Position numbers and translations under genes: made by a program. Below are positions 1-36,869 of a stretch of DNA of 36,869 bases, piece by piece. Location of the stretch: NCBI GenBank assembly GCA_028716525.1, contig JAQUPQ010000040.1, forward strand, positions 1 to 36,869, in the 5' to 3' direction. The DNA comes from Terriglobia bacterium (GTDB lineage: Bacteria; Acidobacteriota; Terriglobia; JAIQFV01). The notes under the pieces are model-generated. The model did not search any database. It saw only the letters and a program-made list of their open reading frames with translations, and had not been told where the DNA came from. The first letter of the stretch is position 1; each line of letters starts with the position of its first letter.

Positions 1-928
1 AAAGCACCGGGAGCGATCGGGCATCGTGATGTTCAAGCACGATATAGGTTTCTTTCCCCGTTTCATGGCCAAAGCGTAGTTCGTCGTTCATCCCGCTGGA
101 AAAAACAATTTGTGGCAGATAGGCAATAACCTTTTCGCTGTTGATGCCGATCATCCACTCCAGGTCGCGGACGATGGTGTGATTGGAGATGGCTCGTTTG
201 TCCTCTTCGGTGAAATGGGGCGCGAGGTCGTGGCTGGAATCGATGGCTCCGGGATCAAATACCGTAAAGCGCTCCTTCAGAAATTCTACGAAGCCGCGGA
301 TCTTGGGCTTTTCTTCCTCCGGCAGATGGGTCATCGGATAACTGGCGTAGACAGCAGGCTTGAGGTCGAGGCATAACAAAATGTTTTTCAGGACTTCGGT
401 CTGGCTTTCCGGAACGACAAAATGCCGCACGCCGAAGATGCGCGCCAGCATGTTGGTGATATAAACCTCGAATTCCTGCCACTTCACAATGTCGGCGACG
501 GTGAGGTGCAGATATTTTCCGGGATGTCCCCGCAGGACGCGATTGATCTGTTGCGGACCCTGAATGATCGTGAGCATCAGGTCGGGACTTAACTGTTTGA
601 CGTCGTTGAACGACAATCCCTCCTTCAGTCCCGATCGCATGAGGAACGTGGCGTGGACATCGACCACATGCATTCGGGGTTGGGAGGCAACGCTCTTGTG
701 GATGCGTTCAAAGGCGGCGACGCGGAGGGCCGTCAGAGTGTCCTTGGGGGCGTTCAGAATGTTGCCGCTTTCCAGCGACATTCCGGACTCACGAACCAGT
801 TGCATGATTTCGTGGCCGACGTTATGAACGTCGAGGCGCTCGGCGCCGAGCTCTGTCTGCAAACGTCGCAGACAGTCGCTCGTGGAGGCGCCTGAAATTC
901 CAGTGACCAGAATTCTCGAAAACGGCAT
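1..928 (-). CDS. Adenylate-kinase-like P-loop protein, 3' end cut by window
   Basis: The frame is open from the ATG at 928 down to base 1, giving at least 309 residues with the C-terminus outside the window. The N-terminus reads ILVTGISGASTSD, then a VVDVHATF strand about 90 residues in and a SPDLMLTII strand about 30 residues later. This order resembles adenylate kinases of the archaeal AdkA type and related P-loop kinases. However, the Walker A position has ASTS where GK[ST] is expected, so the phosphate-binding lysine is missing. The second half (HLPEEEKPKIRGFVEFLKERFTVFDPGA) looks like a nucleotide- or nucleoside-processing protein, but I cannot name the family. It starts 7 bp after the stop of the isomerase gene, so it is probably the last or next gene of that operon. 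Function is unassigned; a regulatory or degenerate kinase is possible. Confidence 0.72.
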   Translation of the reverse strand, partial: MPFSRILVTGISGASTSDCLRRLQTELGAERLDVHNVGHEIMQLVRESGMSLESGNILNAPKDTLTALRVAAFERIHKSVASQPRMHVVDVHATFLMRSGLKEGLSFNDVKQLSPDLMLTIIQGPQQINRVLRGHPGKYLHLTVADIVKWQEFEVYITNMLARIFGVRHFVVPESQTEVLKNILLCLDLKPAVYASYPMTHLPEEEKPKIRGFVEFLKERFTVFDPGAIDSSHDLAPHFTEEDKRAISNHTIVRDLEWMIGINSEKVIAYLPQIVFSSGMNDELRFGHETGKETYIVLEHHDARSLPVL

Positions 929-935
929 GATGAAA

Positions 936-1988
936 CTACGGCTTCTTCGGCGGCGGTGTGGCGGTCGCCGGAGGGGTCGGTGTGGCGGTTGCAGGAGGAG
1001 CCGGCGGTGCCGGGGGCGGTCCGAAGAATTGCGCGTTGACGTCGACCTTGATGGAATTCTTCAGGCCGTCGAGTTGCTCTTTGACCTTGTCCTGCTTCAG
1101 CTTGGATTCAATTTCGGGCTTCACTTCCTCGAGCGTCCGCGTCTTTTTTTCGTCCACCTTGATAATGTGAAATCCAAATTGCGTCTTGATGGGGTGACTG
1201 ATATCGCCCGGGTTCATTGAGAAAGCGGCTTCCTCAAATTCTTTCACCATCTGGCCATGTCGGAAGGTTCCCAGTTCGCCTCCCTTGGCGGCGCTACCCT
1301 GATCGTACGATTCGGCTTTGGCAACGGCGGCAAAATCGGCGCCCGGCTGGGTGACCTGCGTGTAAATTTCGTCAGCCTTGGCTTTGGCTTCCTCGGGGGT
1401 CAGATCTTTCTTTCCCGCCGGCAAAGGTGCGGGACTGCCTTTGGCGCGAATCAAAATATGGCTGGCCTTGACCTCCTGATAATCTTTCACATGGGCGTCG
1501 TAATAATTCTTGATCTCGTCGTCGCTGATGCGGGTCTTTTCGTTCACATGTTGAACAAAGATCTGGGCCAGGGTCTGGTCCGTAAACAAGTTCAACCGCT
1601 GCTGGTTGGCGGGATCGTCCAGAAGTTTTTCTTTCTTGGCTTCGTCGGAAAAAATCATCAGCTGGGCGTAGACATCCACAAATTGGCGTTTTCCGGCCCC
1701 ACTGTAAAAAGCCTTGGCCTGTGGGGGAAGCAAATCCAGGATTTGGTTGAATTGCTCTGCGGTCAATTTGTGATCGCCCACGGTCAGGACAACCGTGTCC
1801 TTCGGAAACAATGCCGGCTCGGCGCGCGTGGCGCTCTGAAGGACGGGTGGCGTGGCGCCGGGTTTTGCGGCCGGAGCAGGAGCTGCCGGCTGGGGCGTTT
1901 GCGCAAAACTCAAACCGCAGGTCAGGACAAAAACCAGCAAAACGGTTCCGGCAGCCCACTTGACGTAATACGAAGACGGGTGAGACAT
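936..1988 (-). CDS. Exported peptidyl-prolyl cis-trans isomerase, SurA/PpiC (parvulin) type
   Basis: A 350-residue periplasmic or membrane-anchored folding helper. Residues 10-29 form a hydrophobic signal segment ending SFAQ, followed by an Ala/Pro-rich linker. Residues 64-165 resemble the SurA N-terminal chaperone domain (TVVLTVGDHKLTAEQF). Residues 173-280 are a parvulin domain with the typical KASHILI start, the GGELGTF core and the FGFHIIKV end. The last 27 residues are an unusual Pro/Ala/Thr tail (PPPAPPAPPATATPTPP). Parvulins isomerise prolyl peptide bonds and SurA proteins escort outer-membrane proteins, so a role in envelope protein folding is likely. It lies between the hydrolase gene (69 bp upstream) and the adenylate-kinase-like gene (7 bp downstream) on the same strand. 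The product class is firm; whether it is a SurA orthologue or a PrsA-like protein is open. Confidence 0.9.
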   Translation of the reverse strand: MSHPSSYYVKWAAGTVLLVFVLTCGLSFAQTPQPAAPAPAAKPGATPPVLQSATRAEPALFPKDTVVLTVGDHKLTAEQFNQILDLLPPQAKAFYSGAGKRQFVDVYAQLMIFSDEAKKEKLLDDPANQQRLNLFTDQTLAQIFVQHVNEKTRISDDEIKNYYDAHVKDYQEVKASHILIRAKGSPAPLPAGKKDLTPEEAKAKADEIYTQVTQPGADFAAVAKAESYDQGSAAKGGELGTFRHGQMVKEFEEAAFSMNPGDISHPIKTQFGFHIIKVDEKKTRTLEEVKPEIESKLKQDKVKEQLDGLKNSIKVDVNAQFFGPPPAPPAPPATATPTPPATATPPPKKP

Positions 1989-2057
1989 GGATTACTCCTC
2001 AAAACTTCAAATTTGCGACGCAACACTATATCTGAAACGCCTGTATTTTTCCAATCC

Positions 2058-2939
2058 TCAGCGGGGTTTGGCAGGGAGGGGCAGAGCACGACTCAGGCGC
2101 AGACTTTCATCCACAAATTCGCGGACGCGGTTTTCGAGCTTCACTCCGCCCACAGAAAAACATTCCAAATGCCCCGCGCCTTTAATGGGGACAAACCATT
2201 TGGGAGGTTGGGCAATAACGTACATGCGATACGCCATGTCATAGGGCACGATGTTATCCCGATCTCCCTGAATAATCAGTTTGGGAGCGCCCAGCTTTTG
2301 AATGAGATCGGCTGAATTCCATTGGTTGTTCAGGAAGTAATACACAAAGCGGGGAATGAAAGGATAAACCGTGTGTCCCATGTCGTAAAAGGAGCTCCAT
2401 GGGGATTCCAGAATCAGTCCGGCACAGGGATTGTCGGACGCCAACCGAATGGCCACAGCAGTTCCCAACGATTCTCCGAAAAGAATCAGGATGCGGGGGT
2501 CGGTTTGCTTTTTCTGGACGAGAAAATCATAAGCGCTTTGGGCATCCAGATACAACCCGCCCTCAGTGGGATGCCCCTCGCTCCGTCCATAGCCGCGGTA
2601 ATCGAGGGCCAGCACATTCCATCCCAGCTTTATGAATCGAGAGATGTTTGCGGGCTGGTCAAAAAGCGATCCCCCGTTTCCGTGAAATAGAATCAGCACC
2701 GGCGCCGGGCCGGCGGGCGGGGGAGAAGGGGTCATGTACCAGGCATCCAGGCGAATACCGTCCTGCGATTCCAGCCAATGCTGTTCCATTTGGGCTCCCG
2801 GAATAACCGGGGGCATTTCAGATGCAGCAATCCGGGTGGGATGAAAAACGAAGCGGTTTTCGACGAGGCGGAGAATCAAAATCAGCGCTGCAGCCACCAG
2901 CAGGAGTCGCGTCAGGATCGTGAAAACGGTTTTAGCCAC
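2058..2939 (-). CDS. Membrane-anchored alpha/beta hydrolase (BEM46/ABHD13-like)
   Basis: A 293-residue protein with one N-terminal membrane helix (about residues 5-24) and then an alpha/beta-hydrolase fold. The oxyanion-hole strand is LILFHGNGG (82-90). The nucleophile elbow is GESLGT with Ser157, the acid is most likely Asp228 in QGDRDNIVP, and the histidine is His257 in GAGH. The triad is complete. The arrangement of anchor, ENRFVFHPT, then hydrolase matches the BEM46/YfhR-like group, whose natural substrates are mostly unknown; esterase or thioesterase activity is plausible. It starts 15 bp after the small membrane-protein gene and is followed by the isomerase gene, so it probably belongs to one envelope-related operon. 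Confidence 0.88.
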   Translation of the reverse strand: MAKTVFTILTRLLLVAAALILILRLVENRFVFHPTRIAASEMPPVIPGAQMEQHWLESQDGIRLDAWYMTPSPPPAGPAPVLILFHGNGGSLFDQPANISRFIKLGWNVLALDYRGYGRSEGHPTEGGLYLDAQSAYDFLVQKKQTDPRILILFGESLGTAVAIRLASDNPCAGLILESPWSSFYDMGHTVYPFIPRFVYYFLNNQWNSADLIQKLGAPKLIIQGDRDNIVPYDMAYRMYVIAQPPKWFVPIKGAGHLECFSVGGVKLENRVREFVDESLRLSRALPLPAKPR

Positions 2940-2954
2940 GAACGCAGCTCTCCA

Positions 2955-3332
2955 TTAGGGGGCGAAGGAAAAGTGCTTGTCATCCTTGTTGACCACCAGA
3001 GCCACTTCCTTGTTGCCGTTCAGCTTCACGTGAACCAAAACGAAGCTTCCTCGGGAATGAGAGCTTTCTAATTCATAAGATGTGATCCGCCCGCCTGCAT
3101 AATAGCTGTTGGCGCCCCAATCGTCGATGAAGTCGTTGTACTTGTAACTGGGCGTGGGTTGCCACAGCCTGTAAGCCTCCTGATAATTTCCAGCAACCAC
3201 CAGCCCGAAGAATTGCTTGACCCGCATTTCTTCGAAGACATTGTAATAATGATATAACGGGGCAAACAGCAGAAGGAAAACGATGACGGCATACAGCATC
3301 ATGCGTCTGCGGCGGTCGGCGAAAAATGCCAT
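2955..3332 (-). CDS. Small membrane-anchored protein of unknown function
   Basis: 125 residues. After a basic start (MAFFADRRRR) there is one hydrophobic helix (about 11-28). The soluble part has NYQEAYRLWQPTPSYKYNDF followed by a beta-rich end (SFVLVHVKLNGNKEVALVV). This layout recalls small anchored domains with a cystatin/NTF2-like look, but I do not recognise the family. The ATG is supported by an AAAGGA ribosome-binding site 8-9 bases upstream. It is the first gene of the minus-strand cluster ending at base 1, with a TATGAT -10-like box (3365-3370) upstream. Function unknown. Confidence 0.75.
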   Translation of the reverse strand: MAFFADRRRRMMLYAVIVFLLLFAPLYHYYNVFEEMRVKQFFGLVVAGNYQEAYRLWQPTPSYKYNDFIDDWGANSYYAGGRITSYELESSHSRGSFVLVHVKLNGNKEVALVVNKDDKHFSFAP

Positions 3333-3449
3333 GAAGGGTTCCTTTCTCTCGAGGTGTCGTTTCTATCATACGGCGCAGGGCCGAAGGAATTCTAATAAAA
3401 TTTTGAGAGGGACTCATTTTCGACCTCGCGAGAGATCGCCAGGGCGCTC

Positions 3450-3545
3450 TTAACCGCAAAGAACACTAAGAAGGTGCAACGAGCGTCAAAGAGTACAGTC
3501 CACTCTTCGCGCGCTTTGCGAAAGCTCTGCGCTCTTTGCTGTTAA
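3450..3545. repeat. Imperfect 96-bp intergenic inverted repeat
   Basis: The ends TTAACCGCAAAGAAC (from 3450) and GCTCTTTGCTGTTAA (to 3545) are inverted copies differing at 2 of 15 bases. The middle holds further GCAAAG/CTTTGCG pieces (CGCGCTTTGCGAAAG around 3510-3524), so the RNA could fold into a long broken hairpin. It has no coding potential. It resembles dispersed palindromic intergenic units, but only one copy was seen here. Confidence 0.55.
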
Positions 3546-3610
3546 AGCCAGGTTGCGTCGCCGCCAAAATTTTGAAAGAGGAGTTGTGCCGCGACGGGCC
3601 GTGTTTTCGT

Positions 3611-3639
3611 TTGCCAAAGTGCATCGCCCTCGATAGACT
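3611..3639 (+). promoter_or_regulatory. Putative folD-coaE promoter
   Basis: TTGCCA at 3611-3616 (5 of 6 to the sigma-70 -35) and TAGACT at 3634-3639 (4 of 6 to the -10) are separated by exactly 17 bases, 30 bp upstream of the folD ATG. The match is moderate. Confidence 0.42.
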
Positions 3640-3669
3640 CACTTCGCTAACTTCCGGAAGGATGAATAC

Positions 3670-4590
3670 ATGTCCGCCCAGCTATTCGATGGCGCCAAAA
3701 TTGCCCAACAGATTTACGACGAACTGATGGTTGAAATCGAATCCTTGCGTCAGGCCAAACACCCGCCCGGCTTGGCCGCCGTGCTGGTGGGCGATAATCC
3801 GGCTTCCAGGATTTACGTGAATCGAAAAGTGGCGGCCTGCGCCCGCCTGAATGTGGTCAGCCGCAAAGTGGAATTGCCGCAATCGGCCGCGACCCGAGAC
3901 GTTCTGAGAGCCGTGGACGCGCTCAACGAAGACGATTCCATGGACGGTATCCTGGTGCAACTGCCTTTGCCCCCTCAAATCGACGAGAAGGAAATTCTGG
4001 CGCGTGTGCGACCCGATAAAGACGTCGATGGTCTGCATCCTTTGAATATCGGTGCGTTAGTGATGGGGACGCATCGCTGGGCTCCTTGCACTCCTTCGGG
4101 AGTCATGGAAATGCTGCGGCGATCCGGCGTGGAAGTCGCAGGCCGGCGAGCCGTGGTGTTGGGACGCAGCCGTTTGGTGGGACATCCGCTGGCGATTCTC
4201 CTGATGCACGCCAACGCCACGGTGACGATCTGCCATTCCAAAACCAGGAATCTGCCGGCCGTAAGCCGGGAGGCGGACTTGTTGGTCGCAGCCATCGGCC
4301 GACCGTTGATGATTACTGAGGAGTTTGTAAAGCCGGGCGCTACCGTCATCGACGTGGGGATTTCGAAAGTAACGGATGGCGAGACGGTCCGGAAGGTTTT
4401 TCATTCGGTGCCCGAGCGAATGAAGGAATTCGATGCCAAACAGTACGTGATCGTAGGCGATGTCAATCCGGTTTCGGTTGAAAAAGTCGCGGGCCGATTG
4501 TCCCCCGTGCCGGGAGGCGTCGGGCCCCTGACCATCGCCATGCTGATACACAACACCGTTCGGGCGGCCAAAATGCGCCACGGGGTGTAG
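3670..4590 (+). CDS. folD: Bifunctional methylenetetrahydrofolate dehydrogenase / methenyltetrahydrofolate cyclohydrolase
   Basis: A 306-residue cytosolic enzyme that interconverts 5,10-methylene-, 5,10-methenyl- and 10-formyl-tetrahydrofolate using NADP, supplying one-carbon units for purines and formyl-methionine. Signatures are all present: Tyr49/Lys53 of the active site in YVNRK, DGILVQLPLP (92-101), DVDGLHP (118-124), PCTPSG (139-144), the cofactor loop GRSRLVGHP (165-173) and PVPGGVGPLT (279-288). Length is slightly above the usual 280-300 because of an insert near RKVFHSVPERMKEFD (241-255). The chosen ATG has GGAAGG eight bases upstream. An upstream ATG at 3662 is in another frame. coaE follows after 47 bp on the same strand. 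Confidence 0.97.
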   Translation: MSAQLFDGAKIAQQIYDELMVEIESLRQAKHPPGLAAVLVGDNPASRIYVNRKVAACARLNVVSRKVELPQSAATRDVLRAVDALNEDDSMDGILVQLPLPPQIDEKEILARVRPDKDVDGLHPLNIGALVMGTHRWAPCTPSGVMEMLRRSGVEVAGRRAVVLGRSRLVGHPLAILLMHANATVTICHSKTRNLPAVSREADLLVAAIGRPLMITEEFVKPGATVIDVGISKVTDGETVRKVFHSVPERMKEFDAKQYVIVGDVNPVSVEKVAGRLSPVPGGVGPLTIAMLIHNTVRAAKMRHGV

Positions 4591-4637
4591 AAATTCAGGC
4601 CCGCACCCGGTCTCATTTCTTTATCGGATTACAGCAT

Positions 4638-5237
4638 ATGCATCGCATCGGTCTTACAGGAGGAATTGCCTGCGGAAAAACGACCGTATGTCGATTTTTC
4701 CAGGAGCGGGGCGCGGGAATTATTTCTGCGGATGAGGTGGCTCATAAAATCATTCTTCCGGACGGGGAAGCCTATTTCCGGATCGTCGAGGAGTTCGGTC
4801 GGGCCATCTTGAATGAAGACGGCACAATCAATCGATCCGCACTGGGAGTGGTGGTGTTTCAAAGCCCGGATTTGCGCCTCCAGCTGAATGGCATCACCCA
4901 TCCCATCATCATCCGGCGAACGACTGAAATGATGGATGAACTTGAACGGAAAGGCCGGTGTCAGGTCGCCATTGTTGACGCTGCTTTGATGGTGGAGTCC
5001 GGCAGTTACGAGCGGTTTGAAAAGCTGGTGGTGGTGTGGTGCGAAGAGAAATTTCAAATCGAACGCTTGCGGCGCCGTTCGGGTTTGACCGAGCTGGAGG
5101 CGCGTCAACGGATCGCCGCGCAGATGCCGGTTTCAGAGAAACGGAAGTTTGCGGATTTCGAAATCAATACCTCCGGGACCTTTCAAGAAACCGCCGCGCA
5201 AGTTGAAAACGTGTATCGACAAATCCTCTCCTCATAG
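4638..5237 (+). CDS. coaE: Dephospho-CoA kinase
   Basis: A 199-residue P-loop kinase that phosphorylates dephospho-CoA in the last step of coenzyme A synthesis. The Walker A motif GGIACGKT is at residues 8-15. ISADEVAHK (29-37) corresponds to the family DAD motif, with Ser in place of the first Asp. HPIIIRR marks the substrate region, and RIAAQMPVSEKRKFAD followed by INTSG gives the conserved C-terminal lid and end motif. Length is normal for the family (about 200). It probably shares a transcript with folD. Confidence 0.94.
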   Translation: MHRIGLTGGIACGKTTVCRFFQERGAGIISADEVAHKIILPDGEAYFRIVEEFGRAILNEDGTINRSALGVVVFQSPDLRLQLNGITHPIIIRRTTEMMDELERKGRCQVAIVDAALMVESGSYERFEKLVVVWCEEKFQIERLRRRSGLTELEARQRIAAQMPVSEKRKFADFEINTSGTFQETAAQVENVYRQILSS

Positions 5238-5244
5238 GATTTTC

Positions 5245-5263
5245 CCCTCCGAAGGATGGAGGG
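5245..5263. terminator. Weak hairpin between convergent genes
   Basis: CCCTCC (5245-5250) and GGAGGG (5258-5263) form a 6-bp stem with a 7-base loop between the ends of coaE and the convergent HAD gene. There is no good T-run on the plus strand, so it may be only a weak or factor-assisted terminator. Confidence 0.35.
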
Positions 5264-5271
5264 TTCCCGCC

Positions 5272-5964
5272 TCAAAAATGGTTTAACAGATCCGGAAATT
5301 TCTCGATGGTAATGAGCCGGTCGGAGTGTTCGAGAACGGGCACCTTTTCAAAATGCCAGGTGACGGGATGGGGGACATAGACGGCGCCCAATCCGGCGGC
5401 CAGAGCCGGATTGATATCGCTGCGGGGTGAATTGCCGATCATCCAGGTGTGTGCTTTGTCAAGCCCGAGGCTTTGCACCAGCTCTTCGTACACCGAGGGG
5501 TCCTTTTCCGCGACCACGTGTACGCCTTCAAAAAGGTGGGACAGATTGGATCGCTGCACCTTGCCGCGCTGTTCATCAGCGGCGCCCTTGGTGAGAAGAA
5601 AGAGCCGATGGCGGCCATGAAGCGTTTGGAGCGTGTCAGGAACGCCGGGAAGAAAATCGATCTCGAAATCCGACAGGGCCGGGCCGAAATCGTGAATTTG
5701 ATCCAGCGTGTCTTCCAGCGGGTCGCGATCTGCAGCAAAGTGCCGGTAGGTTTCTTTCAACGAACGCACGAAATTTTCACTGCCGTAGCCATGCAGCCGG
5801 ATGTTCTTTCTTTCCGTATCGTCAATATACTTCTCCACCTCGGCGCGCGGGACGCCCAAGGCGTCTGTCAGACCAAGAAATGTTTCGCGGATCTGCTCGT
5901 AGTAAATGTTGTTCTCCCACAACGTATCGTCCGCATCAAAGATGAGATTCTGGCGAGTGTGCAT
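5272..5964 (-). CDS. HAD-superfamily hydrolase (phosphatase-like)
   Basis: 230 residues. Motif I is FDADDTLW with nucleophile Asp10 and acid Asp12. Motif II is LLTKG in the middle of the protein, the motif III lysine is in VAEKDPS, and motif IV is GNSPRSD. A helical cap lies between motifs I and II (about residues 20-100). All catalytic positions are present, so a working phosphatase on a small phosphorylated molecule is likely. The substrate cannot be read from the sequence. It starts 34 bp after the end of a second HAD gene, so the two are probably co-transcribed. The ribosome-binding site is weak. Confidence 0.9.
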   Translation of the reverse strand: MHTRQNLIFDADDTLWENNIYYEQIRETFLGLTDALGVPRAEVEKYIDDTERKNIRLHGYGSENFVRSLKETYRHFAADRDPLEDTLDQIHDFGPALSDFEIDFLPGVPDTLQTLHGRHRLFLLTKGAADEQRGKVQRSNLSHLFEGVHVVAEKDPSVYEELVQSLGLDKAHTWMIGNSPRSDINPALAAGLGAVYVPHPVTWHFEKVPVLEHSDRLITIEKFPDLLNHF

Positions 5965-5998
5965 AGGAACCTATCTCAAAAATCCGCCGCGCCGATGT

Positions 5999-6628
5999 TC
6001 AACTCCAAGCGACGCCCAAGCGTCTAAACTCCTGAAGTAAGTCTTCTTTCCCCTTGAACGTGACCGTCGTCCAGCCCAAAGAAGCGCCCGCTTCCGCGTA
6101 AGCGGCGATGTCGTCAACATAGAGGATGCGATCCGCTGGAGCCTGAGCCGCGTGAGAAGCCGCTTCATAGATCTTGAGATCCGGCTTCATGGCGCCGACC
6201 TCAAACGAAAAAACCCGGGCATCGAATTTCTCCAACACCGGAAAGCGCTCTTTCAAAAAGGCCGCATGAAACGGATCGGTGTTCGAAAGCAGCAGTAAGC
6301 GGTGGTGCTTCTTCAAACGGTCAATGAAATCCGTTTCCAGGATCAGGTCGCTTTGGAAGATGTCGGACCAGGCCTCCACAAATTCCTCGAAGCTGACACG
6401 AAGTTCCAACAGCTTCTGCATTTCTTCGACAAACGACTCCGAGGCCAGAGAGCCGGATTCGTAGCGGTGAACCAGGTCGGTATTCTTCAAGCGCCCGGCG
6501 ATTTCGGGAACGGATAGCGGCGTCCTTCCTTCAAGCTTCTTCATCGCCCGCATCCAATCGAAATCGATGACGACCTTGCCTAAATCAAAGATGAGGGTAT
6601 CAAAACGCGAGGAAGAGTTGGGTTTCAT
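5999..6628 (-). CDS. HAD-superfamily hydrolase, YihX-like
   Basis: About 209 residues from the ATG at 6628. A TTG at 6676 would add 16 residues with no family character (MNAADPDSNCRHHEF), so I prefer the internal ATG, although neither start has a clear ribosome-binding site. Motif I is FDLGKVVIDFDW with nucleophile Asp15 and Gly where many HADs have the second Asp; DLG is typical of the YihX/epoxide-hydrolase-N group. Motif II is LLSNTD, the lysine motif is KPDLKIYEAA and motif IV is YVDDIAAY. E. coli YihX acts on glucose-1-phosphate, but substrate transfer across this group is unsafe. It lies upstream of, and is probably co-transcribed with, the other HAD gene. Confidence 0.88.
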   Translation of the reverse strand: MKPNSSSRFDTLIFDLGKVVIDFDWMRAMKKLEGRTPLSVPEIAGRLKNTDLVHRYESGSLASESFVEEMQKLLELRVSFEEFVEAWSDIFQSDLILETDFIDRLKKHHRLLLLSNTDPFHAAFLKERFPVLEKFDARVFSFEVGAMKPDLKIYEAASHAAQAPADRILYVDDIAAYAEAGASLGWTTVTFKGKEDLLQEFRRLGVAWS

Positions 6629-7280
6629 CAAGAATTCATGGTGCCGACAATTCGAATCCGGGTCGGCGGCATTCAATTGTATAAAACGCCATCATAACAG
6701 AGGCGATCTGATTTGAGAATGGGAGCGTCCATTCGTGGGTGACTAATTTTGAATTAAATTGCAGTTGCTCATGGGTCTTGGCCGCACCCAGGAGCATGAA
6801 AATGATGAGACCCGATTCGGCTAGACCCGGAGGGCTGGTTAGAGGGTAGCCCGCCCGCAGGGCGGGGCATTTCCCATCGCGATGCGGAAATCATGCGGTG
6901 CAGGACGAATTTTGAATTTCGGTTTGCAAACACCGCAGCCTTCGTCCCGACGAATCGGGACTCGGCTGCGCTGCCCAAACGACCTTTGCTCAGGTAGCCC
7001 CACCCGCCGCTATTCCCGCTTTGCGGGAGAGCAAGGGTGGGGTAGGGTGTAGGACCGTATCGCCCAACCCCGTCAGGAGCGACAAATAATCGCCGGCATA
7101 AAGAGCTGCCCTGCCCCGATGCATCGGGGCGAGCGCTACCAAAGCTATCTGCGGAACAGAGAAGACGTCGAGTGTGTCAAGAATGAGAAACTACTCTCGG
7201 CGTTCTTTTTGTTTAAAGGGTCACCTGGGATTTCACTTGAACTTGATAATGAGCCACAACCTTCGATGTTCTGAAAAGGA
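6629..7280. other. Gene-free 650-bp spacer packed with perfect hairpins
   Basis: No convincing gene. Stems seen: CCCGCCC/GGGCGGG at 6850-6866; a two-part stem at 6935-6969 (GCAGCC..GGCTGC outside GTCCCGA..TCGGGAC); CCCCACCC/GGGTGGGG at 6998-7042 enclosing TCCCGC/GCGGGA; and an 18-bp perfect palindrome GCCCCGATGCATCGGGGC at 7113-7130. Most of this lies between two diverged inverted ends (6739 and 7197; see the repeat entry). A 69-codon minus frame at 6769-6978 crosses several hairpins and looks like chance. Confidence 0.65.
6739..7197. repeat. Possible decayed inverted-repeat element
   Basis: The left end GTGACTAATTTTGAAT (6739-6754) and, on the other strand, the right end GAGAGTAGTTTCTCATTCTT (7178-7197) both resemble the arms of the clear element at 12557-12710: 15 of 16 for the left and about 18 of 22 for the right. 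The two ends match each other less well. The interior is non-coding hairpins. It could be an old non-autonomous element with nested palindromes, or a coincidence of AT-rich ends. The boundaries are approximate. Confidence 0.35.
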
Positions 7281-7985
7281 TCACGCTTTGAGGGATGCGG
7301 CGATTTCGAGAAAGGCTTGAAGCGGGTCGGGGGCTTCTAAAATCGGTCGGCCGATGACTAGAAAATCGGCGCCGGCTTCAATGGCCGCTTGGGGTGTAGC
7401 CACGCGAGCTTGATCGTCGTGGTACCCGTCATAAGGGCGGATTCCAGGGGTGACGATCAAAAAATCCTTTCCGCAGGTCTTGCGAATGGAGTGAACTTCC
7501 AGCGGCGAGGCGACCACGCCGTCCAGTCCCGCCTGTTGTGCCAGACACGCCAGTCGAATGACCTGCTCCGGAATCGGATGGGCATATCCGATTTCGGCGG
7601 CGTCCGGATTGGCCAGGCTGGTCAGCATGGTGACGGCAAGCAAACGGGGCCGTTCACCGGCTGATGCTTTATTGAGGCTTTCCACCGCAGCACGCATCAT
7701 TGCCGCTCCGCCCGACGCATGAACATTGATCATCGACACTTTCAGATGGGCCGCCGCGGCCACGGCATGAGCCACAGTTTGTGGAATGTCATGAAATTTC
7801 AGATCCAGAAAAACCTGGGCGCCCTGTTCCACAATGTGTCGAATGACACCGGGCCCGGCCGCAGTAAATAATTGGCTGCCGACCTTGAAATAATTGGCCG
7901 CAGGTCGCAGCTTGGCGACCAGCGCGAGAGCCAGCGATTCGGAATCGGTGTCGAGCGCAACAATCAGGCGATCGCGAGAAGTCAT
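7281..7985 (-). CDS. pyrF: Orotidine 5'-phosphate decarboxylase
   Basis: 234 residues from the ATG at 7985, the normal length for the subclass 1 enzyme. It decarboxylates OMP to UMP in pyrimidine synthesis. Visible motifs: LIVALDTD with Asp12, FKVG with Lys34, the catalytic core DLKFHD (Asp61, Lys63, Asp66) followed by IPQTV, NVHASGG, TPGIRP and the phosphate-binding IGRPI. The frame stays open upstream to 8471, but that extension (160 residues) has no family match, runs through the divergent promoter region and overlaps the opposite gene, so it is not used. No strong ribosome-binding site is visible before 7985. Confidence 0.95.
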   Translation of the reverse strand: MTSRDRLIVALDTDSESLALALVAKLRPAANYFKVGSQLFTAAGPGVIRHIVEQGAQVFLDLKFHDIPQTVAHAVAAAAHLKVSMINVHASGGAAMMRAAVESLNKASAGERPRLLAVTMLTSLANPDAAEIGYAHPIPEQVIRLACLAQQAGLDGVVASPLEVHSIRKTCGKDFLIVTPGIRPYDGYHDDQARVATPQAAIEAGADFLVIGRPILEAPDPLQAFLEIAASLKA

Positions 7986-8316
7986 TGGGGGAATTGTAGC
8001 GTTCGGCGGAAAACCCGTCATCAATAAAATGAATGCGGCGGCGAAACCGGTCTCACTCATGACGACTTTCCGGGCATTTGACAGGCCAAAGGAAAGGTGT
8101 AAGATTCGATCGTTCATACCCAATCGCAGAGATCCATTTTTCATTCGCAGCGCGGCGCTTTGTTTGGCGTGAGAACCTCCAACCGGAGTTGAGACGGTGG
8201 AAGTTTTTAAGACCCCGTTTTTTCGGGGCGGGCGGAGGTTGCACCGAGTTCCGGTAGCCACGGAAAATTCAGGGTTTTTGAAATCAAGTTCCATACGTTC
8301 CTCGAGGAGGTGCATT
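7986..8316. other. Divergent region between pyrF and the exported-protein gene
   Basis: A 331-bp spacer. It holds a plus-strand promoter at 8078-8105, then a leader of about 200 bases. Within the leader, CCCCG-TTTTTT-CGGGG (8214-8229) forms a small hairpin with a T6 loop. The ribosome-binding site GAGGAGG (8304-8310) serves the next gene. A GGTAGC box lies at 8253-8258. The long leader could be regulatory, but no known riboswitch is recognised. Confidence 0.5.
8078..8105 (+). promoter_or_regulatory. Putative promoter of the exported-protein gene
   Basis: A perfect TTGACA (8078-8083) and TAAGAT (8100-8105, 4 of 6) are separated by 16 bases. It would give a leader of about 200 bases before the GTG start at 8317. 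Confidence 0.48.
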
Positions 8317-9174
8317 GTGAATCGACGGGATTGTCGTTTCTTGCTTTTCGCATGTTCTCTGACGACGTTCTTGTTGTTGCTGCCGAATATGGCGGCCCAG
8401 GACCGGGCCCACGATTTGGCCGGCCAAGCGGGCGCAGCCAAGGCCGCGAAATGCCAAAACGTGCAAACCATGCGGGACTGTCACGATAACTACCCCACGG
8501 GTTGCAACACGGCGGCGATGTACGACGCTTATCTCAATTTTCTCAAGAATCAGAAGCCGGATCCGTCGCTCTCGCCTGAATCAGTTCTAGCATTTCAGGA
8601 TTTCACCAACTTGGAGAAGAAAATCCCGTCCGGATTGTCTTCAAACAATCATGCTTCCCATTCCAGCCAACTGGCAGACTTGGGTGAAGGAAACATACAG
8701 GCGCTGGTCGGCTACCTTTATGCCGTTAAGCAGGAGAAGAATGAATCCTGCAACTGCCAACTAACCGATCCCGATGCTGTGGATTTTCACATGTGGGTCG
8801 GTTTTGATGCTTCATCAGCCGTCAAGGTTCAGAAAAAGCTGCTCAAGCCGGCGGCACTCGCGGCGCTCAAGAAGAAAAGCATCATTGTTGAAATGACCCC
8901 GCATTACCGGGCGGAAGTTCATCCCAAGTGGACTTATCAGTCCGTCAGTCCGATGGTGGGCCGGCAGGTTAAAGTGGTCGGACAGCTCTTGCTCGACAAC
9001 GATCACTACAAACTCAGCCAGGATTGCGGGATGTCCGGCGCTTCTAAAACACAGTGCTGGCGCGCCACAGTGTGGGAGCTGCATCCGGTCATACAGTTTT
9101 ATGTGTGCGCTCAGGGGACCGCGTGCGCCGCCGATTCCAGTGCCTGGAAAAGTTTGGACGATATGCTGCCCTGA
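8317..9174 (+). CDS. Exported cysteine-rich protein of unknown function
   Basis: 285 residues starting at GTG 8317, which has GAGGAGG six bases upstream; the open frame back to 8197 lacks such a site and runs through a hairpin. Residues 6-27 form a signal peptide (FLLFACSLTTFLLLLPNMAAQ). The mature part has about nine cysteines, including SCNC and several spaced pairs, suggesting disulfides. The second half has a beta-rich stretch: ALVGYLYAVKQEKNESCNC, then DFHMWVGF, SIIVEMTPHYRA, VGRQVKVVGQLLLDNDH and CWRATVWELHPVIQFYVC. That pattern resembles uncharacterised exported proteins ending in W-E-(I/L)-H-P-V, perhaps an OB-like barrel; this is from memory and not a domain hit. No catalytic motif is recognised. 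It is probably transcribed alone, since fabI has its own promoter. Confidence 0.82.
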   Translation: MNRRDCRFLLFACSLTTFLLLLPNMAAQDRAHDLAGQAGAAKAAKCQNVQTMRDCHDNYPTGCNTAAMYDAYLNFLKNQKPDPSLSPESVLAFQDFTNLEKKIPSGLSSNNHASHSSQLADLGEGNIQALVGYLYAVKQEKNESCNCQLTDPDAVDFHMWVGFDASSAVKVQKKLLKPAALAALKKKSIIVEMTPHYRAEVHPKWTYQSVSPMVGRQVKVVGQLLLDNDHYKLSQDCGMSGASKTQCWRATVWELHPVIQFYVCAQGTACAADSSAWKSLDDMLP

Positions 9175-9299
9175 AGATTGAGAGAATCTGCGGCCCGGAA
9201 CGTGAGTGCCGGGGAGAAGATGAGGGGAAATAAACTCCGCATGGCGGAACCAGAGATCTGAATTTCTTAAATCTGTTTTTCTTCGAGAGGGCTTGATTC

Positions 9300-9308
9300 T
9301 GCTATAAT
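9300..9308 (+). promoter_or_regulatory. Extended -10 promoter of fabI
   Basis: TGCTATAAT contains a perfect TATAAT (9303-9308) preceded by the TG of an extended -10. No good -35 lies 16-18 bases upstream, as is usual for extended -10 promoters. A start near 9315 would give a leader of about 130 bases. Confidence 0.6.
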
Positions 9309-9444
9309 GCGGCGCTCATTTTTTTTGAAAACGATCTCTCCTTTCAGAGAACAACGGGAAGAAACACTTTCCCCATTCGGCTTTCGAGCCCAGAGTCAGG
9401 GGTCATTTCACACCGGAAATAAGCGGATCAGGAGCTCTTGATAA

Positions 9445-10221
9445 ATGCAAAAGTTAATGGAAGGGAAGAAGGGGTTGGTGGTTGGGGTTGCGAACAAGCG
9501 ATCCATTGCTTGGGCGATCGCTCAAGCCTGTGCGGATGAGGGAGCCCAGCTGGCGCTGACCTTTCAAGGAGAACGCCTTGAAGATTGGGTCCGGGAACTG
9601 GCCGAGACCTTGGCAGATCCGCCGCTGGTGTTGCCGTGCGATGTTTTGCACGACCCGCAGATCCGGCATGTCTTCGACGTTTTGGAAGAAAAATTCGGCG
9701 GCTTGGATTTTCTGGTTCATTCCGTCGCCTTCGCCCTGAAAGATGATTTGGACGGTCGTTTTGTTGACACGTCGCGTGAAGGATGGCGCATTGCCCAGCA
9801 GGTCAGCGCCTATTCGTTGATTGCACTCTCCAAATACGCCCTTCCGCTGATGAAGAAAAACGGGGGATCCATCATCACCATGACGTACCTGGGCAGCCAG
9901 CGCGTCATTCCTCATTACAACATCATGGGTGTGGCCAAGGCGTCGCTGGAAGCGACGGTGCGGTATCTGGCGGCCGACTTGGGACCTCACAACATTCGCG
10001 TCAATGCCATTTCCGCCGGACCCATCAAAACGCTCGCGGCCATGGGTATCGGAGGCTTTTCCAGAATTCTCGATTTCCATCGCGAACATGCTCCGCTGCG
10101 GCGCAACACGGAAGCCTCCGAAGTCGGCGACACCGGATTGTTTCTCGCCAGTTCTTTGAGCCGCGGAATTACCGGGACCATTATCTACGTCGATGGCGGA
10201 TATCACATTCTGGGCGCCTGA
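9445..10221 (+). CDS. fabI: Enoyl-[acyl-carrier-protein] reductase (NADH)
   Basis: A 258-residue short-chain-dehydrogenase-type enzyme that reduces trans-2-enoyl-ACP in the final step of each fatty-acid elongation cycle; FabI enzymes are the target of triclosan. The cofactor region GLVVGVANKRSIAWAIA (10-26) is characteristic of FabI. The catalytic set Tyr148, Tyr158 and Lys165 keeps the FabI spacing (TYLG...HYNIMGVAKA), with SAGPIKTLAA (190-199) as the substrate-binding turn and the usual VDGGYHILGA end. Length is typical. AGGAG lies about ten bases before the ATG; a second ATG at 9457 is less likely. An aldo/keto reductase gene follows 51 bp later. Confidence 0.97.
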   Translation: MQKLMEGKKGLVVGVANKRSIAWAIAQACADEGAQLALTFQGERLEDWVRELAETLADPPLVLPCDVLHDPQIRHVFDVLEEKFGGLDFLVHSVAFALKDDLDGRFVDTSREGWRIAQQVSAYSLIALSKYALPLMKKNGGSIITMTYLGSQRVIPHYNIMGVAKASLEATVRYLAADLGPHNIRVNAISAGPIKTLAAMGIGGFSRILDFHREHAPLRRNTEASEVGDTGLFLASSLSRGITGTIIYVDGGYHILGA

Positions 10222-10272
10222 TGGCCCGGCACACCGCATCCCTTCAAGGGGAACTGTCCAAAGGAATTTGAT

Positions 10273-11391
10273 GTGAGCGCTTTTGCCACGCCGCAAGGAA
10301 CCTCCCGATATCGCACCCGTTTCCAGACACAACTCGCGGACGGTCATTTTCGCCGGGCCCAAGGGTTATGGTTGTCTTCAATTGGGATCGGAACTTATTT
10401 GGGTGAGGATGACGCACCGACAGACCAAGCTTACGCCGAAGCGATTACTCGCGCTGTTGAATTGGGTTGCAATGTCATTGACACGGCCATCAACTACCGT
10501 TTCCAGCGAAGTGAGCGGTCGGTCGGCACAGCCCTGAAGACAATTTTTAAAACCGGCAAAGCTTCCCGCGACGAATTCCTCGTCGCCACCAAGGGCGGTT
10601 TCATCCCCTTTGAAGGTCACGCACCCAAGGATCAAGAGGAGATGCAGGGTTACTTTGATTCGGCATTTATCCGGCCGGGCATTCTGTTGCCGGAAGATAT
10701 CGTGGCCGGATGTCATTCCCTGAAACCGCGCTATCTTCAAAATCAGCTCGATCAATCGTTGAAAAACCTGGGTGTGGATTGCATCGACATTTATTATGTG
10801 CACAATCCGGAAACCCAGCTTTCTGAAATTCCCAGGAAGGAGTTTTATCAGCGACTTCTAAGGGCGTTTGAGCTGCTGGAGCAGAATGTGTCTGCAGGGA
10901 AGATTCGCAGTTATGGCATGGCCACTTGGAACGCCCTCCGGGCTGCCTCCAACGCTTCCGATTATCTTTCGCTGGTTGAAATGGAAGAGCTCGCCCGGAC
11001 GGTGGGGGGTATCGAGCATCATTTCAAATTCATTCAGCTGCCGTTCAACCTGGCTATGCCCGAAGCATTTGCCTTTCACAACCAGAAGCGGAATGACGAC
11101 CGGGGGACGATTTTGAAAGTGGCGGAGGATTTGGGGATCACTGTCATGGCCAGCGCCTCGTTGTTGCAGGGGCAGCTTTCCGAAAATCTGCCTGCACAGA
11201 TGTCTCAAGCCTTGGGCGAGGGCCTTGCGGGCGATGCACAACGCGCCATTCAGTTCACGCGCTCAACACCGGGAATTTCTGTGGCCTTGGTCGGGATGTC
11301 GAAACCCATCCACGTCGAAGAAAATCTCCGTCTCGCGACCGTGCCCCCTCTGCCCTTTGAACAGTATCGCCGCCTTTTCAAAGAAGTCTAA
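10273..11391 (+). CDS. Aldo/keto reductase family protein
   Basis: 372 residues from a GTG with AAAGGAA six bases upstream. The full catalytic tetrad is present: Asp70 and Tyr75 in VIDTAINYRF, Lys107 in VATKGGF and His177 in YYVHNPE. C-terminal features include VMASASLLQGQL and SVALVGMSKPIHVEEN, the latter corresponding to the cofactor-binding loop. Such enzymes use NADPH to reduce carbonyls. The insertion EGHAPKDQEEMQGYFDSAF after the Lys motif is longer than in typical short members. The substrate is unknown. Its closeness to fabI suggests co-transcription but does not prove a role in lipid metabolism. Confidence 0.9.
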   Translation: MSAFATPQGTSRYRTRFQTQLADGHFRRAQGLWLSSIGIGTYLGEDDAPTDQAYAEAITRAVELGCNVIDTAINYRFQRSERSVGTALKTIFKTGKASRDEFLVATKGGFIPFEGHAPKDQEEMQGYFDSAFIRPGILLPEDIVAGCHSLKPRYLQNQLDQSLKNLGVDCIDIYYVHNPETQLSEIPRKEFYQRLLRAFELLEQNVSAGKIRSYGMATWNALRAASNASDYLSLVEMEELARTVGGIEHHFKFIQLPFNLAMPEAFAFHNQKRNDDRGTILKVAEDLGITVMASASLLQGQLSENLPAQMSQALGEGLAGDAQRAIQFTRSTPGISVALVGMSKPIHVEENLRLATVPPLPFEQYRRLFKEV

Positions 11392-11394
11392 CCC

Positions 11395-12429
11395 CTACCA
11401 TTCGAACTTCAGCTGTTGTGACGGCACATCCGGAGCGTAAGCCGGAGCCTCGTCTTCCCTTTGATCACCCGGGATTTCGTATTTTTCCTTGAGTCGCGCA
11501 ACTCGCGCGAGAACCTCATCGCGATATGATTTTTTTAAATAGGCGGAACGCGAAAAGGCCCGTCGATATCGCTGTGAAAGACCGGGGAAGTTCGTGTCGA
11601 TGACGGGCAGCATATGCTGCAGTGCCGACGGCATCAGGTAAACAAGGCCGGCGTCGAGAAATTGGGCGCGGGCCTTGAAAGCCGCCTGCACCACCAACTC
11701 GAGATTGGCGGGATTGGTGGTGATGCCGGGTAGCAGCGGCATCACCAGCACACCGGCCTTCAGCCCGCGTTCGACCAATTTGCGGACCGCCTCAAATCGC
11801 AGGTCGGGACGCGGCGCCCGTGGCTCCAGGATCTGGGCCCATTGGGTGCTGGTCGTCGTGATGCTTAAATTTACCCGGACCGTGTTGCGGCGCGAAGCTT
11901 CCAAAAGTAAGTCCAGGTCGCGCAGTACCAGGTTCGATTTGGTTGTGATTGAAAAGTTCACTCCCTCGGCCCGGACCAGCACCTCCAGGAGTTGGCGTGT
12001 GACCTCAAACTGTTTCTCAGCGGGTTGATAAGGATCGGTGGCCGTGCCGACAGCAATTCTCTTTCCCGAGATTTGAGCAGGCTTCAATTCCCGCAGGAGA
12101 ATTTGGGCGGCCCCGACCTTGATGTAGATCTTGCGCTCAAAATCTTCCCGTTGGCGCAGTTCCATGAATTCGTGCGTATATCTCGCATAGCAGTATTTAC
12201 AACCAAATTCGCATCCCCGGTAGGGATTGATGGTCCATTGGAAGGGCATCTCGGGATTGGAGCATCGATTGAGAACCGACCGCGTCGGTAGTGAGAAATA
12301 TTCAACGTTCTTCTTGGTTCGGGCCAGGGGGCTTTCCGCCGCCAGCTTGGCAATGCCTTTGAGCTTGGAAAGCTCGAAGAAATCGGAGGGGATTTCACCT
12401 GCCGGTTGCGCCTTCGATGGATCGACCAT
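11395..12429 (-). CDS. SPL-like radical SAM protein
   Basis: 344 residues from the ATG at 12429, chosen because GGGAG lies six bases upstream. The open frame to 12705 would run through a hairpin leader, a promoter and an inverted-repeat element, so the extension is spurious. The iron-sulfur motif is CEFGCKYC (Cys73, Cys77, Cys80; CX3CX2C), preceded by INPYRGC. Other features are GTATDPYQPAEK, FSITTKSNLVLRDLDLL, LSITTT and GVLVMPLLPGI. This matches the group annotated as spore photolyase-like or Rv2578c-like radical SAM proteins. True spore photoproduct lyases occur in spore formers, so the substrate here is unknown. The tail EDEAPAYAPDVPSQQLKFEW is probably disordered. It ends 3 bp before the convergent aldo/keto reductase stop, without room for a terminator. 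Confidence 0.9.
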   Translation of the reverse strand: MVDPSKAQPAGEIPSDFFELSKLKGIAKLAAESPLARTKKNVEYFSLPTRSVLNRCSNPEMPFQWTINPYRGCEFGCKYCYARYTHEFMELRQREDFERKIYIKVGAAQILLRELKPAQISGKRIAVGTATDPYQPAEKQFEVTRQLLEVLVRAEGVNFSITTKSNLVLRDLDLLLEASRRNTVRVNLSITTTSTQWAQILEPRAPRPDLRFEAVRKLVERGLKAGVLVMPLLPGITTNPANLELVVQAAFKARAQFLDAGLVYLMPSALQHMLPVIDTNFPGLSQRYRRAFSRSAYLKKSYRDEVLARVARLKEKYEIPGDQREDEAPAYAPDVPSQQLKFEW

Positions 12430-12451
12430 AATCATCTCCCATGACAAAGTT

Positions 12452-12473
12452 GACCCCGCCTTGCGGCGGGGTC
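12452..12473 (-). promoter_or_regulatory. Perfect hairpin in the radical SAM gene leader
   Basis: GACCCCGCC (12452-12460) and GGCGGGGTC (12465-12473) form a 9-bp perfect stem with loop TTGC, with TTGA/TCAA continuing the pairing outside. It lies between the promoter and the start codon of the radical SAM gene. It could influence translation or RNA stability, or be one of the hairpin repeats of this genome. Confidence 0.5.
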
Positions 12474-12510
12474 CGTCAAAAGTTGGTTGGTCGACCGAAG
12501 TAGATGTTGG

Positions 12511-12542
12511 ATTATATTCGCTTTTTGTTCGCCTTTTGTCAA
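12511..12542 (-). promoter_or_regulatory. Consensus-like promoter with a 20-bp spacer
   Basis: On the minus strand TTGACA (12537-12542) and TATAAT (12511-12516) are both perfect, but they are 20 bases apart instead of 16-18. It would drive the radical SAM gene. The long spacer is unusual and may make it weak or activator-dependent. Confidence 0.45.
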
Positions 12543-12556
12543 GTGAATTCTTCAGA

Positions 12557-12710
12557 GGGTAGTGACTCATTTTGAATGGGGTGGCGCACACATGCGCTCC
12601 AGGCATGTGTGCGGACTCTCCCTTGTTGATATACGCACACATCGTCCGCCACGGCGGCCGATGTGTGCGCCACCCAGAGGTGAAAAAGAATTCAAAATGA
12701 GTCACTACCC
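12557..12710. mobile_element. Short terminal-inverted-repeat element (MITE/REPIN-like)
   Basis: The 154-bp unit has identical inverted ends: GTAGTGACTCATTTTGAAT, preceded by GG, covers 12557-12577 and its complement covers 12690-12710 (21 of 21). Both ends are flanked by the direct repeat TTCAGA (12551-12556 and 12711-12716), which looks like a target-site duplication. Inside are two hairpins in inverted orientation: CGCACACATGC/GCATGTGTGCG (12585-12613) and CGCACACATCG/CGATGTGTGCG (12634-12669). It has no gene, so it would be non-autonomous. The mobilising enzyme is not in this window. Confidence 0.7.
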
Positions 12711-12953
12711 TTCAGAGAGATGGTGGCTCAGTTTGGAATCGCTTCTCCGGCAGAGCCACTATTGTCTGAACGGCCGCCGAAGCGGCATTCAGCCTGCAGA
12801 TGATGACAGAATATAGTGACGCCTCGAGGCCCGCGGTGCACAAACCGCACCGCGGCTACCCAAGCCTTCGCACTTCGGGGGGAGTTACCGTCTGTCACTA
12901 CATTTTAACCCCGCCGATAATTCATCACTCCACATTAAAGCGCCTGGAGGGCG
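12711..12953. other. Non-coding region with two further hairpin units
   Basis: The first unit pairs TTCAGA (12711) with TCTGAA (12765-12770) and GTGGCTC (12723-12729) with GAGCCAC (12753-12759). The second is bounded by TAGTGAC (12814-12820) and GTCACTA (12894-12900) and contains CCGCGGTGC/GCACCGCGG (12831-12855) next to a GCTACC box (12855-12860). I see no gene or clear promoter here. The TonB gene ends at 12954, so one of these may act as its terminator. Confidence 0.5.
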
Positions 12954-13703
12954 TTAATGCAGCCTGAAATTCACCGTGATGGTGGTTGAGACTTCCACCG
13001 GAACTCCATTCAGAATCGTGGGTCGATAACGCCATTGTAAAACAGCTCTTACAGCGGCATCAACCAGCAGCGGATGTCCGCTGAGCACGTGTAGGCCCGC
13101 AACGGTTCCGTCTTTGGAGATTATGGCCTCGAGAACCACGGGTCCTTGTATCCCGGCCGTCTTTGCCAACGGCGGGTATTCCGGCTGCGGTGCGTAAATT
13201 AAATTGGCTTGAGAAAGACTGCTGACCAGCCTGATGCGTTGAGCGGTGCCTGCCTCGGATGCTTTTGGCGTAGGTCGGGGTGGAGCCGGCAAACTCTTGC
13301 GTAACATTTGCATGAATTGCGAATCCGATCCGTCACCCGGTAGAGCGCCATCGATTCCAGGACGGATATCGGTGGGAGATCCGGCAGGCGGCGCCTCATC
13401 GACAATGCGAGGGATTGTTCGAGGGATTTCCCCCGGCGCTACAAATTGCGCTGTCTCTCTGGAGATTGTGCGATGTTCAACACTGACAATCCGAACCGCG
13501 CGGGGAGGCCGCGGGGCGGGCGCTGTCGGCGGCGAAGGAGTAAGCAGGTAATCGCGCATTTGGGTCATCGGCAATGCTTCAGTGTAAATCAGCGGAATAA
13601 GTACCAGCAGACCCAAGATGACCCCATGAGCGCAGATCGAAAAAAGCACCTTCGTTGTGCGGCGCGGTTCAGGTTGATTCTGTTCAAACAGTGATTCAGT
13701 CAT
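12954..13703 (-). CDS. TonB-family energy transducer protein
   Basis: 249 residues from the ATG at 13703, with AAAGGA nine bases upstream; the frame upstream to 13736 has no support. Residues about 18-40 (VLFSICAHGVILGLLVLIPLIY) form the single membrane helix. Then comes a Pro-rich periplasmic linker (TPSPPTAPAPRPPRAVRI onward), and about residues 168-249 are the TonB C-terminal domain (YAPQPEYPPLAKTAGIQGPVVLEAIIS, then LQWRYRPTILNGVPVEV). TonB proteins pass energy from the inner membrane to outer-membrane receptors. No exbB/exbD genes are beside it. The receptor at 21441-24401 is a possible partner by function only. Confidence 0.9.
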   Translation of the reverse strand: MTESLFEQNQPEPRRTTKVLFSICAHGVILGLLVLIPLIYTEALPMTQMRDYLLTPSPPTAPAPRPPRAVRIVSVEHRTISRETAQFVAPGEIPRTIPRIVDEAPPAGSPTDIRPGIDGALPGDGSDSQFMQMLRKSLPAPPRPTPKASEAGTAQRIRLVSSLSQANLIYAPQPEYPPLAKTAGIQGPVVLEAIISKDGTVAGLHVLSGHPLLVDAAVRAVLQWRYRPTILNGVPVEVSTTITVNFRLH

Positions 13704-13952
13704 TGGAGCCGATCCTTTCTCTTCTTGAGGCCGCATTCGATATCCATGTCCATCCCAATGGCTGGGTTCTAATGTTTTCCAGACGCCTCTTACGGGTTTA
13801 TTTGGCCTCTACCCGGTTAGACACCCGGCGAATCGTGTTGTTCCATTCCTTTTTCCTTGGAATTCAGGCAGAATGGATTTGCAATTCATCGACAATCCGA
13901 TGCGTTTCGCTGGATTCGGTCATTGAGATTCACTGTCAGAGAGGGGACTACG

Positions 13953-14159
13953 ATGAGTCAGAAAGCGTTGGTATACGGGATTCGCATGTTTGAAGCCGGC
14001 GAATTGGATGAAGTTCCGGAAGCATTTGTCATGACGAAGGAAGGCAAGACCACAACCATCACGATGCACTTAATCGAAGGGGATTTGGAGCAGTGCAGAG
14101 CCCAACTGCTCCGTTCGCTCGACGCCTTCTTCGAGTTTCAGGAGCCGGAATCGCATTGA
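13953..14159 (+). CDS. Small protein of unknown function
   Basis: 68 residues. The ATG at 13953 has GAGAGGGGA shortly upstream; the frame open to 13857 is less likely. The sequence (MSQKALVYGIRMFEAGELDE, ending FFEFQEPESH) is acidic at its end, with one predicted beta strand pair (KTTTITMHLIEG) and a helix (LEQCRAQLLRSLDAFFEF). There is no signal peptide or known motif. It lies 168 bp before tpx and could share regulation, but a hairpin separates them. Family not recognised. Confidence 0.6.
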   Translation: MSQKALVYGIRMFEAGELDEVPEAFVMTKEGKTTTITMHLIEGDLEQCRAQLLRSLDAFFEFQEPESH

Positions 14160-14267
14160 TTTTGCGTTCCCACCGCCAAGAAAACCTGCCGCCCAATTTG
14201 CAAAATTGATAAAAGTGATTAGAATGAGGTCATCGAATTATTCAACGAGGATGAATGTAGATTCACG

Positions 14268-14288
14268 CCCGCGGAATCTATCCGCGGG
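14268..14288 (+). promoter_or_regulatory. Perfect hairpin in the tpx leader
   Basis: CCCGCGGA (14268-14275) and TCCGCGGG (14281-14288) form an 8-bp perfect stem with a 5-base loop, 40 bp before the tpx ATG. There is no T-run, so it looks more like a leader or protein-binding palindrome than a terminator. CAATTTGCAAAATTG at 14195-14209 is a second, AT-rich palindrome. Confidence 0.42.
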
Positions 14289-14327
14289 GGACTCATCTTC
14301 AACATTGCATAACCAGGAGAAATTCAC

Positions 14328-14846
14328 ATGGCCACGGAACGACCCAACGGAACCACGATGAAAGGAAATCCTCTGACGCTGATCGGACCGGCACTGAAAG
14401 CCGGTGATAAGGCCCCCAATTTTAGCGTGCGAACCCAGGACTTAAAACCGTATTCGCTGGCGGATTCCACGGGGAAGGTACGACTGTTCAGTGTAGTGCC
14501 CTCGCTCGACACACCCGTTTGTGACGCCCAGACGCGTCGCTTCAATCAGGAAGCCGCCCAGCTCGGCGACAAGGTGGAAATCATCACGGTCAGCGTGGAT
14601 TTGCCCTTTGCCCAAAAGCGTTGGTGCGGGGCCGCCGGGATCGACAAAATCAAGGTGGTTTCGGACTACTACGACCGGTCCTTCTCAGAGGCTTATGGAA
14701 CCTTGATCAAGGAATTGCACATCGACAGCCGCGCCATTTTTATCGTTGATGGCAGCGACACGATCCGCTACGTCGAGTACGTCCCCGAAGTCGCGGATCA
14801 TCCTAATTACGACAAGGCGTTGGCCGCAGCCAAGGGTCTGATTTAA
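14328..14846 (+). CDS. tpx: Thiol peroxidase (Tpx-type peroxiredoxin)
   Basis: A 172-residue thioredoxin-fold peroxidase that reduces hydrogen and organic peroxides using thioredoxin. The peroxidatic Cys65 is in SVVPSLDTPVCDAQTRRF, a Tpx signature with the catalytic Thr62, and the resolving Cys100 is in KRWCGAAGI, the spacing expected of atypical two-Cys Tpx. VSDYYDRSFSEAYG and RAIFIVDGSDTIRYVEYVPE complete the family pattern. Length is normal. CAGGAGAA lies before the ATG. It is convergent with the efflux operon. Confidence 0.96.
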   Translation: MATERPNGTTMKGNPLTLIGPALKAGDKAPNFSVRTQDLKPYSLADSTGKVRLFSVVPSLDTPVCDAQTRRFNQEAAQLGDKVEIITVSVDLPFAQKRWCGAAGIDKIKVVSDYYDRSFSEAYGTLIKELHIDSRAIFIVDGSDTIRYVEYVPEVADHPNYDKALAAAKGLI

Positions 14847-14863
14847 TCCGGCGATATCGGATT

Positions 14864-14895
14864 GCCAACACCGGCAGCGCTACCGGAAATTTGGC
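14864..14895. terminator. Candidate terminator hairpin between tpx and the efflux operon
   Basis: GCCAA (14864-14868) pairs with TTGGC (14891-14895), and CCGG (14871-14874) can pair with CCGG (14883-14886). It sits between the two convergent stop codons. There is no long T-run, so evidence is positional. Confidence 0.38.
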
Positions 14896-14902
14896 TGCGT
14901 CA

Positions 14903-17900
14903 TCATACTTTCAACACATCGTCTTTGCGGGCGACCAAGGCGTAAAGCACCGGCGCTAGGAAGATGGAGAGAAATAACCGCGATATCAATCCCCCCACAA
15001 TGACGATGGCAAAGGGTTTCTGGGAATCGCTGCCGATGCCGGTGGACATGGCGGCCGGGAGCAGCCCGAGGCAAGCCACAAGCCCGGTCATCAAGATGGG
15101 GCGCAACCGCAGGAGAGACGCCTCGTGGGTGGCCGCTTGGATATCCATTCCCTCCAGACGCAATTTATTGATGAAGGAATAGAGAATAACGCTCGTCTGC
15201 ACCGCCACTCCCATCAGGGCCACAAATCCCAATCCCGAAGAGACGCTGAAATGCGTGTTGGTAAGTTTTAACGCCAGCAAGCCGCCGACGGGCTGAGTCA
15301 CCAGCACACTGAACACGATGATGAGCGGAAATTTCAGATTGCCGTAGAGGGCGAAGAGTATCAGGAGAATCAGCAGCACGGTAATCGGCATGATGATCTT
15401 GAGTTGCGTGCGCGCCGCCAGGTAATCCTTGTATTCTCCGCCCCAGTCGAACGCATAGCCCATGGGCAGGTGAACCGCGGCATCGACACGCCGTCGGGCG
15501 TCGCTGATCGTACTGGCCAGATCGCGTCCTTCCACGCTGAACTGAATTCCGATGTAACGGGAGTTCGACTCGCGATAGATGAAAGAGGCGCCGTTCTGAA
15601 CGCTGATGTCCGCGAATTGACTCAGCGGAAGATGTTGACCATCCGGGGTCGCGATCAACAAATTCTTGATGGCCTCCATGTTCTCCCGAAAAGGCTCTTG
15701 CAATCGAACCATCAAATCGAATTGGCGCTCACCTTGGATGATCTGGGTGGCGGCTTTTCCGCCGATGGCTGTTTCGATCAGGGTGTTGATGTCGGAGACG
15801 TTCAAACCGTACTGGGCGATCTTGCTGCGGTCCGGGGCAATAATCAGACTGGGTTGACCCAGCTCTCGAACAATACTGATGTTGGTAATGCCCGGCACCT
15901 GTGCGATGGTGCGTTTGACCTCGTGGGCTTTTTCTTCCAGAGTCGCCAAATCCCCGCCAAAGATCTTGACGGCCAGCGAGCTCTTGAGCCCCGTCTCGGC
16001 TTCGTCCACGGCATCTTCGGCCGGCTGGGTGTAATTGAAAATCACCCCGGGAAAGGCTGAAAGTTTCTCCTGGATGGCCTCGATCAATTGCGGTTTGGTT
16101 TGAATCTTTCCATTCCAGGAGGAATCGTCGTACGGCTTCAATCCCACATAAAATTCATTATTGAAGAACCCGGTGGGGTCGGTGCCGTCATCGGGGCGAC
16201 CCAGTTCATTCCCCACAATGGTGACTTGAGGAAAGCTCATCAGGATCTGGCGGATTTGGGGCGAGAGTTGGGTTGCTTCCTCAAATGAAATGGTGGCGGG
16301 TGTAGTGGCGCGAACCCACAACGCGCCCTCGTCCAGGTGCGGCATAAACTCGGCGCCAATAAAAGGAATCAACAGCAGGGAGGCGGCGAAGACAGCGAGA
16401 CAGATCACCAGGGTGGCGAGTCGATAATTCAGGCACCATTCCAAAGCCTTCCCATACCAGACCTTGATCCGTTCGTAAAGGGCGACGCGGGGTTCGTGGA
16501 CGTGTTTCCGTAGAAAATAGGCGCACAGGACCGGCAACAGGGTAAGCGAGCAAATGATGGAACCGATCAACGCGAACGACATGGTATCGGCCATGGGTTG
16601 AAACAATCGTCCCGCGGGGCCGGTCAAAGCGTAAATGGGGAGGTAACCGGCGATGATCACCGCCATGGCGTAGAAGATGGGCCGCTCGACGTCGTGCGCC
16701 GCCGCGCGAATGACTTCAATGAGGTTGTATTCCTTGTCGTGGCGGGCTGCCAGCTCCCGGAAAATGTTCTCCACCATGACGACGGCGCCGTCGACAATGA
16801 TCCCGAAGTCAATGGCTCCGATCGACAAAAGGTTTGCGGGAATGTGCCGCCAATCCAGGCAGATGAAAGCAAAAAGCAATGAAAAGGGAATCGTGGCGGC
16901 GACGATCAAAGCCGTGCGCACGCTGAACAAAAGCAGGCCGAGTATGATCAGCACCAAAATCATCCCGCGCAGCAGATTCCGCTCCACCGTCTTGGTGGTT
17001 TCCTCGATCAGCTGATGTCGATCGTAAAAAGGAACCACCTTCACGTCGGGCGGCAAGATGTTCTTGTTCAGATTCTCAGTGACCTGCTCCACCTTGTTTA
17101 AAACCACCTGCGCCTGCTCGCCCACCCGCATCAGAATGACGCCCTCGACGGCGTCGTCCTGATTCTTGTAGCCGAATTGTCCCAGGCGTACGGCGTGTCC
17201 GATTTCCACCTTGGCCACGTCATGGACATAAACCGGGATGCCGTTGTGCGTCGCCACAACAATATTTCCGATGTCGTCTGTTGAGCGCGCCAATCCCAGC
17301 CCGCGGATGTAATAGAACTGTCCGCCTTGGGAATAAAATCCGCCGCCGGCGTTGGCATTGTTGCTGCCGAGCTGCGCAAAAATTTGAGGGATGGTCACGC
17401 CGTAGGAAAACAACTTGTTCGGATCCACCAGAACCTGGTACTGCATGGTGGTGCCGCCGAATCCGGAATCGTCAGCGACGCCTTGGACGGCGCGGTAACG
17501 GCGCTCCACCACCCAGTCTTCGATGGTTTTGAGCTCCTGGGGGCTGCGGTCGGGACTTTGCAGCACGTAGCGGTAGATCAGGCCGCTGGGGCTGAACAAG
17601 GGCGACAAGGCCGGCGTGACCCCGGCCGGCACGGTGGCGTTGGGAATCCGTTCGAACGCCTGCTCCCGCGAAAAATAAGGATCGGTGTCGTACTGGAAAT
17701 TCATTTGAATGGACGACAGACCATACAAGGAGATCGAACGCAGCGTTTGAAGATTCTGGATGCCGTTCATTTCGATTTCGAGCGGAATGGTGATCAGCCG
17801 CTCCATTTCCTCGGCGGCGTGGCCCGGCCACTGCGTAATGATCTCAACATGGGGCGGAGAGAGATCGGGATAGGCATCGATGGGTAATTTCTGGAATGCG

Positions 17901-17986
17901 ATGACCCCCCAGATCATCAGGAAAATCATCGTTATGATGACCAGGAAGCGCTGCGACAAAGCGAACGTGACGATGCGAGCAATCAT
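14903..17986 (-). CDS. Heavy-metal-efflux-type RND transporter (CzcA/CusA family)
   Basis: 1,027 residues, typical of the family. A first membrane helix near residues 11-31 is followed by the conserved KLPIDAYPDLSPPHVEI, then two large periplasmic loops and two bundles of membrane helices. The proton-relay motif in helix 4 is intact: Asp393, Asp399 and Glu406 in IDFGIIVDGAVVMVEN. This marks the metal-cation (HME) branch rather than the drug-export branch. I did not find the methionine cluster expected of a CusA copper/silver pump in the cleft segment around AETGLKSSLAVKIFGG, so the substrate is not assigned. It is the last gene of the efflux operon, 69 bp after the adaptor gene. Confidence 0.94.
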   Translation of the reverse strand: MIARIVTFALSQRFLVIITMIFLMIWGVIAFQKLPIDAYPDLSPPHVEIITQWPGHAAEEMERLITIPLEIEMNGIQNLQTLRSISLYGLSSIQMNFQYDTDPYFSREQAFERIPNATVPAGVTPALSPLFSPSGLIYRYVLQSPDRSPQELKTIEDWVVERRYRAVQGVADDSGFGGTTMQYQVLVDPNKLFSYGVTIPQIFAQLGSNNANAGGGFYSQGGQFYYIRGLGLARSTDDIGNIVVATHNGIPVYVHDVAKVEIGHAVRLGQFGYKNQDDAVEGVILMRVGEQAQVVLNKVEQVTENLNKNILPPDVKVVPFYDRHQLIEETTKTVERNLLRGMILVLIILGLLLFSVRTALIVAATIPFSLLFAFICLDWRHIPANLLSIGAIDFGIIVDGAVVMVENIFRELAARHDKEYNLIEVIRAAAHDVERPIFYAMAVIIAGYLPIYALTGPAGRLFQPMADTMSFALIGSIICSLTLLPVLCAYFLRKHVHEPRVALYERIKVWYGKALEWCLNYRLATLVICLAVFAASLLLIPFIGAEFMPHLDEGALWVRATTPATISFEEATQLSPQIRQILMSFPQVTIVGNELGRPDDGTDPTGFFNNEFYVGLKPYDDSSWNGKIQTKPQLIEAIQEKLSAFPGVIFNYTQPAEDAVDEAETGLKSSLAVKIFGGDLATLEEKAHEVKRTIAQVPGITNISIVRELGQPSLIIAPDRSKIAQYGLNVSDINTLIETAIGGKAATQIIQGERQFDLMVRLQEPFRENMEAIKNLLIATPDGQHLPLSQFADISVQNGASFIYRESNSRYIGIQFSVEGRDLASTISDARRRVDAAVHLPMGYAFDWGGEYKDYLAARTQLKIIMPITVLLILLILFALYGNLKFPLIIVFSVLVTQPVGGLLALKLTNTHFSVSSGLGFVALMGVAVQTSVILYSFINKLRLEGMDIQAATHEASLLRLRPILMTGLVACLGLLPAAMSTGIGSDSQKPFAIVIVGGLISRLFLSIFLAPVLYALVARKDDVLKV

Positions 17987-18055
17987 GTTTTCAGTCTCTG
18001 GAAGATCCCGGCTTCATGGTGTTGATCTACGATAGGCGGATCCTCGGGTCCATAA

Positions 18056-19267
18056 TTATTGTTGAGTGCTGTTGGCAAATTGCAAGAAGACCGATCCTTC
18101 GGCGACGATGCGGTCGCCGGCCTTCAATCCCGATCGAACGGCCACCTGACCGTCCTGCTGAGCTCCCACGTCGATGAGCCGCTGGGCGAACTTGCCTCCG
18201 TCCATTTGCACGTAAACAAACGGACGGTTGTTGTCGTCGTGCAGCACCGCCGAAGCGGGAGCCGTCAAAACGTCCTTCAAGGTCTTGGTGTGAATGACGG
18301 CATCGACGAACATGTCTTTCTTTAAGATCCCGCCCGGATTTCGCGTCACAATCCGAACCGGCGTGGTACGCGTGGCCGGATCCAACATGGCTCCGATATA
18401 GGCAACCACTCCGTGGAAGACCGTCGGAATGGAGGCGTTGGTTTCGACCACCGAGTCTCCGACATGAACTGAAGTCAAATCTTTTTCATAAAGGTGGCCC
18501 TGGACCCACACGGTGGAGACGTCGCTGATGACAAAACAGGTGGTCGCGCCGGCTTGAATCAGCTGGCCGGGAAATACCAACTTCTGAACCACCATTCCCG
18601 AAATGGGCGCGCGAACCGGCAGCTGAGGATTAATCGGCAGGCCTTGCTTTTCCGCCTCTTCGATTTCTTTTGCGGTCACGCCGAAAATCTTCAAGGGCTG
18701 CAAATCGCTCTGCACTTCTGTGGCCGCATCGTTGTAGTCGGCTTGAACCGCCTCGAAGTCCTTTTGCGCGATGGCGTGATGAGCCAGCAGGTCCCGGCTC
18801 CTGTCCAGCGTAATCTTGGCCAGATTCAAACGGTTCTTGGCTTTTCGATACGTGGCGATGGCGCTCGCAATGTCCGGACTGGAAACATACAACAGCGGTT
18901 GACCTGCTTTAACAAAGGATCCCGCGTCAACCAGGATTCTGGCAATGGGGCCGTTCACCTGAGTGATGGCCTGGGTGGTGTGATTCACATCCCAATCGAC
19001 CGTTCCCGTGGTATGCACATCGACGGACCAATTGGCCGTTTGAACCGGGACGATGCTCAGGTGGGCAAGCTGATTTTGAGGAACAGTGAATAAGGTAGGC
19101 TCGACGGCCTCTTTCTCATGCTCGTAGGCTCCGGTGGCTTCCGATCGCTTGCTACAAGAGAAGGCAGACCAGACACCCAGAGCAAGAATGAAGAGCAATC
19201 CCAGAATTCGTAGCCGACGGTGGCGTGATATCAAGTGGGAAGCGCCCGTGGAAGTCAACGTCTTCAT
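18056..19267 (-). CDS. Periplasmic adaptor (membrane fusion protein) of RND efflux
   Basis: 403 residues of the CzcB/CusB type. An N-terminal hydrophobic stretch (RLRILGLLFILALGVWSAFSC) could be a signal anchor or lipoprotein signal with the Cys in SAFSC. It is followed by lipoyl halves (GPIARILVDAGSFVKAGQPLLYVSSPD and RAPISGMVVQKLVFPGQLI) flanking an alpha-helical hairpin. A beta-barrel segment (VSTVWVQGHLYEKDL) and a C-terminal domain follow. It links the inner-membrane pump to the outer-membrane channel. The ATG overlaps the channel stop codon in an ATGA, so translation is coupled. Confidence 0.93.
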   Translation of the reverse strand: MKTLTSTGASHLISRHRRLRILGLLFILALGVWSAFSCSKRSEATGAYEHEKEAVEPTLFTVPQNQLAHLSIVPVQTANWSVDVHTTGTVDWDVNHTTQAITQVNGPIARILVDAGSFVKAGQPLLYVSSPDIASAIATYRKAKNRLNLAKITLDRSRDLLAHHAIAQKDFEAVQADYNDAATEVQSDLQPLKIFGVTAKEIEEAEKQGLPINPQLPVRAPISGMVVQKLVFPGQLIQAGATTCFVISDVSTVWVQGHLYEKDLTSVHVGDSVVETNASIPTVFHGVVAYIGAMLDPATRTTPVRIVTRNPGGILKKDMFVDAVIHTKTLKDVLTAPASAVLHDDNNRPFVYVQMDGGKFAQRLIDVGAQQDGQVAVRSGLKAGDRIVAEGSVFLQFANSTQQ

Positions 19268-20571
19268 TGCAATACCTTCTTTCCGACCACCAGGTTGATT
19301 TGTTCGGCGCTGGTCATGTAAGCGGCCAAACCCTGCCGGTAGGCCAGCTGAATGGCGCGGTAGCTGCGTTCCGCGTCCAGAAGATCCAACAGGCTGGCCG
19401 CACCTTTGCGATAGGCGTAATTGCTGATCTCGCGGGACTGCTGGGCTTGATTGAGATATCCGGATTCATAGAGCGTCAGAATCTGGTCATTGGTTTTGAA
19501 ACCGGCGTAAGCGTTGATGACATCGGACAAAACTCCCGCGCGGGCAGCCGCTTGAACTTCAGTCGCCTGCGTCGCGGCCACTTTACTGCGGGCAATTTCG
19601 CCCTGGTTGCGATTGTGAATGGGGAGATCGATGGAAAATCCAAATCCCACACCGTTGACCGGTCCGTTGCGTTTGTACTCCCATTCGCCGGTCAGATCGC
19701 GCGCCCGGTTTCCGTAGGCCAAAGCCACCGTGTCGCCCGCCAGCCTCACATTGCTGACCGCGGCTTGGTAATCGGGCCGTTCCAGCAATGCCTGCCGCTC
19801 CAGTTCCTCCTGCCCGATGGAAAATTTTTTGTGGGCGAGATCCCCGATGACATCGAAATTTTCGGGTACGTTGTCGTAGCCCAGAAGCTGGCGCAAGGCG
19901 GCTTTTCCCTGAACCAATGCGACCTGTGCCGCCGAAACATCCTGCTCGAATTGCAGTTTCTGAATGGCGATCTTCAGAAAATCGGCTTCGGATATGTCGC
20001 CGGCATCGAGCCGTGTCTTGTTGATGTCCACCACCTCCGAAAAATCTTTGAGGTCTTGCTGTGCAAAGTCGAGATTCGATTTGGCCAACAGGACGCTGAT
20101 GAACGTTTGGGCCACCTGAAACTTGAGCTGCCGCTCGGCGTCCAGGACCGTTTTTGCGGTGACGTCGGTGGTGTCTTGCGCCACGGTTATCCGTTTCTCG
20201 CGCTTGCCGCCCCGTTCGAAGGTGTAGCTGACGGACTGCAGAAATTCCTGATTGTTCCTGAGGTTATCGAACGTCAGCTGACTGGGATTGAAGACCGGAA
20301 AATCTTCGTTGACAGTGGTGTACACAGGATTAGGTTTGAGCGCGGCGGTAATCTCATTGGCTTTGGATTGATCAATGTTGAGACGCTGGGCTCGAAGGGT
20401 TTGGTTATGTTCCACCGCCAGCCGCTCGGCATCGTCCAACGATATGACTAACGCGGGGGGCGAGGCCGGCGGCGCGGGTTGCGCCCACACCATACCGGAG
20501 CAGCCGCCCGCCCATGCGGCAAGAAAGAAGAAGTTGCGTGCTTTCAATGCCAATTTGAATCCCACTTTCAT
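19264..20571 (-). CDS. TolC-like outer-membrane efflux channel
   Basis: 435 residues from the ATG at 20571, preceded by AAGGAGA eight bases upstream; the frame open to 20673 adds an N-terminus with no signal character. MKVGFKLALKARNFFFLAAWAGGCSGMVWAQ is a signal peptide. Two repeated OEP-type halves follow: SLDDAERLAVEHNQTLRAQRLNIDQ at the start, and the helical tunnel segment QLKFQVAQTFISVLLAKSNLDFAQQDL. QQSREISNYAYRKGAASLLDLLDAERSYR is near the end. The protein would form a trimeric duct through the outer membrane, fed by the adaptor and pump encoded next. The stop overlaps the adaptor start by 4 bp. Confidence 0.93.
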   Translation of the reverse strand: MKVGFKLALKARNFFFLAAWAGGCSGMVWAQPAPPASPPALVISLDDAERLAVEHNQTLRAQRLNIDQSKANEITAALKPNPVYTTVNEDFPVFNPSQLTFDNLRNNQEFLQSVSYTFERGGKREKRITVAQDTTDVTAKTVLDAERQLKFQVAQTFISVLLAKSNLDFAQQDLKDFSEVVDINKTRLDAGDISEADFLKIAIQKLQFEQDVSAAQVALVQGKAALRQLLGYDNVPENFDVIGDLAHKKFSIGQEELERQALLERPDYQAAVSNVRLAGDTVALAYGNRARDLTGEWEYKRNGPVNGVGFGFSIDLPIHNRNQGEIARSKVAATQATEVQAAARAGVLSDVINAYAGFKTNDQILTLYESGYLNQAQQSREISNYAYRKGAASLLDLLDAERSYRAIQLAYRQGLAAYMTSAEQINLVVGKKVLQ

Positions 20572-20698
20572 AGAACCATTCTCCTTGTTCGCCGAACCGG
20601 ACCGGGCCAGCCGGCCATCTTGCGAGGAGCACCCACAATCAGACTCCCGGACGTACGCTGTTTCACCAATCAAAATTCAGAGTTTGGAAACGAATTCA

Positions 20699-21121
20699 TC
20701 AGACAAACAAAGAGGTTGGAGGGCCGCGCTTGGACGTGGCCAAGCAGAAATCGGAAAAGGGAAGAGACAGGTCGAACGGAATCAAGGTCTCAAATGTCAC
20801 CCCGGTGGGAGACAGTTGTTCCAACACCAGGTCTTCATTCTTTAAGGATTGGGACAAGGCGCAGGCCAGACACACGCCGTGCGATGGAACGTTGTTGAAA
20901 CGGCGGATTGAAAAAGAGATTCGTTCGGGTGTCGGCTGCATGTTGTTACCGCCTGCGAGAGAAGACGACACGGAGGCGGATACCGCCGGAGCAGAGGCGG
21001 GTAGGATCCAGCAAGTGTGCTCGAGCGGAAGGCGGAGGGAAAAAAGAGTCAGAAGATACAACACGCCGGTTGCGACGAGGCGGCGCATTTCAACTCGTGC
21101 CGGGCGACGGCTCTTTCTCAC
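20699..21121 (-). CDS. Small exported protein with Cys/His motif heading the efflux operon
   Basis: 140 residues from a GTG with AAGGAG eight bases upstream, and a good promoter behind it. A basic N-terminus (MRKSRRPARVEMRRL) and a hydrophobic stretch (VATGVLYLLTLFSLRLPLEHTCWILPASA) suggest a signal sequence or anchor. The mature part has HGVCLACALSQSLK, an H-x2-C-x2-C arrangement that could bind a metal, and FCLATSKRG near the end. No known family is certain; it recalls small predicted metal-resistance proteins placed before Cus/Czc operons. It is 127 bp upstream of the channel gene on the same strand. A metal-binding or accessory role is inferred from position and the Cys motif only. Confidence 0.68.
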   Translation of the reverse strand: MRKSRRPARVEMRRLVATGVLYLLTLFSLRLPLEHTCWILPASAPAVSASVSSSLAGGNNMQPTPERISFSIRRFNNVPSHGVCLACALSQSLKNEDLVLEQLSPTGVTFETLIPFDLSLPFSDFCLATSKRGPPTSLFV

Positions 21122-21440
21122 GGCCTTTCTCCTTCAAGGTTCGCAGTGATGCGGGATTCTACCAAATTATTTTTGTGTTGTTCAAGTAAACCTAATCAAG
21201 ACTGGATGAACCGGGAAGGCTGGGGGTTGTATAACGATTCACGCCTTTGAAGGGGCCACCAACGTCGGCCCCGCCCTGATTGAGGCGGGGAGAGGTGCGG
21301 CCGCAAAGGATTGCAGGTTTTTAGGAAGAATGAAACTCGCCCGCTGCAAGATAATTCCGCCCTGAATCCGCCATGATGGTGGGCGGTGCTACCAAAGCAT
21401 TGATGATCTGGCCTTGGTAGCACCACTCCGATAGCTCCAA
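21122..21440. other. Intergenic region between receptor and efflux operon, with hairpins
   Basis: A 319-bp stretch. It holds the efflux-operon promoter (21156-21185), a hairpin CCCCGCC/GGCGGGG (21269-21290), and an 11-bp stem GGTGCTACCAA/TTGGTAGCACC (21385-21424) just after the receptor stop. The last could end receptor transcription, but it also belongs to the GGTAGC/GCTACC repeat family. No gene is evident; minus frame 21196-21426 is hairpin sequence. Confidence 0.6.
21156..21185 (-). promoter_or_regulatory. Promoter of the efflux operon
   Basis: On the minus strand TTGAAC (21180-21185) and TAGAAT (21156-21161) are separated by 18 bases, 34 bp upstream of the GTG at 21121. This is the best promoter fit before the operon. 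Confidence 0.58.
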
Positions 21441-24401
21441 CTAGAATGTAATCTTTGCCGCCAACTGAAACACCCGCGACCCGACACCTTGTTGTTGCAT
21501 GGTCAGAGGTGTCAGGAAGTTGGTGGTTGGAGTAAACACGTTGGTGGTTTTGTTAAAGGTGTAAATATTGTTCTGGATGGTCGCGAAGTTGGGCGTGTTG
21601 GTGATATCAAATCCCTCAAAAATCAGCCGCAATCGCAGACGCTCTTTCACCGGGATGTCGCGGGTCAACCGCAGATCCCAGCTCCCCAGGCCGGGACCGT
21701 CCAGGGTATTGCGGCCCAACAACGGGGCGCGGTCGTTGAAGTTATTTCCATCATTGCCCGGGTCCCCGGTCGTTCCGATGCTGACGGGTGCACCCGATTG
21801 AGCCTGGAAAATCGTGGAGATCATCCAGCCGCTCAACATCGCCTTGAGTCCGGGATTCGACAGCGAGTTGGCATAATTCAAATCCCAAACTCCGGAGAGC
21901 ACAAATCGATGACGCACGTCGTTGACGCTGCGGCCTCGCTCCAAATTGGGTTGCAGCGTGTCTTGTGCCACCTTAGAATCATCTCCGCCGTTGCTCGGTA
22001 CCACAGAGGTACCGTCGGGTGCATCATCAATGGCCTTCGACAAAGTGTAAGACGCCATCAACTGAATGTTTTTGCTGAAGCGTTTGGTCAGTTGGACGAA
22101 CCCTCCGTTGTATTGCGAATCAGCGCCGCTCTCAAAAATCGTAATGCGTCCGAAGGCCGGATTCGGGCGTGCCGGACTGCCGGTTCCCGGATGGCGCATG
22201 AACACAACGGTCCCGCCCGTCGAGAGGGTGCCCTGTGTAGGAACGGCCGGAAACAGGTTGATGTCGCGGCTGCGTGTCAAGTGGAGACCGTGAACGCCCA
22301 AATAACCTACAGTTAAAGAATAATCAGCGCCCAACCTCCGCTCCACCTGAAGATTCCATTGTTCCACCTGCTCCGTCTTGAAATTCGGATCGAACACGTA
22401 AATGCTGGGCGGTGCCAGCCCGCCGGAGGGTGCCGAACTCAGAACGTTCGGATAGGTCGGCAAATTCGATGTAAGCAGGAACGTCAAGACATCGATTCCG
22501 TTTTGCAGGATACCCGTGCTCAAAATCAAACCCGGTGTCCGGGCATAGTAAACTCCATATCCTCCCCTCACCACCGTGGAGTCGTCGTTAAACAGCCGGT
22601 AGGCAAATCCAAACCGCGGCCCGAAGTTGGTGTGGTCGATAGGAATCTTATTGGTAGCCAGACCCATTGCCGCCAGGCCGGCGTTGGGATTCAGGGTGGT
22701 CGGCTGATTGTATTGAAACAAATCGTAGCGAAGTCCCAGATTGAGTGTTAGATGATCATTCACGCGCCAGGTGTCCTGCCCGAAGAAGGCCCATTCATTG
22801 ACGTTCGGATGGCTGGTTGGAGCGGTGGTTCCATTGGAAGAAAATCCCTGTTGATAGGAGGAGGGAGTCCCCGCCAGGAAGGCGGCATAGTTCGGAAAAA
22901 CATAGGATCCCGAGAAAAGACCGGGGAAGAAGTTGTCGGCCTTTAGAAAATTGAAGTCTTGTCCGAACTTCAAGGTGTGCCGACCGGTAACATAAGAAAT
23001 TGTGTTCGTCGGCTGGAAAGCCCGCGTATTGGTGAACCGGGGGCTGAAATTGTTTCGTCCAAAGGTTATCCCGTTGATGATCGAGGTTTCGGGAGCGGTC
23101 GAGTTGGCCAGGCCCGGCTCGTTGTCGCGCACAAAATTGAAGCGTGATTCCCACACCATGCGGGCGCCGATCACACGCGAATAGGAGATCGCCAGGTTGT
23201 CGGTGTTGACCTGGTTGTCGCCCGTGTGTTGCAAGGCGCTGGTGGGCCCGGGATTTTCCTGGTTCACACCCGTATACCGGCTGGCGTTGTAGCGTACGCT
23301 CAAGCGGTCGTTGGGGCTGATATTCCAGTCCACCTTTCCCAGATAAACGTTGTTGTTCAATCCCACAATGTACGGTTGGAGAAATTGCTGCAAGGCTGCC
23401 AGCGCGGCGCCCGTGGGAGGGATGTTCGGCGCTAAAAACTGATTGGCCGTGTTGCGTTGGGCGTCATAGCTGAAGAAGAAAAACAGTTTGTCCTTCTTGA
23501 TGGGGCCGCCGATGGTTCCTCCAAACTGATTGAAATGATACGGGCCTTTCTTGAATCCAGAGCGGTTACTCGTGAAGGTGTTGGCGTTGAGCGACTTGTC
23601 GCGATAGAATTCAAAGGCGGAACCATGAAAATCGTTGGTGCCGGATTTAGTCACCACGTTGATGGTGCCGCCGCCGGCCCGTCCGATTTCGGCCAGATAA
23701 CCCGAAGTGTTCACCTGGAATTCCTGAACCGCTTCTTCACTAAAGGCGTAGGGACGAAAGCCGGTGCGGCCGGTCGCTTGGCCGAAGAATAGATTGTTGC
23801 TGTCGGCCCCGTCGACCAGCAGCGAATTCTCAGTGCCGCGCTGTGCCGCAAAAGAGAGGTCGCCGCCACGGACGTCTCGAACCACACCCGGAGTCAGCAG
23901 GGTGAAATCGATGAAATTGCGCCCGTTCACGGGCAGGTTGGTGACGGCCGCATCGGTCACCGTCGAAGAGGTGGCACTGCGCGTAGTTTCGACCACCGGC
24001 GTCTCGGCTTGGACGCTTACGGTCTGCTGAACATTGCCGACTTCAAGACGTACATCGACTGTGGCCACAGCACCGATTTGCAACTGCAGCCCGGTGTGTT
24101 TGGAGGTTTTGAATCCTTGGGCGTCTATCGTGAGGTCATAGGTTCCCACGGGCAGGCCTGTGAAAGTGTAAAGCCCCACATCGCTGCTTGTAGTGGACCG
24201 CGTGAGGGCCGTCGCGGTGCTGGTAACCGTCACCCTGGCACCCGGAATGATCGCGCCGGAAGCGTCGGTAATGGTTCCGTTAAGCGACGCGCCGCCGATG
24301 GTTGATTGCCCGAGAGTTGGAAGGGTCATGCAAACCAAGACGAGTAGAACCACGCCAATGGCTGGAGTGATTCGTTGTGGCTTGTGCAACATGCTTGACA
24401 T
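21441..24401 (-). CDS. Oar-like TonB-dependent receptor with carboxypeptidase-like N-terminal domain
   Basis: 986 residues. Signal peptide 1-31 (MSSMLHKPQRITPAIGVVLL onward, ending TLGQ). Residues about 37-122 are a carboxypeptidase-regulatory-like beta domain (LNGTITDASGAIIPGARVTVTS, then GVYTF-like GLYTFTGLPVGTYDLTIDAQGF). A plug region follows (SVQAETPVVETTRSATSSTV, VNGRNFIDFTLLTPGV, LLVDGADSNNLFFG), then a large beta-barrel ending in QLAAKITF with the terminal Phe typical of outer-membrane barrels. Such receptors are common in Acidobacteria; most ligands are unknown and no polysaccharide-utilisation neighbours are seen. AGGAGGAG precedes the ATG by about six bases. The start region contains a perfect palindrome (24433-24444). 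Confidence 0.95.
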   Translation of the reverse strand: MSSMLHKPQRITPAIGVVLLVLVCMTLPTLGQSTIGGASLNGTITDASGAIIPGARVTVTSTATALTRSTTSSDVGLYTFTGLPVGTYDLTIDAQGFKTSKHTGLQLQIGAVATVDVRLEVGNVQQTVSVQAETPVVETTRSATSSTVTDAAVTNLPVNGRNFIDFTLLTPGVVRDVRGGDLSFAAQRGTENSLLVDGADSNNLFFGQATGRTGFRPYAFSEEAVQEFQVNTSGYLAEIGRAGGGTINVVTKSGTNDFHGSAFEFYRDKSLNANTFTSNRSGFKKGPYHFNQFGGTIGGPIKKDKLFFFFSYDAQRNTANQFLAPNIPPTGAALAALQQFLQPYIVGLNNNVYLGKVDWNISPNDRLSVRYNASRYTGVNQENPGPTSALQHTGDNQVNTDNLAISYSRVIGARMVWESRFNFVRDNEPGLANSTAPETSIINGITFGRNNFSPRFTNTRAFQPTNTISYVTGRHTLKFGQDFNFLKADNFFPGLFSGSYVFPNYAAFLAGTPSSYQQGFSSNGTTAPTSHPNVNEWAFFGQDTWRVNDHLTLNLGLRYDLFQYNQPTTLNPNAGLAAMGLATNKIPIDHTNFGPRFGFAYRLFNDDSTVVRGGYGVYYARTPGLILSTGILQNGIDVLTFLLTSNLPTYPNVLSSAPSGGLAPPSIYVFDPNFKTEQVEQWNLQVERRLGADYSLTVGYLGVHGLHLTRSRDINLFPAVPTQGTLSTGGTVVFMRHPGTGSPARPNPAFGRITIFESGADSQYNGGFVQLTKRFSKNIQLMASYTLSKAIDDAPDGTSVVPSNGGDDSKVAQDTLQPNLERGRSVNDVRHRFVLSGVWDLNYANSLSNPGLKAMLSGWMISTIFQAQSGAPVSIGTTGDPGNDGNNFNDRAPLLGRNTLDGPGLGSWDLRLTRDIPVKERLRLRLIFEGFDITNTPNFATIQNNIYTFNKTTNVFTPTTNFLTPLTMQQQGVGSRVFQLAAKITF

Positions 24402-24711
24402 AAATGTCTCCTCCTGTGGAGAGTATGCAGATAACCGATCGGTTGAATCCTGAAGAAGAAAAAATCCTCCCCCTGCCTGTACAGATATTCCATCGGTGCT
24501 ACCTGATGGCTACCGCTGCTGTTTCCTGAAGAAGCTCAAAGCCTCAAAAGCCAATGTGGTTTGTATTCGCGGGGGAAAATATCTGATTCGGGAAAGATTT
24601 TCAATTGTTATTTTTAAACTGACGGGGGACAGGAAGCACAGATCTCCTGGATAAATTCTTAGCCGCCCTTCCTCTCGGGCGACGCTTGTAAGGACTTCGT
24701 TCACCAATCCT
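24402..24711. other. Upstream region of the TonB-dependent receptor
   Basis: 310 bp between the molybdenum hydroxylase and the receptor, both minus. It contains AACCGATCGGTT (24433-24444), an 11-bp direct repeat TCCTGAAGAAG at 24448-24458 and 24524-24534, two GCTACC boxes (24498-24503 and 24509-24514), and a small stem CGCCC/GGGCG (24664-24681). A frame at 24510-24707 begins with TTG and lacks coding character, so it is not called. Confidence 0.55.
24433..24444. promoter_or_regulatory. Perfect palindrome, candidate operator
   Basis: AACCGATCGGTT is a perfect 12-bp palindrome 32 bp before the receptor ATG. Its shape (AA..CG..CG..TT) resembles LacI-family operator halves, but this is only similarity and no regulator gene is beside it. 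Confidence 0.35.
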
Positions 24712-26868
24712 TTATGCCTTCTGCGCCAATGCTGCTTTGACGCGGGCCGGCGTCATGGGCATTAGGCACAATCGGGCGCCGGTGGCATCGAAGATGGCGT
24801 TGGCCAGGAGGGCTCCGAGGGTGATGATGGCGGGCTCGCCGCCGCCTTTGGGCGCCAAATCATCATTCTTCACAAGAACTGTTTCGATCTTCGGCAACTG
24901 CGAAAAGCGCGGGAGTTCGTAAGTATCAAAATTCTTTTCCAAAACTTCGCCGCCTTTGAATCGAACCTCTTCCGATAAAGCGTAGCCCAGCCCCATCATA
25001 ATGCAACCTTCCATCTGCATGGTGGCCCCATCAGGATTAATGACGATGCCCATCTCCTGGGCACAAACAATGCGCTTCACTTTCACGTGGCCGGTGGTCT
25101 TGTCGACGTGCACTTCCGCGATTTGGGCCACATAAGTTTCGGAATCGATGCCACAGGCGATCCCCCATCCGCGTCCGCTCGGGGCCGCGCCTTTCTTCCA
25201 ACCGAATTTTTCAGCAGCCGCCTGGAGCACGCTGCGCATGCGCTTGTCGGAAGTGTTGTTCAATCGAAATTCCAAGGGATCGATCTTGGCTTTGGCCGCC
25301 ATGATGTCGATTTGAGATTCCCGTGCGAAAACGTTCATGTTCGCCCCGGGAGCGCGCCAGGGGCCGGTGGCAAAGGGATGCACGCGCCCGCTTTGTCCCC
25401 ATTGGCCGTAAGCCCGAATGATGTTGTGGGGGACATCGTAGAATTGCTCTGCCGCACGGGCGCCGGCGTAATACACGTTGTAGTCCCACAAACAGATTCT
25501 GTGGTCCGCGTCAATTCCCGATTTGATTTTGACCACGGCCGCCGGTCTGAACGTGTCAAAGAAAAACTCTTCAGCACGAGTGAAACACACTTGCACCGGC
25601 TTGCCCGTAATCTTGGCGAGTTTGGCGGCCTCCACGGTCTGCTGGCCGGCACTCTTGCCGCCGAAACCACCGCCCACAAACGGCGTGATGATGCGGACTT
25701 TTTGAGGCGGCAATCCCAACGCCTGAGCCACCTGTTGTTGAGCCGGGAAGGGGGTCTGCGTGGAGGCCCACACCGTCATTTTGCCGTTTTCAAAGTGAGC
25801 CAGTGAGGTGTGTGTCTCCATGGGAGAATGGGCGCCATAACCGTTTTCGTAGCGTTCTTCGAAGGTCGAAAGGGCCATCTTCTCTCCGGCCGCGAGATCG
25901 CCTTTCTTTTCCATTTCCCGCGGCTGCGTTGGAGCGGCGGAAGTCAAGAGATGATCGAATATGTTCTTGTCATCGACCATCGGCTTCGGGGTATCAAACT
26001 CTGCCGTGACGGCTTCCAAGGCTTTCTCGGCCGTTTCCGGATCGGCATGAAGGACGGCCACGAGACCGTCTTGATTGACGACAGTCACTCCAGCAATTTT
26101 CTCCGCCGCGGAGGTGTCGACGCTTTTGATCGACGCTCCGTGGGCCGGTGGACGCAGGATGCGGGCATAGAGCATTCCGGGAATGCGAATGTCGCCCGCA
26201 TATTGAGCCTTACCGGTTACCTTCGTCACCGCGTCGAGCCGCTTGACGGACTTACCCATGACTGAAAATTGCGAGACGGATTTCTGGACGGCCTTGGCGT
26301 CCAAGTGGCGCGTGATCTTCTGCCCCTTGGCGAGCTGCGCGAAGGACACACGTTTGTTCTTGTCGGAGATGACAAAGACGCTTCCGTTTTCCACGGCCAA
26401 CTGTTCTTTGGAAGCTCCGAGCTGCTCCGCCCCCAGATCCGTCAGAATAGTTTTCGCTTCAGCGGCTGCGGCGCGCAGCGCGGGGCCGAAGAAACGTGTG
26501 GTCATCGACCCGAAGGTTCCCATGTCCCAAGGACATTGATCGGTATCCCCCATGATCATGTCGATGGACTCAATGGGGACGTTCAATTCATCGGCGGCCT
26601 CCTGAGCTAGCGAGGTGATGACTCCCTGTCCCATCTCGATCTTCCCCGAGAAGACGGTCACGCGGCCATTTTCGCCGATTCTCAAATAGGCATTGAAATC
26701 GGTCGGATAATTCAGCCCGCGACGCTCTTGCCCAAAGAATTCCGTGAAATCGCAGGTGAAGAAGACAACGATGCCGCCGCCCAACAGCTTCATGAAGCCG
26801 CGTCGATGCAGGCCGGTGGGTTGAAGTGATTCGGACTTTTCGATCACGATGGATTTTTCAGATGTCAT
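24712..26868 (-). CDS. Molybdopterin-binding large subunit, isoquinoline 1-oxidoreductase beta type
   Basis: 718 residues. The N-terminus has a twin-arginine-like signal (HRRGFMKLLGGGIVVFFTCDF), suggesting export with the bound cofactor. The molybdopterin-binding regions of the xanthine oxidase family follow: GKIEMGQGVITSLAQEAADEL, GDTDQCPWDMGTFGS, the middle domain QFSVMGKSVKRLDAVTKVTGKAQYAGD, PFVGGGFGGKS and GPWRAPGANM. The catalytic glutamate is Glu678 in GGGEPAI. This arrangement, with an extra N-terminal MoCo-type segment, matches IorB-like enzymes. These hydroxylate aldehydes or N-heterocycles; the substrate here is not known. It forms a heterodimer with the 2Fe-2S subunit encoded 106 bp upstream on the same strand. 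Confidence 0.93.
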   Translation of the reverse strand: MTSEKSIVIEKSESLQPTGLHRRGFMKLLGGGIVVFFTCDFTEFFGQERRGLNYPTDFNAYLRIGENGRVTVFSGKIEMGQGVITSLAQEAADELNVPIESIDMIMGDTDQCPWDMGTFGSMTTRFFGPALRAAAAEAKTILTDLGAEQLGASKEQLAVENGSVFVISDKNKRVSFAQLAKGQKITRHLDAKAVQKSVSQFSVMGKSVKRLDAVTKVTGKAQYAGDIRIPGMLYARILRPPAHGASIKSVDTSAAEKIAGVTVVNQDGLVAVLHADPETAEKALEAVTAEFDTPKPMVDDKNIFDHLLTSAAPTQPREMEKKGDLAAGEKMALSTFEERYENGYGAHSPMETHTSLAHFENGKMTVWASTQTPFPAQQQVAQALGLPPQKVRIITPFVGGGFGGKSAGQQTVEAAKLAKITGKPVQVCFTRAEEFFFDTFRPAAVVKIKSGIDADHRICLWDYNVYYAGARAAEQFYDVPHNIIRAYGQWGQSGRVHPFATGPWRAPGANMNVFARESQIDIMAAKAKIDPLEFRLNNTSDKRMRSVLQAAAEKFGWKKGAAPSGRGWGIACGIDSETYVAQIAEVHVDKTTGHVKVKRIVCAQEMGIVINPDGATMQMEGCIMMGLGYALSEEVRFKGGEVLEKNFDTYELPRFSQLPKIETVLVKNDDLAPKGGGEPAIITLGALLANAIFDATGARLCLMPMTPARVKAALAQKA

Positions 26869-26884
26869 GGTGTTCCTCGGTTTG

Positions 26885-26962
26885 GGTAGCCGGGAGCCCG
26901 CTTGCCGGCATCCCGGAGTGTTTCACGGTTGGCAACCGCTCCGACGCAGCGGAGCGGCTACC
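26885..26962. repeat. Hairpin repeat within the molybdenum-enzyme operon
   Basis: Outer boxes GGTAGCC (26885-26891) and GGCTACC (26956-26962) enclose two stems: CCGGGA/TCCCGG (26890-26916) and CCGCTCC/GGAGCGG (26936-26957). It lies in the gap between the two subunit genes, where it could modulate their relative expression by stopping transcription or protecting RNA. Confidence 0.6.
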
Positions 26963-26974
26963 ACAGCTTGTCTA

Positions 26975-27433
26975 TCAATGCGCCACACTTTCGATGGCTT
27001 CGACAATGCGCATATGGGCGGCACAGCGGCACAAGTTGTTTTCCATCCCCTGGATGATTTGAGCGCGCGTCATCCGGGGATTCTTGAGCAGCAGGGCATA
27101 GGCCGTCATGATCATGCCCGGGGTGCAGAATCCGCATTGCAAAGCTCCCCGATCGGCAAAAGCTTCCTGCAGCGGATGAAGCTTGCCGTCTTTCTCAAGC
27201 CCTTCGATGGTGGTCACTTCCTGCCCGCGAACCTGCTTGACCGGAATTTGGCAGGACCGCACCGCTTGCTTTCCTATGACGACCGTGCAAGCGCCGCACA
27301 AGCTCTCGCCGCACCCGAACTTGGTCCCCGTCAGGCCCAAGTCCGTGCGAAGGACCCACAGCAACATGCGATCGCCGTCGGTCTCCAGGCGCGTCGGTTT
27401 TCCATTGAGATGGAACTGGATGGTTTCTTTCAT
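26975..27433 (-). CDS. 2Fe-2S small subunit, isoquinoline 1-oxidoreductase alpha / CoxS type
   Basis: 152 residues with two [2Fe-2S] clusters. The plant-type set is Cys41, Cys46, Cys49 and Cys61 (FGCGESLCGACTVVIG), and the second set is Cys100, Cys103, Cys135 and Cys137 (QCGFCTPGMIM and NNLCRCAAH). It passes electrons from the molybdenum centre in the partner subunit. Length is normal. It has no signal peptide, so if the large subunit is exported by Tat this subunit would be carried with it. No FAD-binding subunit is present, in line with IorAB-like enzymes that use other acceptors. Confidence 0.95.
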   Translation of the reverse strand: MKETIQFHLNGKPTRLETDGDRMLLWVLRTDLGLTGTKFGCGESLCGACTVVIGKQAVRSCQIPVKQVRGQEVTTIEGLEKDGKLHPLQEAFADRGALQCGFCTPGMIMTAYALLLKNPRMTRAQIIQGMENNLCRCAAHMRIVEAIESVAH

Positions 27434-27772
27434 GTGAACTCTCTTCGGATGGAAGGATGGTTGGATTTTAGAGAGACGCGAATCGCGTCTAAAGCCTCAA
27501 AGCTGCGGTTGAGTCGAAGGAAGCCTCCGGTGCCACTTTGCCCCACGGCTCAACGCCATGGAATCTATCCCAGTCGGCGCAGCGAAGTCAAGGCCACGCG
27601 CCGGGATTGCAGGTTTTGGGGTCAGATCTGGACATTTGGACAATTGCGAATTCGCTGGTGCGAACAGTCTGGCAAGTTGGAGACCTTCCTCTAATCGCGC
27701 TTGGAAGCGATGCTCTGTGATCTTTCCCCAACAATCTTCAATTGTCCAAATGTCCCGATCTGACCCCAACGA
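27434..27772. other. Intergenic region with inverted-repeat element
   Basis: 339 bp between the GT39 gene and the 2Fe-2S gene. It holds GACGCG/CGCGTC (27476-27490) and an element with 31-bp inverted ends (27616-27769). A 90-codon minus frame at 27497-27769 covers the element and looks non-coding. No recognisable promoter for the oxidoreductase was found. Confidence 0.6.
27616..27769. mobile_element. Terminal-inverted-repeat element, 154 bp
   Basis: The left end (27616-27646), starting TTGGGGTCAGATCTGGACAT, and the right end (27739-27769) are inverted copies identical at 30 of 31 positions. The interior (92 bp) has no clear gene. I recall GGGGTCAGATC-type ends as features near REP-associated or IS200-like transposases, but no transposase gene is present, so this is probably a non-autonomous unit. 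No target duplication was seen at the ends. The right end lies 3 bp before the end of the GT39 gene. Confidence 0.6.
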
Positions 27773-29359
27773 TCAATTGAAATTCTTAATCCTCGGCCAA
27801 ACATCTTCGAGGGTCATTCCGTTCTTCGGGTTTCGGCACAGCAGAATTTTGAAATGTTCTTGTCGCATGGCGTAAGGATCGCCCACTTCGGCCACTTCTT
27901 CGACGTTGTCAAACCATTGACTCGCACCCCGTTTTGTGTCGCCCAGCACGATTGCGATTTCACCCGTGTAGCCACGCGGTCCCCAGTACCAGTTCGACAA
28001 ATGCGTTCCGATGGACTTGGGAAGCCCGTACTTCGGTCCGTAATAGTCCACAGCCCCAGTTTGGCCGAAATCATTTCCAATGATGGCCGTCTTGACACGT
28101 TCTTCAGGTGACAAAGAATTGTAAACCTGAGCCACTTTTTCGACCATCGTTTGCCAACCACAGCGGTCCGCAAAGAATTGAGGTAGGGCATTGGTGGAGC
28201 GATTTTCGATACGTGGTTGTGCCAGGTGCGTCATCTGCGTGTACCGGAGATACGTTTCCGGTGGAAGAATCGGAAGAAAGGTGGGCGCCAAGAGGGCGCC
28301 CGTCACAACCATAAAGACCGCATAGCTGAGTTTCAACCATTTCAGACGCGGCTTGGCCACAACGCCTTCCCAAAAAACTCCACCAGCCGCCAGCAGCATA
28401 GGATAGGCCGGCAGGAGGTAATACACCTTGGCGTGCATCAGCAGCAGAGCCACTAAGGCGATTAGATAGGCCAGGCCGAGCACCCGAAACTTCCGCATCT
28501 CGCGACGCGCCAGAAGACTCCATAATCCCAGCAACCAGATCGGTAAAGTTGCCGGATGCATCAATCCGGCTTGATAACCTAAAAACTGAACAATACTGAA
28601 TTGAATATCGCGTCCGTTGCGCTTGATGTTGGCAAGCAGTTCCAGGTGTGGGAAATGATGTTGGATCATCCAAACAAGGTTTGGCAGGAATATTATGAAA
28701 GCAAGAACGCCGCCCAGGAGAAACCATCGATTGAACATAAGGCGGCGCTCAGGAGTCAAAAGGAGTCCAGCGACCAATGCAAAGCCAAATAACAGCATGG
28801 TATCCTTGTTCAGCATTCCGATTCCGGCAAGAACTCCGAACCACAGCCACAGTTTGGTGTTTTCTGTTTGTATGATTTTGATAACGAGGAGTGCGCAACC
28901 CATCCAGACGAGCGGCTCGACGGAATTCATCGAGAGGTAGCTGTCAAAGGCCAAAAAGCCGATTGAGATGAATGCTCCCAAAGCCGCAATGGCCTGAGCG
29001 AATCGCTTTCCGCCCAAAGCGCGGGCGATCGCACCGGTTATCAGGATAAGTCCGGCCCCTGCCAGCGACGGAAACAGCCGGATCGAATACATGGAGTCGC
29101 CGAAAAGATGGCGTGTCAACCAGGCTTGAAAAGCTGTTAACGGCGGCATGTCGACGTAGCCCCAGGCCAGGTGTTGCCCGCACGCCAGAAAATACAATTC
29201 GTCAATAAACGGACCGTAAACTTTCGCCGAGGCGAAATGAATCAGAAACTTCGCGGCGGCGATGTAGGCGACCAGTGCCGGGCCGGTTAAGAATCTGTTG
29301 GTGGGATGGAAATCAGGAGGATGAGCAAGATTTGGAGCTGAGTCCGACGCGGCTGCCAT
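27773..29359 (-). CDS. GT39-like membrane glycosyltransferase (ArnT/PMT type)
   Basis: 528 residues from the ATG at 29359, which has GAGGA seven bases upstream; a TTG at 29386 has no site. The first loop carries IDELYFLACGQHLAWGYVDMPPL, the Asp-Glu (Asp53/Glu54) and conserved DxPP pattern of lipid-linked sugar transferases. About nine to eleven hydrophobic helices follow, and a soluble C-terminal domain (about residues 400-528) ends DVWPRIKNFN. Such enzymes move a sugar from a polyprenyl phosphate carrier to a protein or lipid in the periplasm. The acceptor is unknown. It is likely a single transcription unit; a TAAAAT box (29396-29401, minus) sits upstream without a good -35. Confidence 0.87.
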   Translation of the reverse strand: MAAASDSAPNLAHPPDFHPTNRFLTGPALVAYIAAAKFLIHFASAKVYGPFIDELYFLACGQHLAWGYVDMPPLTAFQAWLTRHLFGDSMYSIRLFPSLAGAGLILITGAIARALGGKRFAQAIAALGAFISIGFLAFDSYLSMNSVEPLVWMGCALLVIKIIQTENTKLWLWFGVLAGIGMLNKDTMLLFGFALVAGLLLTPERRLMFNRWFLLGGVLAFIIFLPNLVWMIQHHFPHLELLANIKRNGRDIQFSIVQFLGYQAGLMHPATLPIWLLGLWSLLARREMRKFRVLGLAYLIALVALLLMHAKVYYLLPAYPMLLAAGGVFWEGVVAKPRLKWLKLSYAVFMVVTGALLAPTFLPILPPETYLRYTQMTHLAQPRIENRSTNALPQFFADRCGWQTMVEKVAQVYNSLSPEERVKTAIIGNDFGQTGAVDYYGPKYGLPKSIGTHLSNWYWGPRGYTGEIAIVLGDTKRGASQWFDNVEEVAEVGDPYAMRQEHFKILLCRNPKNGMTLEDVWPRIKNFN

Positions 29360-30053
29360 GGATAGGTCCTCAATACATGCTGTCAAACGGCTCAGATTTT
29401 ACACGCTTGTATTTCGAAATGTTGCAAATGTTTACTTGACCCTCACCTAAGGCGAGGAGTAAAGGTAGCGTATCAGAAATTTCATTTGTTGAGAAAAACC
29501 TACGCGGAGTTCCGTTGTTCAGGGTTAAAAAACGTAGGTTTGAATTGCACGTGGGTCCAGCGGGTTGGGAGGGGTGGAGGAGTTCCAGCCGCGTCGATGG
29601 GATGGGTTGATTTCTAAGGTTACACAAGGAGCGCGCAGCCCCCGATGATACTCATGATCCGCTGATCGATGTGAATTGCCCACTGTGTTTCCGGCGTCGA
29701 TACCCATTGGCGGTGGCCCTCGGCTCCTGGCTCACAGATGTACTTCCCACCCTTGCACGCTTATTCCGAACCCCGCAACCCATCATGATTGTTGACTCGG
29801 TGTGATACGCGAATGCGAGAGATCGCGTTTGCGGGCCAAATATCTCACGTCTTGTAGCTTCTAACGCTACCGGACGTGATGGACGAAGTATTTTGATTCG
29901 GATGGCGGGCTGTTTATGAATCGTCGACACCATGCCAGTCCGGTCCCCCAGTTTGCGTTGTACATGCACAGGAGGTCGTACGAGCTCGCCGGAAATTTCG
30001 GCGGGTTCGGAGTGTCTGCCGAAGCTCGTGAAAGTTGAAAGGAGATCTTGATC
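29360..30053. other. Long intergenic region with three hairpins, no gene seen
   Basis: 694 bp between the divergent GT39 and beta-propeller genes. It contains a hairpin CCTCACC-TAA-GGCGAGG (29441-29457, one mismatch), an AAACCTACG/CGTAGGTTT stem (29496-29504 with 29533-29541), and the stem CACGTC..GTAGC/GCTAC..GACGTG (29846-29878). Short minus frames here (60-115 codons) overlap one another and lack ribosome-binding sites or family features. Whether a non-coding RNA is made from this area cannot be told from sequence alone. Confidence 0.55.
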
Positions 30054-31169
30054 ATGAAGCGAATTGTATTGTTCACACTACTCTTGGGTACATTGTGGGC
30101 GTGCTTATGCCCGGCGTCGAAAGCTGATGATGAGCGGCACCAAACGGTAATTTCCAGTCTGTCCTCAGTACCCACGTTGGACGCCTCCACCGTTCCACCC
30201 AACGGTGATCTCAATCCTTACGGTGTCGCCTTTGTGCCCAGGGAATTTCCGAATGACAGCCCCCTTAGACCGGGAGATATCTTGGTTTCGAATTTCAACA
30301 ACAGTGCCAATATGCAAGGAACGGGAACCACAATCGTGGCCATATCCCCGCAGGGGACAACGTCGGTCTTTTTCCAGGGGAGCCCGGGACTTGGATTGAC
30401 AACCGCTTTGGGCGTTCTGAAGCGGGGTTTCGTCCTGGTGGGCAATGTGCCTACCTCCGACGGCACCTGCGGAACCGTGCAGGCAGGCTCGCTGCTTATT
30501 CTGGATCGCAATGGAAACCTGGTTGAGACGCTGTCCGATCCGTCACTCCTGGATGGGCCCTGGGATTTGACCATCCGTGAGGAAGGCGAAAACGCGCAGG
30601 TATTCGTATCCAATGTTTTGAACGGCACGGTGACGCGAATCGACCTGAAACTTCCCGATCCGGATAGCGATCACGCGGAGACGGGAAACCCTGTTGTCCG
30701 GAGCATGACTCAGATTGCTTCCGGCTATTTGCATCGTTGCGATCCCAACGCCCTGGTAGTAGGGCCTACCGGACTGGCGCTCGACTTGGATCATGATCTG
30801 CTCTATGTCGCTTCCACCGGGGACAACGAGATTTTCTCCATTCAAAATCCTTCCAAGGTTGGAACTCAATCCGGTCAAGGCCGGTTGGTTTACCAGGACA
30901 ATGTCCATCTCCACGGCCCGCTCGGCCTGGTGCGGGCACCCAATGGTGATTTGATTACGACCAACGGTGATGCCGTCAATCCGGATTCATCGCAGCCCAG
31001 CGAAATGGTGGAGTTCACAGCCCAAGGGGTGTTTGTCGCTCAACGCTCGGTGGACTCCTCGGGACAAGGCGGCGCGTTCGGACTGGCCCTCAGCGGACCC
31101 GAGGAGCGGCTGCGATTGGCCGCGGTCGACGATATCACGAACACCCTCGAAGTTTGGGTCATTCGTTAG
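30054..31169 (+). CDS. Secreted beta-propeller-like protein (NHL/YVTN type)
   Basis: 371 residues from the ATG at 30054, nine bases after AAAGGAG; a TTG at 30048 is too close to that site. Residues 1-25 are a signal peptide (MKRIVLFTLLLGTLWACLCPASKA). The mature protein has repeated blade-like segments with small-residue turns: NPYGVAFVPREF, GDILVSNFNNSANMQGTGTTI, GPWDLTIREEGENAQVFVSNVLNGTVTRIDL, GPTGLALDLDHDLLYVASTGDNEIFSI and GPLGLVRAPNGDLITTNGDAVN. These resemble NHL/SMP-30-type propellers. No catalytic residues are identifiable. Binding of a ligand or cell-surface partner is the likely role. Confidence 0.82.
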   Translation: MKRIVLFTLLLGTLWACLCPASKADDERHQTVISSLSSVPTLDASTVPPNGDLNPYGVAFVPREFPNDSPLRPGDILVSNFNNSANMQGTGTTIVAISPQGTTSVFFQGSPGLGLTTALGVLKRGFVLVGNVPTSDGTCGTVQAGSLLILDRNGNLVETLSDPSLLDGPWDLTIREEGENAQVFVSNVLNGTVTRIDLKLPDPDSDHAETGNPVVRSMTQIASGYLHRCDPNALVVGPTGLALDLDHDLLYVASTGDNEIFSIQNPSKVGTQSGQGRLVYQDNVHLHGPLGLVRAPNGDLITTNGDAVNPDSSQPSEMVEFTAQGVFVAQRSVDSSGQGGAFGLALSGPEERLRLAAVDDITNTLEVWVIR

Positions 31170-31776
31170 ACCTTTGGCGCGTTGATACCTTTCGAGAAGA
31201 CCCGCTGTTCTGCCGGGTCTACCCCAGTCGGGGATGAATAAACGTCTGGGTAGGCCCGGCGAACGCATTTTTTGCCGGGAGATGTTGAGGATTCAAAAAC
31301 GTTGATTCGTTGCTGGAATCCCCGCCGAGAAAAGCACTCGGCGGGTCTACCTGACTGGGGGTAGTCCCTTTATTGTATCGTCCTCAAGAGATTCTCCAGA
31401 GCCAGGGACAAGCTTAACCCGATGGATGGGCGGATATTTTTCTATTTGCAGAGGTGGACGGAACGGTTCTATACTTGGGTTCGTACCGCCGGAATTACCA
31501 ACTCGGGAAGAGCAAGGCACCGGGGGTGGCGCCTCTGCTCTCTTTTCAACCCTTAAAAATTCATTCTGGAACTTGTCGCAAAGTTTTTGAATTGTATTTG
31601 TGAAATTTTGCACGAGTTCCATGAAGCCTGCCTGTCACGTCAATGTCTTTGATTTGACGACCCTCGATAACAAATAAGGAACTGGGGTTTGCATAAGAGT
31701 TATTAATTGCCATTGGCCGTGGCTGATGCGCTCGGCTGTCGTTCACACGTGGTTGCTTCTTCCAAGGAGGTCGCCT
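31170..31776. other. Intergenic cluster of hairpins before the giant gene
   Basis: 607 bp. Stems include AGACCCG/CGGGTCT (31198-31220), CCCGGC/GCCGGG (31255-31279), a 9-bp perfect stem CCCGCCGAG/CTCGGCGGG (31321-31345), a hairpin around AGAGCA...TGCTCT followed by TCTTTT (31509-31546) that resembles a terminator, and a long imperfect stem GGAACTTGT..ACGAGTTCC (31568-31620). The ribosome-binding site AAGGAGG (31764-31770) serves the next gene. A clear promoter was not found. Confidence 0.6.
31509..31546 (+). terminator. Candidate terminator after the beta-propeller gene region
   Basis: GAGCA..GGC..CC pairs with GG..GCC..TGCTC and is followed by TCTTTT. It is about 340 bp downstream of the propeller stop, so whether it ends that transcript is unsure. 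Confidence 0.4.
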
Positions 31777-34700
31777 ATGCGTTCCCGTCTCCTCACATTC
31801 CTCTGCTGCTTAGCTTTGGTTTCGGTTGTTCTGATGGCTCGGCCTGCTTCGGCGCAGCCGTCGGGATGTGTTGTCCCGCCATCAGGAATGGTGGGTTGGT
31901 GGCCTGGCGATGGCAATGCCAATGACATTTCTAGTCAGGGCAACCACGCAACGCTTCAGAACGGTGCCTCGTTCGCAGACGGCCACGTCGCTCAGGCCTT
32001 TGCATTTAACGGAACTAATCAGTATGTGAGCATTCCCGCAACGGCTAATCTGCCGATTCGCGGAACCAACAGTTTCACGATTGACGCCTGGGTGAATCAC
32101 CAGGGTGATGCGGCTCACGAGATGTTCAACATATTTGCTTATCGTTTCGGCGCGACCGACTACCAGTTTTTCATCACGCGCACCCAGATCGCAGTTTGGG
32201 CTGACCATATGGTGCTGATCCTCGCCCATGGGCTCGCTCCCGCAGCCTGGAATCACTATGCCTTCACGAGGGATGGCAACACGTGGCGCGTTTACGCAAA
32301 CGGCGCTCAGGTCGGAAGCGATGTCAACGATTCAGTCAACCTGCATACGCCCACGACGCCTCAGAACATCGGAACAAACGGTGTGGGAAACACTCAATTT
32401 GCCATCGGCCTGCTTGATGAACTGGAGATCTTTGATCGCGCGCTTTCACTGACAGAGATTCAATCTATTTACAACGCCGGCAGCGCCGGCAAGTGCAAGC
32501 CGCTGTGCGCGTCGCCGTCGGACATGATCGGTTGGTGGCCGGGGGATGGCAATGCCAATGATGCTTCTGGTCATGGCCACAATGGAACGCTGCAAAATGG
32601 CGCAACCTATGCGCCGGGCAGGATCGGACAGGCGTTCAGCTTTGCCGGGACGGGTGATTTCGTTGAGGTCCCTGACAACCCAAGTCTCGATATCTCAGGC
32701 GGAATGTCCATTTCGTTCTGGGCCAAGCTGAATAGTGTTGACGCATGGAGGGGATTCATCAGCAAGGCCATCTGGGCCGGTGGTTATCAAGATACGGCAT
32801 TCACGCTGAAGATCACTCCCGCAGGAAGACTCAATTTCTTGGCAACCTCGACCGGCGGTGAGGACGGGTTAATGTGGCCTGAGAGCAACAGTGCGCTTGC
32901 GCCCGGAGCCTGGCACCATTACGCCGTCGTCTACCTGCCATCGACCTATGTTCGCTTCTATATCGATGGAAACCTCGACGCTGAACGTACCGCGGGAATC
33001 GTCCCATCGATCTATAATTCCAGTCAACCCATCAGGATCGGACAGGACGCCGGCAGCTCGATCAACGGATTGATGGATGAGACATCCCTCTACAACCGAG
33101 CCCTTTCGACCGCCGAGATTCAGAGTATCTACAACGCCGGCAGCGCAGGAATGTGCAGGCAGCAGCAATGCACTGCGCCTCCATCAGGCATGGTCAGCTG
33201 GTGGCCCGGTGATGGCAATGCAAATGATATTAAGGGGGCGAACAACGGCACGTTGGAAGGTGGTGTGAGCTTCACGTCTGGAAAGGTCGGTGAAGCTTTC
33301 AATTTCAATGGTGTCGATAGCGGTGTTGATTTGGGCTCCTGGTTCAACTTCCAGACGTTTACGATTGACATGTGGGTCAAGCCCGCCGCTGCGCAGGTCC
33401 AATACGCAGACATCATGGACAATAACCACTCGAACTTCAGAAGCTGGGTTATCCAATATAACAATATAGGAACCCAGTACGTCTGGGGGGCACACCCCGA
33501 TGGCGGCATCGTGTTCGATTTGGTTGCGGACACCTGGCAGCATCTGGCCATCACTAGAGACTCCAGCAATGTGTATCGGCTTTATCTCAATGGAGTGTTG
33601 GTTGGCTCCACGACCGGTTCTGGTCCACTAACCTATGACGGCACACAGTTTTTGCGCTTCGGACGCTTTGGTGGGGGTGGAAGAAACTGGGCGGGTCAAT
33701 TGGATGAAGTGGAGATCTTTAGTCGCGCGCTCTCACAAACGGAAATCCAAGCCATTGTCAACGCCGGAAGCGCTGGCAAGTGTCGAGCTATAGACATCAG
33801 TAAGGCCTTCAGAGCCGCGAGCATTCCATTGAATGGAACAACGAATTTGAGCTTTAGTCTCACCAACCCGAACGCGACCAGTTCCCAAACCGGCATCGGG
33901 TTTACTGATAATTTACCCGACGGACTGGTGGTTTCCACACCCAATGGCTTGACGGGCTCGTGTGGCGGAGGAACGTTCACCGCGAGTGCCGGGTCATCTT
34001 CCTTGACATTGTCGGGTGCGAGTTTGGACGGCGGCGGCTCGTGCACCATATCTGTGAATGTGCAGGGTGCCACTGCAGGAGTCAAGAACAATAGCGTTAC
34101 CGCGACCTCGACCGATGGCGGGACGGGTAACACCTCGGACGCCAGCATCACAGTCGTGGCACCGCCGACGATTGCGAAGGCGTTTTCGCCAAATTCCATA
34201 CCCTTGAACGGGACCTCGACGATTACTTTCTCGCTCACCAACCCGAACTCGACAGTCGGTTTGTCGGGGGTGGGCTTCACCGATAGCTTGCCTGGTGGGA
34301 TGACGGTGGCTAATCCTGCTCATGCGGTGACGCACTGCGGCGGGACGTTTACCCCCAACCCCGGGGACGCGAGTCTGACGTTCAGCGGAGGTGTGATCAG
34401 TACAGCAGAAAAGCGGGCCTCTGTTGCTGTGACAACCAACCCCTGCACAGTGACGGTAGACGTGACCAGCTCGACGGTTGGTAATAGCGATAACACAACA
34501 ACTGCGATCACGTCGACGGAAGGTGGAACGGGTTCGACCAGTAACACAGCAACATTAGCGGTCGTAGCGCCTCCGACGATTTCGAAGGCGTTCGGAGCGT
34601 CTAATCTTTCTTTAAATGGGACGACGACGTTGACTTTCACGCTGACGAATCCTGGGGCGAACACGGTGGCGGAGACGGGGGTGGCGTTTACTGACAATTT

Positions 34701-36869
34701 GCCGTCCGGGTTGGTGGTTGCGGCGGAGCCGGGAGTAGAGAACAACTGCGGCGGGACGTTTGCGCCGAATGCAGGGGATACGACCCTCAGCTTGATGGGC
34801 GGGTCGATCAATGCGGAGCTGACGTGCACTCCGCCGCCTTCGGGATTGCAAGCTTGGTGGCCGGGCGATGGCAATGCAAACGACATTCAGGGCGGCAACA
34901 ACGGTACGCTGTTAGGGGGAACTTTTTACTCTGCCGCGAAGGTTGGTCAAGGCTTTACCTTCGACAGCAATGACGATGGCGTCACGATTCCTCATAACGC
35001 CGCCTTAGACGTTCAGAGCACCGGCTTTACCGCTGACTTCTGGATGGCTGGCACTCACAACCAGCCTGAAGAACTTTTCGATGTCGTTGATAAATCACAC
35101 GGCTGGGTTGATTCAAGCGGCTGGGCTTTCGAAGGTTATAACTCCAGCGGAATATTGGTTTTTTATATTGGCGCCGGCGGTGGGGGAAGTGGTAATTTTC
35201 CGCCGATACTTTCGCTTGCGGATATTCTTGACGGCCAGCTTCATCACATTGCAGGAACGTGGGACGGCAGCAACATGCGTTTGTACGTTGATGGCGTGCT
35301 GCAAGGTACCACGCCTCTGGCGCAGCCCACTAATAACACGCGAGCGTTGAAGATGGGCTATTCTTGGGGAAGCGGCACCCCGCAACGCTTTTTCCGGGGA
35401 TCGCTTGACGAGGTCGAAGTCTTCAACCGCGCCCTCTCGCAATCAGAGATTCAATCCATCTACAACGCCGACAGCGCCGGCAAGTGCAAGACTGCGTATA
35501 AGCGCGTGGGTTCCACCATATCAAACAACACCTGCACGGTGACGGTGAACGTAACGGGGACGACCGCGGGGTTGAAAAACAACACAACCGAAGCTGTGAG
35601 TTCATCCAACGGCGGGACGGGGACCACTTCCAACACTGCAACATTGACGGTGGTCGCGCCGCCCGCCATCTCGAAGTCATTTGGAGCCGCGACGTTTCCG
35701 TTGAACGGGACCACCAGCTTGACGTTCAATCTATCGAATCCCAATGGCTCGATTGCGCTAACAGGAGTTGGATTTACGGACAGCCTCCCAGCGGGTTTGC
35801 AGGTGGCGGCAACGCCCGGCGCCACTAACAACTGTGGCGGGACCTATTCACCCAGTGCCGGAGACACCACAGTGACGTTGAGCGGCGGGACGCTTGGTTC
35901 ATCGAAGAAGCGTGTTCTAGAGGCCAATGGAGGTGGAAGTAGTTGTACCCTGAGTGTCATAGTGACCGGGACCAGCGCCGGAGTCAAGAATAACAGCGTG
36001 TCAGCGAATTCAAACGAAGGCGGCACCGGCAACACTTCGGATGCCAGCGTCACTGTGGTGGCTCCACCTTCGATTGCGAAAGCCTTTGGGGCGCCCAGCA
36101 TTCAATATCAGGCGACGACCTCGTTGACTTTCACACTTACCAATCCCGCGCCGAACACGGTGGCGGAGACAGGGGTGGCGTTTACCGACACGTTGCCCGC
36201 GGGATTGGTGGTGGCGACACCCAATGGACTGACGAACACTTGCGGTGGCACTGCCACGGCGAGTGCGGGTTCGACAAGCATCAGCCTGACGGGCGGAACC
36301 ACCGGTAATCCGGTGGGGAAGCGCGCGATGGCTGAAACCTCAGGGGAATTCTGCACGGTTGCTGTGAACGTGACGGGCACGACCCCCGGAATAAAGAACA
36401 ACACCACGGGCGCGGTTTCGTCCACTAACGGCGGGACCGGCAATACAGCCTCGGCCAGTGTGACCGTCTTCGAGCAGGCCGATCTGCAGATGAACAAGGC
36501 GGCGTCGACCACGATGCCGCTTGTGGGTTCCACACTTATTTACAACCTTGGAGTGACAAATCTGGGTCCAACCGCCGCCACTGGAGCCCGTTGGACCGAT
36601 GTCTTGCCGGCCGGAATGACATTTGGATCCTTGAACAGCCCGGCCGGCTGGGTTTGCAATGTGGTGGCTGGTGTGTTGACCTGCACCAAGGCAGCGGGCA
36701 TGGCAGTCAATGAAGTAGCGACATTCACACTGGTGGCGACGATCGACTGCGGGCATGCCCACGGAACCCTGCTGAGTCACACCGCGACCGTGACGTTTCC
36801 AGGAGCCGATCCCGTGGCGGCCAACAACAGTTCAACTACGACGCTGACTGTTTCCAATCCACCCTCCTC
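31777..36869 (+). CDS. Giant exported LamG / DUF11-type repeat protein, 3' end outside window
   Basis: The frame stays open from ATG 31777 to the right edge without a stop: at least 1,697 residues. AAGGAGG lies six bases before the ATG. Residues 1-27 are a signal peptide (MRSRLLTFLCCLALVSVVLMA onward). Three LamG-like jelly-roll domains follow, each opening near WWPGDGNAND and closing near EIQSIYNAGSAGKC: about residues 31-240, 244-460 and 465-669, each bracketed by cysteines that may pair. Residues from about 672 hold DUF11/DUF7933-like repeats (SKAF...PLNGTT..LTFTLTNP...GVGFTDSLPAGL...NCGGT...GGTGN). A fourth LamG-like domain (about 34818-35490) interrupts the third repeat. A more classical DUF11 repeat (ADLQMNKA..., YNLGVTNLGPTAATGARW) is cut by the edge. 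The protein is probably cell-surface or secreted and adhesive; the anchor must lie beyond the window. Translation was continuous on reading, with no frameshift found. Confidence 0.88.
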   Translation, partial: MRSRLLTFLCCLALVSVVLMARPASAQPSGCVVPPSGMVGWWPGDGNANDISSQGNHATLQNGASFADGHVAQAFAFNGTNQYVSIPATANLPIRGTNSFTIDAWVNHQGDAAHEMFNIFAYRFGATDYQFFITRTQIAVWADHMVLILAHGLAPAAWNHYAFTRDGNTWRVYANGAQVGSDVNDSVNLHTPTTPQNIGTNGVGNTQFAIGLLDELEIFDRALSLTEIQSIYNAGSAGKCKPLCASPSDMIGWWPGDGNANDASGHGHNGTLQNGATYAPGRIGQAFSFAGTGDFVEVPDNPSLDISGGMSISFWAKLNSVDAWRGFISKAIWAGGYQDTAFTLKITPAGRLNFLATSTGGEDGLMWPESNSALAPGAWHHYAVVYLPSTYVRFYIDGNLDAERTAGIVPSIYNSSQPIRIGQDAGSSINGLMDETSLYNRALSTAEIQSIYNAGSAGMCRQQQCTAPPSGMVSWWPGDGNANDIKGANNGTLEGGVSFTSGKVGEAFNFNGVDSGVDLGSWFNFQTFTIDMWVKPAAAQVQYADIMDNNHSNFRSWVIQYNNIGTQYVWGAHPDGGIVFDLVADTWQHLAITRDSSNVYRLYLNGVLVGSTTGSGPLTYDGTQFLRFGRFGGGGRNWAGQLDEVEIFSRALSQTEIQAIVNAGSAGKCRAIDISKAFRAASIPLNGTTNLSFSLTNPNATSSQTGIGFTDNLPDGLVVSTPNGLTGSCGGGTFTASAGSSSLTLSGASLDGGGSCTISVNVQGATAGVKNNSVTATSTDGGTGNTSDASITVVAPPTIAKAFSPNSIPLNGTSTITFSLTNPNSTVGLSGVGFTDSLPGGMTVANPAHAVTHCGGTFTPNPGDASLTFSGGVISTAEKRASVAVTTNPCTVTVDVTSSTVGNSDNTTTAITSTEGGTGSTSNTATLAVVAPPTISKAFGASNLSLNGTTTLTFTLTNPGANTVAETGVAFTDNLPSGLVVAAEPGVENNCGGTFAPNAGDTTLSLMGGSINAELTCTPPPSGLQAWWPGDGNANDIQGGNNGTLLGGTFYSAAKVGQGFTFDSNDDGVTIPHNAALDVQSTGFTADFWMAGTHNQPEELFDVVDKSHGWVDSSGWAFEGYNSSGILVFYIGAGGGGSGNFPPILSLADILDGQLHHIAGTWDGSNMRLYVDGVLQGTTPLAQPTNNTRALKMGYSWGSGTPQRFFRGSLDEVEVFNRALSQSEIQSIYNADSAGKCKTAYKRVGSTISNNTCTVTVNVTGTTAGLKNNTTEAVSSSNGGTGTTSNTATLTVVAPPAISKSFGAATFPLNGTTSLTFNLSNPNGSIALTGVGFTDSLPAGLQVAATPGATNNCGGTYSPSAGDTTVTLSGGTLGSSKKRVLEANGGGSSCTLSVIVTGTSAGVKNNSVSANSNEGGTGNTSDASVTVVAPPSIAKAFGAPSIQYQATTSLTFTLTNPAPNTVAETGVAFTDTLPAGLVVATPNGLTNTCGGTATASAGSTSISLTGGTTGNPVGKRAMAETSGEFCTVAVNVTGTTPGIKNNTTGAVSSTNGGTGNTASASVTVFEQADLQMNKAASTTMPLVGSTLIYNLGVTNLGPTAATGARWTDVLPAGMTFGSLNSPAGWVCNVVAGVLTCTKAAGMAVNEVATFTLVATIDCGHAHGTLLSHTATVTFPGADPVAANNSSTTTLTVSNPPS
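31867..33783 (+). repeat. Three tandem LamG-like domain units in the giant gene
   Basis: Each unit is about 215 codons (645-660 bp). DNA encoding WWPGDGNAND (near 31894, 32533 and 33205) is nearly identical between units, as is the block for RALS..EIQSIYNAGSAG at their ends. The cysteine-flanked edges coincide with unit boundaries, as expected from tandem duplication. Confidence 0.75.
33793..36477 (+). repeat. DUF11-like tandem repeats with LamG insertion
   Basis: Five units of about 125-135 residues: 33793-34170, 34170-34575, 34576-35664 (interrupted), 35665-36066 and 36070-36477. Stretches such as CGAACACGGTGGCGGAGAC recur nearly unchanged in units 3 and 5, followed by GGGGTGGCGTTTAC. Unit edges are estimated to within about ten codons. 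Confidence 0.72.

Follow-up and report, generated by a model that had tools for sequence, protein, structure and literature searches.

The window analysed here, a contig of 36,869 nucleotides from a Terriglobia bacterium (genome G000), carries a MITE of 152 bp (12558-12709), with no gene inside, that is very probably a non-autonomous derivative of IS1-type transposons, moved in trans and carrying a REPIN-like cargo. The mobility of the element and its borders are well supported, and sequence comparison lends reasonable support to an IS1-type family as its likely driver. In the mechanism that we propose, the transposase would come from IS1-type transposons of one group, with ends of the form GGTAGTG-NNN-CA(G/T)TTTGAA or close to it; it would be supplied in trans and would now be absent from, or unassembled in, G000. 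This transposase would bind the 20-bp ends and insert the element with 8-bp staggered cuts, giving rise to 8-bp duplications, and the MITE would carry along and multiply REP-like hairpins native to the lineage, arranged as an inverted doublet. The MITE is ordinary in kind and, with its hairpin passenger, somewhat unusual in build.

Borders and copies of the element

The inverted ends, originally described as 21 bp long, are present and are perfect over 22 bp in the window (12556-12577 and 12690-12711), but only 20 bp at each end belong to the element proper. Comparison of 18 copies places the true ends at GGTAGTG, starting at 12558 and 12709, and the two 20-bp terminal inverted repeats, GGTAGTGACTCATTTTGAAT, are identical in the window copy (Table 1). 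The base before GGTAG or after CTACC differs among copies because it derives from the target; in the window copy the outermost target bases are complementary (G and C), and they were mistaken for element for that reason. Similarly, the direct repeat TTCAGA (12551-12556 and 12711-12716), which the original prediction took for a 6-bp target duplication, is real but forms part of a longer duplication of 8 bp, CTTCAGAG, as alignment of the flanks of the 18 copies revealed. With up to three mismatches allowed, the end pattern was found twice in the window, against 0.00 expected from window shuffles.

Table 1. Features of the element and of its surroundings in the window (G001 and G002, genomes of the same family compared with G000).
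Feature	Position	Strand	Basis
Radical SAM gene, downstream of the insertion	11395..12429	-	PF04055, E 2.8e-16
Promoter-like block (CTTGACA...GCGAATATA), not part of the element	12511..12543	-	alignment with syntenic G001, G002
Left target site duplication CTTCAGAG	12550..12557	.	8/8 against right copy; flanks of 18 copies aligned
Left terminal inverted repeat GGTAGTGACTCATTTTGAAT, 20 bp	12558..12577	+	inverted pair, genome-copy comparison
REP-like hairpin 1, head GGGTGG, stem CGCACACATGC/GCATGTGTGCG	12579..12613	+	fold; family also outside the MITE
Inverted REP doublet (REPIN-like), 97 bp, heads outward	12579..12675	.	free doublets of the same layout in G001, G002
REP-like hairpin 2, inverted, head GGGTGG, stem CGCACACATCG/CGATGTGTGCG	12634..12675	-	fold, family comparison
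Right terminal inverted repeat, 20 bp	12690..12709	-	inverted pair, genome-copy comparison
Right target site duplication CTTCAGAG	12710..12717	.	copy comparison; flanks of 18 copies aligned
TonB C-terminal-domain gene, other side of the insertion	12954..13736	-	PF03544, E 4.2e-21

The assembly of G000 (4.2 Mb, 104 contigs, 96.5% complete) was searched for further copies of the 21-bp end, a check proposed together with the original prediction of a small mobile unit; both the search and the prediction held. The end occurs, with up to three mismatches, at 48 places (0 for a reversed control pattern). BLAST with the whole element returned 16 full-length copies of 92-100% identity, the window copy included, and two further copies share the same 50-bp internal deletion, bringing the total to 18. 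The 8-bp duplications are perfect in 13 of the 18 copies and match at 7 or more of the 8 positions in 17; each position of the duplication matches in 16 to 18 copies, and the duplications of all 18 copies differ from one another. Measured against their consensus, the 16 full copies show 0-8 differences over 152 positions, a 1-bp gap being scored as one difference; two of the copies are equal to it, and from this low divergence we infer that the burst of the MITE was fairly recent. The two short copies (C3:104526-104630 and C50:5974-6078) differ in linked substitutions, so that two independent deletions between repeated GCGCACACAT stretches are possible, which suggests that the 50-bp deletion may be recurrent. 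Left out of the 18 were a copy at C3:104300, whose sequence passes into Ns and whose flank duplicates that of C3:104527, so that it was treated as an assembly duplicate, and single ends without a clear partner (for example at C1:22549, C1:153672, C11:70756, C22:59964, C58:1437 and C60:5990).

Two other small structures were seen in the course of these comparisons. A second type of element with similar ends, 318 bp long and flanked by the duplication CTTCAACG, lies at C8:25087-25404 of G000, and in the window the stretch adjoining the MITE (12724-12764) may be a decayed small element, as GGTGGCTCAGTTTGGAA ... GAGCCACTATT resembles, by eye, the ends of the MITE.

The REP-like doublet in the interior

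The two internal hairpins originally noted are present (12585-12613 and 12634-12669). Both consist of the head GGGTGG followed by a stem beginning CGCANACAT.., and they are mutually inverted. The head pattern GGGTGGCGCANACAT is found 50 times in G000, 15 of them outside the MITE, 35 times in G001 and 33 times in G002; it occurs in 7 of 21 genomes, with 32 instances in the more distant G020. Free units in G001 and G002 comprise nine head pairs, eight of them spanning 93-132 bp and the ninth 190 bp, and no IS1-type ends were found around these doublets. Within 300 bp, the three genomes together have 13 inverted head pairs (two of them single palindromic hairpins of 41-43 bp), all facing outward and none inward, and four pairs in the same direction. 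As these free outward doublets are of the same family, the interior of the MITE has the build of a REPIN. The term REPIN-like in the original prediction is thus apt for the 97-bp interior, but not for the moving unit, which we take to be an IS1-type MITE.

The hairpins were compared in 47 readings from 28 loci, two palindromes being read on both strands, which leaves 45 hairpins. At stem positions 5, 8, 9, 10 and 11 both sides change and pairing is kept: position 5 goes from C-G to G-C in 6, and position 10 is G-C in 22 and C-G in 20, where it should be noted that readings were kept at 8 or more of 11 pairs with the best loop chosen, a procedure that favours pairing. The two hairpins of the MITE represent different stem types, ATGC and ATCG, each of which is frequent in the free hairpins. 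Neither a free copy of the exact interior doublet nor one of the same spacer was found, the BLAST matches in G000 outside elements with the MITE ends covering at most one hairpin, and no transposase remnant was detected in the interior. Together with the family comparison, the free doublets lead us to infer that the interior was captured from one of them.

An alternative is that the interior hairpins are the product of a local duplication within the MITE, their likeness to the REP family being no more than a resemblance. The 15 bp that the hairpins have in common, in inverted orientation, would fit such an origin, as would the failure to find the exact free doublet in G000. However, head and stem start match those of the free heads in all three genomes, the two hairpins belong to different stem types that are each common among free hairpins, and the free inverted pairs all have the polarity seen in the MITE; we therefore regard a local duplication as unlikely, and capture of a free doublet as the better reading.

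Several different palindromic repeat families are crowded together in two regions of G000 (C5:42129-59559 and C6:17633-29545). Some REP-like hairpins cluster on these two contigs; a reading of them as cassette arrays (attC) was set aside, since they are also found on further contigs and show covariation.

IS1-type transposons with the same ends

The original prediction held that the enzyme moving the element is not encoded nearby; this is correct, and a matching transposase was not found anywhere in the assembly of G000 either. The driver is for this reason deduced from other genomes. One candidate for an autonomous partner in G000, a stretch of 1110 bp (C83:7156-8265) in which IS1-type ends frame an IS200-type Y1 gene (tnpA), was rejected, because its transposase is of the Y1 type and its flanks match at only 5 of 8 positions; it may be a nested element.

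The 19-bp end, with at most one mismatch, is present in 8 of 61 genomes (G000 among the 61), and GGTAGTGACTCANTTTGA is found exactly in 27 of 399 genomes of the class. Among the first 20 loci taken from other genomes, 17 have elements of 89-588 bp with varied interiors and duplications matching at 7 or more of 8 positions (8/8 in 10 of the 17), and the remaining three are without such an element. A further 40 loci, 37 from other genomes and three from G000, included three transposons of 2.3-2.7 kb, in G181, G332 and G109, with ends of the MITE type and perfect 8-bp duplications. The sequence GGTAGTGACTCATTTTGA is found at both ends of the transposons of G181 and G332, and with one mismatch at one end in G109. 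Each of the three encodes a protein of 277-320 aa that matches Pfam DDE_Tnp_IS1 above the cut-off, and in G181 and G109 the transposase gene runs into the end repeat, which contains its last codons. Thus, the transposase with matching ends that was to be looked for exists in other genomes, but was not found in the assembly of G000.

At E<=1e-20, a profile built from these three transposases matched proteins in 135 of the 399 class genomes, G000 not being among them. At 30 transposase loci, among the matches listed, we searched for elements with GG tips, at least 12 of 18 complementary end positions and a duplication of at least 7/8. Complete elements were found at 13 of the 30 loci, all with duplications of 8/8 in a search that itself required GG and at least 7/8, and their ends read GGTAGTG-NNN-CAGTTTGAA or close to it; the same search gave nothing in the controls (0 of 39, made up of 9 chunks of the window and 30 shuffled loci). 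Of the 17 loci without a complete element, nine are cut by a contig end and eight are not.

Eleven of the 13 elements have an intact transposase, the other two being interrupted, and these 11 were scanned against family models. IS1 is the best NCBIfam family in all 11 (E 5.2e-13 to 7.6e-22), with transpos_IS1 scores of 49.4-78.2 bits against a curated cut-off of 100, and Pfam DDE_Tnp_IS1 (PF03400) matches at E<=0.001 in all 11 and above its cut-off in 10. Because the NCBIfam scores fall below the IS1 cut-off, we class the proteins as IS1-type and not as classical IS1. Residues D66, D138 and E203 are the same in all 11 transposases and probably form the catalytic triad. In the 11 intact cases the transposase is encoded by one ORF (276-324 aa), and the elements found in the class are 1.85-2.84 kb long; across the class and plasmids (see below) the transposons measure 1.9-4.2 kb. 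Could another DDE family that duplicates 8 bp, such as IS6, IS1595 or similar, drive the MITE instead? Besides the sub-threshold IS1 scores, weak secondary matches to IS6 (9 of the 11 members) and to IS1595 (7 of the 11) might be read in this way, but neither family was the best match of any of the transposases, whereas IS1 gave the best E-value throughout, the Pfam match is consistent, and homologues on plasmids are annotated as IS1, making such a driver very unlikely. We accordingly retain an IS1-like transposase as the enzyme that would have moved the MITE.

Transposons with GGTAGTG ends also carry variable extra genes: four of 10 scanned have a Pfam match (Fic, trypsin-like, proteasome-like, DUF3800). 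A small protein with a KAA.ARW-like end motif is present in six of the 13 elements by pattern, and in about eight by eye.

The ends are not confined to the class. Three homologues of the transposase (H1, H2 and H3), annotated as IS1 family transposase, are encoded on plasmids of Mesorhizobium loti, Acidiphilium multivorum and Hoeflea, and three of four named alphaproteobacterial plasmid loci have elements measuring 2.6-4.2 kb, with ends of the GGTAGTG or GGTAATG type and 8-bp duplications that are perfect; at the fourth (Methylocapsa) the same element search gave none. The Mesorhizobium element contains a gene annotated as histone H1. The exact 20-bp end was found in 22 stretches of GTDB genomes: six from Acidobacteria/Terriglobia, six from Deltaproteobacteria, four from Chitinophagaceae, two each from Ignavibacteriae and Syntrophaceae, one from Manganitrophaceae and one from an Actinomycetota record. 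In seven of the 22 a partner end matches at 17 or more of 18 positions, with a duplication of at least 7/8. Among these seven are three elements of 136 bp in one deltaproteobacterial MAG, with perfect duplications that all differ, and an acidobacterial MAG (PMUS01000093.1) carries the G181 element. A viral contig (IMGVR_UViG_3300044788_000021, 1656-5041) contains a 3.4-kb element with GGTAGTGACTCAGTTTGAA ends and the perfect duplication CAGTCGGG, a possible vehicle between hosts.

The build of the interior raises the further alternative that the whole unit is a REPIN, moved in single-stranded form by a RAYT or an IS200-type Y1 transposase. The interior is indeed an inverted doublet of REP-like hairpins, and G000 has 10 Y1_Tnp genes, one of which is closest to the RAYT model (65.8 bits, below the cut-off of 80); the REP-like heads nearest to this RAYT-like locus are about 800 and 1250 bp away. 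Against this, the 18 copies have 8-bp duplications and 20-bp terminal repeats that lie outside the hairpins, and Y1 enzymes are not known to duplicate their targets. Moreover, similar doublets are free of MITE ends in G001 and G002, and MITE ends elsewhere frame quite different interiors. Movement of the whole unit as a REPIN is thus highly improbable. RAYT-type transposases have been reported in Acidobacteria (PMC3733652).

Known systems and the genomic setting

Members of the IS1 family duplicate 8-9 bp of their target and have ends that start with GG; classical IS1 is about 0.8 kb long and has overlapping insA and insB joined by a frameshift. The transposons described here resemble IS1 in their GG-starting ends, their 8-bp duplication and a DDE transposase that best matches IS1 models; they differ from classical IS1 in being longer, with one transposase ORF, extra genes and scores below the NCBIfam cut-off, and the MITE itself differs from IS1 in having no gene. 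The closest IS1 relatives of the driver are presumably the long single-ORF IS1-like elements of the ISfinder ISMhu11 subgroup. No paper was found under the name ISMhu11 in the open-licence PMC literature.

The window element shares with prokaryotic MITEs, as characterized in the relevant passages of PMC10969869, a short, non-coding sequence, terminal repeats, target duplications and multiple copies, and differs from them in that no matching transposase was found in its own genome. A MITE that contains a REP is known from Coxiella burnetii: QMITE2, described in PMC5896051 as a 150-190 bp MITE with 7-11 nt duplications and a REP hairpin inside, provides a precedent; QMITE2 holds a GTAG REP, whereas the window MITE holds an inverted doublet of two REP types, and the passages on QMITE2 name no driver. 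REPINs, according to the part of PMC3116915 concerned with them, are inverted REP doublets with a spacer, proposed to move by RAYT tyrosine transposases; the interior of the MITE is like them, but here the doublet sits inside DDE-type ends with 8-bp duplications. In the passages of the open-licence PMC literature that our searches returned, no earlier description of this MITE or of the transposon group with its end code was found, also under REPINs nested with MITEs; an excerpt of a Sulfolobus paper (PMC3718332) mentions the IS1 family and MITEs, and the excerpts of PMC3852290 have no passage on IS1.

Our results assign a small orphan repeat to one particular, widely distributed group of IS1-type transposons that can be recognised by its end code, GGTAGTG-NNN-CA(G/T)TTTGAA, and such repeats can therefore be annotated across several phyla. 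They also provide a case in which a DDE transposase, instead of the tyrosine transposases to which this role is commonly ascribed, appears to disperse REP hairpins; such a route deserves attention in the interpretation of REP distributions. It is possible, if rather doubtful, that the MITE is a functioning chimaera of two unrelated mobile systems, in which a REPIN escaped its tyrosine transposase through being framed by IS1-type ends. A horizontally arriving DDE transposase would then spread REP hairpins through the genome, and the hairpins may remain substrates for resident Y1 or RAYT enzymes or shape expression at the sites where they land.

The element lies upstream of the radical SAM gene, as the original prediction had it. 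In G001 and G002 the TonB and radical SAM genes are also adjacent (identity 50% and 61-62%), separated by an intergenic gap of 215-218 bp with no MITE. The proposed comparison with empty sites can thus be answered in part: the element is absent from both syntenic loci, but a single target could not be aligned there, the sequences being too diverged. A block upstream of the radical SAM gene, CTTGACAAAAGGCGAAYAAAAAGCGAATATA, is near-identical in G000, G001 and G002. The target duplication begins 7 bp beyond TTGACA, so that the insertion has left the promoter-like block intact. The ORF of 436 aa listed for the radical SAM gene has its start inside the MITE as the result of a mechanical extension, and 12429 is the likely start of the gene itself.

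The predicted fold of the MITE is a long stem from which two hairpins branch off (z = -10.9 with RNA parameters and -12.3 with DNA parameters), and promoter and terminator scans inside it gave nothing. The strong fold and the adjoining conserved promoter-like block might be taken to indicate a structured RNA or a regulatory element of the radical SAM gene that is not mobile, but the dispersal of 18 copies, whose flanks and target duplications differ, the absence from two syntenic loci and the lack of any Rfam match up to E = 1 leave this reading with a negligible probability. The promoter-like block itself contains, on the minus strand, the motif GAAC-N7-GAAT, which we take to resemble the LexA/SOS box GAAC-N7-GAAC and regard as a putative site.
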